Source of the DNA: Desmodesmus armatus
Lineage: Eukaryota; Chlorophyta; Chlorophyceae; Sphaeropleales; Scenedesmaceae
Assembly (NCBI GenBank): GCA_007449985.2
Contig: VIIQ02000067.1
Coordinates: 62,001 to 126,000 of the forward strand
Reading direction: 5' to 3'
Length of the DNA stretch: 64,000 bases
Part shown: piece by piece, positions 1 through 64,000 of the stretch
How positions within the stretch are numbered: the first letter of the stretch is position 1
Layout: each line of letters starts with the position of its first letter
Notes under the pieces: model-generated
Databases searched by the model: none
The model's input: only the letters and a program-made list of their open reading frames with translations
Told to the model about the DNA's origin: nothing
Program-made: the position numbers and the translations under genes

Positions 1-94
1 GGTGGCTGCCCTCCAGGCACGCCCTGTTTCATTATTGTCGCCCCCCCTGTCAGGTCTTGTTGCTCAGGGTGTATGATGTGATGCCGTTGTGCAG

Positions 95-843
95 GAAGCT
101 CGCCTCATTGACAGTCACTTCACGCTGGTGGATGCCACGCTGGCCTTCTTATGGAGTCGCATGTTTGTGATTGATGAGATCAAGGACTATGTCAGGTACG
201 AGGCCGGCGCTGGCAGGCTGCGTCAGCAGGTATTCACATTACAGTCTTGATGTTCGTTAATTTCATAAAGGCAAGAAAGTGGTCAAGGCCTGCCGCGCAT
301 GTTGATTGGCTGTTTTCAACCGAACCTGACCCATTGTGTGTGGTCGCTGCCGGTCCTCACAGGTACACATCCCTCTCCTTCATTGATTTCCTGGAGGCTC
401 TGGGTCGTGTGGCTGACGCCAAGTCCATGCCCACAGCCAGCGACCTGGACGCGGCCGGCTACCCCTCCATCCTGGAGTGGGCCCTGGACAAGGAGCGCAT
501 GGAGGGTGCCAGCAACAGCTCCGGACCTGCTGCAGCCAGCAGCAGTGCCGCCGCAGCATCTGTGCCAAGCACGGGCCCTGCCACCCCTGAGGGTGTACCA
601 CCGCTGGCTGTCCCTGCACCTACTGCAGCACCCCTAGGTGGCAGCTTGCCAGAGATCTTCAAGCCGCGGCTATCTGCGCGGTTTGGAGCGCCTAAGCCTC
701 GGCCGCTGTATGCCAAGGTGGACCTACTGCTGGACCTGATCTTCAGGCGGCTACATTGGGACCCTGCACAGCCTGAGGTGCCCTTCAGCTATGAGGGCCT
801 GCAGCGCATGATCAAGAAGATTGATAAGGACCTGGGGCCATGA
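95..843 (+). CDS. Unrecognised conserved-looking protein, C-terminal part (5' end outside window)
   Basis: Two exons are visible, 95-195 and 363-843. They join in phase as AG|G (Arg) across a GT-AG intron at 196-362, and the frame ends at TGA 841-843. The first exon encodes an alpha-helical stretch (ARLIDSHFTLVDATLAFLW...). The second begins with TSLSFIDFLEALGRVAD, which resembles the hydrophobic helix pattern of EF-hand-like domains. An Ala/Ser/Pro-rich linker follows, then a basic C-terminal helix ending KKIDKDLGP. I do not recognise the family with confidence. The tone resembles algal ciliary (flagellar-associated) proteins, but that is only an impression. The acceptor at 91-94 shows that more exons lie upstream of the window. 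Confidence 0.6.
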
Positions 844-1439
844 GCAGGGTGGCAGCAGTGGTGGGGGGTCTGGCTGTTGGGTGGCGTTAGCACTACGGGT
901 CTATGGTTGACCCAATCGTGGTGCCTGCTGTTTGGCTTGCGTGCGAGACCGTGCTGCTGCTCGTGTGGCTGTGGTTGGCTTGTACATACTGTCTTGTGCA
1001 TTGATGCACCAATGCCAGGGTCACCTGCCAGTAAAGTGCTTGCTTCAGAGGAATGATGATGGATGCAGTTGCGGTACTGCCTTGCACTCAGCTCCAGAGC
1101 AGGCTCGATCACACAGCCAGAGACATCTAGCACCCTCAGTGGACTAAAGGAACAGGTCTCATTCCGTTTACGCTAAGATGCTGCGTGTTGTGGTGCCGGC
1201 AGCTTGAAGTGTGTGCTGAAAAGCCTCCATGTTTGTTACAGCGTCTTGTGAAACACACCACCTGCCCTGGTACCAACAAAGCCCTGCAACACGTCCCAGA
1301 AGCGCGACATTGTCTGCCGCTTCACCTCATCCAGCGTAGCAGCTGCAAGGTGTTGCCACTGCTGCTGCTGCTCAAGCTGTGTGTGCGGCTGCCGGCCCTG
1401 CTGACTCAGTGACCAGCTCCCAACGCTGCTGCTAATCAA

Positions 1440-2430
1440 AGAGGACCGCAGGCTGCAAGAGCTGCGCATTGGCTGGCTGATCCTCACGGACCGTTGGTAG
1501 CTGTTGCAACAGTAATTGCTGCGCTGCATCCGATGCTGCCTGCTGCCGCTGCTGCACACCAGCAATGTTGCCGCCGTCCTGCCCACATGAAGGGAAAGAA
1601 AGGGTTACAAGTGTTGCTCAAGCAGGTACGCTGCACAAAACCCACTTCAGATGCGGCATCGGGGGGAAAAGCAGCATCCCTTGCAGGACTCGCAAGGACA
1701 GGAACAGACAGCACAGAAAGGAAAGAACCCGCCACCAAAGGCCTCCGCCGGATGTGGGCCCCACATCCACAGCATGATGGCGGCGAGGGCAACATGTTGT
1801 GTGTACACATGCCACACACACATGTGCAGGGGGCGTGCACTAGGGTCCCACCGGCCATCAGGCACAACATGAGATACGAGGTGTTCCACGGAGTTTGCAA
1901 GCAGCCACGCTGCAACTGACTCCGAGTCGTGGCTGAGCCACGAGAAGGGACGCAACCAGCACAGGAAGGGGGCAGTCCAGTCAAATCTCACCCTCAAAAG
2001 CTTGAACACACGCTAGCGCTCAGTGTGCTTTAAGATCGCCGAACAAGAACTGCAGGGCACCAGGAAACCAACTTGTGATGTGCTCCTGCAGCTGGGCAAC
2101 ATCATTCCCCCAAAGAAGAGAGGGCTGCGGGCTGCAAGAGCTGCTTGATGAGCTGCTGATCCTTTTAGACCGCTGGTAGCTGCTGCGCTGCGTCCAACTC
2201 TGCCTGCTTCTGCTGCGTACCCGCCAAGCTGGCTGCCTTCTGGCCGTCCATAGCATCGCTTGCTGCAAGGCACACCACACGCCACACACCCTTGTGCAGG
2301 GGCGTACACCAGGAACCCCACCGGCCCCCGGACACGACATACACAAGACATGATGGGGCTGAAGGGCACCAGGAAACCAGCCGGATATGTGCTCCTGCAG
2401 CTGAGCCGTTGTGCACTATCGCGCACACGA
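1440..2430. repeat. Diverged tandemly repeated intergenic segment
   Basis: Several blocks recur with substitutions. GGCTGCAAGAGCTGC...GCTGATCC...GGTAGCTG appears near 1451 and again near 2129. CCACACAC...TGTGCAGGGG...CACCGGCC appears near 1812 and again near 2287. GGGCACCAGGAAACCA...TGTGCTCCTGCAGCTG appears near 2055 and again near 2364. The order of blocks suggests partial, degraded tandem copies a few hundred bases long. No terminal repeats or transposase coding were seen. Confidence 0.55.
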
Positions 2431-3449
2431 TAGCACTATCGCGTTCATGCATATGCATGAGCTCTGCTGTTGCCAGATCATTGACAGCCACCCGCCAACA
2501 AACCTCTTTGACCCTTTACTTGCCAGGGTCTTATGATCATACCAAAAAGGGTTTGCACAATAGCACATAACGTGTCCAGGACTTGTCTGCTGAAGGCCGC
2601 AACTTGCTTGCCGGAAAGCTGACCTCGCGGGCTTTCCAGCGGTACTTCGCCCGGTTGCAGGGCATGCCTTATTCAGAGATATCATCCCCCATTATGCCGA
2701 TAAAAGACAGTCGGTTAGTTTCTTAGCGTGGCAAGTCAAATTGTCGTCCCACCGCAGCAAGCGACTTACTACAGGCGTCCACACCTTCAGGATCGCCTCG
2801 CACTACCACAGGGCCACCGATCCGGAAAGTCCCGAGGATATTGCGCACGCAAGTCAGTACCCCTGTTGAGCTAAACCCTGGCTGACACACCTCCTGTATA
2901 GGGCGTCCGGACTCTGTGTACTGCAGGTAAGGCGGCGGCAGCAGTACACTGGCAGGGCGGCGGCCTGCTGACCCAAATAAAACAGGAAGGGGTCACGGGT
3001 TCAACTCCAATCAAGGGCAAGGGGGGCCAGACAAGGCTTTCGTTGGTACAGTGGGTGTGCTGAGGATCTCGGAGAGTCCGTCAAGTGAAGGACAACGATC
3101 TTGAAAACGCGTAAGCCCCCACATACACGAAAGCACAGGCTTTTTGGCCATTTTCCAAGTTGTGGCAGCTGCACAATGACCTGCACGCTCCTTGACCCTG
3201 CCTACTGCCAGCACACGCGGCGCACCAACTAAAACAGGGACAGGAAGATGCAGAAGGGGTTGCACGGGTTATGGCAAGCAGCTAGGCCGCAAGTGAACAC
3301 AGGGACAGGGTTGCGGCTACGCTCTGACACCGTGGCAGTTGGGGCGATCACACACCCTGTTGTACCTGCCTTCACATCTCAGATGCGTGACGGCACTTGC
3401 CTTTATCCAGGACTTGCCCACACAATGACATGATGACCATCCTCTGCAA

Positions 3450-3454
3450 TTACA
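3450..3454 (-). terminator. TGTAA polyadenylation signal of the kinase/U-box gene
   Basis: TGTAA on the minus strand, about 210 bases past the stop codon at 3666. TGTAA is the known poly(A) signal of chlorophycean algae. The assignment rests on motif and position only. Confidence 0.45.
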
Positions 3455-3665
3455 CAAAGCAAATGCTTTCCCAGTGACTAGCACCACAACTGCAGTGACG
3501 CTGCAAGTCACTGCAACAATTAGGTACCAGCAGGGGCTCCACATATGCAACTAGGAATGGTGGCCCACAGCCAGGTGCTTTGCTGCTCAACCTTGCCACA
3601 CATGTGTGGTGGCTGCCAACAACTGTACTGCGCCTGATCTCAGAACCGCTGGGTCTGTGCCGTAT

Positions 3666-6600
3666 TCAGCGGCTGTGCCTATCCTGCCACTCCTTGATTG
3701 CTGACCTCAGGGCCAGGTTAGGGGTCAGGCGAGTGTCTGACAGCGGCAAGTTGGTCATGGGGGACGTTGTGTGGCTGCTGATCCACGCAGCGATCGCGAT
3801 ACGCTCATACCTGTACGACACATACAGAGCAGCGTGGTCAAGACATGGAGCAATGCATGCAAGCAAACACACACATGTGCACTCACATGCTAGATAGGCT
3901 GCGAAAAGCAGGTGGCAAACAAGGCTTGTGGCCAGAGTCTAATCGTCAAAAAGCCCTGCACAAACCAGCTGGGTGAGGCGCTTCTGTGCTGCATACACAC
4001 ACACGATCATGCTGAGTATGCAGACAGCCATCTGGCTGGTGCTCCCAACTCCCCACAGCGTCACACTCACGTGTAGCCGTCAGCAGCAAACACGGGGTCC
4101 TCCATGACATCCTGTGTGATGGGGCAGATCATCATGGAGGGAGGTGTAGTGCTGCTGGAGATGCTCACACTGCGCTTCACAGGCACAGAGCTGCTGTACA
4201 GCTTGGACCTCTCAGCCAGCTGCAGCAGCGCCGGCAGCACCTCGCCCCTCAGGTCAGGCCGCTGCGCCCGCTGCAGGTGTGCGCAGCGCACAGCGAGGTG
4301 GGCGAAGCTAGCGGCCTCTGTGATGGGCCATGAGCCACTGCGGGGGTCGATGATGGTGGCGAAGGAAGCGGGGTCGCTCTTGCTGCGAGCTAGGGCTGCC
4401 TCCACCACTGGGACCACCTTGGATGCCTCAAGGCCTGTCAGCATCTGCAGCAAGATGACGCCTGCAGAGACAAAACAGTGCAAAACGCCAGATAATGTGA
4501 CACCTGCAGACCAGCAGGTCCTGCTGCATTGCATGGATTGCTGTCCTGCACCTGCACAGAAAGAGGTCGCTAATGCTTGGGGCCAGACACTAGGCAACCC
4601 ATGCGCTGTCGCAGTTGCATCAGGGTGCAAGCTGCAACCTCCACCACCACTAGCACACTGCATCAGCACCCTCTGCCTCACAGTCGCTGCCACCAGTCAC
4701 GGGGTGTCCCCCACCCTCGCCCCTTACCTAAGCTGTACACATCTGACTTGGGCCCAAAGCGTCCCGTGCGTAGGTACTCAGGGTCCATGTAGCAGGGCGT
4801 CCCCACCAGCCTGCTGTCCATCACAGTAGATACGCCAGGCAGGGGGCTGCCGCCTGCTGTGCTCCTGAGGCCCCAGGCATCAGCCGGGACAGCCCCACAT
4901 CGCCAACCTTGCACAACAGGCTGCGGTTGAGCAGCAGGTTGCCTGGGACATGTAGGGTGCAGATGACAAAGCAGGCAGTGGGCAGCAGACAGCGTAGGTT
5001 ACAGCCAGCGCAGGTGGGGTGAAAATATTAGCCAGTTTTATGATAAACATCAGAAAGCAGGTGACGGCGTGTGCGCACTGTATTGGTACGAGTCAAGATA
5101 GCACAGGCAGCAGTAGCAGCACCAAGCCCTGCAGTGCATGAGTGTTGACATGCAGCTGCATGGCGCCAAACTTACAGCCCCTGCCTGCAATCCATCTTCC
5201 ACTTTTCTTATTTTACCAGGGGGCGCGGACTGCCACCGGCTGGCCGCACACAGCGCAACCAGGCAAACCCAGCTGCAGGGGGCCCGAGGCAGAGCCTCAC
5301 CATCTTCCACTGCCCCCACAAACCTTCTCACCTGGTTTGAGGTCCATGTGAATGATGGGCTCAGGCGCACTGTGCAGGAACACCAGAGACGACGCAACCT
5401 CGCAAGCCATGCGAACACGGTCCTGCACCACCAGCAACCAATGAGGGGCGTAAGCAAGTGCAGCCACACGTGCTGCAGCTCTGCATTACATGCCTTTGGG
5501 CAAGACATAGTCACGCTGCACAGCTGATATTCTGTCCGCCAGCGAGACTGCTCATCATGGTGTGTAGCCAACTGTGCTGCCACAGTACTTCTCCACCAAG
5601 CTTCTACTCCCCCTCAGAACCCTGTACCCAAAGCCTACCTCCCCCTTGACAACACTACCATTTCCCCACCAGCAATCCACCTGCCAGGCCAGCTCTCACT
5701 CACATCCCACAGCAACACTCAGCAAGGCCGTCGCACAGTACTACTCTAGCAAACCCCTTGCTGCCCCCAAACCCTGCACCAAGAGCACTCCTACCCCCCT
5801 GAACAGCACCACCCTCTCCCAGCCACCCACCTGCCAGGCCAGCTCTGGCATGCGTGGGTTGAAGAGGTGCTGCTCCAGTGAGCCGTAGTCCATCAGCTCA
5901 TACACCAGCGCACAGCGCTCAGGGCAGCTGCCGATCAGCAGCACGATGTGGGGGTGGTGCAGCCTGCTGAGGATGGCAACCTCTGCCTGGAACTCCTTGG
6001 GGCCCTGCTGACCACCTGGCACAGCACACAGCACACAGCGGGGGAGCAGCACACCATCAAGATAGCAGCTGGTGCAAGCTGGTGCAAGCTGTTGCAGCCA
6101 GTCAACACATGGGGATGTGCATCATTGACAGCATACTGTCAGTAGGGTGTAAGCAGCAAGACCAGCAATCCTCGGCTGATGTGCTGCCACCATCAGTCAC
6201 ATGAAGTCATCCACGTGCACTGCAATGTAGCAAGGAATGCTTTGAGCCAAGGGGGCATGAGAGGGGTGCTGTCCTGCAGATGAGGGGCGGAGGGCAGACA
6301 AAGGGCAGACAATGGCATCAGGGATTTCCTGTGTCAATGCAGTCAGCAGGGCCACAGCATGCAGTTAGCCCCACCTGTGGCAGCAGGGTCCAGCAGCTTC
6401 ACAGCCACAGGCAGGCCATCCAGCACACCCCGGTAGACAGGGCCGTAGCCACCTGCAGGGCAGCAAGGCCAGGGCAGGGCACGGCAGCACATGAGACTAG
6501 GCACGGTAACTACAACTGCATGGAATGCAAATCATATGCATGGCATGAAAGTGTCATTGTTGTGCAGCTGGGTTTCATGCATGTATCCAAGGACTCAGAC

Positions 6601-9600
6601 CAACAGTGTGTGCTGGATATCCAACAGGTTCGTCCCATACGAGCAACAACGCAAGCAACCCGGTTCAACTTGTTGCTATGTGTTCAGCAAGTACCATTGC
6701 TCCTGATGCTCCAGTGCAGTCCATCTAGTGGTCTGCTGCCGATGCATGCACACATGCACACACTCCCTGTGTCTACACATGCTGCCCATGCTCCCTGTGT
6801 CTACACATGCTGCCCATGCTCCCTGTGTCTACACATGCTGCCCATGCTCCCTGTGTCTACACATGCTGCCCATGCTCCCTGTGTCTACACATGCTGCCCA
6901 TGCTCCCTGTGTCTACACATGCTGCCCATGCTCCCTGTGTCTACACATGCTGCCCATGCTCCCTGTGTCTACACATGCTGCCCATGCTCCCTGTGTCTAC
7001 ACATGCTGCCCATGCTCCCTGTGTCTACACATGCTGCCCATGCTCCCTGTGTCTACACATGCTGCCCATGCTCCCTGTGTCTACACATGCTGCCCATGCT
7101 CCCTGTGTCTACACATGCTGCCCATGCTCCCTGTGTCTACACATGCTGCCCATGCTCCCTGTGTCTACACATGCTGCCCATGCTCCCTGTGTCTACACAT
7201 GCTGCCCATGCTCCCTGTGTCTACACATGCTGCCCATGCTCCCTGTGTCTACACATGCTGCCCATGCTCCCTGTGTCTACACATGCTGCCCATGCTCCCT
7301 GTGTCTACACATGCTGCCCATGCTCCCTGTGTCTACACATGCTGCCCATGCTCCCTCACCAGCACCCAACTTGTTGGCCTCGTTGAAGCCCTGCAGCACG
7401 CCCAGCACGGCACACACCAGGCCATCAGCTGTCAGCCCCAACATGCTGCCAAAACCCACACCTCCATACCACTTGACTTCCCACGCGATGCTGTCCGTTA
7501 GAGCCTGAGCGGCTGCAACAGGGCCAGAGATGCAGTCAACCGTGTGTTTGACGGGCGTGGCACCTCCTGCTGATCTGGATCGTCTGCATGCATGCTCATG
7601 ACCTCGTGCAGGCTGCTGCCTCAGCTCACCTGTGTGGCTGCAGCAAGCTCCCCATAGGCGTAGGTGCGCCCTGGCGTGCCTTGCCACGTGGCGTTTGCAG
7701 CACTGGGGGAACCGGGAGCTGAGAGGTCGCTGTCATTACCCTGCGCCAAGGGGGGGGGGGGGCGCAGGAAACAAGACCAGCATCAGATGACAGGCCATGC
7801 AGTCCCTTTCAAACTGCAGGTGACTGTGTGACTGGCACAAAGCAGCAGCCCAGTGACTGAGCCCTCCAAAAGCTGCAACAAGAAGCCAACGATGTGGGAA
7901 AGGCCAAAACAGCAATGCTGTATGCACCCACTCAGGATCGAACTGAGGACCTTTCGCGTGTAAGGCGAGTGTGATAACCAACTACACCATAGGTGCGGAA
8001 AAGCTGTAACCGTGGCTAATTTTGCAGTTTATCAATGTCCGGACGCCATTTTTCGGTTTTTAAAAGTTCCGCGTCAATGGCGCCGCGCACCGAGGTTTCC
8101 GCCCCTTCTGCAGATTAAATACACGTTGATCTTGCTTGCTGCCGATTTGTGGCCGTATTGGCGGGGTTGGTGGTGCCATCAGGTACATGCAGGCAGTGAC
8201 TTGATCAGGGTGCTCAGGTCGGCTTATTGTCTGGATTGACAGGCCCCAATGTAACACAAATCATCATCGTCATCATCAGCCATGGCTGGGCTGGGCCTGC
8301 TTGGTGATCGTGCTGCCTTAGGCATCAGGGTTTTTCAGCAGCCATTTGCTTTGACAGGGGCGCCCCGTGAACTCTAAGTATTTGCCGGGGGCTTCGCCCC
8401 CGGCACATCCAGGGTACATCATGGTTTCACGGGGGTTCCAGGGGTTGGCCCCAGCTGTGCCAGGGTAACTGGCTTTCTGTAAGACAACAGGCCACGCAGG
8501 GACCTCCAGCGGCACTTTTAGCAGCAAATTCGCTATTTTACCTCGTAAAATGACCATTTTGCACTGCGTTGGGGATGAATGCAGCAAGATACGCTCCCCG
8601 GGAAAACAGCGATCGGTAGCGTTTTTCGGCGGGGTGCCCCCGACGGGCTCAGCCACGTTGCAAGGGTAAGCAGCGTGAACAGCTCCATTTCACGGGGTAC
8701 CCCGCGGGGGTGAATAACCCTGTTAGGCATGACGCAGGCTAAGTCACCTTTGTGTCCTACAGGTGGTTGGGCTGCCTTGAGGTTAGACCAAAATGGTGGT
8801 TGGATGCTGGCAATGATGGGGAGATGTGCACCTTGTTTAACCATCATTGCCACGCCCCCCCCCCCCAAAGCCTGCTCACCTTGCCCGGGGGTTTAGGTAT
8901 GAGCCCAGTCAGCAGCTGCTTCGCTCCCGCAACTGCAATGCTGCCCACAGCACCCGCTACCTTGCCTGCCCCTGACACAGCCGCACCAACTGCTGCGTTG
9001 ACATTCAGCGATTGCCCCTGCTTGTCACGTGGCCCATGGCCAGGCCTGGAGGCTGAAGGCCTGCGAGACAGCCCGGGGTCACACGTTTGGGGCAGCAGTG
9101 ACAGCCACAGCAACAGCAACATACGTACATGGGGGCCGTCATGACTGCTGTGCAGTCACCCACCCAATACGCCTGACTTCCTAGGTCATCTCTCCCGTTT
9201 TGTTCAACAGCAACACACGCCAGCAGCAGCCAGGCAGCAGCTACTTGCAGCCACAGGGAGGGGAAGGAGGGGCGGCGAGAGACAGACAGGGACGGGAGGG
9301 GGGGGGGGCACACAGATGCTTCATGTTGCCAATGGCATGGCCCAACTTGCAGGTGCTGGCTGTCATCACCACCCAGACCACGACCCCACCCACCCACCAT
9401 CTCAGCCAGTCAGTGCACCTGATTGCCTACCCACCACGCCCCGCCAGTCTGTCTGCCTGTCTGTCTCCACTCCCTGCCCCCTACACCTCCTTGCATTGCA
9501 GGCCAGCCTGTCTGCAAGCCCTCACACCCCCCTGCTGGCTGCCTTGCCTGCTCCCCTCCTACCTTGTGTCATCACCACCCCAGTCGTCGTCACTGCCTCC

Positions 9601-11777
9601 ACCCCAACCACCATCACTATCAGCGTCACCGCCGTCACCTGCTGCAGCAACCTGCTGCGTCTGCTGCTGCTGCTGTGCTGCCGGAGGCCGCGGCATTGCC
9701 ATTGCTGCCACATGCTGCTGCTGCTGTTGGTATTGCTGCTGCTGCTGTTGCTGCTGCTGACGGCCGCTGCCTCCCTGGTTGGCATCAACCTGTGGGTATG
9801 CCCCAAGCCCTGGTGCAGGGGGTGGTACTGTAGGGTAGGGGCTGCCCCCCGCTGCTGCAGGCGCTGCTGCCTGATAGAGGTTGCCACCTGCCGCTGCAGG
9901 AGGTGCTGCAGGGGGTGGTGTGGGCACAATGTAGTCATAGTAAGCCATTGCCGCTTGCTGCTGAGGCTCTTGCTGCTGCTGTGGCTGTGGTTGCTGCTGC
10001 TGCTGCTGTGGCTGCTGCTGCCATGGCCACCTGCCTTGCTGCTGCTGCTGCTGCTGTTGCGGCTGGGTGGGGTATACCCCGGATACTGGGGGTGCTGAGG
10101 GTGCTGCTAAACTGACAGGGCCATCAACACCATACCCGCCAGCAGTACCAGCATACCCCCCAGCAGCACCTGGTGGCACTGGCAGGCTCTGCAGCCAGTC
10201 CATGCCACCGCCTGAGAAGGGGGCAGGCACAGAGGGGTAGGCCCCAGCACCAGCACCGGCACCAGCACCGGTGCCACCTACTAGAGGTGGTGCCTGGGCC
10301 ATCATGTCTTGCAAGTTGAGGCCGCTGAGGTTGGGCACAGCGCCATGCCCCCCTGCTGCTGCACCGAAGGGGTAGCCAGCTGTGCCTTGGGCTGTAGTGG
10401 GGGAGTCTGCAGGCGGGTATGCAGGTGGGAAGGTGGGCAGCCAGGCGGGCACAGCACTTACTGAAGTCAGTGTGTTCACCCTTGCCTCAAGCTGACACTC
10501 AGCACCTGCAGTGCTGCACACCGCACAATTAGACAGATACCGCGCCGCTGCCGCGCCGCTGCCGCGCCGCTGCCGCGATACACTCCTGGCACAAGGTTTG
10601 CATTCCTTATGCAGTGAACTCCAACACGACTACCTGCCTGCGTCTGTATCTTGATCGTCCCCTCCCCCTCCCCACCCTCCCTTGTTTCCTCCACCCCCCA
10701 CCTGTTGGTGTGCTGCCGCCCCCCCGCGTCCTGCCAGTGCCTCTGCCAGTAAGCTGGCGGCGGCAGGCTGCTGCTGCTCCAGAGCAATGTCCAGCGGGGT
10801 CTTGCCAGCCTGCAGGCACAGACACCAGCAACAGAAGGGGTCGGACACCACCCATTGGCACACATACCACCAGGGTGCAAAGCGACGCTGGAGTGTCAGT
10901 CACTTGAGCACATGTGCACTGGCTGGTGTGGCCCACAGAAAAAGACTGACGCTGAAGGCGCACTCATCGCCTCAATTGTAGGCACAAGGACCTTGCAGCT
11001 ATGGCAGATTAGAGCAACGGTTTGATTGACCAAGGCAAGCGATGGACTGTCAACCCCCTGCCACCCTGTGGTGACCCCCCCCCTCCTCTCACCGTGTCAC
11101 GCCGCAGGGGGTCTGCTCCCTTGCGCAGCAGGTCCCGTACGACAGCAGTGTGCCCTTGGGCAGCTGACAGGTGGAGGGCAGTGCGGCCATCCTGCATGCA
11201 CATATGAACATGTTGACTGATTGATAGGGTGACACCTGACACCACATGATGAATAGGGCAGCAAAATGGGTGCATGGAAGCAGCACATCTTCATTTGAAT
11301 GTAACTTGGCCGGACTACGTGCTTGTTGGGTAGCGACACAGCGCAAGCACTCTCCTGCTGTGACAGCAGTGCTGTCACTCAACCTGACGCAACCTTCCCT
11401 CATGCACAAGTGCTTACCTTGTCTACCAAGTTGGGGGCTGCCCCTCTGGCAAGCAGCTCCCTCACAATAACCTCGTATCCCTTGGATGCACTGATGTGCA
11501 GGGCTGTCCAGCCATTCCTGAGGGCACATGCGCATTGGGGTGTGGTTGAGTCACTGCCTGGTGCGGTTGGCTCGATGCTGTGTGATCAAAACCAGATGTG
11601 TCGTGCTGGAAGGTGCATACCCGACTGCATATGCACGCAAGCTATCAAAGCTGCTGGAGACACTCACGTTGGTTCAGTTGCATCGATCGAGTTTGGGTTG
11701 GACTGTATTTCAAGACGCACCCTGTCTATCTCCCCCTCTAAAGCTGCTTGATGTAGAGATGAAGGACCATTACCCAT
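3666..11777 (-). CDS. Ankyrin repeat - protein kinase - U-box protein (apparent one-base frameshift)
   Basis: Exons on the minus strand: 11777-11668, 11517-11418, 11191-11093, 10809-10702, 10491-9563, 9060-8880, 7740-7630, 7390-7360, 6452-6375, 6015-5831, 5422-5332, 4942-4728, 4461-4071, 3810-3666. The start is ATG 11777 (GCCATGG context). Residues 1-140 hold ankyrin repeats (NGWTALHISASKGYEVIVRELL, then DGRTALHLSAAQGHTAVV). A Gln/Gly/Pro-rich linker of about 310 residues follows. The kinase has GAGGYGPVYRG, VAVKLLD, HMDLKPGN in place of HRD, DVG in place of DFG, and TPCYMDPEYLRTG. The U-box runs from MICPITQDVMEDPVFAADGYT across the last intron to SPMTNLPLSDTRLTPN. Kinase plus U-box matches plant PUB/RLCK-IX enzymes, in which DVG and a non-HRD loop are normal. 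These act as E3 ligases with a kinase-like domain. The exon at 4942-4728 lacks one base: the frame entering (KVGDVGLSRLM) stops at about 4826, while the frame leaving (STVMDSRLVGTPCYMD) is shifted. All exons together sum to 2774 bases, one short of a whole number of codons. The locus is therefore either a pseudogene or carries an assembly error. Joining the ankyrin and kinase halves rests on matching phases across 8880/7740. Confidence 0.72.
4820..4910 (-). other. Apparent -1 frameshift in kinase activation loop
   Basis: Between KVGDVGLSRLMPG and STVMDSRLVGT the reading frame changes without any GT...AG segment that could be an intron. Homopolymers lie in between (CCTGGGGCC and CAGCCCCCTG, minus-strand sense), so loss of a single base there would explain it. 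Both flanking frames show clear family similarity, so the shift lies inside this exon. Confidence 0.75.
6763..7356. repeat. 28-bp minisatellite, 21 copies
   Basis: The unit CTCCCTGTGTCTACACATGC followed by TGCCCATG (28 bp) repeats 21 times plus 6 bases, with no visible variation. It lies in the kinase-gene intron 6453-7359, and in the transcript sense it begins about two bases inside the 5' splice site. Because 28 is not a multiple of three and no frame contains a stop, it creates long spurious reading frames on the plus strand. Confidence 0.97.
7923..7996 (-). tRNA. tRNA-Val (anticodon UAC)
   Basis: The 74-nt cloverleaf starts GCACCTA at 7996 and ends TGGGTGC plus discriminator A at 7923; the acceptor stem pairs over 7 bp with one G-U. 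The D arm is GTG...CAC. The anticodon loop CTTACAC gives anticodon TAC (valine), and its stem has one mismatch at the top. The T arm is CTCAG-TTCGATC-CTGAG. A TTTT run at 7909-7906 on the minus strand can serve as pol III terminator. The gene sits inside an intron (7741-8879) of the ankyrin-kinase gene, in the same orientation. Confidence 0.92.
8384..8404. repeat. GC hairpin with TTC loop in intron
   Basis: GCCGGGGGC-TTC-GCCCCCGGC is a perfect 9-bp stem (or 8 bp with a C(TTCG)G loop). Close by are GGGGCGCCCC (8357-8366), AAAATGACCATTTT (about 8546-8559) and GGGGTACCCC with flanking TTCAC/GTGAA (about 8689-8713). This cluster of GC-rich palindromes resembles palindromic repeats of chlorophycean organelle genomes; that origin is inferred. 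Confidence 0.7.
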
Positions 11778-12230
11778 GGCTGCCAAGCGCGTTCAAGCCA
11801 CTGTTGATGTGACAGGCTGGCAGCAGATAACTTGCCAAGCCTTTGAGCAACCCCAAAGCTGTCTTCACATTGACCACAAACGAACAAAATGTCCAGGGCA
11901 ATACCTCACCAAAGCATGGGAGGGCAAACAGCCAAAACCCTTTGCAGAGGGACCCTTGCTTTGACCAAAGTCAAATCGGTCCCGGCAGTATGCAGAGTAG
12001 CTCCGGCAGTAAGCAGACAAGGCTCACAACCACCCTCACACGTATGAACAATGGGTGTTGTTGATGCAAATCACACACTACTGTACATGAAAAGATGTTC
12101 CATGAAAACCCAGTGTCAGTGTGATGGAAGTCAGAAGGCACGCTCAAAGCCCTTGCAATGCTCCAACACCTTGTCTGGCCTCTACACTGCTCTGGTCTGC
12201 ACCCACTGCCCTACTGCTGCACCCACTGCC

Positions 12231-15200
12231 CTACTGCTGCTGCAGGACCGCCGACCCCGCCAGGATGGGAATCAGCTTGGGGTGGTGGAACTTGCAGGAC
12301 GGCCCAAACTTGCACAGCCGCGTCTTGTTGTAGTAGGTGCACACAGGCTGGCCAGGCCTGAAGGGCAGCTCATCCTCTGTGAGGGGCACAGCATACTCGG
12401 CAGGGTGGTCAAACACACACTCCTCACCAAACTTGCAGTGCCCCGTCTTCACAAAGAACTCACACAGCTGCTTGCCAGGGCGGACGGGGAAGGGCACCAC
12501 ATGCAGCACCTCCTGGCCCTCTGCTATGTGGTACCCCACCACCACCTCCTTACCGCTGCTGCCGCCACCCTCACCACCAACCTCTCCCGGCCCCTGCCCA
12601 CTGCTGGCGCCATCAGCAGCAGCAAGGGACCCACCATTGGATGCCACACGAGGTGGTGGGGGTGGGGTGCTGCCTGACCCACTGCCAGATGCAGCAGCAG
12701 GCCTAGGCAGCCCAGGGGGCCACACAGGGACCTGGTGAGGCGGTGAGGCTGGCGCTGCAGCACCCCCACCCCCTGACAGACCCCTGCCGGCAATACCCGG
12801 CCCCGGGGGCGGCAGCTGCTGCCCTGCCTGGCCCCCAAGCTTGCTTGGGCTGGGCCCTGTAGCTGCCGCCATGCTGCCGCTGTTGCGCCTGCTGTTGCCC
12901 CTGCCTGCCGCGGCCCCAGCTGCTGCCGCTGCAGCTGCCAGGCCGGCGTCCCCACCCCCCGCAGCAGCGCCCGCTGCCAGTGCCAGTTTGCTTGCACGTG
13001 CTGCCTTGGCTGCCATGCTGTCCCAGGGGCGCTTGAAGGGGGCAAAGATGCTGCCGGGCTCCAGACCGCCGTCCTGGCCGGGTGCCGTGAAGTACTTGGC
13101 GAGGTTGGGGTCGTCTGACAGGTTCTGCAGCGCGAAGAAGAAGACTGCCAGCAGCAGCATGGGGAAGCGGCTGCCAAAGTACCTGCAACAGACGCACACC
13201 ACAAAACAGCGACGATGTGGGTAGACGTGGGTGTAGATAGACCATTCCGCTGCGACATCTGGCCAATTGTGCAGGCACCACCATGAACTTTGCGTCAGTA
13301 ATTAGGCCGTTTAAACGCCAAGCATATGATCCAAAGCCAGCCACACCCCACCTTGGTTTGCCACGTGCCGTCAACCTGGCACCCCCCCCCGACATCACGA
13401 ACCAGAAACCCCTCGCCCCCTCGTCCTCCGCACCTGTAGTAGCCATTTGGCAGTGGCCCCATCAGCTGCTGCAGGCTCTCAGGCATTTCCCGGAAGTGGT
13501 TGCGCTTGTTGCGCACCACCCGCAGCAGGTCCCTCAGGCAGGTGTAGTCGTAGCGCCTGTAGCGCCCCAGGTTGGCAATCAGCTCCACGTCCAGTGCCGC
13601 ACCCCAGTTGCTGCCCACTGCTGCGGGGGCAAAGGACTCCAGGGCGTTCAGCAGGGTGGGGTCGGGCTCACGGTCCTCATTCTCCACCCTGCAAGGGTCA
13701 ACACGAAGGCGGGGGTGGGGTCGGTGGGTGGGTATGTGTTGAAAAGTTAGGATACATGACGGTACATGACAGCACATGCATGCGGTCCCAGCAGATTCTA
13801 CAACATCCCATGTGTGTAAGACAATTGGAAGGATAGAGGTTGTGTGTGTGTGGGGGGGGGGGGGCAGAAGGCCTTCTTCACAGGCGGCACAGAAGGCAGG
13901 AGGGCATGTGAGTGCAGCAGTTATCACTGGCCGTACAGACACGCTCGCATGCTAGCGTTGTTATGGCAAGTTGCAGTGGTACCAGGGGGTCCGGTCGTAA
14001 GCTACAGCCAGACCTGAGCCAGCTGTGCCCAAGATGGAACGACTATGCATTCGGACACCGGTGCCAGTTGATGAGCTGCCTGGCTGCCTGTGATAGCAAA
14101 TGGCTGCAATCAATCACATATAGCCAAGTGCTGTTGCAATCCACCGCATTGACATGCCACCTAACACACTCGCCACCTCCCCCTCCCCTTCCCACCCCCT
14201 CCCCCCTGACCTGTCAGACACGTCCACCAGGAACTGCAGCCGCTGCTCGTCGCTCCACCAGAAGGGGTGCCGCAGCACACCCACCATCACGGGCCGCTGC
14301 AGCGGCTGCTTGCTCAGCATGGCAGACAGCAGATTCACAGCCTCGGGCCACTTCAGCAGCGCGGTGAGGTTGCACAGCCCCCGAATGATGTTGGTGTCCC
14401 GCTCATAGTGCTCGCCAAAGGGGTGCTTGCCCCCCGACAGGCAGTAGAACATGATGCAGCCGAGGGAGAAGACGTCGATGGCACGACTCTGGCGCGCAGT
14501 GCCGCCATCCTTCGCGATAAGCTGCTCGGGGGCCTGCCAGCCACTGCTGCCACCTGCAGGATAGAACAGGCAGGAAGACGGGCGCTCCCAACAGTTGGTG
14601 CGATAAAAGAACTTCCTGGTGACAGCAGCCTCAACCCACCCGCACAGCCAAGCCTCCTCTGTATTGGGGTGGTGAAGATAACACAAAAGGAATGTTTGTC
14701 ATGTCCATGCATATACTGTGAAGTCTTCCACAACACCCACGTGCTGGAAGGAAACATCTTCACAAATCTGTAGAGCACACATTCAATGCCGCGACAAGCA
14801 ATCTGGCTGTGCCTCCGCCGCCTACCTGAGCCGTGGCTCTCAAAGCTGCTCTGCTCTGACACCAGCTGCTTGCTGAGCCCCATGTCTGACAGCTTGGCCC
14901 GCCCTGACTCTGTCAGCAGCACATTGTGGGGCTTCAGGTCACGGTGGACAATCTGGCGCTCATGCAGCGCAGCCAGACCAGCAGCAGTGTCCGACAACAC
15001 CGCCATGCACCAGGGGGTGGGGGCACCACTGCCAGCTTCCTGCAGACACAAAGGGATGGGTTGCGGCAGCACACAGCATATTTCGGCAACATCCTCCTGA
15101 CCAGTGCTGGTTGAATGGCAGGGGACCTGTCATCTGGCTGGCCATGATGAGATCCAACCACAACATCTCTAACGACCACACACACCATCAATCAAGCATG

Positions 15201-17478
15201 ACACACTACCCACTGTGCATTCCGTCAAGCCTACCTCTCCCACCCTCCTCTTCCCCCCCCCCAAACAGATTTCCAGCACATCTTCCTGCAGGGCATAACT
15301 GTCAACCTCCTCCACCCAACAGCAATGCACTTCTTGGCAGTTCTGCCTGATTGGGCTATCCCAGTAGGACGGTTCCTTGTGAGCATGCATGATAGTACAT
15401 GTACCCCCCACCACCACGAACAGACTCACCGTGAGCAGTGCTGCTCCCCCCTGGTCGTTGATGAACTGTGCCAGGCTGGTCTTGCAGCGCTCCAGGGCCA
15501 GGTAGACAAACTCCCTGTCCTCCTCCATGGCAAAGCAGCGCACCACGTTGGGGTGCTCGTCAGACACCACCAGCACGTTGATCTCCTTGCGCGCCAGGTT
15601 GTAGAACTGACGCAACAGGCGCTTCACCGCAACAGGCCGGCTGTCCAGCACACCCTCGTACACAATGGTGCCTGGCAGACAGGGAACGACGGTGCAGGAC
15701 AATTTGAAAACAACTAGAGTAGTCAAAACAGGGCAACGTGAGCACTATGTCAGGTCAGGTGAAGAAGGTCGGGACATCATCCACACAGCCGAGTTTGCGG
15801 AAAGCGGACCTCGCAAAAGCCGAGGTGGCAGCCACTCAAGGTGCTGCCTGGGCCACTACAGGGAGACAAGCACGGGTGCATGGTGCAATGAACAGACTCA
15901 CAACCAACAGGGAAAATGCTGACCGTAAATACAGCAGCACTCACCCCACCAGACCAGCCACCAGCAACACTCCCCTCACCCTGCCCTATCCTAGCCTGCC
16001 AAGCATCCCCCTCTCCCCTGCCCCCACTCTTCAAGCACAGCCGTCAGCAGCCCCCAGCGCTCACCTGCGCTGCCAAAGCCCAGCTGCTTGGGCCCCACCT
16101 TGAGCCTGCCAATCACAACCGCACCATCCTCATCCACATAGCTGCGGTGCTGCAGCATGTGCGCACCCCGCCCACCAGGACCACCGCCGTTAGCAGCGGC
16201 AGCAGCACCGTTAGGTGACAGCACTGCTGCAGCAGCAGCAGCCGGGTCCGTGTGTGTAGAGGGGGCAGAGGGTGCCGGGCTGGTGGGTATGCTGTCTGTA
16301 GGGACTGGTGCAATGCCAGGGCTGAGTGCATTGCTGCTGATGGCACCGCCGTTACTAAACTGAGCTTCCCCACCTTGGCTGACCTGCTGTAACTGCTGCT
16401 GCTGCTGTTGGTGTATTTGATCAACTGCTATGCTGGGTGCAGCACTGCTGCTGGAGCCAGCTGCCTGCTGCTGCTGCTGTTGCTGGGGCGGCTTATATTG
16501 TGGCGTCAACGGCTTGCTGCCGTCCTGCTGCTGAGCATGTGGTGATGTGCTTCCTGCCGCTGTAGAGTCAGCTGCTGCTGCCCTGTCGTCCTGCAACGCA
16601 GCAGCGACACCATCCCGCTCACTGGCCCCTGCCTGTTGCCGCCTGTTGGCCCCGTTAGCTGCCTTGCTGCTGCCAGTGCTGCTACTGCTACCGGCATCCG
16701 AATGCTGCTGGCCAGAAGCCACCCCATTCATCCCCACACCATTGCTGGTGCTGGCACTGCTGGTGCTGGCCGCCGCGGCTGCGTCCGCCTGCTGCCTGCT
16801 CTTGTTCTTGTGCTTACCCCCCTTCTTCTTCCCCGCTGGCGACGCAGCACCCTTCACAGCCCCAGGCCCTGTGCTGCCAGGTGCAGGCAGCGCCAGTGGT
16901 GGAGCCACATGGGCTGGCGGCAGCTGCTGCCGGGGTACAGCCAGTGCTGGCCTGGCCCCGGGTGCTGCAGGGCCCCACAGGCCGTACAGCAGTGCAGGCA
17001 GGATCAGCAGCACAGCCAGCAGCGTCCACAGCAGCCGCCTGCTGAGGCCTGCCAGCCAGGCTGTGGGGGAGGGTGAGGGGACGGCAGGAGCTGTAGCCTG
17101 CAAACATAACAGGGGCACAGGACAGCATAGCACAGCACAGCACAGCACGGCACAGTGGTGAGCATCTCACAGCAGGCAACATGGTCATATGCATGCAGCA
17201 CACCTAGCAAAGTAAGGTGCTGGCAGGGCTCCCGGCCCATCCACATGTATGTTGGCGGCAACCACAGTGCAAGCTGGATTGCTGGGTGGATGACAGGCAG
17301 AGCCTACCGCACATGGCCAGCAGAAGGACATACTGTTGTGCTGTAGGCAGGCCCTACCTGCATTGCATTGCCAGCCAGCGGCAGCCAGCCGACTGTCTGT
17401 CCCTGCTGCACAGTGATGGGGTGTATGCCCAGCGGGGGCTGAGGGCACGTCAGGGTGCCCAGCTCCTCAAGCACTGAC

Positions 17479-17520
<42 letters not shown>

Positions 17521-20145
17521 GCAGCAGCAGCAGCAGAATGAAGGCGCAAAGGCAAAAGCGCCAGCCCAACGAAGCTCCATGATGCAACCAGGCTGGCCAA
17601 ATGTGTGCACACAGCAGCACGGTGCTGCTTTCTGTGCCGCAAAGTTGCAACACTGGCTCACACATTGAGCGGTGCTGAGGAAGTTTGCTGACTTTCAGCT
17701 GTCTAGCAGATGGGCCAGCCAAATGGCCACCCATGCGCTCATTGGACAGAGAGAAGGTATCTGTGCTGATGCTCAAGAAACGCACATGTAATGTCGCAAC
17801 AGCTCTTATGTCGAAGCCCCACTGGCGCCCGCAGACACCCAACTCCCCTCCCTCACCTGCTCCAGCGTCAGCAGGGTTCAGTGCCACCACCCCAGACCCT
17901 GCCTCGCCAGACTCATCCAGCAACGCCAGCGCACTGCTGCTGCTGCTGCTGCCACCCTCATTGCTGCCATTCGGACGGGCTGCAGCGCTGCTGCCGCCAG
18001 ACGCAGCAGCGCTGCCGCTGCTCGGCAGCTGCTGCTTCCCTGCTGCTGCCGGACCTGCTGCTGCGCACATGTCCACCACAGCGGGTGTGATATCCAGCGC
18101 CATGCGGCCTGCCTTCTTAGGCCACACCACTGCTGCTGCACTGGCAGCCCCACTGCTACTGTCAGGCTCCACCCCAGTAGCTGGCGAGGCGGCCAGCATG
18201 AGATGGTCTGCAGGAAGGGCATACAAACTGCCATGCAGCGCCCCCACCAGCACACTTGTCCCTCCAGCCAACTGACCCTTCACCTTCCTGCGAGGTAAGA
18301 AGCCCCCGCCAGCTGCAGGCACAGGGGCTCGAGCAGCAGCAAAGGCGGGGATCAGGCCCCCACCACCAGCAGCAGCAGGGCTGAGGGCACTCCTCCCAGC
18401 CTGTTCAGGGTCTAGGGCGTTGCCGCCCCTGCCGTCTGCCCGGTAGGCTGCAACAGGAGGTGTTTCGAACTCCACGTACCACTGGAGCAGCATGGTGTTG
18501 GGGTCAAAGGCCTGCAGGGAGTTGTCGGTGCCGACCACCAAGTGCAGGCCTGCGGGTGACAGCACAGCAGCAGCACCGGGGGACCGGCCATCACCACATG
18601 CAAGGCACATTTGATACCCACCAGGAACATGAGGCAATGTCGTGCAGCCGTGGCCAGCCACTTCGAAACAGCAGCAAATCACAACAAAGTTGCCATCAAA
18701 AAAGCTGCAGGAACCATGACAGAGATGCCAGCTACTGTCGAGCTGTGTGTGTACATACCAGGACCGCCACCGGATGCTGCTGTGTGCTGGCCCTCCTGCA
18801 GGAAGTCCTTGATGCTGTCTGGTGCGCCTGAGGGTATAAGGTACATCTTGCTGAAGGTGGCGTTCCATGTCTCAGCCTTGGTGTCCATGCGCACAGAGCG
18901 CACCACATAGTCCTGACGCCCTAGGGCCAGCAGCTGGTCAGGAGGCACACCCATGGTCAGGCCTGCAGGGAGGCACACAGGCAGAGCGGGCAGCATGTGT
19001 CACATGGTTGGTGCGGGTTGTGGGATGGGCCTTGCACAGAAGCACACATCAGATTGAGGGTGCCGTCCTACTAAGGTGGGAAACCGTTCTGCTTCTGAGG
19101 TGCCGTTACAATGAGGTGGCCATCTGCGGAACGGTGGACCAAATATACTGCTATTGAGCTACTGAGAGACTTCCAGGCATTGGCAGGTTTTTTTGCACCA
19201 ACAAATAGTGGGTCACATGGATGGATAGCTTCCATCGGGACTACCATGGATGTGAGACCCCATGCACGTGCACCCCCCCTCACCCAGTGTGCTGCTGTGG
19301 TCCTCCAGTGCCTCTGCCGCATTGCTGAGTGTTGTCACGCTGCGCCCTGTGCGCCTGTCCAGCAGGAAAACCTTGCTGGCCCTGCTGCCCAGTATGATGG
19401 AGCCATCTGCTGTCAGGCTGGGGGCAGACTCAACCAACTCTGGTAGAGAGATCGGCAGCCGCTGCAGGGGCAGGGATGCGGGCAGCACACAAGCATGATC
19501 GCATGTGATGTCAGACAGGCAGCTGCTGAGGGCTTATGGTGCTGGTCGGTCAACATGCACAGATGCAGGAGTGCAATGCAGTATCAACATGCTTCGCCAG
19601 CATATGGTAACGATGAATGTCTACACAGCGCTGTGCCCTGGTGGTTTGCAGCACCAGCTAGGCGTGTGCCTCACCTCCAGTCCCGGGTTGAGGTGTGTGA
19701 GGCCGTGGTAAGCATACAGCCCACCATCTGTCCCAGGGAACACATTCAGCCCCTGGCTGCTGCTGAAGGACTGCTTGGCTGACACCAGGGGGGCACCAGA
19801 ATCAAACGTCCACACAACCCTGCCTGTGTGCTGGTCGAGGGCCACCACATGGCCGTCCAGAAGGGACACGATCAGCACATCTGCTGACACCCTGTGGCAT
19901 GCAATACGGCAGGTGCTGGTGAGCAGGATGTGTAACCCAATCCTCCTGCTGGTCCCGGTCCTGCTGGTGCTGCACTGTCAGCTGCTTGCTTTTGGCAGGG
20001 TGGCCTGGTGCAGGATACCAGTGTGTTCTTACCCTTTCAACCGTGCTGGGACGAGCTGCCCAGGATTGGCAGGCTGTACTGCGGCAGATTGGGTGCGCAG
20101 CACACTGCCCAGCACCAGGGTGCTGGTCACTAGAAGCCTCCACAT
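12231..20145 (-). CDS. IRE1: IRE1 ER-stress sensor kinase/RNase with C-terminal CCCH zinc fingers
   Basis: Twelve exons: 20145-20033, 19891-19675, 19461-19284, 18962-18759, 18549-17857, 17473-17358, 17097-16065, 15671-15430, 15039-14826, 14553-14211, 13688-13434, 13182-12231. They sum to 4560 bases (1519 aa) with consistent phases. MWRLLVTSTLVLGSVLRTQ is a signal peptide. Luminal residues to about 507 form a PQQ-like propeller (VSLLDGHVVALDQHTGRVVW, GSRASKVFLLDRRTG). The transmembrane segment is LLWTLLAVLLILPALLYGLW. After a long Gln/Ser/Ala-rich linker, the kinase shows LGFGSAGTIVYEG, VAVKRLL, IVHRDLKPHNVLL and SDMGLSK (DMG as in plant IRE1). The KEN RNase follows, with LRDLLRVVRNKRNHFREMP containing the conserved Asn and His. 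The last about 280 residues add a low-complexity tail and two zinc fingers, each C-x8-C-x5-C-x3-H. IRE1 senses unfolded protein in the ER and splices or degrades mRNA. The zinc fingers are not part of animal or land-plant IRE1. Confidence 0.93.
17478..17540. repeat. CAG/CTG microsatellite in IRE1 intron
   Basis: An almost pure CAG run on the plus strand. In the transcript sense it is (CTG)n immediately upstream of the 3' splice site TGTCAG at 17476-17474, so it forms the polypyrimidine-like tract of that intron. Confidence 0.85.
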
Positions 20146-20813
20146 GGCTGCAAGCAAGGCCTCATCGCAGGGCCAATATGTCTATATTACAACCATCACT
20201 CAGTCTTGTTCTGGCTTGGACAAGTGGTGCAGCAAATTGTGCTGGTGGATGGTGCTGGATGGTGAAACTGTTCAGTGGACGTGAGCGAGAGTGTCAACCT
20301 GATACACAGTGAGCACCGCCCTGGTTGCAATGTGCGCTAGTAGCTTGCCCAGGACGTTGTGCAAGACCACGGTTGGTTACAAACAAGTCCGGAGTTGGTG
20401 ACTGAACAATGCAAACAACACAAAGATGTTGTTGAGGCTTACTGGATGCTGAGCATTGCTCGAATGGAATCTAAAACATTGTAGTACGCCACCCACCGTT
20501 CATCTGCTATTCTGATCACCTGGAGGGGCCCATTCTGATCAGGTGTTCGTTCCACCGACGTCTCCTGAGGTCTTTTGATAATCCTTCAAACACCCTCTGC
20601 TTTTCTTGGCCAGCTCTGCTCAGCTGTGACTAACAGACAGTGCAGTGCCGACACTTCACTAACCCTTCAGCTGGGCTGTGTGTCTGTTTGACGCACCACA
20701 AACACAGCATAGCTTGCAGCAATTGTGGTGATTACCGGGACAGCATCATAGATCCACACCGGTGCTGTTGCTGAAGTGGCAGGAGCAGCAACAGCAGCGG
20801 CAGCGGCAGCAGC
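20146..20813. promoter_or_regulatory. Divergent upstream region of IRE1 and RPB11
   Basis: These 668 bases separate the IRE1 start codon (minus strand) from the RPB11 start codon (plus strand), so the promoters and 5' leaders of both must lie here. I see no clear TATA box or named element, and no coding signal. Confidence 0.5.
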
Positions 20814-22097
20814 ATGAACCAGCCGGACCGCTACTCGCGGTTTGTGCTGCCGTCTGGCGTGGAGCAGGCGGTAGAGTACAAGCCAGATACAAAGATGCGG
20901 GCAGCTGGTCAATTCAACATATGGCTGGAGGACCACACAGTCGGCAACCTGGTGCGCCACCAGCTGCTGACCAACCCTGAGGTGCGGTGGTGCAAAGGCG
21001 TTTTGGGCAGCTGACCTATTGATCGACATGCAGCATTATGTTCGTACCGAGTGGTATTGGCTGGCACACAAGTGATAAAGGCCCGCCCAACCAATGCCAG
21101 CACGCCAGCGGGGGAGGGGGTCCTGCCTTGGCGCATGGTGGGGGTTGAGGACTCGCACAATCACATCGTCGCGGTGATGACCACTCAGCTGTCGGCCCCA
21201 CCATTGAGACTCTGCAGCTGCAATACGTAAGCTGTGGTGCCACATTTTTATGCCAACAGCTGGGTGTTGACTGGTGGGAAGTGAAGTGATACTGTGGTCA
21301 GTGATACTGTGGTCAGTGTGGGATGCAAACACCAGTGTTTGATCAGCATGCGCCTGTGGTCCAGAGGCCTGCCACCAGGGGCTCCAGGACTGCCAGCTTT
21401 TCCCTGCCGACTGGTGACATTTTGGCAGCTGGGTTGGTGTTGCATGCAGTGGGGCTGCCTGGGGCTGCTGTGTTGCTCCAACTACATCAGCCCAGTCCGC
21501 CAGTATGGATAGTGTCAGCTTGCATATGCACCAGCAGCAAGCGGGGCAGGAGGTCAGTGTAAGTGGTGTTCATCCACAACTCCCACCCCCAACGCACCTG
21601 CACCAGGCCACCTGTTGGAAGCTTTCCCAGCGAGGCACTAACTGCTTTGGCCTGCTGACAATCACACGCAATCATTCAGTGCACACACACCTACACATGC
21701 ATGCCTGTGCTCTGCTTGTGTCGTGCAGGTGGTGTTTGCAGGCTACCGCATCCCCCACCCCCTCACCCCCATGATGGTGGTGCGCATACAGACCACAGAG
21801 AACAGCAACCCCCCTGAAGCCATGCTCAAGGCGATAGAGCAGCTGAGGACAGAGGTGGGGCACATCAAGGAGCAGCTGCACGAGGCAGCCCCCCGTGATG
21901 TCCCCATGATGCCCATGCAGGACCAGGCGGCAAACCAAGCGGGGTATGCGGGGTACGACCCGCAGTATGGAGCAGCAGGCTACGGGGCGCCGTCAGCAGC
22001 TTCTGGGTATCCCGGGGGTACCAGCAGGCAGGTGGCGGTGGGTACGGTGGATATTGATGTAACAACAGTGGTGCTGTGCAGATCAAGTAGGTGCTGA
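20814..22097 (+). CDS. RPB11: RNA polymerase II subunit RPB11
   Basis: Exons are 20814-20981 and 21729-22097. Exon 1 encodes MNQPDRYSRFVLPSGVEQ... and INIWLEDHTVGN-like sequence (FNIWLEDHTVGNLVRHQLL), the RPB11/AC19 dimerisation fold. Exon 2 resumes VVFAGYRIPHPLTPMMVVRI, then a C-terminal helix (AMLKAIEQLRTEV). RPB11 pairs with RPB3 in the core of polymerase II. The model gives 178 aa against about 115-120 in other eukaryotes. The extra tail after about residue 115 is rich in Gly, Tyr, Ala and Gln. An alternative splice, donor at about 22030 (CAG|GTGGCG) to acceptor at about 22080 (GTGCAG|ATCAAG), would end the protein sooner as ...RQIK. I cannot decide between them. Confidence 0.9.
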
Positions 22098-22942
22098 TGG
22101 GCAGGGTTTTGCTGCCAAACGTGACACCCCCTCGAGTGCAGCGTGGATGCAGTGCAGCTGTTTGGCTGTACGTGGCAAGTGGCTGAGGGAGCACACAGCT
22201 GACAGTGCAGCCTGAGGCTGCGGGGGGTAGTGGAAGTTTGCTGCTGGTCAGAACATGCAGGGGGGTCTCCCTTCCTACACAGCTGACTCCACACTGTGAT
22301 AGATTGGCACCACCCTGCGCAGCATTCTGAATATATGCTGGTTTTGGTACGTGCAGGTTTCGTGTGAAAGACTGCAGGCAGCTGTACAGTGCAGCACAGC
22401 AAATGCTCCCGTTCAGCCTCGAAACCACCAAGCTGAAGCAAATTGGACAGCAGTGCGAGCAAGGGGTGCTATAATAAAAACAAATTCCTTGGTGCGAGCC
22501 AACCTTGGACAGGCCAGCCTAGCAGGTTCATTTATGGCCTGTGCGCGGTCCTATAGAGCGCACATGGACATATGTGTACACGAATGGGTTGCATTCTTTG
22601 AGGATGCGTGCTGTGCAGATCCAGTCCTGAGTCATGCCTGCCAGATCACCTGAGTCATGCCTGCCTTGAACGATCTTCACCGGCAGACCCAGGCCTAGGC
22701 ACACATACGCGAAGATTGCGTTCACAATACATTTGAGTGTGTAGAAAACGCATATGCTCATACTCTCTTCTTGAAAAAAAAACTTGAACCCAAGTCTGAC
22801 ACAGACCCTCTGAGACAGACCCCGACGCCCAACCTCCCACCTCCCTTGGAAAGCTCCTCATTTCTATCGCAACCTAGTTGCTGGAGCACTCATCTAGACG
22901 TTTGCCTTAGCTGCCTAGACGTCAGAACGGTTTCCATTACGC
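22098..22942. other. Intergenic region between RPB11 and armadillo gene
   Basis: 845 bases between two same-strand genes. It must hold the 3' end of RPB11 and the promoter of the armadillo gene. No domain-bearing reading frame or repeat was seen. Confidence 0.45.
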
Positions 22943-24503
22943 ATGTCTGTTGCCATGGCCCCAATCGTCGACGTGATGGCCACCAGCCCCACCAAGAAAC
23001 AGGACATTGGCAGGAAGGGCATGATCAGGTCCCTGTCTCAGCCAAACCTGACTGAGGTGTGCCACGCTATCGCCTTGCTCGGCCCCGTGGCTACGCTGAA
23101 GAAGTAAGTTTCGGTTCAATGCTCCAAACGTTTGGTTGATCTTCACACCGCGCAACGAGGCAGTATGAGCAGTGTACTGGGTCTGGCAGCCACTGTCTGT
23201 GTGACAGCAGCAGACTCCAATGAATCATGGCTTCCCCGCTGTATCTACGATGCTACAACGGGTGTCGAAGCTTTAACAGACAACAGCCCGTACAAATGCC
23301 CATCATGCCTTGTGCCAATGCCATTGCTGTGTCTGCAGCCCCTGCCAAACACTTGCCGCGACTGAGGAGTTGGCGCACCTCACACGCAAGGCGGGCAATC
23401 GCAAGGCAGTGATGGCCACCCCTCGTGCGGTCTCCACTCTTGTCAGCATGCTCAGCAGCACCGACCTGGTGTGCCAGAGGCATGCTGCTGCAGCCGTGCA
23501 GAACCTTGCCATTGAGCCAGAGCACTGCCAGGAGATGCTTGCAGCCGGCTGTATGACCCCCCTGCTGCAGATGCTGCATGCCCCGGATGACAGTGAGGCC
23601 CTGCTGGCCGCAGCAGCAGGAGCTCTGTCCAACCTGTCCTATGACGCAGGCTCCTGCAGCACCATTGCTGCCTCCCGTGGCAGCGTGGATCGCCTGGTCA
23701 GCCTGCTGTCGCACAGCAGCTGTGTGGTGCGAGAGGCAGCCGCCAGTGTGCTGGCCAAGCTGGCGTGGGAGCCAGAGCTGTGCAAGCCCATCGCAGGTGC
23801 GAGCCATGCCCGCTGCAGGAATGATATTTGTTCCATAATGCAGTACACATGCATGCATTACTGTGAGTTGCAGCTGACAAGGTTCAACTGCACTGGGTAT
23901 GCTTGCACAGCATGTCCACTCCTATTGTAGCTGCGACGTGGATGTACAAGGTGGCACTGATGTGTCAGCCGCGTAACTGCACACTCATCAAGCTGTGGCT
24001 TCTGCTGCTTTGCTGCCTGGTCCTCTTTCCCCTCCTTCGCAGATGCTGGGGCCGTGAAGCCTCTGGTGTCCCTGCTGTCCACAGACATCAGTGATGATGG
24101 CGGCCGTCAGGTGGCCGCTGCTGCCATCGAGAACCTCACCTACGACAGCCCAGCCATCCGCAAGTCCGTGGTGGACGCCGGCGGCCTGCCCATGCTGGTC
24201 TCCCTTCTGGAGAGCGAGTCCGAGTCAGCACAGCGCTCCGCTGCTGGCGCCCTGCACAACCTGGCCCTGGCGCGCGCCAACTGTGAGAAGATTGCCGCTG
24301 CTGGGGGCATTGAGCCCCTGGTGGAGTTGCTGGAGACAGGGCCAGAGGCTGTGCAGGCAGTGGCAGGGGGTACCCTAGGCAAGCTTGCGTTGGACCCTGC
24401 CAACAGGGCTGAGATTGTGGAGTGCCGTGAGAAGCTCTTTGAAAGCGACAGCAAGTCCCAGGGCTCCTCCAGCAGCTGTGCTGGCTGCGACTACAAGCAG
24501 TAA
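22943..24503 (+). CDS. Armadillo-repeat protein
   Basis: Exons 22943-23103, 23339-23796 and 24043-24503 sum to 1080 bases (359 aa). The start is ATG 22943 (MSVAMAPIVDVMATSP); a second in-frame ATG follows four codons later. From about residue 65 to 340 the protein is a run of about 42-residue armadillo repeats: RHAAAAVQNLAIEPEHCQEM, AAAGALSNLSYDAGSCSTIA, REAAASVLAKLAWEPELC, AAAIENLTYDSPAIRKSVV, RSAAGALHNLALARANCEKI and AVAGGTLGKLALDPANRAEI. The tail is Ser-rich and Cys-containing (SSSSCAGCDYKQ). Armadillo folds are protein-binding scaffolds. Nothing points to a specific partner, and I do not assign a named family. Confidence 0.9.
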
Positions 24504-27314
24504 TGCACCCGGGCTTGGTGTCGGTGTTGTGTGCTACGTGGTGTTGTGGGGGTCGTCTGGGGGTTGTCTGAGGGAGGTCGTCTGGTTTGAGTTGGTATGA
24601 GGCTACCTTGCCAGCTGGGTTGCGGGGCTGGTGAAACACATGAGTGTGGCTAGCTGATTCCCTTGGGAGGTTGTACAGTCAAGGATGCGGTGGCTGTGCT
24701 TCCATGCTGCCCTCAGCACTGGCGGTTGCCTGTTGCATGGCAATGGATGTGTCTGCGGGCGTGCTGGTTTCCGTGTATCTGCTTGTGTTGGTGTTGTTGA
24801 AGATGCTGTGTTTGCAGTGCATTCACTCACTACATTTGTTGCACAAGGTTGGCACTCTTTTGGGGGACCAGCATGCGGTCCCTGGGCAGTGCTTCGTGCT
24901 GCCTGGACATTCTTCCTTACTGCCTGTGCATCGTCTCACTGCCTGTGTATCATCTGATCTGTGTGCTTTTGTCTGTGGCCCAGCTGCCTGCTCTGGGGTG
25001 TTGGTTGGCTGAATGTATGCATGTGTGTGGTACCTGGCCATCGGGCCACTGCTGGCTGATGGTCGATTTGCAGCACGCACAGCATCTGCCTGCAGCTTGA
25101 TGGCTCAGGAGTTGTGGGGCCACCTGAGTATGACAGAGGTGGTGTTGTCAGGCTGAGATTACACTCCTTTGTTTGCGTGTACATGTGTGCAAGGTTCCAG
25201 TATGTCAGTAGTCATGCCTCTGTTGTCAACGCTTTTGTTAGTGCTAGTTCCCGCCGTTCCTGCATTTGTTCGTCAGTTGCAGTGATGCAGCTGGCGTGTG
25301 CTGAGCTCAACAGAGGCAGCAGCCTCTTGCGGACAACTGCGCGGTGTGCACAGTCAGTTGTGTGCTGCACGTGGGTGAGGTTGGGGCTGGGAGCGGGGGT
25401 TGGCAACGGGGGGCTTGGTGTGTGTGCATAGCAGTGTAGACGCACAGCTGCCAGATTATTGCGTCTGGCATGCTGCAAGGTTTTGTTCGAGTTGGTTGCT
25501 GTTGCTGCTGCTGTTGCTGCCGCTGTGCCTTAGACGGGACAGCTTCTGGTGCCATTGATGCCGCTGCATGGGTTGCAGCAGTGGCCTGCCGCTATGCATC
25601 CCATGCAGCTCCCAAGGCAGTTGTGTCTTGGGCGTGTGTGTGTTTGGTTGTGTGCTGCTGTCCTTTGGGTGGGATTGGAGTCCTCCCCTAGGTTGCTATT
25701 CTTTTCTGTTAGAATGCGGTAGCCTGCTACCTAGGGTTGCTGCTTGCCACAACCCGGTGGCGATGCTTTCCTGCTCGTCTAGGGCATTGCTGCAACAGCA
25801 ATGCACACAGCAACCTTTTTGAGGAGGGCGGGTTGTGTCTGTCGGCTGCAGAAGCTGACAAGTCTTGTGGGGCCCCTTGGGACCCAACACGCTGACAATG
25901 CATTTCCTGCTGCCTGCCATACGTCGCAGTTTTGAATCGGACTGGCTGGAGGGTGGTGAAGGCTGGGCCCCTTGCCTAGCACGGAGAGTTTGGCCTTGCC
26001 TAGAGCAGTTGGGGCCGGACAGTATGCTGCACCATTTGTGTGGCTGTGTGTGTGGGGAGTGTGAGGTGTGCTGCGAAGCAGGTGCCTGCAAAGCAGCAAA
26101 CCTTTCAGGGGTTGTGATGGCGCTGGCATGTGTGGGGCCGTGGGGTGTCTTTGGACGGGTTCCTTCTTGCATGCATCGCACATGACAGGCGTGCGGGGTC
26201 TTTCTGTTGTGGCTCTTGCCTAGCTTGCTTGGCAAAGGGTGCTGGCATGTTGTTTGCGTCTGGTTGCGTCAGGTGCATGTGGTTGAGCCGCATTTTTGCT
26301 GCATTGGAGTATTTGTTGACGGCATGGCTGCTAGGCCTACTCCATTGTATCACCCCAGGTGTTGTATTCCCCTTTGCTATTGTTGTTGCCACGTTTCTCG
26401 TGGACACTCCCAAGACCCAGGCGTCTTTTGACTTCGTGTTGCAGTTGTTCGCTTTCTAGGCTTGACTTTGTGCTTTTGTTGCTAGGCCTTGGCCCTTGGC
26501 ATGGATCATAGTTGAAGGCCAGATAGGTGATTGGGATGTTGTTGGGCAAGGGCGTTGTTGAGTGGGAGAGGGTTCTTTTGGGTAGCCTCTGACAAGGCTA
26601 GGCCGACGTTGGTGCCGGGGACTTTGGTGTTGCTGCTATCTGACTCTATGCTGTGGACACATTCACAGCAGGGTTAGTGTGCTTGAGCTGGAGGGGAGCT
26701 GATGCGGTTGGGAGCATTTGCAGACACCCTGTGCTTTTGTTTTGTGCAGGGCATGACCTGGGTTTTTGCAGCATGGCTGGACGCTGTGATGTCATTGGTA
26801 CTCTCGACCATGCGTATGTTTGCATGGTGATTCGCCCAACAGGCCTGGCTGTGCGTCAGCAGCCTAGTGGTGATTGCCGATGCCGACAGCGATTGTTGCA
26901 TCTGCTGGACAAGTTGCTGGCTACAGGGTTAGTGCACAGGGGTACCGCATGGTGCATGCACCTGCACCATGCGAGGTCCATACAAGGGTAGTGCACATGA
27001 GAAATTGTTGGTGTGATGCCTGTGTTTGCATGCATGTGTCAGCTTGCCCAGTGCAAGAGGTGCATTTCATTGGCTGGGGAGTAACCTGTGGCAGGAAAGG
27101 TGTTTGTTCAGTTGTGGTGTTGGTACAATTGGCACAGTTGAACTACATGGAGTTTGGCGGTAAGAAGTTGTTGGCGGTAACATGTTCGTCATACGACAGT
27201 GTGCGACCCTCAGCTTGGAGTGCTGTATCAGTGCTGACATGCTTGCAAGCATACTGCTTCTGCAACTGTTGTCCTGCAAGCATGAACAAAGAGTCAAGAA
27301 CCCAATCCTTGTCT

Positions 27315-27319
27315 TGTAA
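27315..27319 (+). terminator. Candidate TGTAA poly(A) signal (plus strand)
   Basis: TGTAA in CTTGTAAGCC, close to where the strand skew reverses. It lies 2.8 kb after the armadillo stop codon, so the link to that gene is weak. Confidence 0.25.
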
Positions 27320-27493
27320 GCCCACAAAGTCAACTTGAATATGACATGTCACCATAAATGCACAGCCTGCTTCCACTGTCAGTTTTCAGACCCAGTGGCT
27401 CCTGCAGGACTAGTCGCCCTTGCAACTGAATGGCTGATGTGACACAACGTCAGTCGCCCACAAATCATCACCACGACCAGCACACAGTATTCC

Positions 27494-27498
27494 TTACA
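27494..27498 (-). terminator. TGTAA poly(A) signal of the ABC transporter
   Basis: TGTAA on the minus strand, about 350 bases past the stop codon at 27845, a common 3' UTR length in chlorophycean algae. Confidence 0.45.
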
Positions 27499-27844
27499 CA
27501 GGAGAGGCCATGCAGACAACCCTTACTGTAATATCGACCTGAGCCCAACGCATTGTGGGCCTGACCATGTAACCAAATTCCTCTGTGCCAATAATTGTTC
27601 ACAGTGAAAGTCCCCGCTGTACATAGGTAGCTTCTCCGCTTGCACTGAGGACCGGCCAACCCACTGTTGGCCATGCAGATTGACAGCGGAACTAAGTACA
27701 TATGAAGCAAGGCGCCGCCACAGATGGACAAGCAGTCCACATACTGAATATGTGTCATCCTCAACCAGCCCACCCCTCCAATATCCATACTGTACTACTT
27801 GTACACCCCCAACATCCTGCTGGCAGGCACATCATGATGAGTGA

Positions 27845-30800
27845 TCACTGCTGCGCCTTGCGAGCCACCTTCCACTTCACCAGGACATACACCAGCAGCC
27901 GACACAGCAACCCCAACCCCACAAGCACCGCCGCTGCCGTGCCCTGTGCCGCCCTGCAGTCTCCCTCCAGCAGGTAAGGCCGGTTGTAGTACTGCCACAG
28001 CTGTGTGATGGCAGCACCTGCTGCTGCCTCTGCCCTGCTCTCAGGAGGGCTGGACCGCAGGTTGTCTGCTGCTGCTTCTGCCAGCGCGTCAGCACGCTCC
28101 ACGCTGGTCATGTTCCACCAATGCCGGCCGCTGATGGTGGTCGCGTTGAACATTGTCCCTGCCGCCACGACACACGACACACCATGACAAACATATCACA
28201 TAACATCAGGCCATGCAATCTTTGCGTGTGCACTCCGATTTTGGCCTGTGTGTGCTCAGGCCTTCGCCACACACAGGCTCTAGCAAGCAAGAAAGAGTCT
28301 GCCTTGGGATTGCCCCGATCTCCGTGATCCGCGAATGCATGCCCGTGTTTGCATCCGTACACTCACACCTTGCCCCAGGGTGCCAGGACAGTATAGGCTA
28401 CGCACAGGGTCTAGTAAGCAAGATCATCTTGCCTATAATAGTGGCAGCCTGGTGTGGCTCCATGCGCAAACAACCTACCTTTAGATGAGTCGGCATCCCA
28501 GTTAGTCTGCCTGGTTGACAGAGCATGCATCAGTGCGGGCTCCAGGCCACAGAAGCCCAGGCCTGACAGGAAGGTGGCTGTGGCGGGTGCGTGGGCTCCA
28601 CTGGCAGGAATGAGCCAGCTGATGTACAGAGCCTGCAGCCCCCACCTGCAGTCATAACCAAATTCAAAGTTCAACAGGCTGGGGTCAGACACACAACACC
28701 TGTTCTGTTGCGACCAGCTGGTCATGCAGATATATAGGTATAGCCCGCCAATTACGACACATTAGAGGCATCACCACTTGTGCAAGTTGGGACCGCTGGC
28801 AAGCCTATTTGAAGCTTTTTGAGTTGGTCAGGTCTGGCCGCCTAGCTGCCATGCTGCTTGCCTTGTGTAGCTGAGGAAGTCCAGCCAGAGCAGGGGGTGT
28901 GTGGCATCCAGCTGCCACAGGGCGGGCATCACCCCGTTGGCAACACCGCCCAGCAGCAGTGCTACCGCCAGGCCAGCAATCATAGCGTTGTGAGGGGCCA
29001 CCGTCAGCGAGATCTGCACACACAGCACACACACGGGGGGGGGGGGGGTCAACTCGTCAATGCCCCATGAACTCTGGGGACAGTGCAACTTCACCACAAG
29101 GAGTGGTCTTGCCGTGCTGGTGCAGGTGCAGCACTTGAATGCTGTGAGTGCATGCCAGCTGAACGCACTCTGAAGCAGTAAAACAACCCCCATAGTGCAC
29201 CACGGAGGCCGCTAAGGCACCAACATGTCATGGAAACGAGCAATTTTCATGCCCATGTCTTGCATGCTTGCATGTCTTGCATGCTTGCATGTCTTGCATG
29301 CTTGCATGCTTGCAGTGATGCGCATCACTGGAGAGGCAGCCCACACGCCCAGCTGCTGCCTGCAAGCCTGCAACTGCTCCAGGAACCTAAGCACCATCAA
29401 GTTTGGTGTGGTGGTTGGGTGTGACCTTGCTGCCAGCTGCCCCAATGGAAGACACTCACCAGGTAGCCCAGGCCTGATGTGTAGATGCCCACCACTGCCA
29501 GCGTGGTGAAGTAGCTCCAAGCCGGCACAGGCGTGAGGGTCAGCACGTACATCCACGCAAAGAACAGCATGGGGTGCACCATCAGGCCGACAAGGTCGAT
29601 GAGCTGATGCCCAAACACCCAAGCCGTCACGCTCACACCCGCCTGCACAGCGCACAGCGTCAAAACACACAGGAGCACAATGGCCAGTGATACACCTCCG
29701 GCATGGGTGGAGCAACCCCAACACCAATTTCTTAGAGAATGCCCCTGCCACATGCACAGCCAACATAGTATTTGCAGTCGTGTCAGCCCAGCAAGCACAG
29801 CAGCCGCACTTATCTGATACTGAAGCTCACGTAAACCCCCACTCACCGGGCTCTCCTGCTGCAGGTAGATGTGCCTCTCACTGCCGTAGCTGCGTGTGCT
29901 GCGCACCAAAGTGATGCAGCCATACGCCAGCAGCGTGATCAGCATCCACGTCAGCGAGCTACCCGGCTGAATATTCCTGCCCTGCGCGATACCCAGGAAC
30001 AACCCCAGCACTGACGTCAGCAGCAGGTCGGTCATGAGTGCTGAGCGTGACAGCACCTCCTTCCAACTGCTGCGCAGCATGACCGTCTGCAGCTGCTTCG
30101 CGACAGACGGCAGCTTCCGCGACCGCACGGCAGCGGCTGCTGCTTCTGCCTCGGCCACTCCCCCTGCTCCCGGTGAAGTGCACGCGTGGTATGGGGAAGT
30201 CCCCAGCACACCGGCGTCGACAGCAGCTGCAGCATCCCTGGGTAGGGACGGTAGTTTGACCACGTAGCTGGCATTGTTGCCGTTGCGCTGCAGGGCGTCC
30301 GCCATGCTGGCCACCGTGCACATGTCAGACCAGGTTTGCTGCAGGGGCAGCTGCTGCGGCCCCAGCTGGCGCGACTCCTGCATCACTAGGAAGTCCCCTA
30401 GCTGATCCAAGCAGCGGGCACGGGCCTCCTGTAGGGATGCGCAGGGGTGCGGGTCCCCTGGCCGTGCAGATATGAAGCTGCTGTGCATCAGTCGGGCCTG
30501 GGAGACCTGCCGCATGCCAGCCGGCTGGGCTGCTGCTGCGGCTGCTGCCTTGCGGAGCTTCCTTGTGCGCAGCAGTGCCTGCAGGAGTGGACAACAGGAG
30601 CGGTCAAGTCAGCGAGTGGGTTATAGAGACGTGTGGGACAGCTGGCTGAGAGGGGTGCAGTTGTTGGTTTGCGCAACAATAGAAGTCCAGAGCTGTTGCA
30701 GATGAGTCCGCTCAGCTAGAGGCATGTCATGATCTTATTGCCTTCCTGCTGCAATCATTGCTTTCTGGATGCCCCCAGGCTTGCATATACGGAAAAGGAA

Positions 30801-33800
30801 CAGCACTACTAGCATTCTACTACCTCTCAACATGTCGGCGCATGGGAGTATGTGGGAGTCACTCGCCTACCTGCATGTGCTGCTGGCACTGCTGCTGCTG
30901 CATCGCCAGTTGCTGTGCACACTCCGCAGTCGTGGAAGGCCCGCTCCTTGCTGACGGCCCACTGCGCACACCCTCAGGCAGCGTCCCCTGCCTAGTCAGC
31001 GCCCGCTGCCGCAGCATGGTATGCTGCCTCAGCCGCGCCTGCGGACACGTCAGCATACCGGGCGCACACGGGCCCCTGTCTGCATTGGAGAACGCAGTAG
31101 CAGAGGAGCAGGTCCTCGACAGCTGCACAGGTGTGCGGCACTCAGGCGCAGCATCCGCAGCTGCTGCCTGCCCGTGTTCTAGGGCAGCTTGGTGGGCGGC
31201 TGTTGCTGCACAAGCAGCTACAGCAGCTTCGAAGGCAGACACCTCTGCATCCTCGCATGCTGCCGCTGTGTCTGCTGCCTCAGCCTTGGCAAGGGCAGCC
31301 TCAGTGCTGCACAGAGCTGCCTCACAGCGCTGCACTGCTGCCTCACAGGGGTTTAAGTCCTCCAAGGGTGTGCTGCTGTACTCTGCAAAGGCTGACTTGC
31401 GCGCGAGGAATGGTTGTTTTCTGTCAGCCGTGGCTGCTGCTGCTGCAGTGGAGGGGGCATCAGTGAGGTCTGCTGATCCTACAGAGCCAGAGACCTGGTG
31501 GTGCTCCTGCTGGATTGTCTGCAGGGGCATGCCGTGCACAGAGGCCAGCAGCTGCTGGTGTTCGTCCGGCATGTCAAGAGCAGCACGTGCTGCTGCACGC
31601 AGCTGCGCCTTCAGCACCTGGACAAAGTGTGCCTGTGTGATGCAGCTGTCTGGCTTCATGTCAAAGTCATCACACAGGCCCTCAATGAACTGGGCATATT
31701 CCTCCTGTATGATCAGCACAGGGCAGCAGCAGCAGCAGTGTGTAAGTGTCAACTTACACAAGTTTAGACATGCACTTGTGTGCCCCCACCCTCCACCAAT
31801 GCTTTACTGTGGTTCATCCAGGCATTTGCCTGCCTTGGCATGTGTAGAAGCGATGTGCGTCGCAGGAAGATGGGCGGTGGTCTTCACTCTCGACTCACAG
31901 ACGCACCAGCGTGCTTGCCTGGCGGCTGCATCATGCGAGGCAGAGCTCTGCGGCGAAAGCATAATGCCTCACCTGCCCAAGCAGCTCCTTGATGCCGGAC
32001 TCGTCCCAGAAGGCTAGAAACCCGCTGTAGCTCAGGACCGAGCTGCCTTGAGCCCGGGATGCGTCTGCATCATTGCGGAAGCCTGCGCCGCTGAACATGG
32101 TCCCATCGCGGCCACTGTCGACGATCAGATTGAAGCGCCCCAGCAGCGCCTCTAGGTCACGCGGACGCCACGGCCAGTCGACGGGCTCGGCAACTGTGGG
32201 TGGGGGAACCGGCAGCAAATCCGCAATCTGCAGCGTCGCGGCCGATTGAAGGGGGCCCGCTCCCACCGCAGAGTGTGCCTGCCTTTCCTTGCGAATTTGC
32301 TGTTGAAGCCAGATGCCACCTGCCTTGTGCCACATCGAGGACAGCTGGCTGGGAATGTAATCTGGGTCGCCCGGCCGGGGCACCACACCTGCACGGCAAC
32401 AGCATGAGCAGGGCAAGCATATTACTGTTATTTTAGCCTTTTATCACCAGTTTGGAGCCGATGCAGAGTTCGACGTATGAATCCATCATGACATAATGGT
32501 CAGGTCATGCGTGTGCTGTGGTTAAATGTTGCTGAAAGTCCAGGTGTGTCACAAGGAACGGAGCTGTGCTGTTGGCACTGCTCACCTGATGTCACGTCCA
32601 GCAGAAAGTCAGCAAGATTCTCGTTGGGAGGTATGTAGAAGCCCAGGAAGGCCATGTAGGACTGGGCCAGGCGCTGGGGCCCTGAGTACACCACATTGCC
32701 GTTGCCGCCCAGTAGCAGGCAGCTGTCAAACATCTCAAAGATGGAGCACCTGCATGGCGGCAGCAGTCGGTGAATGAAGGATGTTACAACCGAGTGCGCA
32801 AGCAGCAACGGCGGCGGCAGTCACGCCACCACAGAGACTTCACACAGAGCACGATGCCAGGTGTGGCTGTCACAACATCCAACACTTTCCTCTCAAGCGG
32901 GGTGTCTCCAACCAGTGCAAGAGTGCTGTTATCCTAGCCAAATGCGGCTGCAGCAGTACACACCTTGGCTGGTGCATGATGGCCAGTACGTTCATGCCGC
33001 GCTGACTGCTGGCTTTGAGTGCTGCTATCACGTCATAAGCCACAGCAGCATCCAGTCCACTGGTGGGCTCATCCAGCCACAGCAGCGAGGGCTTGGACAC
33101 CAGCTCAACGGCAATGGCAACGCGCTTGCGCTGACCCCCTGAGAGCAGGCGCTGATTCGATGTGCCAACCACCTGTGCACACAAACAGCAGCCACATGCC
33201 ATAGCTGTCGTCACATTTCTTGAGGCTGGGTGCTCCAGGTTGTTCCCGCACAGGTGTGGAAGCCGCATGTGGGCACCATGGCATGACAGCATATGCCTAC
33301 TCAACGATTCAGCCTAGGGAGCACATACAGCAGTACACTTAAGACACACCTGCCCACACCGGCAGAGTGTGCCCCCCGTCACAAGCGGAGGGGCACACTC
33401 TGCAAAGCCAAGCAGAACAAGAAGCTCTGTTGGTAGCCAAGCTTTGGCTACCAAAAGCAACTTGCAACACCCTCGCTCACCGTTGTGGCCACCTTTGTGA
33501 GCCCCATGAGGGCCATGACCTCCCCCACCACCTTGTGCACCTCACGGTGGCGCTGCCGCTCCATGTGCCGCCAAGCAGCTGCAGCCATGCCCTGACCTTT
33601 GCCTGTCACAGGTAGTCGCAGCTTGGCTGCCAGCAGCAGGTTCTCAAGCACCTGACGGGCAGAACACACACAAGACTGCATGTGAGCAGGATGATCGGTT
33701 TGTTGCTATGTTTGGCCATGTGCAAGTTACAGAGGCATCCAGAAAAGGTGCAACACCAATCAGCTGCTGCATGTGTCCTAATATGTGGGCACAGCAACTT

Positions 33801-36800
33801 GCAATGCTGCACATGTGCGGTGGCCCTGCAACGAATACTTGACAAGCAATGACAAAGATGCCCTACAATGAAAACATGCAATGACCAACAGCCGGCTTGA
33901 GCTATGCTCAGCTGCACCCCGGGCCCCAGGTCCAAGCAGGCTCCTTGCACAGTGTGCTTACCGTCAGTGTCTCATGCAGCTGATCAAACTGAGGTACAAA
34001 CCCAGTCATGTTGGAGATGTTGCATGCAGTGGCTGCACTGCCTGCTGTCCCTGCAGCAGTCAGCTCCACCTCTGCCCTAAAGTTGTCAGCTGCTGAGCTG
34101 CACAGCACTCGCACATCGCCAACCATGTGGTTGAGCGGCACACGGCCTGCCAGGGCCTTGCACAACGTGGTTTTTCCTGCGGCAGGCATGCAGGCGGGCG
34201 GCCAGGCAGGCGGGCGGGCAGGTTGGCGGTTCAGCGAACAGGTGTGAGGCAGATGATGAGGCAGAAAGACAGGCAGCAGTGCAAGGAGGAAGCAATACAG
34301 CGCAGTCAGGTAGGAGCGACTGGTCAGCTACTGCAGGTCTACAAACACAGCCACATGAAAATGCTGGCATTCTGCGTACCCGTCCTCAGGACTAGCATTG
34401 TCTGTTCTCGGTTGATGAAGCGCTTGCACGTGTCAGGGCTTATTCAGTCAACACAATGGGCACTTGCACGATCAATCATTCTCTCAGCTTCTGCGCCTGC
34501 CCTGCCTTGCCCCTCTGCCTTGCCCGTCTGCTTTGCCGCTCCCTCTGCCTTGACCTTCGGCTCCCCTTGCCCCCCCTCCCCACACTCACCACACCCAGAA
34601 GGTCCCATGATCGCATGCAGCTGAGAGTGTGGGAAGCGGCTGCTGACACCAGGAACAATAAAGAAAGCCCCCGACGCAGCTGCTGCCTCCAGCTTAGCAT
34701 ACATCTCCTCCTGCCTTGACCCAAAACGGCTGCTGCTGCTGCTGCAGTCAACCGTGCCGCTGTCAATGTAGCTGAAGTCAGAACCCTGCGGACAGTCCTT
34801 CTGGCACAGGCCCAGCGCACGCCGCCTTGCTTTGTGCGCCAGGCTCTCTGCGATGGGGATGTCGGCCACCCACACATCCCTGAACACTAGCGTGAGCCGA
34901 GGGTTTATCACAAACTCCTCCGCTCCATCTCCATCTCCACCTGCCTGGCCGTCTACTGTAGACGCCGCCATCACGGAGGGAGCGGCACTGCCGGTGCCGG
35001 CAATGCTTGGCACTCCTGCCACCTCAAAAGGTGATTTCATGGCAACGTCCCGCATGCCTGCAAGCCCTCCGGCTGTCGGCAGGGTGCTGTCCCCATTGCG
35101 TGCTGACACCCTGGCAGGTTGCAGCCAGGCAAGCCAGGGCTTGGAGCCCCAGGGGTGCCTAGGGGTTGCTGGGACCCCCTCTACCGTCAGCACAGCGTGG
35201 TTTGTGCCGGCCGGCTTGGCGGCTGTGTGCGGCTGCATGTGCCAGTGGCCTGAGATGCTGCGCAGTGCCCTGCCTAGTGCCTGCCTGCTAGACCTGATGA
35301 TGGAGCCCTCCTTGGCTGCTGGCTGCAGCACGTCACCAAAGTGGGGCTGGTCGGTCTGGCTGGCTACTGTACGGGACACCTGGTAGCCGCCTTGGGTGCC
35401 AACCATCTGCAGGGGGGCACAGCAGGTGAGGGAATGGCAGCCATGGCAAAATAGATATTATAAATGAAATATATATGATTAATTTCATTTATTGTTATTT
35501 ATTACATACTTTTATTTATTTCAAAGGCAGGGTACAGGTTAGGTCCTCTGTGCGAGTGGTGACAGTCGCTCTGGCAGGGTGCTGGTACAGTGCAGTAGCC
35601 AGGCAAAGCAGCTAGCAAGCATATACATGCACAACCACAGCCCGTACGCTGTGGTGACCATGACGCCGTTGCCAAGCCACCGTAGGCATAAACACACTAC
35701 CAATTGTGCAGATGAGTTGTATGTACAGTTACCCCCAGCAGGCACATGTGTTGTGCCCATGTGTTGTACAATTACCCCCAGGCTCATGTGTTGTGCAGTA
35801 TGTGTTGTGGAGAGTACCGCCCAGCGGAGAAAGTATCCACATATAACACCCCCCCCCCAAAGTATATGCTCGCTGCTGACTGACCTTGAAGCCCACTGCC
35901 TCTATGAGCTGTTAACGTCATCCTCCTGGCTCTGTGCCTTCCTGCTGAAACAACTATTGACCATTTCACTCAAGGCTTACTCCAGCTGCACCAGCAACAC
36001 CCACACCTGAGTACATCACGAATTCAGCTTCAAAACCCCAACTACAGCGCACCTTGAACCCTACAGCCTCTATGAGCTGCATGACGTCATCCTCCTGGCT
36101 CTGTGCCTTCCTGCGGCAGCGCCCTGACATCCTCATGTACTCCAGCAGCGCCAGCAGGCACAGCAGCACCAGGAACATCAGCAGCAACCCAATGAAGGAC
36201 CAGTCTGGTGCAGAGCTGTTGTCATGGGTGCAGGCACCCAGCACTGGGCAAGGGACTGGGGTGCTGGTGTGGCCCTGCAAGGCGATGTCAGGACAGACAG
36301 CAGGGAAAGCCTTGGACTTATGAAGACCCCGGCAAGATGTTGCTGTCATCAGCGCACACATGCTCCACCCCTGCTGGGCTTGCTGCCTGTCTCTGAGGAC
36401 ACGTGCAACACCCTGTATTCTCCTGAGGCAGGGGAGCAAACGTTACTTTGCTATTACCAAAAGGGTGTGCGAGCTCCTACCGCCAAGGTGAGTATCCATT
36501 CACCCGAATGTGCCATGTATGCACATGGCAGGACTCTTATGTGTGCTGCTGCTTTTTGCAACCCTTCAGATCCCCCTTGGGGTGGGGGTGTCATACCTAC
36601 CGGGCAGAAGTGGCCTGCAGGACAAGGCAGCCTCTGACTGGCTGTAGGGCAGAAGTACCCAGCTGGGCACCCCTCTAGTGGGTTGGTGGCATTGATGGGG
36701 CAGCTGTTGCCATCCAGTGATGCTGAAGCCTTGACTAAGGACTCAAGCATGAGGTTGGTACTGCCAGGGGCTCTCCTGAAGGGGTTCCACACGAGCATGC

Positions 36801-38414
36801 CCTGGGGTCAAGAATGCAGGAACACACAGCAAGCACGATTTATCAAACACAGCTCCTGTGGCACCACACAACTACACATGGTGGCTGGTGATGCATACAA
36901 TTTCCCGCTTGCCAACACGGGTGGTGTGCACAAGGGCGATGCACATCCTGTGATTTGTCTGCACAGCTGAATGATGGCTTGACTTTCCAACTTGAACCGT
37001 CCAGCGACTGAACCCTTCGTTGCAACCTGGGTGTACCTGCAAATCCAAGGCCTGGAAATCCGTGCTGCTTACTGTGATGTTGCAGGGTTGACTCTTGATG
37101 CTGCCTTCGGGACACCACCGCCCCGGCTCACAAGGCCTCCTCTCGGCCGGATTTGGGCAGTAGCTGCCGCCTGGGCACAGGTGCACCCCACTGCACGAGC
37201 CTGACAGCAGTGCTGTGGTTGTCAGTGGGTTCTTGTCCCCGTGGTGCTTGCGCTTGACTGCTTCTTTTGTCGGGTTGCTGATTGTGAATGCCTGGACATC
37301 ACATGCTGACAGACTCATGTGGGTGTCCTCCTGGGTCCCTACCGGGCAGAACTCGCCTGCAGCACGTTGAGAGCAAGTGAACAAAGCGGGTGTTTTGAGA
37401 GTGACTCAAAACGTGACTTGCTGCAGAGGTGTGAGGTACAACCGACGTGTTGACAGAGCTGGCATGTCAGCCGCACTGGCTACCACCAGGTCTAGTAGGG
37501 GTCGGGGTTTAGGGTTTAGGGGTCGAACCCCCAAACCCTAAACCCAAAAAAGGATGCTAGCACAGTGAACAGCAGCACCAAGGTGGCTCTCCCTAGTGTG
37601 ACTTGATTGCCAGGCCAGGAGCCACTGCCTCGAAGTGTTCCGAGGGGACACGCAATCAAGTGCTCCAAAGTGCTGCCTCCGCACGGACAGCCTTGCACTG
37701 TGCTTCCCATTTGACATGTGTGCCATATATCAAGTCCTGCTTGACAGTGGCTGCTGCATGTGGCATGGAGGCAGCGCAAAAACCCTTGCTGCAGAAAAGC
37801 TGCCCCAAATTGCCATGCATGGCATGCTCTGCTGCCTGCTGGCCTGTTGCAGCTATACGTCCTCGAAAGCTGCTGACACACTCACCCAACTGGCACGGCA
37901 CGCATATGCCTTGCTCCGTCAGCAAGTCCGGAGAATGTGTGACTGCCGCTTCGCTGCTGGGCCTCCTCCATCCCGCTAGCTGTATGGACTCTACTGCTGA
38001 GTGGCTGCAGCGATACCCTGCTGGACACAAATTCACCCGGATCAAACGATCTGCGTGACTGCTGTTGCCGACACCTGAGTCTCCATGGTATACCGTGCAG
38101 GGGCATCCAGAGGCTGTGACCTCTGTATAAGCGGATGGACAGCTGCCTGCTGATGGTGCTGGGCTTGCTGCTGACAGTCTGCGTGCTGCAGAAGGGTGGG
38201 GGTCACTTTGGCCTGTGCTGACGAGGGGGGATGCATTGACGGGCACGTCTGTGCCATGTGAGGCTCGAAGAGGCGCCTTTGCTTGATCTGCACGTTGGTA
38301 ACGGACTGATACATGTCTCACAAGCCGTTCATGCTGCTGGGCATCTGTCTGCTGGGCTAGCAACAGCAGCAGAACCAGCATGCACCTGCTGATGCTGCAC
38401 GTGCTGTGCATCAT
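27845..38414 (-). CDS. ABCG-type (ABCG24/28-like) half transporter with Cys-rich ectodomain
   Basis: Sixteen exons: 38414-37886, 37356-37037, 36801-36601, 36274-36053, 35406-34590, 34176-33962, 33651-33481, 33172-32964, 32749-32586, 32388-31973, 31704-30871, 30578-29847, 29642-29460, 29013-28862, 28645-28479, 28158-27845. They sum to 5646 bases (1881 aa) with matching phases. A signal peptide starts MMHSTCSISRCMLVLLLLLA. The ectodomain carries repeated CPxGxxCP motifs (LCPAGYRC, FCPVGT, LCPGGSYCP, GCPAGYFCP, PCPAGHFCP). A transmembrane helix FIGLLLMFLVLLCLLALLEYM follows. The nucleotide-binding domain has Walker A GPSGCGKTT (spliced across 34590/34176), signature LLSGGQRKRV, Walker B LLWLDEPTSGLD and switch HQPR. 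A variable cytosolic insert precedes the membrane helices (LLLTSVLGLFLGIAQG, WVFGHQLIDLVGLM, AVALLLGGVANGVMP, AAVLVGLGLLCRLLVYVLV). This order matches plant ABCG24/ABCG28 'non-intrinsic WBC' proteins, thought to move lipids or small compounds. Intron 28861-28646 uses a GC donor. Confidence 0.9.
29254..29315. repeat. 17-bp minisatellite in ABC transporter intron
   Basis: CATGTCTTGCATGCTTG is repeated three times at 29254-29304, followed by a partial copy. Confidence 0.9.
33362..33403. repeat. 14-bp perfect intronic hairpin
   Basis: GCAGAGTGTGCCCC at 33362-33375 pairs perfectly with GGGGCACACTCTGC at 33390-33403 around a 14-base loop. It lies in the ABC transporter intron between 33173 and 33480. 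Confidence 0.9.
33430..33454. repeat. Near-perfect 25-bp palindrome
   Basis: TTGGTAGCCAA-GCT-TTGGCTACCAA: 11-bp arms around three bases, 26 bases after the previous hairpin and 25 bases before the 5' splice site at 33480. Confidence 0.9.
35449..35525. other. AT-rich island in intron
   Basis: About 75 bases almost entirely A/T (runs such as AAATATATATGATTAATTTC and TTATTTATTACATACTTTTA) in an otherwise GC-rich locus. They lie in the ABC transporter intron 35407-36052. Confidence 0.9.
35879..35956 (-). pseudogene. Dead duplicate of an ABC transporter exon end
   Basis: In minus-strand sense this copies the end of the exon at 36053-36130 (AGGAAGGCACAGAGCCAGGA...GAGGATGACGT...AGCTCATAGAGGC...GG.TTCAAG, then GT). 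Relative to the real exon it lacks one base after GATGACGT, so the frame runs into a stop (AGC TCA TAG). It lies in the intron immediately downstream of the real exon. It still ends in AAG|GTCAGT, a good donor, so it is a decoy splice site. Confidence 0.75.
37504..37545. repeat. Inverted telomere-like repeat
   Basis: GGGTTTAGGGTTTAGGGG at 37505-37522 faces CCCCCAAACCCTAAACCC at 37528-37545 across TCGAA, with one mismatch. The unit is TTTAGGG, the plant-type telomere repeat, arranged head to head inside intron 1 of the ABC transporter gene. Confidence 0.92.
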
Positions 38415-38828
38415 GACTCATTGGTGCAACATTGTTGCGAAGACAAGCTGAACAAGCTGCTGATGGGTGGGTGCGTGCTAGTCTTTCAATCTTCCGGGAC
38501 ATGTGACGGTGGGACCAATAGTTAACACAACCATCCTTCCACGGTGGCCGCAGTCACAAACAACTCCAAGGTATGCTGCAAAAGCCAGAGAAACAAACGC
38601 GCCCTCTGTTTCTACACCCTTCTGTTTGGGCTCTGCTGCCATCGCTGTTCTGAACTGCAGTGTCTCCGTGCGATCCTGCTGGGGCACACTACTACGTTCG
38701 TGGCCATCAACCACACTACAAAATCGCAGTTAACCTGAGCCAGCACAGGGCCCTGAGTGTCTCTTGCAGGGGATATACTGCTCTACCCAGAGGCGGTATA
38801 CTGCTCTGCACCATAGGCCAGAAGGGGC
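38415..38828. promoter_or_regulatory. Divergent upstream region of ABC transporter and metalloprotease
   Basis: About 410 bases between the ABC transporter start (minus) and the proposed metalloprotease start (plus). No coding or clear promoter motif was recognised. Confidence 0.4.
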
Positions 38829-41800
38829 ATGCAAAGTGAGCAGGGCGCTCTGGAAGGTTCTCATGACGTTGATCTCAACAGCAAGCTCTCACTTACCGAT
38901 CTTGTGCTTTCCTGACTCACCTGCAGGCACCCCACAGCACAAACGCCTGTTGAAGTTCTATGCAGCAGGTGACGCAACCCGTTCCATGACCCCATGCAGC
39001 ACTGGTCAGCAGCAGTTGTGGCACACATCAACCCTGCACTCGGAACAGTCACTGCATGTGGCACACCGGCGTCTGTTTCATGGTTTGGGGCTTTTGGTCC
39101 TGAGGCTGCGGCAGGCCAGCCTGTCCTGCCAAGAGCTTCAGTCTGAGCCACAGCACTCTCATGCACTGCTGCTGTTTGTGTCCTTAACCCTGCTGTCCCC
39201 GTAGGCATCGGCCTTCTGCTGCTGGCAGTAGGCTTTGTGGCCGGCTGGTTCACCGCCAAGTCCATAGGCACCCGCCAGCTCACCAACTGCTATGCCAGCC
39301 AGGACAGCAATGCTTCGGGGAACCTTGTGACCCAGATCGATGTGCGCCACACCAGGGGCATGCCAACAGACGGCTTGGCACTGCGGCAGCTGCCACCTCC
39401 ATGGAGTGAGGAGGCACAGCAGATGCGGAGCGCTGTCGAGGGACAAGGTGAGCAACCGCCCTCTCACACATTGAGGATAGCAACTCACTTGGGTGACTCT
39501 CGGCATAACTTCAAGTCGAATCTGCCAAATCCAGAATTGGGGCACAATGGGTGAGCAGGCACATACATGATTATCCATACATTGTGTGCCGCAGGTTTTG
39601 TGAGCTCCACCTGCAGTTGTACACCATGTGTGAAGTTGCAACACTGCAGCCTTCCTTGCACACGCCCAGACCAGCTCCGGCCCCATCAGCTGCCTAGAGC
39701 AACCCCAACAGACTCCATTCAACAATGCTGCCACCGGCCGGTCCCCCCTGTCGCAGGTGCCGCCGACGACCTTTACACCTGGTGGGACGATGCAGACAGC
39801 ATCACTGAGCCTCTGACAGTTGCATTCCTGCAGCGGCTGCAGTCCCACCTGCGAGCCAGCGGTCGCAACACCACAGCACAAGCAGACCTGCAAGAAGTCA
39901 TAGACCAGTTCAAAGAAGTCGCGCGTGACGTCCTCAATTACCTCCGATACCACAGAAGCCAGGCCCTATTGGTGCTGCTGCGGCAGTATGCACAGCAGCA
40001 GTCCTTCACCCTCTCTGACGTCGATCCTGATCTACTGCAGTTGGAGATACAGCGCCTGCTGGACCTTGATCAGCTAGGGAGGTGGTACGGCCGGGTGGCG
40101 CAGAAGGACCATGGAGGCATCACCACATGGCCAGCTGTGGGGCTGCAAGCCAATCAAGTAGGTGCTGCTGAGAGGCGAGAGGGAGGGAGACAGGGGTACG
40201 GTTACTAGGACCGTCTTGTTGATGTTTGTTGAGCCCGGCAGGCGGGCGTAGCGCTTGGCACGCTGTTGCCAACGCGTTGTCATCATTGCAGCATCTCCAG
40301 CTGCGAGGGCCTCTTTGAGCTGTGACACCTTCACACCTCCACATCAGGTTTCTCAATGCCATGCACATACCATGTAGCAGCATGGGTTTGCTCTCGTGTC
40401 ATGAACGGCGGGGAAGGACGAACATGTCGGATATCAGGCTCTGGGGCATGTTGGCCGGCGGTGTGAGGAGCAGGTAAGGAGCGAGCTGGATTTCATGAGG
40501 AACACAAAAGGATTCAGTGGGCAAGTCATGAAAAGTATGGTGTTGTGTGTTGCAGGGAACTTCGGAGATGCTGCAGGGTGGTAACAACAACAGGCGACTG
40601 CTCGAGCCAGCTCACCAGCCCTCCTCAGCCCATGGAAGGGACCTACACCCTGCACGGCACCTACACGCAACCCCAACACCAGCCAAGCCAGCAACGCCGC
40701 CAGCAGCAGCAGCAAGGCGCGACGCCGGTGCCCCCATTCCTGTGATCGCAGACAGCGAGGCTGTGGTTGAGAATGTGCCGCCCACTGTGAGCCCCCTGAT
40801 GAGCATGCAGGACATGTTGTGCACTGTTCGGGAGTTCAGCCCCACCAGGCTGCAGGGCATGCTGCTGCCTGGCAGGAAAAACTTGACTGCACCAGGCACC
40901 CCCATCAAGTGCGGGGCACCCCCACAGCCTACCATTTTCAGATATCAACAGCTGGTGTTCAAACCAGTCAAGATCCCAGTGGTGTTTCACTGTGAGTTGA
41001 CAGCTGATTGGTCAGAGTTATGACAGAGCCTCAGCGCTCAGTGCAGCAAAGTTGTCAGGGCTTTTCTGCCAACCCCATGTAGCAGCTTAGCGGGATTCGG
41101 TGTATGGCCCCTTGTGTTTTAGGTTGCAAGAGCTGTGAAAGTCAAAACCCTCATGGCCCTGCCTGGCATGCCTCTGCATGCATGCTCTGCCCTCCATCCA
41201 CAGCTACTGGAGCTCCGGACACATGGTGCACTGTTGAGTTTCCTTGCGTTCTCCATGTCATAGTGCGCCAACCATGCTGCGTGCTGCTGTGTGGCCCTGC
41301 AGGTCAGCGCTTTATGCTGGACGGCTCTGAGCTGCCTCCCATGTGGCAAGCTGAGGAGTCAGCAGCAAACCTCATCAAGGTGGCCAACAAGGCATTCGAG
41401 CCAACACTTGTACAGTAAGTGGCACCTGCCTCAGCAGCAGCACCCTGGGCACGTTAGGGCATATGGGGGCATCAGCCACAGCCATATGGCGGCATATGGG
41501 GTTGCAATAAGCCACATGGTGAATGGATGTCTTGACCATGCACTGCAGCACAACGGTCAGTTCCATTGTTGGATGTTGCAAGGGTGGCCATAGTATCACC
41601 ACCTTGTCTGAGCGGCAGGAGTGCTGCCATAGCAGTGATGTGGCAAGTGCGCAAGTGCATGCCGCATGCTGCAGGTGGACCATCTAGGTGGACCCCAGCC
41701 AACGTGAACCACCAGCACCCTGCATGCACCCTGCAGCAACACGCAGCACCCTGTAATCACCCTGCAGGCTCTGACGTGACATGTGCGACGGTGCAGGTTC

Positions 41801-43311
41801 GAACTTCAAGAGATCCGCTATGATTCAAAGAAGCACCCCTACCTGCTGTTGAGCACCGTCAAGGACTGGCAGGTAAGAAGCGACGGGCCTCATGCCACTG
41901 AGACAGCGGCACAAGCTTGATCAACCCCTTTTCCACTTTGAAGCCGCCACCCAATCAACTTGGCGCACCAGCAGTTTGCACCCGCTCATCCTCATTGCTG
42001 TATTGATTATGCACACAGGAGTGCACTGGAAACCCCAAGCAAGAAGCTGCGGGCTTCCCATGCCTCGCCCAAACAGCAGCCTTTGACGATGTGGCTGCCC
42101 TCACCAAAGATTATGTCATCAACATCATCGTTGGCGGCTCCATCTTTCCAAAGTGAGTGAGCATCTTTCCAAAGTGAGTGAGCATCGTTGAATTGGTTTG
42201 CTGTTGTGGGTGATGTTGCGACAGCTGACAGACAGTTGGATGATCCTGAATGTACAGGGGTAGTAGTGTTGTCATTGTTCCGACAGGGCTGGAAAAGTAA
42301 TGTATTGTCTAGGAAGGTTGGTTAACCAGCCCGGGTTCTGCCCATCTTCGAGGCAGCTGCAGTATGTGGGTGGGGTACGGGCTCAACCAACTTTGCAAAG
42401 TGCTGTCATATTGCAAGCTTACACTGGCAGGGCTGGCCTATGTTGGTTTCCAGGCGCCTCGAGGCAAGAGCTCTTTTGGACGTCATTCCTCCTTATTGTG
42501 ACCTTGTCCCGCCTGTGCAGGTGGTGCAACAGCACTGAGGAAGAGGCTTGCAGCAGTCTGTATGCAGGATACACCGGCTCTATTGGACCTTGGTAAGCAA
42601 GGAAGAGTTGTCGCTTTTATAGCGTGGTGCTTATCACAGATCCGCAAGGAACCTTCATGCACAGGCCGGGGGCCCTAACATGAGCTCTATCGGCACTTCA
42701 CAACGCGTGGGCGGGCAGATTAGCCATCAGCAGCTTGGTCACACGTTTGTGTTGACCTTGAATATGTGGCACATTGTCAACGCCCATGCAGGTTCGCGCG
42801 CCCATCTTCGACGTGGTCGGAAGATTCGGTCACGGAGAACTGGATCACCATCACGTGGGACGAGTTCACGCCAGCGGCCCGAAACTCCAAGCGCTTTTGG
42901 GACGGCGGGGGCATCACCGTGGCGCACGAGCTGGGTCACTACCTCGGCCTCATGCACACTCACGAAGGTGCGGTGCCCTGCGAAGGCGACGGGCTTACGA
43001 AAGCCGATGCCGTGCCCGACACGCCGGTCAACTTGCAGACCGCGCAGTGGGCTGCGAAGAACGGTTTGGCCGTGAAGCTATCTCGGTGGTGCACACAGTT
43101 CAGGGAGGGGAAGAAGCCCACGCCAAGGGAGCTGCTGGCGTTCAAGAGCTGCAAGCAGGATTACTTGGCCATCGACAATGTTTTTAATCTGCTGAGTTAC
43201 CTGCCTGATCAGTGCTGTATGATGATGACTGCAAACCAAGTTGCACGGTTGCAGTGGGCTATCGCCAAGTTCAGGCCCAAGATGATGGCCAAGTATGCTG
43301 TTGCAGCATGA
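38829..43311 (+). CDS. Membrane-anchored M43 (pappalysin-like) zinc metalloprotease
   Basis: Exons: 38829-38835 (tentative start), 38927-38968, 39205-39447, 39757-40157, 40556-40991, 41303-41414, 41797-41872, 42019-42152, 42521-42592, 42792-43311. They sum to 2043 bases (680 aa) in consistent phase. A single N-terminal helix, GIGLLLLAVGFVAGWF, preceded by basic residues suggests a type II membrane anchor with the catalytic domain outside or luminal. The last exon holds the zinc site ITVAHELGHYLGLMHTHEG (HExxHxxGxxH, metzincin). It is followed by a Cys-containing segment and NVFNLLSYLPDQC...MTANQVARLQWA, matching the M43 C terminus. In M43 enzymes the Met-turn is usually MSY; here it reads LSY. 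M43 proteases cleave secreted or surface proteins. The tiny first exon (ATGCAAA|GTGAGC) is inferred, and the true start could be further upstream. The final exon looks richer in CpG than the rest. Confidence 0.82.
42141..42182. repeat. 21-bp tandem duplication spanning a 5' splice site
   Basis: CATCTTTCCAAAGTGAGTGAG occurs twice in a row, so the donor AA|GTGAGT of the exon at 42019-42152 is duplicated 21 bases downstream. Use of the second copy would bring an in-frame TGA (CCA AAG TGA) into the message. Confidence 0.9.
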
Positions 43312-43465
43312 TCATTGTTTGTGTGCATGTCAGAACGAATATGTTGCATTTCATTGTTGAACTCTATACTGTTTGGGTCTCAATCTGGTTGACCACAATT
43401 ACTCCTGTGCTGGCTGACAAGCACACAAGCTAACGCGCATGACACTTTTGTTTGCTTGACTCATG

Positions 43466-43470
43466 TGTAA
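43466..43470 (+). terminator. TGTAA poly(A) signal of the metalloprotease
   Basis: TGTAA 155 bases past the stop at 43311, in a T/G-rich 3' UTR-like context. Confidence 0.5.
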
Positions 43471-43809
43471 CATCAGCTGTACACGATGTCTGGCTTGCGT
43501 GACTGGTGATGTTTTGCTGTGTTCCTTTTGACACATGTTGCGTTTGTGTGTGTGTGAGTCATACCTCACGCGTCCTCATCAAATCAACAGTGTGGCTGAG
43601 CCACATACAGCAGCCTCATTAATTGGGTTGGATTGAATGAGCAGCAGGAGTGTGTTCTCTAAAGCTGACAGTTCGCCGCCACAAAGTTTCACTGGATTGC
43701 TCAGCTCTGTGACAGATACACACGAGAAGCCAAGGTCCCTGAAAGGACATCGCCACGGCCGCCTGCTCACCCAAACATTTTGCTTACCCTAAAAGCATCC
43801 CACGGGGTG

Positions 43810-43814
43810 TTACA
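43810..43814 (-). terminator. Candidate TGTAA poly(A) signal of the repeat-protein gene
   Basis: TGTAA on the minus strand, about 790 bases past the stop at 44602. Long but possible for algal 3' UTRs. Confidence 0.3.
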
Positions 43815-44601
43815 TCGTCAAGTCAGCGAAAGTCTCGTCACGTACAAGTCACAGTCACAAATAAATCCCTTGCACTGCTCTCCTGCGGGGGTGGGGTCCC
43901 ACAACGCATGCACAGCCCACATATTTGCGAAAAGATGCACGTGAAGCTTGGCTGCAGTGTGCTCTTGCAGCTGCGCTGCCATTCTCTGAGAAACCTCATG
44001 CACAGCATTCATCACTCCACGCAGGAAGGCACCGTGTGCATTGCAGGAACTCAGGGCACCCAAGCAACACGCTGACTCAGCATTACCATGTCATGCCGTG
44101 CACACCCAGTCAGCACAAAAGATGTCCCTGCCAACCACAGCACAGGGCTGTGCTGGCAACGTCTGGGACAAAGCCCTGCCTGACCACCCAGTAGGGAACA
44201 AGGATGAGTTCTCAACTGGTGCAGACTATATGTACAGGACGAAGGCACATGCTGCAGATGTCGGCCGACAACACTGCGCGATGCCAGCAGCCACAGCCTC
44301 AAACTGGCGACTCAAATAATGTTCGTGCAAGAAAGCAACCTAATCAAATTACTCTATGGACATAGCTGCTCCAAACAGTCCAAGGCTGCTCAGATAGGGC
44401 AGAGCATACGCTCATTCCCCTGCAGCACAGGCGGCCGCATCAGCGTGATTTGGGACTCTTCAAAGATAACACACACCACAGACACAACTGTCAGTCGTTG
44501 AAGAAGCAAAAAAGCAGGTCACGAGCAACACGCACATCGTTGACGCCTCAGAGCAACAAACTTGGCGAACGTTGCCACGGGGCTGAACACCATCTGCATG
44601 T

Positions 44602-47600
44602 TCACTTCCTGCCCGACAGATTGTCAATCCTGTCTGGCAAGACAAAATCGAAATTCCCTATTCCAGAGCGTGCCTGTCCACTCTGACCAGATTGCGCAGC
44701 TGCACGCTTCTGTCCGGCAGCTTGTGGCTTCTGCCCAGCCGTGGTAGTCTGATTCCTGGCTGCCTCAGGGCTCTTGGCAGGGGCAGTTGGCGTGCCCTTG
44801 GCTGGCTGCTGGGGCTTGGCAGCTGCCTGTTGACCCTGGTCCTTGCTTGTGGTTTGGCCACTTGGTGGTGTGACAGCAGGGGGAGAGGGTGCCAGCAGTG
44901 CGCGCCTGCAACCACGGGGGTCAGCGGCGATTACCTGAGATGGGTCAGACGTTGACAGAAAGGGTATGTGTTGGCACAAGGTATACGGTGTGCAGCACGC
45001 AGCATACGGTGCGGAGCACGCAGCATACGATGCGGAGCTCGCAGCATGGGCACCCTGTGAATGATATGCCTGCGTTGATGCAGTCAGTAGCTGCAAAGTG
45101 GGTGAAGTGCAGGTCACTGCAGGCGCTGCAGTTGTGCAGATTGCACCTGACGACTCCCCCACCTATCTGGCACGACATTACCATAACAGCACTTCGTCTG
45201 CAAATGCATCCGCACTGGTTGTTCAGAAACCGTCAGTTGTGCGGCTGGCAACCACAGCTGTTACAATAGTCAAGTTTGACGACGGTCGTGGCTGGCTACT
45301 GAGGCTGTCAGCATATTCAACCACAGTCATGGCAGCTACTGAGGGCAACCAAGCCACTCCGGGTAACGTCTGTGCACCTACCTGCGTCCGTTCATGTTGA
45401 CTGAAGGCCTGTCAGGCTCAAGGAACTCAAACCTGCCAATGCCGGGGCGAGCACCCGCACCAGCTGGGGCAGGGGCAGCAGTGGTTCTGGCTGCGCCAGT
45501 GGGAGCTGTCCTGCCACCTCCAGCGACAGGGACAGGGACTGGGGCAGCAGGTGCACGGGTGCCGGGCTTAGGTGCAGCCTTGGCAGGTGCTGCAGGTGAT
45601 GGGGTGCCGGGCTTAGGTGCAGCCTTGGCAGGTGCTGCAGGTGATGGGGCTGGCTTGGCGGTGGGGCCAGGGGCAGGGGCCTTGGGGGCTGGGGTCTGTT
45701 GCAGCCTGTGGGGCGACAGCATTGGAAACAGCGCGTCAGCGCCATGACGTACCATATAGCAGATGGCCTCAAGGCGCAGGCAAGGTGCTTGCCCTAGGGG
45801 CTGCTTACTAACACAGCTGTGTCAAGAGCCGTGCCTAGCTGTTTAGGCTGAGAGTATGTTGAGACCACAATCATGTGTTACAGATTTGTGTGTTGTCAGC
45901 ATCAAGCATCGTGTGCAGGCATGCTGATTGTGTGGAGTACAGACGGCTGTGCAGCATGATGTCGATGGCGGGCCGGCCTTGTGGTTGAAAGTGCTACCCG
46001 GTCCCTGCAGCTTGGCCTGTCACTGCGACATGTGACGTGCTACTGTACAAAGTTGGGGTTGTACAATGGTAACATACTGCGCTGCTACAACAGCAACTCA
46101 GGGCAACCAAGCCACTCCGGGTAACGTCTGTGCACCTACCTGCGTCCGTTCATGTTGACTGAAGGCCTGTCAGGCTCAAGGAACTCAAACCTGCCAATGC
46201 CGGGGCGAGCACCCGCACCAGCTGGGGCAGGGGCAGCAGTGGTTCTGGCTGCGCCAGTGGGAGCTGTCCTGCCACCTCCAGCGACAGGGACAGGGACTGG
46301 GGCAGCAGGTGCACGGGTGCCGGGCTTAGGTGCAGCCTTGGCAGGTGCTGCAGGTGATGGGGTGCCGGGCTTAGGTGCAGCCTTGGCAGGTGCTGCAGGT
46401 GATGGGGCTGGCTTGGCGGTGGGGCCAGGGGCAGGGGCCTTGGGGGCTGGGGTCTGTTGCAGCCTGTGGGGCGACAGCATTGGAAACAGCGCGTCAGCGC
46501 CATGACGTACCATATAGCAGATGGCCTCAAGGCGCAGGCAAGGTGCTTGCCCTAGGGGCTGCTTACTAACACAGCTGTGTCAAGAGCCGTGCCTAGCTGT
46601 TTAGGCTGAGAGTATGTTGAGACCACAATCATGTGTTACAGATTTGTGTGTTGTCAGCATCAAGCATCGTGTGCAGGCATGCTGATTGTGTGGAGTACAG
46701 ACGGCTGTGCAGCATGATGTCGATGGCGGGCCGGCCTTGTGGTTGAAAGTGCTACCCGGTCCCTGCAGCTTGGCCTGTCACTGCGACATGTGACGTGCTA
46801 CTGTACAAAGTTGGGGTTGTACAATGGTAACATACTGCGCTGCTACAACAGCAACTCAGGGCAACCAAGCCACTCCGGGTAACGTCTGTGCACCTACCTG
46901 CGTCCGTTCATGTTGACTGAAGGCCTGTCAGGCTCAAGGAACTCAAACCTGCCAATGCCGGGGCGAGCACCCGCACCAGCTGGGGCAGGGGCAGCAGTGG
47001 TTCTGGCTGCGCCAGTGGGAGCTGTCCTGCCACCTCCAGCGACAGGGACAGGGACTGGGGCAGCAGGTGCACGGGTGCCGGGCTTAGGTGCAGCCTTGGC
47101 AGGTGCTGCAGGTGATGGGGTGCCGGGCTTAGGTGCAGCCTTGGCAGGTGCTGCAGGTGATGGGGCTGGCTTGGCGGTGGGGCCAGGGGCAGGGGCCTTG
47201 GGGGCTGGGGTCTGTTGCAGCCTGTGGGGCGACAGCATTGGAAACAGCGCGTCAGCGCCATGACGTACCATATAGCAGATGGCCTCAAGGCGCAGGCAAG
47301 GTGCTTGCCCTAGGGGCTGCTTACTAACACAGCTGTGTCAAGAGCCGTGCCTAGCTGTTTAGGCTGAGAGTATGTTGAGACCACAATCATGTGTTACAGA
47401 TTTGTGTGTTGTCAGCATCAAGCATCGTGTGCAGGCATGCTGATTGTGTGGAGTACAGACGGCTGTGCAGCATGATGTCGATGGCGGGCCGGCCTTGTGG
47501 TTGAAAGTGCTACCCGGTCCCTGCAGCTTGGCCTGTCACTGCGACATGTGACGTGCTACTGTACAAAGTTGGGGTTGTACAATGGTAACATACTGCGCTG

Positions 47601-50600
47601 CTACAACAGCAACTCAGGGCAACCAAGCCACTCCGGGTAACGTCTGTGCACCTACCTGCGTCCGTTCATGTTGACTGAAGGCCTGTCAGGCTCAAGGAAC
47701 TCAAACCTGCCAATGCCGGGGCGAGCACCCGCACCAGCTGGGGCAGGGGCAGCAGTGGTTCTGGCTGCGCCAGTGGGAGCTGTCCTGCCACCTCCAGCGA
47801 CAGGGACAGGGACTGGGGCAGCAGGTGCACGGGTGCCGGGCTTAGGTGCAGCCTTGGCAGGTGCTGCAGGTGATGGGGTGCCGGGCTTAGGTGCAGCCTT
47901 GGCAGGTGCTGCAGGTGATGGGGCTGGCTTGGCGGTGGGGCCAGGGGCAGGGGCCTTGGGGGCTGGGGTCTGTTGCAGCCTGTGGGGCGACAGCATTGGA
48001 AACAGCGCGTCAGCGCCATGACGTACCATATAGCAGATGGCCTCAAGGCGCAGGCAAGGTGCTTGCCCTAGGGGCTGCTTACTAACACAGCTGTGTCAAG
48101 AGCCGTGCCTAGCTGTTTAGGCTGAGAGTATGTTGAGACCACAATCATGTGTTACAGATTTGTGTGTTGTCAGCATCAAGCATCGTGTGCAGGCATGCTG
48201 ATTGTGTGGAGTACAGACGGCTGTGCAGCATGATGTCGATGGCGGGCCGGCCTTGTGGTTGAAAGTGCTACCCGGTCCCTGCAGCTTGGCCTGTCACTGC
48301 GACATGTGACGTGCTACTGTACAAAGTTGGGGTTGTACAATGGTAACATACTGCGCTGCTACAACAGCAACTCAGGGCAACCAAGCCACTCCGGGTAACG
48401 TCTGTGCACCTACCTGCGTCCGTTCATGTTGACTGAAGGCCTGTCAGGCTCAAGGAACTCAAACCTGCCAATGCCGGGGCGAGCACCCGCACCAGCTGGG
48501 GCAGGGGCAGCAGTGGTTCTGGCTGCGCCAGTGGGAGCTGTCCTGCCACCTCCAGCGACAGGGACAGGGACTGGGGCAGCAGGTGCACGGGTGCCGGGCT
48601 TAGGTGCAGCCTTGGCAGGTGCTGCAGGTGATGGGGTGCCGGGCTTAGGTGCAGCCTTGGCAGGTGCTGCAGGTGATGGGGCTGGCTTGGCGGTGGGGCC
48701 AGGGGCAGGGGCCTTGGGGGCTGGGGTCTGTTGCAGCCTGTGGGGCGACAGCATTGGAAACAGCGCGTCAGCGCCATGACGTACCATATAGCAGATGGCC
48801 TCAAGGCGCAGGCAAGGTGCTTGCCCTAGGGGCTGCTTACTAACACAGCTGTGTCAAGAGCCGTGCCTAGCTGTTTAGGCTGAGAGTATGTTGAGACCAC
48901 AATCATGTGTTACAGATTTGTGTGTTGTCAGCATCAAGCATCGTGTGCAGGCATGCTGATTGTGTGGAGTACAGACGGCTGTGCAGCATGATGTCGATGG
49001 CGGGCCGGCCTTGTGGTTGAAAGTGCTACCCGGTCCCTGCAGCTTGGCCTGTCACTGCGACATGTGACGTGCTACTGTACAAAGTTGGGGTTGTACAATG
49101 GTAACATACTGCGCTGCTACAACAGCAACTCAGGGCAACCAAGCCACTCCGGGTAACGTCTGTGCACCTACCTGCGTCCGTTCATGTTGACTGAAGGCCT
49201 GTCAGGCTCAAGGAACTCAAACCTGCCAATGCCGGGGCGAGCACCCGCACCAGCTGGGGCAGGGGCAGCAGTGGTTCTGGCTGCGCCAGTGGGAGCTGTC
49301 CTGCCACCTCCAGCGACAGGGACAGGGACTGGGGCAGCAGGTGCACGGGTGCCGGGCTTAGGTGCAGCCTTGGCAGGTGCTGCAGGTGATGGGGTGCCGG
49401 GCTTAGGTGCAGCCTTGGCAGGTGCTGCAGGTGATGGGGCTGGCTTGGCGGTGGGGCCAGGGGCAGGGGCCTTGGGGGCTGGGGTCTGTTGCAGCCTGTG
49501 GGGCGACAGCATTGGAAACAGCGCGTCAGCGCCATGACGTACCATATAGCAGATGGCCTCAAGGCGCAGGCAAGGTGCTTGCCCTAGGGGCTGCTTACTA
49601 ACACAGCTGTGTCAAGAGCCGTGCCTAGCTGTTTAGGCTGAGAGTATGTTGAGACCACAATCATGTGTTACAGATTTGTGTGTTGTCAGCATCAAGCATC
49701 GTGTGCAGGCATGCTGATTGTGTGGAGTACAGACGGCTGTGCAGCATGATGTCGATGGCGGGCCGGCCTTGTGGTTGAAAGTGCTACCCGGTCCCTGCAG
49801 CTTGGCCTGTCACTGCGACATGTGACGTGCTACTGTACAAAGTTGGGGTTGTACAATGGTAACATACTGCGCTGCTACAACAGCAACTCAGGGCAACCAA
49901 GCCACTCCGGGTAACGTCTGTGCACCTACCTGCGTCCGTTCATGTTGACTGAAGGCCTGTCAGGCTCAAGGAACTCAAACCTGCCAATGCCGGGGCGAGC
50001 ACCCGCACCAGCTGGGGCAGGGGCAGCAGTGGTTCTGGCTGCGCCAGTGGGAGCTGTCCTGCCACCTCCAGCGACAGGGACAGGGACTGGGGCAGCAGGT
50101 GCACGGGTGCCGGGCTTAGGTGCAGCCTTGGCAGGTGCTGCAGGTGATGGGGTGCCGGGCTTAGGTGCAGCCTTGGCAGGTGCTGCAGGTGATGGGGCTG
50201 GCTTGGCGGTGGGGCCAGGGGCAGGGGCCTTGGGGGCTGGGGTCTGTTGCAGCCTGTGGGGCGACAGCATTGGAAACAGCGCGTCAGCGCCATGACGTAC
50301 CATATAGCAGATGGCCTCAAGGCGCAGGCAAGGTGCTTGCCCTAGGGGCTGCTTACTAACACAGCTGTGTCAAGAGCCGTGCCTAGCTGTTTAGGCTGAG
50401 AGTATGTTGAGACCACAATCATGTGTTACAGATTTGTGTGTTGTCAGCATCAAGCATCGTGTGCAGGCATGCTGATTGTGTGGAGTACAGACGGCTGTGC
50501 AGCATGATGTCGATGGCGGGCCGGCCTTGTGGTTGAAAGTGCTACCCGGTCCCTGCAGCTTGGCCTGTCACTGCGACATGTGACGTGCTACTGTACAAAG

Positions 50601-53019
50601 TTGGGGTTGTACAATGGTAACATACTGCGCTGCTACAACAGCAACTCAGGGCAACCAAGCCACTCCGGGTAACGTCTGTGCACCTACCTGCGTCCGTTCA
50701 TGTTGACTGAAGGCCTGTCAGGCTCAAGGAACTCAAACCTGCCAATGCCGGGGCGAGCACCCGCACCAGCTGGGGCAGGGGCAGCAGTGGTTCTGGCTGC
50801 GCCAGTGGGAGCTGTCCTGCCACCTCCAGCGACAGGGACAGGGACTGGGGCAGCAGGTGCACGGGTGCCGGGCTTAGGTGCAGCCTTGGCAGGTGCTGCA
50901 GGTGATGGGGTGCCGGGCTTAGGTGCAGCCTTGGCAGGTGCTGCAGGTGATGGGGCTGGCTTGGCGGTGGGGCCAGGGGCAGGGGCCTTGGGGGCTGGGG
51001 TCTGTTGCAGCCTGTGGGGCGACAGCATTGGAAACAGCGCGTCAGCGCCATGACGTACCATATAGCAGATGGCCTCAAGGCGCAGGCAAGGTGCTTGCCC
51101 TAGGGGCTGCTTACTAACACAGCTGTGTCAAGAGCCGTGCCTAGCTGTTTAGGCTGAGAGTATGTTGAGACCACAATCATGTGTTACAGATTTGTGTGTT
51201 GTCAGCATCAAGCATCGTGTGCAGGCATGCTGATTGTGTGGAGTACAGACGGCTGTGCAGCATGATGTCGATGGCGGGCCGGCCTTGTGGTTGAAAGTGC
51301 TACCCGGTCCCTGCAGCTTGGCCTGTCACTGCGACATGTGACGTGCTACTGTACAAAGTTGGGGTTGTACAATGGTAACATACTGCGCTGCTACAACAGC
51401 AACTCAGGGCAACCAAGCCACTCCGGGTAACGTCTGTGCACCTACCTGCGTCCGTTCATGTTGACTGAAGGCCTGTCAGGCTCAAGGAACTCAAACCTGC
51501 CAATGCCGGGGCGAGCACCCGCACCAGCTGGGGCAGGGGCAGCAGTGGTTCTGGCTGCGCCAGTGGGAGCTGTCCTGCCACCTCCAGCGACAGGGACAGG
51601 GACTGGGGCAGCAGGTGCACGGGTGCCGGGCTTAGGTGCAGCCTTGGCAGGTGCTGCAGGTGATGGGGTGCCGGGCTTAGGTGCAGCCTTGGCAGGTGCT
51701 GCAGGTGATGGGGCTGGCTTGGCGGTGGGGCCAGGGGCAGGGGCCTTGGGGGCTGGGGTCTGTTGCAGCCTGTGGGGCGACAGCATTGGAAACAGCGCGT
51801 CAGCGCCATGACGTACCATATAGCAGATGGCCTCAAGGCGCAGGCAAGGTGCTTGCCCTAGGGGCTGCTTACTAACACAGCTGTGTCAAGAGCCGTGCCT
51901 AGCTGTTTAGGCTGAGAGTATGTTGAGACCACAATCATGTGTTACAGATTTGTGTGTTGTCAGCATCAAGCATCGTGTGCAGGCATGCTGATTGTGTGGA
52001 GTACAGACGGCTGTGCAGCATGATGTCGATGGCGGGCCGGCCTTGTGGTTGAAAGTGCTACCCGGTCCCTGCAGCTTGGCCTGTCACTGCGACATGTGAC
52101 GTGCTACTGTACAAAGTTGGGGTTGTACAATGGTAACATACTGCGCTGCTACAACAGCAACTCAGGGCAACCAAGCCACTCCGGGTAACGTCTGTGCACC
52201 TACCTGCGTCCGTTCATGTTGACTGAAGGCCTGTCAGGCTCAAGGAACTCAAACCTGCCAATGCCGGGGCGAGCACCCGCACCAGCTGGGGCAGGGGCAG
52301 CAGTGGTTCTGGCTGCGCCAGTGGGAGCTGTCCTGCCACCTCCAGCGACAGGGACAGGGACTGGGGCAGCAGGTGCACGGGTGCCGGGCTTAGGTGCAGC
52401 CTTGGCAGGTGCTGCAGGTGATGGGGTGCCGGGCTTAGGTGCAGCCTTGGCAGGTGCTGCAGGTGATGGGGCTGGCTTGGCGGTGGGGCCAGGGGCAGGG
52501 GCTTTGGCTGGAGGGGTCTGCTGCTGCAGTGCACGCCTGCATGTACAGTGGGCAACAGGTGGATACAGCAGGTGGTACAGCAGGTGGATCGGGCTGGGGC
52601 ACTTGGTGTGGAGCACCCCTCAAAGCTGCTGCAAACAGCGCGATAGCAGCAATGTATACGTATTGTTTCTCTGCGACAGCTGTGGCCGACGATCGCTGCT
52701 CAGAAACGAATGCGACCGTCTGCTGGCCCCTGTAGGGCACGCCAGGGCATCTGCAGGCCAGTCAGTACTGGGTAAGGCTGCATGCTCTATGAATACTAGA
52801 GCTGTCGTCTCATCTGTAGGCGTCCTACAGCCTAGAACCTTCGTTGGCCTGGCTGCAGCAGGCTGGGACCAAAAGTGCTGCGACCTGCATCTGCGGATGG
52901 CATGGGTCGTTGGCCCTACCCAAGTCCACTCTATCAGGAAGCACTCACTCTGCAGCGTGGACTGGTGATCCTGCCCATAAGGCTGCTATCACGAGAGTAC
53001 ACAAGATTATGGACTTCAT
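44602..53019 (-). CDS. Secreted modular repeat protein, candidate multicopy amidated-peptide precursor
   Basis: Exon 1 is 53019-52949 (signal peptide MKSIILCTLVIAALWAGS, then PVHAA). It ends in phase 2 and fits exon 2, 52536-52204. Nine exons of 324 bases with the same sequence follow at 758-base spacing, the first 51778-51446 equivalent and the last 45705-45382. The final exon is 44905-44602. The total is 3624 bases, 1207 aa. Every internal exon starts and ends in the same phase, so copies can be added without frame loss. Each 108-residue module has an Ala/Pro/Lys spacer containing PSPAAPAKAAPKPGT twice, then ARPGIGRFEFLEPDR, PSVNMN and GRR. The last module has a different Gln/Ala/Lys spacer but keeps ARSGIGNFDFVLPDR, IDNLS and GRK at the exact C terminus. 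Signal peptide, repeated core and Gly-basic-basic ends match precursors of amidated peptides. The AP/SP/TP-rich spacers also resemble arabinogalactan-type glycomodules. I recognise no named family. Confidence 0.8.
44983..45045. repeat. 21-bp tandem repeat, three copies
   Basis: ATACGGTGCGGAGCACGCAGC and two variants lie in the last intron (44906-45381) of the repeat-protein gene. Confidence 0.85.
45344..52500. repeat. 758-bp tandem array of exon-plus-intron cassettes
   Basis: Period 758 bases: each cassette is a 324-base exon plus a 434-base intron, with copy starts at 45382, 46140, 46898 and so on to 52204. All full copies read the same in exon and intron by eye. Similarity begins abruptly near 45344 (GGGCAACCAAGCC) and ends near 52500 (GGGGCAGGGGC). 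The outer exon at 52204-52536 differs only upstream of that edge. Perfect intron identity points to very recent amplification, ongoing homogenisation, or an assembly effect on copy number. Confidence 0.97.
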
Positions 53020-54007
53020 TGTGCCAAGTGGCCCTTGCAGACTGCCAAACAAGCAGATGGTGTTTGTTCTCGACTCCCGGTAGCCGAGAACCTTTATAGC
53101 GGGGCACGGAGACTGGTGTTCACCCTGGCTTGGAAGTGTGAAATCTCACACGAAAGGTGGTGGAAGGGTTGACGACCAAAGGTGGAAGGCCAGGTTGAAG
53201 GCGCAGAAACACCCACTGCACACGTCCTCTGATGCTATGAGGTCCATTAGGCCTGCAGATGGCCCTAAGGTCAAAGATTCCCAGGAACCTGGGTGACGGA
53301 TTGTGACCCGTGTCGCCTGTGCCTCGTGTAGTGGTTGGCCGGGCACGAATATGCAGGAGTAGCATATCATAATGCCAAACACTGGTATGTCCTGCTTATG
53401 ACCGTGCGTAATGCCCATTGTTGGGCAAATGCGTGATCAGAACCACTCTCATGCAGCCTGCACTTGGCACAGACGTCTGACAGGCGCAAAGCGTCTTGAA
53501 TGGTTGCTGCTTGTATATGGTAGCTTTGTCACGCCGCTTGCCTAGATGAAAGCGTGCACAACACCCAACTTTGGCCTTGAAGTTGCCGGGCCGGGTCATG
53601 CTCTGCTTTCAGTTGCTGGGCCACGCAGCTATCTACACCGGCTGAAGCAATGCACCTTCAAGCACCACAGCTCCGCAGCATACTCTTTGAGTCTCCCACT
53701 GCGCTCTCCTGTTGTATCTGCGGGGCTGCCGGAGTGGCAAGCCTTGCACTTGGAGGGAGCCTTGCACTCCTCTCATTGGGGGCATCGCCGCCTGATTTCG
53801 TTTAAGGCTGGTGCTGATTTGAGGCTGGGAAAGGGCCTGAACCACCCGATTCACCCAAATTATGGATGTGACGCTTGTTTTGCAAGAAGCCATTGCTCTG
53901 GTGCGTTCTGCATAGTTGCCCTGGACAGGGTAATACACAGGGTTGGGCTGCAGGGGGGACCCAAGTCTGTTGTTTTCTCCCGGCCCAACAACACCACACC
54001 TCGACTC
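53020..54007. promoter_or_regulatory. Upstream region of the repeat-protein gene
   Basis: About 990 bases between the repeat-protein start and the stop of the next minus-strand gene. It must contain that gene's 3' UTR and the repeat-protein promoter. A 235-aa plus-strand frame spans part of it but shows no recognisable domain. Confidence 0.4.
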
Positions 54008-57000
54008 CTAGGGGTCTTGCTTGTTCTGCTGCAGAGCAAGTCCTTGCAGCACATCATTCGTAGCGGCGACTGCAGCCCTAGCTCTGGCCATCATTGTTTG
54101 CAGGTCGTCTTTATCAACACCTGCATCACAGGGAGGTGGCTCGCCACATGCACTGCTGGGGGAGGGCAGCCCAGTATGCTGCACCTCTATGCCAGCATGT
54201 GCGACAGGCTCGTACGCGTCGGTCACGTTCACCCCAGGTGCAGCTGCTGCTGAGTCATCGGTCGCTGCCATCAGAGCCCGTGCCCGGGCCAGCAGCGCCT
54301 GCATGTCATCACCCCCAGGGAGCCCTGCCAAAGCAGCCGCTACACCCCCCTGCTCAGGTAGGGATGGTGCTGGCTGCTCCTGCTGCTGCTCCAGACCCTG
54401 CTGTGAGGCTGCCGGCACATGTGGGTCCTGGCACTGGCTGAGTTGTTGTCCCGCTTGCTGATGGAGCTGTGGCTGTGGCTGCTGCACCCTGGCGGCCCTG
54501 TCGCTTAGCACCACCCCATGGCGCTGGCTCAGCACAGCTGCACAGCCCTCGCACTCATACGCCACCTGCAGCTCGTAGCTGCCTGCCAGAAAGCGGATGC
54601 TGAAGTGCTCGTCCAGTTGTGCTATGATGTCTTCTGTGAGTGGTGCGCTGGGGGGCTTCCTGCACACCAAGTGAGCATGGGCAGCCAAGATTGTAGCAGC
54701 CACCAACACAGCAGGCTGTCGCTGCCAAAGGCCAGCGCACTGCACCTAGCGCTGGATGGTCTGCTGTTGATTATGTTGAAGAGGACAGTGTCCCTTGCCC
54801 CCACTTGGCACCCACCGCAACACAGGACTGTGAGCAACTTTGGAAACACCATGCAGCCTCACCTCCTGTTTGTGAAGCTGTGCGTCACTCGTCCGTCTGG
54901 TGCGTATGCCTTGCCGTCTTTCTTGTCCCACACCAGCATCAGCTGGCCGCTGGGCCACTGCACAAACCCCCCACTGCTGTCGAAGCTGGCTGCAACACCT
55001 GTGATGGAGCGATACATGGCCAACAGCCTGTAGCCCTTTATGGGAGGAGGTGTGCCGCTGCCAGTGCCGCTGCCAGTGCCGCTGCCAATGCTGCCTGCGG
55101 GTGGGGGCTCTTCTGCGTCTAGCGAGGCAGCCATGCTGCCTTCTGGCCAGGTGATGCTGGCACTGCCATCACTGTGGACCAGCACAGCGAGGCCACCTGA
55201 GGCTGTGTACCTGCAAGCCACAACATGACAGCAGCTACTGAGCTTCTTGCTGCACACCACTTGCAGCTGGTTGACCTGCAGGACTTTTCCAATGCTTCAC
55301 GAACCTCATGCAGTCAGTCTTGATGTTGCACAGCCCCTGCATGGCAAAGGGCTTGTCCTGCAGCAGATTCAGCATGCAACTCACGTCTGCTTCTGCAGGA
55401 CCTTGAGTGGCTTGGCCCTGCTGTAGCCAAACATGGATGGCTGTGGGGCCTCAACAGGCTTGCGCACCAAGCTGCTGGGCTTCAGGGGCTGCAGAGACAT
55501 GCTGGGCAGCATGCTGCTGATGTCCTGCAGACACATTACAAATGGTGTTCACCAGCGCCGGCAATGTCAGTACAAGTGATCGAGCACAGCTGGCCAACAT
55601 GCAGGATGAGGGTGTGCTGGCTGCAAGCTGCGACCAGGCCCAGACCGCACAATTCGTGCCGTGTGCGCCCATTCTGTACTCAATTGATCCTTGGCTGTCC
55701 CAGGCTGTTCAAAGGTGTTCCAGCAGCTCGCTTCAACTGTGCAAGATGGCTGGACGGCATGCACGCAGTCTAATTTTGCCCGAGAATCAAAGAAGGCCAT
55801 GGCAGGGTCACCTTGATACTCATGCTGTCGTCCTGTCCTGCAGATGGTACTCTGGGCCTCAGCCTGCCTGCACTGCTGCTGCTCCTGCTGGCCAGCCTGG
55901 CGCTGCCAGGTGGTGGTGTGAGGGAGCCTGTGTCACCCAGCAAATGCAGGTTCTATTGTGAGTCATCCTGAGCAGTCAAACAGACAGCTGCACTGCACGA
56001 GTCTTGCAGGCCCAGCACAGCTGCAGAGTGCCCATGCAGCCAGCACTGTTGAACTGCAGGAGCCGTGCTGGCACTGTGTGCACCATGCGATCTCCACATG
56101 CAGCGGCACACTAACAAGCCATGTCATGTACGCATGGATAAAAGGCTTGTGTGACAGCACTGGACATGCTTTGATGCTGCTGCAAGCGCGCTGACACATA
56201 TGACCAGGACCCCACTCTAGAGTACGCGCAACCACCAGAGAATTTCAGCATGCTGCTGCTTCAGCCGCTCACCGCTTGTCATGTCACCGCACTCACTGGC
56301 AGCGGCACTGTTGGAGTCTCTGGGAGTGCTGCTGCAGCTGTACTGCTGCTGCCCTGCCCCAGACCATACCTCCGCACATGCTGAGGCTGCTGCGCGCTGC
56401 TGAGCGGTGATGATGGTGCTGTCAAGGGCCTGCAGGAGGCGCACACAGTGAGTGGCAGCAACTGCAACCCAGTCAAGGTTGTTGTGCGCAACATGACTGT
56501 GCTAGGCAGTGGTTGGACTCAAGCCGCTGCAACACAACTGTAGTAGCAGCAGCCACAGTCTGCAGAGGCATGGTTCAGTGCATGCACTTTCCTGCAGGTT
56601 CAATAATGCTAACATCACGCTAGGTGCTGACCTGTAGGCTGGGCAAGACAGCGATTGTTGCGGCGTGCCAGTTGTCCTGCTTGCAAACTGGGTTCTTGCG
56701 CAAGGTAAGATGCTTCAGGCTGCTGAGCTGAGTGAGTGCCAGGACGCTGGCTGCTGTGCTGATGCTGTTGTTGTGGAGGGCCAGGAACTGCAAACCTGGC
56801 AGCTGCACCAGTGCATCTGTGCTGGTGATCCTGTTGTTGCTGCACACCAGCTGGGTGAGGGTCTGGCTGAGTGTTGTGAGCTCCTGTACGCTGACGAGCT
56901 TGTTGTGTGAGATGTTGAGGCTGCGCAGGCAGGGGAGGGCCTGGATGCCCTTAAGCTGTTGGAGTGAGTTGAAGCTGACGTTCAGGCTGGTCAAAGTCGT

Positions 57001-57222
57001 TAGGTGGGACAGCCCTGCAAGCGATGTCAAGTTCTGCACAGAGAGGACCAAGATACCAACACAAGCAGTAGACAGTCAGCCACCTTGGACACAGCAGATG
57101 CCAGCAGCAGCTTTGGGGGAACCAGGCTGCTTATACCTTACCTTGAAGCAGTATGAGAGGTCCTCGTCATCAAAGGATGTGCTGGGTAGGCCAGTCACTT
57201 GCTGAGAAGGTGCACAGGACAT
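54008..57222 (-). CDS. Leucine-rich repeat protein with FAM194-like domain
   Basis: Exons: 57222-57142, 57033-56632, 56429-56370, 55524-55402, 55357-55305, 55210-54863, 54659-54008 (1719 bases, 572 aa). The start is ATG 57222 (MSCAPSQQVTG). Residues about 28-160 form five to six LRRs of the short SDS22 type: LTTLTSLNVSFNSLQQLKGI, LPCLRSLNISHNKLVSVQEL, LTQLVCSNNRITSTDAL and LQFLALHNNSISTAASVL, capped by LRKNPVCKQDNWHAATIAVLP. A later part, CNIKTDCMRYTASGGLAVLV...GYRLLAMYRS...GFVQWPSGQLMLVWDKKDG, resembles the FAM194/ERICH6 beta-rich domain. The tail contains two copies of (A/T)LMARARA-like helices (MQALLARARALMAAT and LQTMMARARAAVAAT). SDS22-type LRRs with such domains are common in ciliary proteins, so a flagellar role is plausible but unproven. 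The donor after PLK (GTCCTG) is weak, and GTTCGT after DCM is unusual; both were chosen to keep phase. Confidence 0.7.
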
Positions 57223-58189
57223 GCTGCCAACAGCACCAGCTGACACAACTGCGGCCACTTGGTTGAGCTTGTTGGATGTTCAACAACAACCCTCATCACG
57301 TATCACGGCGTGGCGGTCGGCCACATGCTGTGTTCTGTGTCAGCACAGCAACTGCTCAACGATCATCATGGTCAAATCAAGTCTTTTCGAGGTGACTCAA
57401 CCAACCTGTCACAGTCGTGCGTCGCGAACTGTTGTTGCCCCTTCCCACGATGGAGCATCAACTTGATTGATTCAGTGCCAGGTCGTGATACAATTTTGGT
57501 GGCAATGTTCCAATGTTTGTCAGGTCTTCTCCCTAGGGACCTGACATGTTGAGCTTGAATGTTGAGTTGAATGTTGAGCTGGGAATTACATTTGTCAGAA
57601 GGTTCTGATGCCCTTGACAAAGTCACGGCATACTGAGAACTGCCCTGGCAAGCCTTGCAATGCAAAAAAGCTGCAAGCTCGTTTGCATCCACTTGCCCCC
57701 ACCTCCCAGCAATGCCTTGATTCACAATGATATTTGAGTTGCAGTCAAGTACTTGCCAGCTTCCTGCCCAAACGTGTGCAGCCTGCTGTTCACAGTGTGT
57801 TGCGCACACGCCTGGCACCCTACACCAAGGAAATGAAAAGATGCCTTCCCTCTCGGGTCGGTTGTGTATTCAACTGCAGTAGGACGTGTAATGGTTCATG
57901 TGGAATACTTTCAGAGCCTCAACCTCAACCGGCAGCGAGCAAGGCCCATATCAATGTGGGGAGTCCCACCGAGGACAGGCTGTCACACAGTGCTGTCCCT
58001 CGAGGGCGCCCAGTTGAATTACGAGCCCATGACCACCTGTTGTGTGGTCAATTATCCGCTCCTGTTCCTACTTCAAAAGTCACTTCTCAACTGTGATCTG
58101 AGTCTGCCACAACCGTGCCTTCACCTCTCTGCTGTGTCCATTCCACGGTCATTTTCGGACATCAGTGCTTACGGTAACTTCGCTTCACC
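57223..58189. promoter_or_regulatory. Divergent upstream region of LRR gene and DUF4079 gene
   Basis: 967 bases between two divergent start codons. No coding signature, repeat or recognised promoter motif was seen. Confidence 0.45.
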
Positions 58190-59939
58190 ATGCTCTCTAC
58201 ACGCCCCTTCACCGGCACACCTAGCCTCGCCCGCTCGGGGCTCCACAGGCACGCTGTGGTGGTGAAGTGCTTGGCCCAGCCACGCCGCCAGGCTGCTACA
58301 CAGGCCCTGAAGCAAGCAACAAACAACACCACAAGCCCCTCACAGGCGCCCTTGCTGGCAGCTGGGGCCCTGCTTGCCCCTTATGTTCTGGACGTCACTG
58401 CTTCTCTGGCAGCAGGTGGCGAGTTTGGCCTGCTGGAGGGCAGGTGGGTGCCAGCAGCATGGAAACGAGGCAAATCATGGGCAAAGCAAGACAATGTGCT
58501 GAGCACAGCATGGCCTGTTGGTCCCCTGCCACCTTGAGTCACTCACTGGACACCAAGGCTGGATGGACACTGTGTTGCAAGGCAGTGGTGTGTGTGGTGT
58601 TGATTGTGGTGGTGGTGCCTGTGGCACCAAGCAGCAGACAAAACATAGAAATGCAGACCCCTGGACGTAAGGCACAGCCCCGCTGCAAGGTTGGCGGTGC
58701 TAATGCTGATCACCAGCACCTGCGTGCATTGCTAATTGTTACCACACACTTTCACCACACACCCTGCCACTTGGGCTGAGGTATGAGCTGTCACTAGGTG
58801 CACCGGGCATCATACCTTTGCAAAGGCACCATCACGTGCCTGCTGACAGGCCCTATGTGCTGCATTGTGCAGGAGTGTTGCGCTGCTTCACCCACTGGTG
58901 ATGGGCATCCTCTTTGCTGCCACCGGTTGGGCTGGCTGGCTGGGCTGGCAGTGGAGGCGCACCCGCACCATTGGTGATGACATCAAGGCCCTCAAGGCCC
59001 AGCTGCCCAAGCCTGCAGCAGACGGGGAGGCACCAGCAGCACCAGCAGCACTCACACAGCAGATCTCAGGCCTGGAGAAGGTGTGTGTGAGGCATCCTGG
59101 CAGCAGATCGCCTGGACAGCTAGCTCAAAGATGTGTGGAGGTTGTCGTGCTTACGTTGCTCTACATTTTGATCTTGCCAGGCCATGCATGTGTTGCTCAG
59201 ACGGTTGTTGTGGTGGGTGTTCCTGCATTCTCCCACTACTAGCTAGCAGTTTCTTGCTGCTTGCAGTGGATACATGCACAGCATGTCCCTTGAAGACCCT
59301 GAAGGCACTTAGCTTGAGCTGTGTTGTGCATGTATCTGTGCCACAGGAGCGCAAGGAGCTGGTTGCAGGCGGCTACCGCGACAAGCACTTCTGGTGGGGC
59401 AGCGTCCTGCTGGGTGGCGGAGTGCTGATTGCTGTCGAGGGATGCCTCAACACATGGTTCCGCACCGGCAAGCTGTTCCCCGGCCCCCACCTGTTTGCTG
59501 GTGCCGGCATTGTGGTGCTGTGGGCGCTGGCAGCTGCCCTGGTGCCACAGATGCAGAAGGGCAACGAAACCGCACGCAATGCACATATTGCGCTGAACGC
59601 AGTCAACCTCGCATTGTTTGCTTGGCAGGTGGGTGCGCGTGTCTCAAATGCCTGACACAGGTGCTGGGTGGTGTGCCTGATATGGGCCGTGTTGTTTTGG
59701 CAGGGGTGCACAGCCCACCATGCAGCAGATGCTCAATAGTAGCAGACAGCACAACAGTGGTAGCCGACAGCAAGATGCATCGCATTGGGCCAGTTGGGGT
59801 TTGTTTTATAGCTGCTCACGCGCTGGCTCAATTGCCTACACCATTCATGTACTGACAGCTGTGTCCGTCACTGTTGCTGCAGGTGCCCACTGGCCTTGAG
59901 ATTGTTGGCAAGGTCTTTGAGTTCACCTCCTGGCCTTGA
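58190..59939 (+). CDS. DUF4079 plastid membrane protein
   Basis: Exons 58190-58443, 58873-59080, 59347-59628 and 59883-59939 sum to 801 bases (266 aa). The N terminus (MLSTRPFTGTPSLARSGLHR...VVVKCLAQPRR) is Ser/Arg-rich without acids and looks like a chloroplast transit peptide. The mature part begins SVALLHPLVMGILFAATGWAG, followed by GWLGWQWRRTRTIGDDIKAL. Next come YRDKHFWWGSVLLGGGVLIA, FPGPHLFAGAGIVVLWALAA and AHIALNAVNLALFAWQVPTG, giving about four membrane helices with conserved His and Trp positions. This is the DUF4079 family of plastids and cyanobacteria. Molecular function is unknown to me; thylakoid or envelope location is inferred. Confidence 0.88.
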
Positions 59940-60388
59940 AGAGTGGAGGCGCTGCTTGTTGATGCTGTGTGGTGTGGTGCGGCTCTGGCAGTGGGTGCAA
60001 TGCAGCCGCTACGGTGGCGCAGAGATCAGTGCAGGCTGAATAATGCGAGTTGTTATTTGGTTTGACTCATCAGGGGTATTTGTTTGACGTGGAATTGTGT
60101 ACCTTCCTTCGTGAGTAAATGGAGCTGAGAAGAGGCCACAAGCATACTCCCCGGCTGCCTTCGGTAGTTGTGGTAGGCTTGCTGAACAGCTGCACTATCA
60201 GTGTAACCTTCAAGGCTGACAAAGGCCAAGTTCAGGATGTATGGATGCACACAGCTTCTCCGCCTTTGTGCCGTGCAACGGGATCCATCAAGCAAAATTG
60301 CCCCTGTGGCACCACCAGCCCAGCATGCGCAGCAGGCCTGGCTTACATCAGTACTGACTGACAACCTTCCGCCAAAAAGCCCAACCAA
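59940..60388. other. Short convergent intergenic region with two poly(A) signals
   Basis: Contains TGTAA (+) at 60202-60206 and TGTAA (-) at 60347-60343. The latter is about 40 bases past the MurE-like stop codon. The transcripts probably end here and may overlap. Confidence 0.5.
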
Positions 60389-63300
60389 CTACTCAAACTC
60401 GACAACAGCTGTCTTGCCGTCAGAGGGGTCAGGCCCCCATGGCAGCTTGCTGCGGTCCAAGTCCACCAGCGCATACAGGTACTCCAGCTTGGCCAGAGCA
60501 TTGCGTGCCTCCACTCGATCATCAAACCAGCCCCGTATGAGCTCCCCCTCCACCACACGCTCTAGCCAGTCTTTGTGGCCCCTGCCGGCTAGCAGCACGA
60601 CATCGCCCTTGGAGGCTGTGCCGATGGCTGCGCGGATGGCCTGGAAACGGTCAGCCATGATGTGCCTGCAGGGGACAGAAACACAACAGCAGAGTCAATC
60701 AGCTTGGACAGCAGCCTGGCAAGTGAAGGGGGTTCCTGTGCAGGGGGGGCCTGTACTGTGCATCACACCAGCATGCAATGCCTTGTTTTTGGACCTGGAT
60801 GCAGCCACCCCGTGCTGCGTGCCTACCCAGGCGTTGCCGTGTAAAAGTAGAGTGCCACAAGCTGCTGGCACAACAAAGGCACTTGCACAGTGCACAGCTT
60901 CAAGTCATCAGCAGGTCCAATACAGTTCAGCACTCACCGCTGCCAGCGCCGCTGCGCGCTGTGTAGGAACGGCTCAAACCATAGCGGCACCTCGTTCTGA
61001 CTCTGGAACACGTTGTACACGTAAGCTGCGTACGGCTCAAACATCTCGTTTGGCCAGCCTGACACAATGTCCTGCACATCAACAGCGGCACAAACACACA
61101 TTCAGAATTGCGCCACCAACACACACAGGTACAATGAGAGGCAGATTGCAAGATACTGTGTCCCATGATATGCCCGCCATAAATCAACACAAAGGTGACA
61201 CAAACAAGCCAGGGTCTACAACATAGCACTTCATGCTTGAGGCTGCTGCGTGTACACACCTGGATGATTTCACGCGGGTCCTCCAGCCCAGGGTCCGAGT
61301 CTGACAAGATGACAAAGTCGCTGCGTTGGTGCGCCACCTCCCCCATGCGCGCTCGGCTCTCGCCACTGGTCACCTGCACCAATCACAGTAGTGGCCGGCA
61401 GAACGACCCGGGTGATTCATTCATATCTCTGTCGGTCGCAGCCTGATGCACTGTAGCAGGGGTCCCTCATCAGGCAGACAAGCGACTTTGTTGTCAGAAT
61501 GCCAAGAGCTCAACACAGGACGTCAAGGCGACAACAGCGCCACATGCACAGGGCCGCGCTGCAGAGCGGCTGCACGCCCAACCTGCTGAGTGCCGTGAAC
61601 TTTTGAAGGTGGTAACTGTGTTGTGATGGCCAGGTGTGTCCTTGCCTTTCCTGAAGGTGGGGTGTGCCTTCACATTTACCATTGAAGGCACACCCCACCT
61701 TCAGGCAAGGCAAGGACACGCCTGGCCATCACAGCAGCAGAGTGTCAACGCGCTCACACAACGCCGCATGCACAGCACACATGCAGCGTGGCAGCTCCTG
61801 CTCCCCCCACCCCCTGCTCCTGGTCGTTGCCATGCATCGCATTTGCGCACCTGCCCGTCACAGCCAAACACTGTGAAGATGCGCTTGGCGCCTGCCTCCC
61901 GCAGGTCATCCAGCACACGTGCCAGCCGCTGCGGCGTGTTGGCTGCGTCAACAACAACTGCAAAGTCCTGCGGCAGCTTGCTGGCGGCGGCTGGCGGCGG
62001 CTGCTCCCCCTCCTCCTCCTCTGGGTCAAACAACTCCAGCTCATTGTTGACCACCTCACACCTGACAGCATGACATCACACGGTGACAGCAGCAGCAGAC
62101 ATTGGTAAGGAAGGACAGCAGGAAGCAAGGCCTCTGCAGCTGGTCTTCTAGCTAAGTTGAACTGCAACGCTGAACTGTACGCCCCCGCTTGGCTGACACC
62201 ATTGATGGCTCAAGGACCTCGATTCAAAGGCGCAGGAAGCAGTTAAGCGCAGTGGCAGGCGCCCACCCCTCCCTTTTAGCTCAATTAATGAAGTAAATCA
62301 ATTAATGAAGTAAATCAAAAAAGGTGCTGTGCTGTCAGCCACGCACCTGCCGGGCACAAACTGCACGGACTCTATGCCTGCACCGATGTCCTCCAGCGGC
62401 AGGTTGAGCAGCACACCCACAGCAACTGCTGCGAGCACGTTGTATACGTTGTGCCGGCCTATCAGGTTTGTGATGATCTCCAGCCGCCCCGATGGGGTGG
62501 CAACAATCATCTGCACAGACAGACGCGCAGGTCGCGTTGAGGACATTGCGCGGGAGGGTGATTATTACACGCACCCACTTGCTGCTGTGAACTCACCAGC
62601 ACCAAAAAGACTGCATATCACACAGCTGACACAAGGGCTGTCAAGTGCTGCGCATATCATACAGCTGACACAAGGTGCTGCATGCATACTGCAGCACTGC
62701 GCAGTCCTGCTGCTGTGTACGTCATGGTCCCTGCTCACCGTTGTTCGCCACAGGCTGAGCTCCAAGCTCTCAACCCGCACATCAGCCCGTGCGTTGTTCA
62801 CGCCGTACGTGATGCAGGGCACACCAGATGCCGCCTCCAACATTGCAGCAGCTGCCTCGTCATCAATGTTGATGACTGCCCGCTGCCTGCTGCCGTCCTG
62901 CAGCTCCCGGAAGTGCTCTAACAACACCTCTAGATGCTCCTGAAACGGCACAGGAGGCAGCAGTATTGGGTGGCAGTCACACAAATGTCAAGAGACCTGC
63001 TTCGTATCACAGCACATTTATAGCCACAGGACTGATAATGCCTTGGGGTGGGAGCACGGCGTGGTTGCCGTTTGGCTAATGCATTGGCCCAAGTTTTCAG
63101 CTGCAGCAAAGTTCGACAGGACTCAGCAGCCGGATGCTGAGTTTTGCCGGCTTTTGCTGCAGCTGAAGTGTGGGCCTGTGCCGCAGCTAAACATCAACCA
63201 AACGTGCTCCCACCCACAGAGACCAGTGCATCCAGCAGTGCAGGGACGTACACAGCAACAGGAAAGTCTCATGCTGCTCCCCAGCTGCTCACCTGTTTGC

Positions 63301-63963
63301 TGCTGAACATGCTGTTGGGGTCCTCTTCACTGTTGGTGAACACTGCAATGGTTGGCTCCACCCACTGCAAGCTGCCAGTGGCCTGCGCCTCTGAGTCCAC
63401 CTCCAGCACAGCAGCTGTGGCGCCTCGGTCCCGCATGCCCGCCAGCAGCCGCTGCAGCATCAGCAACAACAACAGCACCAGTCAGCACAGAAGTCAACTA
63501 ACATTAACTAACTACACAACGTACAATCAAAAAGCTACACACCAGCTCCCCAGCTACACCAGTCAGCCCCGGCAGCTTTGGTCCACCCAGACAATCAGCA
63601 CCCGCAGGACAACCAACAATCCGATAAAGACCAGTCACACCACCACACAACATGCTGTCGTCACGCTATCAGTCACACGGCCTGCTCACCTGCACCCTGA
63701 GTCCGCTAGGTGTGGTCCCCTCCACATTGTAGCGGCCCTGGTAGGGCACTATGTGGAAGGGTGAGGCGCACTCCCGCCCTGCTGCTGGGTCTGGTTCGTC
63801 CGGCAGCCACATGTTGCCATCTGGCTCCATGAGGTGCTCTGCCAGTGCGTACTCTATGCTGCCCATCATGCCTGTCAGCTGCCCTGCCTGCTCCAGCAAG
63901 CCGCGCACCAGCCAGGAGGTGGTGGTCTTGCCGCTGGTGCCCAGCACAGTGACGGTCGTCATG
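60389..63963 (-). CDS. MurE-like Mur ligase, plastid type (5' end outside window)
   Basis: Exons in window: 63963-63690, 63451-63293, 62939-62739, 62510-62347, 62061-61851, 61373-61260, 61071-60938, 60665-60389, about 510 codons. The exon at 63963 starts in phase 2 with an acceptor, so the gene continues beyond the window. The central ATP site is MTTVTVLGTSGKTTTSWLVR (GTSGKTTT against bacterial GTNGKTTT). The middle domain includes IAVFTN, VINIDDEAA and LIGRHNVYNVLAAVAVGVLL. The C-terminal domain includes VVVDAANTPQRLARVLDDLR, IFTVFGCDGQ, ARMGEVAHQRSDFVILSDSDP and GDVVLLAGRGHKDW. Bacterial MurE adds diaminopimelate to UDP-MurNAc-dipeptide. Plant MurE homologues act in plastid gene expression or moss plastid peptidoglycan. 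Here the stretch expected to read TxDHLDxH is NSEEDPNSMF, and the DNPR region reads SDSDPGLEDP. Key substrate residues thus look lost, pointing to a non-enzymatic role. Confidence 0.87.
61622..61733. repeat. 51-bp near-perfect foldback (inverted repeat, 10-base loop)
   Basis: The left arm 61622-61672 (TGTGATGGCCAGGTGTGTCC...GGTGTGCCTTCA) pairs with the right arm 61683-61733 with two mismatches in 51 bp; the loop is CATTTACCAT. It lies in the MurE-like intron 61374-61850. No target-site duplication or transposase is evident. Confidence 0.92.
62281..62318. repeat. AT-rich 17-bp tandem repeat, two copies
   Basis: ATTAATGAAGTAAATCA occurs twice in a row in the MurE-like intron 62062-62346, in a GC-rich setting. 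Confidence 0.85.
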
Positions 63964-64000
63964 CTGCGCCCAGGCCCCTCTGCAGCAACGCAAGCAGGCA

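Follow-up and report, generated by a model that had tools for sequence, protein, structure and literature searches.

The gene described here runs from 53019 to 44602 on the minus strand of the window, the 64,000-nucleotide stretch of Desmodesmus armatus DNA that was analysed. A 12-exon model, in which the frame is open throughout and all eleven introns are GT-AG and in phase, translates to a 1207-aa protein composed, in order, of a signal peptide, ten modules ending in GIGRFEFLEPDRPSVNMN-GRR and a last module ending in GIGNFDFVLPDRIDNLS-GRK-stop. Exon 1 (52949..53019, minus strand) encodes the signal peptide MKSIILCTLVIAALWAGSPVHA-A and closes on a phase-2 donor, GTGAGT. Exon 2 (52204..52536, minus, 333 nt) carries the first module A and ends in GIGRFEFLEPDRPSVNMNGR(R). 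Nine identical 324-nt module A exons follow as exons 3-11 (45382..51769, minus), starting at 51769, 51011, 50253, 49495, 48737, 47979, 47221, 46463 and 45705 (758-bp spacing), and exons 2-10 are each followed by an identical 434-nt intron, nine in all. Exon 12 (44602..44905, minus) encodes module B, with a KR pair at residues 1173-1174 and the end GIGNFDFVLPDRIDNLSGRK-stop. The core GIGRFEFLEPDRPSVNMNGR(R) of the last module A lies at 45382..45443 (minus), and the other nine recur in +758 steps on the same strand, the first core starting at 52265; the module B core GIGNFDFVLPDRIDNLSGRK lies at 44605..44664 (minus). The coordinates and the 52949/52536 exon junction given in an earlier note on this DNA were reproduced in the model with GT-AG introns, and its motifs, copy numbers and terminal GRK-stop all match the translation. 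An exact TATAAA string at 53093..53098 (minus), 79 nt 5' of the ATG, is a putative promoter element, and the nearest downstream TGTAA lies 787 nt beyond the stop. TGTAA also occurs in the repeat intron, which is unremarkable: when the intron was shuffled 5000 times, 1218 of the shuffles contained it.

The ten GIGRFEF modules are mutually identical, introns included, except at the start of the first. They form a tandem array (45342..52502, no strand assigned) with a period of 758 bp, 9.45 copies and zero mismatches, the lag-758 identity being perfect over 7,161 bp. Since the ten are copies of one sequence, the independent modules number only two, A and B; the eleven copies previously counted are present, but they carry the evidential weight of two. 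The amplification of module A is apparently recent and alters the predicted peptide dose. Module A read past its own 5' splice site gives Gly-Arg-Arg-stop, so that a transcript retaining any one of the ten introns after a module A, or polyadenylated within it, would still encode an amidation-ready end.

The anatomy of a secreted precursor, as first proposed, is supported by the hydrophobic N-terminus, with a hydropathy of 2.81 over residues 3-14 (the signal peptide was called by simple hydropathy, not SignalP). Hydropathy does not exceed 1.08 beyond residue 40, which argues against any later membrane span, and neither the reading frames of the exons nor a shortened form of the precursor matched a Pfam domain. 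Signal-peptide-like mini-exons running from an ATG to a phase-2 donor number two on both strands of the window, exon 1 included. By hydropathy a GPI-type C-terminus is absent, the precursor ending in ...DNLSGRK. The module A spacer (87 aa) contains 28 Ala and 24 Pro and is Ala/Pro-rich also in terms of AP/SP/TP pairs. The precursor is Pro/Ala-rich and, judged from its sequence, probably O-glycosylated.

Comparison of modules A and B gives 13 identical residues out of 24 in the core, with different codons at 10 of the 13, and a core alignment score of 54, which none of 20,000 shuffles reaches (highest 42); the whole modules score 122 against a shuffle maximum of 109 (5,000 shuffles). Similarity is undetectable in the 87-aa Pro/Ala-rich part of the spacer, where 807 of 5000 shuffles score at least as high as the real pair. 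Within the AR...PDR block, third positions hold 11 of 16 nucleotide differences (p = 0.004), and Nei-Gojobori estimates give a dN of 0.48 with dS saturated. Among the three forward frames the real one alone is open through both cores; one reverse-strand frame is also open across the block, with 7 of 16 residues common to A and B. The core is conserved at the protein level, and more so than the spacers, within one gene, and this conservation rests on two modules of that gene because no homologue was found. The earlier claim that the core and the Gly-basic-basic end are kept therefore holds, and the pattern set in advance as evidence against it, spacers kept and core lost, is the opposite of that seen in this gene. 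The claim that the spacer has diverged completely fails after PDR, where PSVNMN and IDNLS align, with N-M-N and N-L-S ahead of GR[RK].

Gly followed by two basic residues closes 11 of 11 modules, as two independent sequences. Dibasic pairs are limited to these eleven ends (plus an R after the tenth GRR) and one KR; the 14 basic residues of module A are adjacent only in its final two (GRR), and no dibasic site lies just N-terminal of the core. As GRR is the sole dibasic pair in module A, dibasic cutting alone would yield products of ~105 aa rather than 18-mers. The peptides released are thus likely to be long, as glycopeptides of ~105 aa in which the core forms an amidated tail.

The amidating enzyme that the earlier note had ascribed to green algae is present in this genome as an apparently full-length gene for a bifunctional PAM, with matches to PF01082 and PF03712 on contig C90 and exons read by eye. 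The PHM pieces resemble solved PHM (E 1e-30) and retain the HH, QVHY, HTH and EMCN-Y-M segments, which we take to be copper ligands; a PAL exon resembles solved PAL (E 1.7e-13), and a hydrophobic segment, also read by eye, lies close to the C-terminus. Among the best 120 of 2346 protein matches to this PAM, the top one reaches 71%, followed by Tetradesmus (58%) and Scenedesmus (57%), so that by its PAM the alga sits close to the Scenedesmaceae. At the domain level, which does not imply specificity, the genome gives 44 exon-level matches to S8 peptidases and 11 to M14 peptidases; the convertase P-domain (P_proprotein) has 0 matches in it.

Relatives were sought in the same genome and beyond. 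Written as a degenerate DNA pattern, G-I-G-[R/N/K/S/H/Q]-F-[D/E]-F has exactly 11 sites in the 115.8-Mb genome, all at this locus, against 0 for a reversed control pattern, and a version with half of the Asp/Glu codons likewise has 11 sites here; a looser relative would escape the pattern, which requires G-I-G and both Phe and allows only six residues at the position between G-I-G and the first Phe. With a 125-aa protein query, 11 of the 20 matches in the genome fall in this gene and 9 elsewhere (E 0.07-7.8); the nine align to the spacer of the query, with one (on C75) extending back to query residue 10. Short core queries matched only themselves in the genome (1 and 10 matches), and since core A misses B and B misses A, they would miss equally distant paralogues. 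Against a set of 5.8 billion proteins, a one-module precursor (residues 108-235) returned 834 candidates, covering lengths of about 129-411 aa, with none at E<=1, and a four-module precursor (residues 440-559) returned 1109, covering 307-978 aa, with none at E<=10. The set is so large that a relative sharing only the ~20-residue core would, we estimate, probably fall below these cut-offs. A PAM control in the same set gave green-algal names on 13 of the top 20 matches, so green algae are represented in it. The three motif strings did not turn up in the full text of the open-licence papers searched, and the titles and abstract openings of the open-licence matches listed for multicopy algal precursors and Sphaeropleales pheromones held nothing on point.

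Animal precursors of the FMRFamide type combine a signal peptide, a repeated peptide, Gly-basic-basic at each copy and PAM-dependent amidation. The algal gene differs from them in its 87-aa Pro/Ala-rich spacers, its one exon per module and its core without an N-side dibasic site. Plant HypSys (whose precursors are also hydroxyproline-glycosylated), fungal kexin-processed repeat peptides and yeast alpha-factor likewise derive several peptides from one secreted precursor; to our knowledge, none of them uses Gly-directed amidation. Arabinogalactan proteins are secreted and Pro/Ala-rich. The same is described for volvocine pherophorins in the available part of PMC6313938; unlike either group, the algal precursor has no pherophorin or other Pfam domain, no GPI-like C-terminus and a conserved core that is not built of Pro repeats.

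Within the green algae, the available parts of PMC6919629 and PMC10886904 describe proGATI (Cre03.g204500), the C. reinhardtii precursor of GATI-amide, as secreted, with Pro-rich linkers, a C-terminal amidation signal of the Gly-Arg-Arg type (it is amidated at its -GRRR end) and PAM in the genome, all features in common with the present system. ProGATI differs in having three folded domains (from structure predictions) and one amidated end, as opposed to eleven modules and no Pfam domain here (PMC6919629, PMC10886904). The core gave no local alignment with the GATI 23-mer tail at E<=100, and the precursor queries had no match in the protein set, which contains C. reinhardtii entries. Repeats, Pro-rich segments and a C-terminal -GR amidation end are also shared by Cre12.g487700, for which these parts of the two papers describe the C-terminal amidated product alone; it is likened here by description, not sequence (PMC10886904, PMC6919629). 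According to the 2019 study, its C. reinhardtii precursors do not contain multiple copies of one peptide (PMC6919629). On the best reading, the gene would function by analogy with proGATI and with the neuropeptide precursors of animals, homology to neither being implied.

On balance we lean towards a secreted, multicopy prohormone as the gene product, with cleavage at Gly-Arg-Arg followed by amidation. The precursor would enter the secretory pathway, where its Pro/Ala/Thr spacers would be hydroxylated and O-glycosylated; a subtilisin-like protease would cleave behind each GRR, an M14 carboxypeptidase would remove the arginines and PAM would then convert the Gly to an amide. The predicted output is ten ~105-aa glycopeptides (the first of 110 aa) ending in GIGRFEFLEPDRPSVNMN-NH2, plus one product ending in GIGNFDFVLPDRIDNLS-NH2, which cleavage at the KR at 1173 would shorten to a 30-mer. 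Activity and selection would reside in the amidated tail, with its dose increased by the tandem amplification of module A.

Perfectly homogenised tandem repeats, such as those of module A, are typical of structural proteins, and together with the Ala and Pro content of the spacer they favour a repeat protein of the arabinogalactan type in the wall or matrix, whose core binds or cross-links, whose GRR stays uncut and whose repeats give length and valency. G(K/R)(K/R) is moreover common on its own: of 771 signal-peptide proteins in C. reinhardtii, 331 contain such a site, whereas 24 carry the rarer Gly(K/R)n at their C-terminus (PMC6313938, PMC6919629). We nevertheless consider such a wall protein rather unlikely, since core and GR[RK] are conserved between A and B and the spacers are not, the precursor terminates exactly at GRK, and both a Pfam domain and a hydrophobic C-terminus for a GPI signal are lacking. 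The earlier note had listed an arabinogalactan-like protein as the alternative; the Ala/Pro-rich spacer is indeed there, but it does not exclude a prohormone, because proGATI itself is Pro-rich-linked and heavily glycosylated, according to a review (PMC10886904). A long secreted protein amidated at its C-terminal GRK alone, with the internal GRR uncut and the repeats as a scaffold, would resemble what is reported for the -GRRR end of proGATI and would parallel the C. reinhardtii mating ectosomes, where 2 of 3 amidated products described in the available part of PMC6919629 come from C-terminal sites and need no endoprotease. This seems improbable to us, as GRR adjoins the core in every module and other dibasic pairs are avoided, although the ten A modules count as one independent case.

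Multicopy defence-peptide precursors exist, and the same chemistry could equip amidated host-defence or allelopathic peptides instead of a signal. Amidated peptides serve in defence and venoms in other organisms (PMC10886904, in the part available); the present core is acidic and aromatic (FEFLEPD, FDFVLPD), not cationic amphipathic, and we regard a defence role as very improbable. Codon usage gives no support to the reading frame: in module A the +1 frame exceeds the coding frame in mean log RSCU (0.305 vs 0.102) and GC3 (0.74 vs 0.51), module B shows little preference in mean log RSCU (coding -0.028 vs 0.065 and -0.042), and the short exon 1 has its poorest score in the coding frame (-0.322 vs -0.172 and -0.136). 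This result, and ten near-identical 758-bp tandem copies of a kind that is hard to assemble, would fit an artefact of gene model or assembly, with a foreign exon 1, a wrong array copy number or a non-coding repeat. Against this stand the canonical in-phase splice sites, a correctly placed signal-peptide mini-exon (a rare feature, with two instances in the 64 kb), the third-position excess between modules A and B, and the non-repeated sequence on both flanks of the array in a 377-kb contig, and we hold it to be the least probable explanation of all.

If the gene does encode an amidated multicopy prohormone, its most likely role, by an analogy drawn from GATI-amide only, would be that of a cell-to-cell signal around cilia or gametes, or in coenobium or daughter-cell formation. 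Algal amidated peptide signalling rests on few C. reinhardtii products in the portions available of PMC6919629 and PMC10886904. Quite tentatively, we suggest that a green alga outside the Volvocales has a true multicopy PAM-amidated messenger, with its dose set by tandem exon amplification and an origin that is either independent or far pre-animal. Confirmation would mean that an alga has a multicopy peptide precursor of the animal style, and such precursors would then have arisen independently or would far predate animals. The named core offers a concrete, testable ligand for peptide signalling that preceded nervous systems; the predicted monoisotopic masses are 2076.021 for GIGRFEFLEPDRPSVNMN-NH2, 1692.793 for FEFLEPDRPSVNMN-NH2 and 1976.996 for SGIGNFDFVLPDRIDNLS-NH2.

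The peptide gene, a candidate precursor of secreted amidated peptides, is read from the minus strand as a spliced model of 12 exons. Exon 1 (53019-52949) codes MKSIILCTLVIAALWAGSPVHAA and is followed by exon 2 (52536-52204, 333 nt), by exons 3 to 11, which are nine units of 324 nt recurring every 758 bp from 51769 to 45382, and by exon 12 (44905-44602). All 11 introns are GT-AG, every internal exon is in phase 2 at both ends, and a TATAAA starts at 53098. Ten modules (module A) of the predicted 1207-aa product end in GIGRFEFLEPDRPSVNMN-GRR, and the eleventh (module B) ends in GIGNFDFVLPDRIDNLS-GRK directly at the stop. The earlier note had described a signal peptide followed by eleven Gly-basic-basic modules, and its coordinates, exon junction and module ends all proved correct. 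Across both strands of the 64 kb, open mini-exons of 50-129 nt running from ATG to a phase-2 donor number 30 under a strict donor definition and 60 under a loose one. Two of these reach a hydropathy of 2.5 or more over 12 residues: exon 1 of the peptide gene and a low-complexity mini-exon of poly-Leu. Translation continued beyond the 5' splice site of any module A runs into Gly-Arg-Arg-stop (AGG TAG; e.g., 45383-45378, minus strand), so that a retained intron would still leave an amidation signal at the end; in part this follows necessarily from a GTAG donor lying in phase 2.

Because the A modules and their introns form a 7,161 bp repeat without a single mismatch (45342-52502), the ten copies count once, and the informative comparison is that of module A with module B. 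Across 24 aligned positions the two have 13 residues in common, 10 of them encoded by different codons, and within the ungapped 15-codon AR..GIG..PDR block third positions carry 11 of the 16 nucleotide differences (p = 0.004). When 17 codons are compared in all six frames, 10 of 17 residues agree in the real frame and between 2 and 7 (out of 16 or 17) in the other five, the 7 belonging to a stop-free reverse-strand frame; among the forward frames, +2 meets stops in A as well as in B. The core, the short motif directly before GR[RK], aligns with a score of 54 (maximum of 20,000 shuffles, 42), and the whole modules with 122 (maximum of 5,000 shuffles, 109). The Pro/Ala-rich spacers show no excess likeness (72, against a shuffle mean of 63.3, sd 8.7; reached by 807 of 5000 shuffles). 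Taken together, these comparisons, from two modules of one gene, point to the core and the GR[RK] that closes it as the part likely to be under selection.

A codon-usage table built from 1,008 codons of domain-supported exons takes away one expected support for this frame: module A fits better in the +1 frame, module B comes out near neutral, and exon 1, which is short, has its lowest score in its own frame. We attribute the misfit to Pro/Ala-rich composition and short length, since the +1 frame runs into a stop within the core region of each module (in the B block, and at 45394-45392 in A).

G[KR][KR] occurs 11 times in the product, once per module; the protein contains no further dibasic pair except the R after the tenth GRR and one KR (1173), and no RX[KR]R site. 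Assuming signal-peptide cleavage after residue 22 and cleavage after each GRR, the predicted pieces, basic ends included, are 113, nine times 108, and 100 aa, and the core would thus form the amidated tail at the end of a chain rich in Pro and Ala. Release of an 18-mer would require an extra cut at the lone Arg that precedes P-GIG or S-GIG, and convertases cut poorly at Arg-Pro. The proposal of an amidated-peptide precursor is retained in part, narrowed to amidated glycopeptides of about 105 aa and to two independent modules. Judged from the sequence, a secreted multicopy prohormone yielding such predicted glycopeptides is the best explanation and somewhat favored overall; that the modules instead build a structural repeat protein seems unlikely.

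The gene may work like animal multicopy neuropeptide precursors. It also appears to resemble, in working, proGATI of C. reinhardtii, as a Pro-rich precursor with an amidation-type end; membership by sequence was not supported, as far as tested. ProGATI is described as a Pro-rich, glycosylated precursor with a -GRRR end that releases an amidated chemotactic tail (PMC6919629, PMC10886904). The peptide gene would be unusual, because C. reinhardtii precursors are stated to be without multiple copies of one peptide (PMC6919629). Full-text search of the open-licence literature did not find the core motif, and among the titles and abstract openings listed, none concerned a multicopy algal amidated precursor. 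Protein-set searches with one- and four-module precursors, weak for a core of about 20 residues, found no homologues, and protein queries and a degenerate core pattern, which looser relatives would escape, found no paralogues in the alga's own genome (115.8 Mb, 831 contigs). With all Asp/Glu codons allowed, the genome pattern gave 11 sites, all at this locus, and left the balance between the explanations as it was.

In the same genome, one contig (C90) carries a gene for PAM, the bifunctional amidating enzyme, where PF01082 and PF03712 both match. Its exons, read by eye, contain the segments that bind copper, repeats like those of PAL and, close to the C-terminus, a hydrophobic stretch; for the pieces tried, sequence comparison ranked solved PHM (E 1e-30) and PAL (E 1.7e-13) chains first. 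Among the PAM matches listed, the best stood at 71%, followed by Tetradesmus obliquus (58%), Scenedesmus (57%), a transcriptome entry (56%), Monoraphidium (53%) and Raphidocelis (52%), which places the alga in the Sphaeropleales, near Scenedesmaceae. Also among the matches listed, Scenedesmus and Tetradesmus each have a second PAM-like protein (P0015, P0016), for which PF01082 and PF01436 (NHL) are listed but PF03712 is not; it may be a diverged paralogue of PAM. S8 peptidase domains gave 44 exon-level matches in the genome, M14 gave 11 and the convertase P-domain none. In C. reinhardtii, proGATI is cut by the S8 enzyme VLE1, according to a review (PMC10886904), and PMC6313938 describes a pair of CPB-like proteins of the M14 family.

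Downstream of the peptide gene and convergent with it lies an M43 (pappalysin-like) metalloprotease exon with HELGHYLGLMH (42724-43308, plus strand; E 4.6e-8). Elsewhere in the window, a long low-complexity repeat with overlapping open frames CVYTCCPCSL / VSTHAAHAP (6707-7498, plus strand) is likely non-coding tandem DNA, and a tRNA-Val (TAC) was called by ARAGORN at 7923-7996 (minus strand), with a tRNA call also by Rfam. Exons of an Armadillo-repeat protein (23277-24500, plus strand) and an exon of a leucine-rich-repeat protein (56623-57075, minus strand) were also seen.
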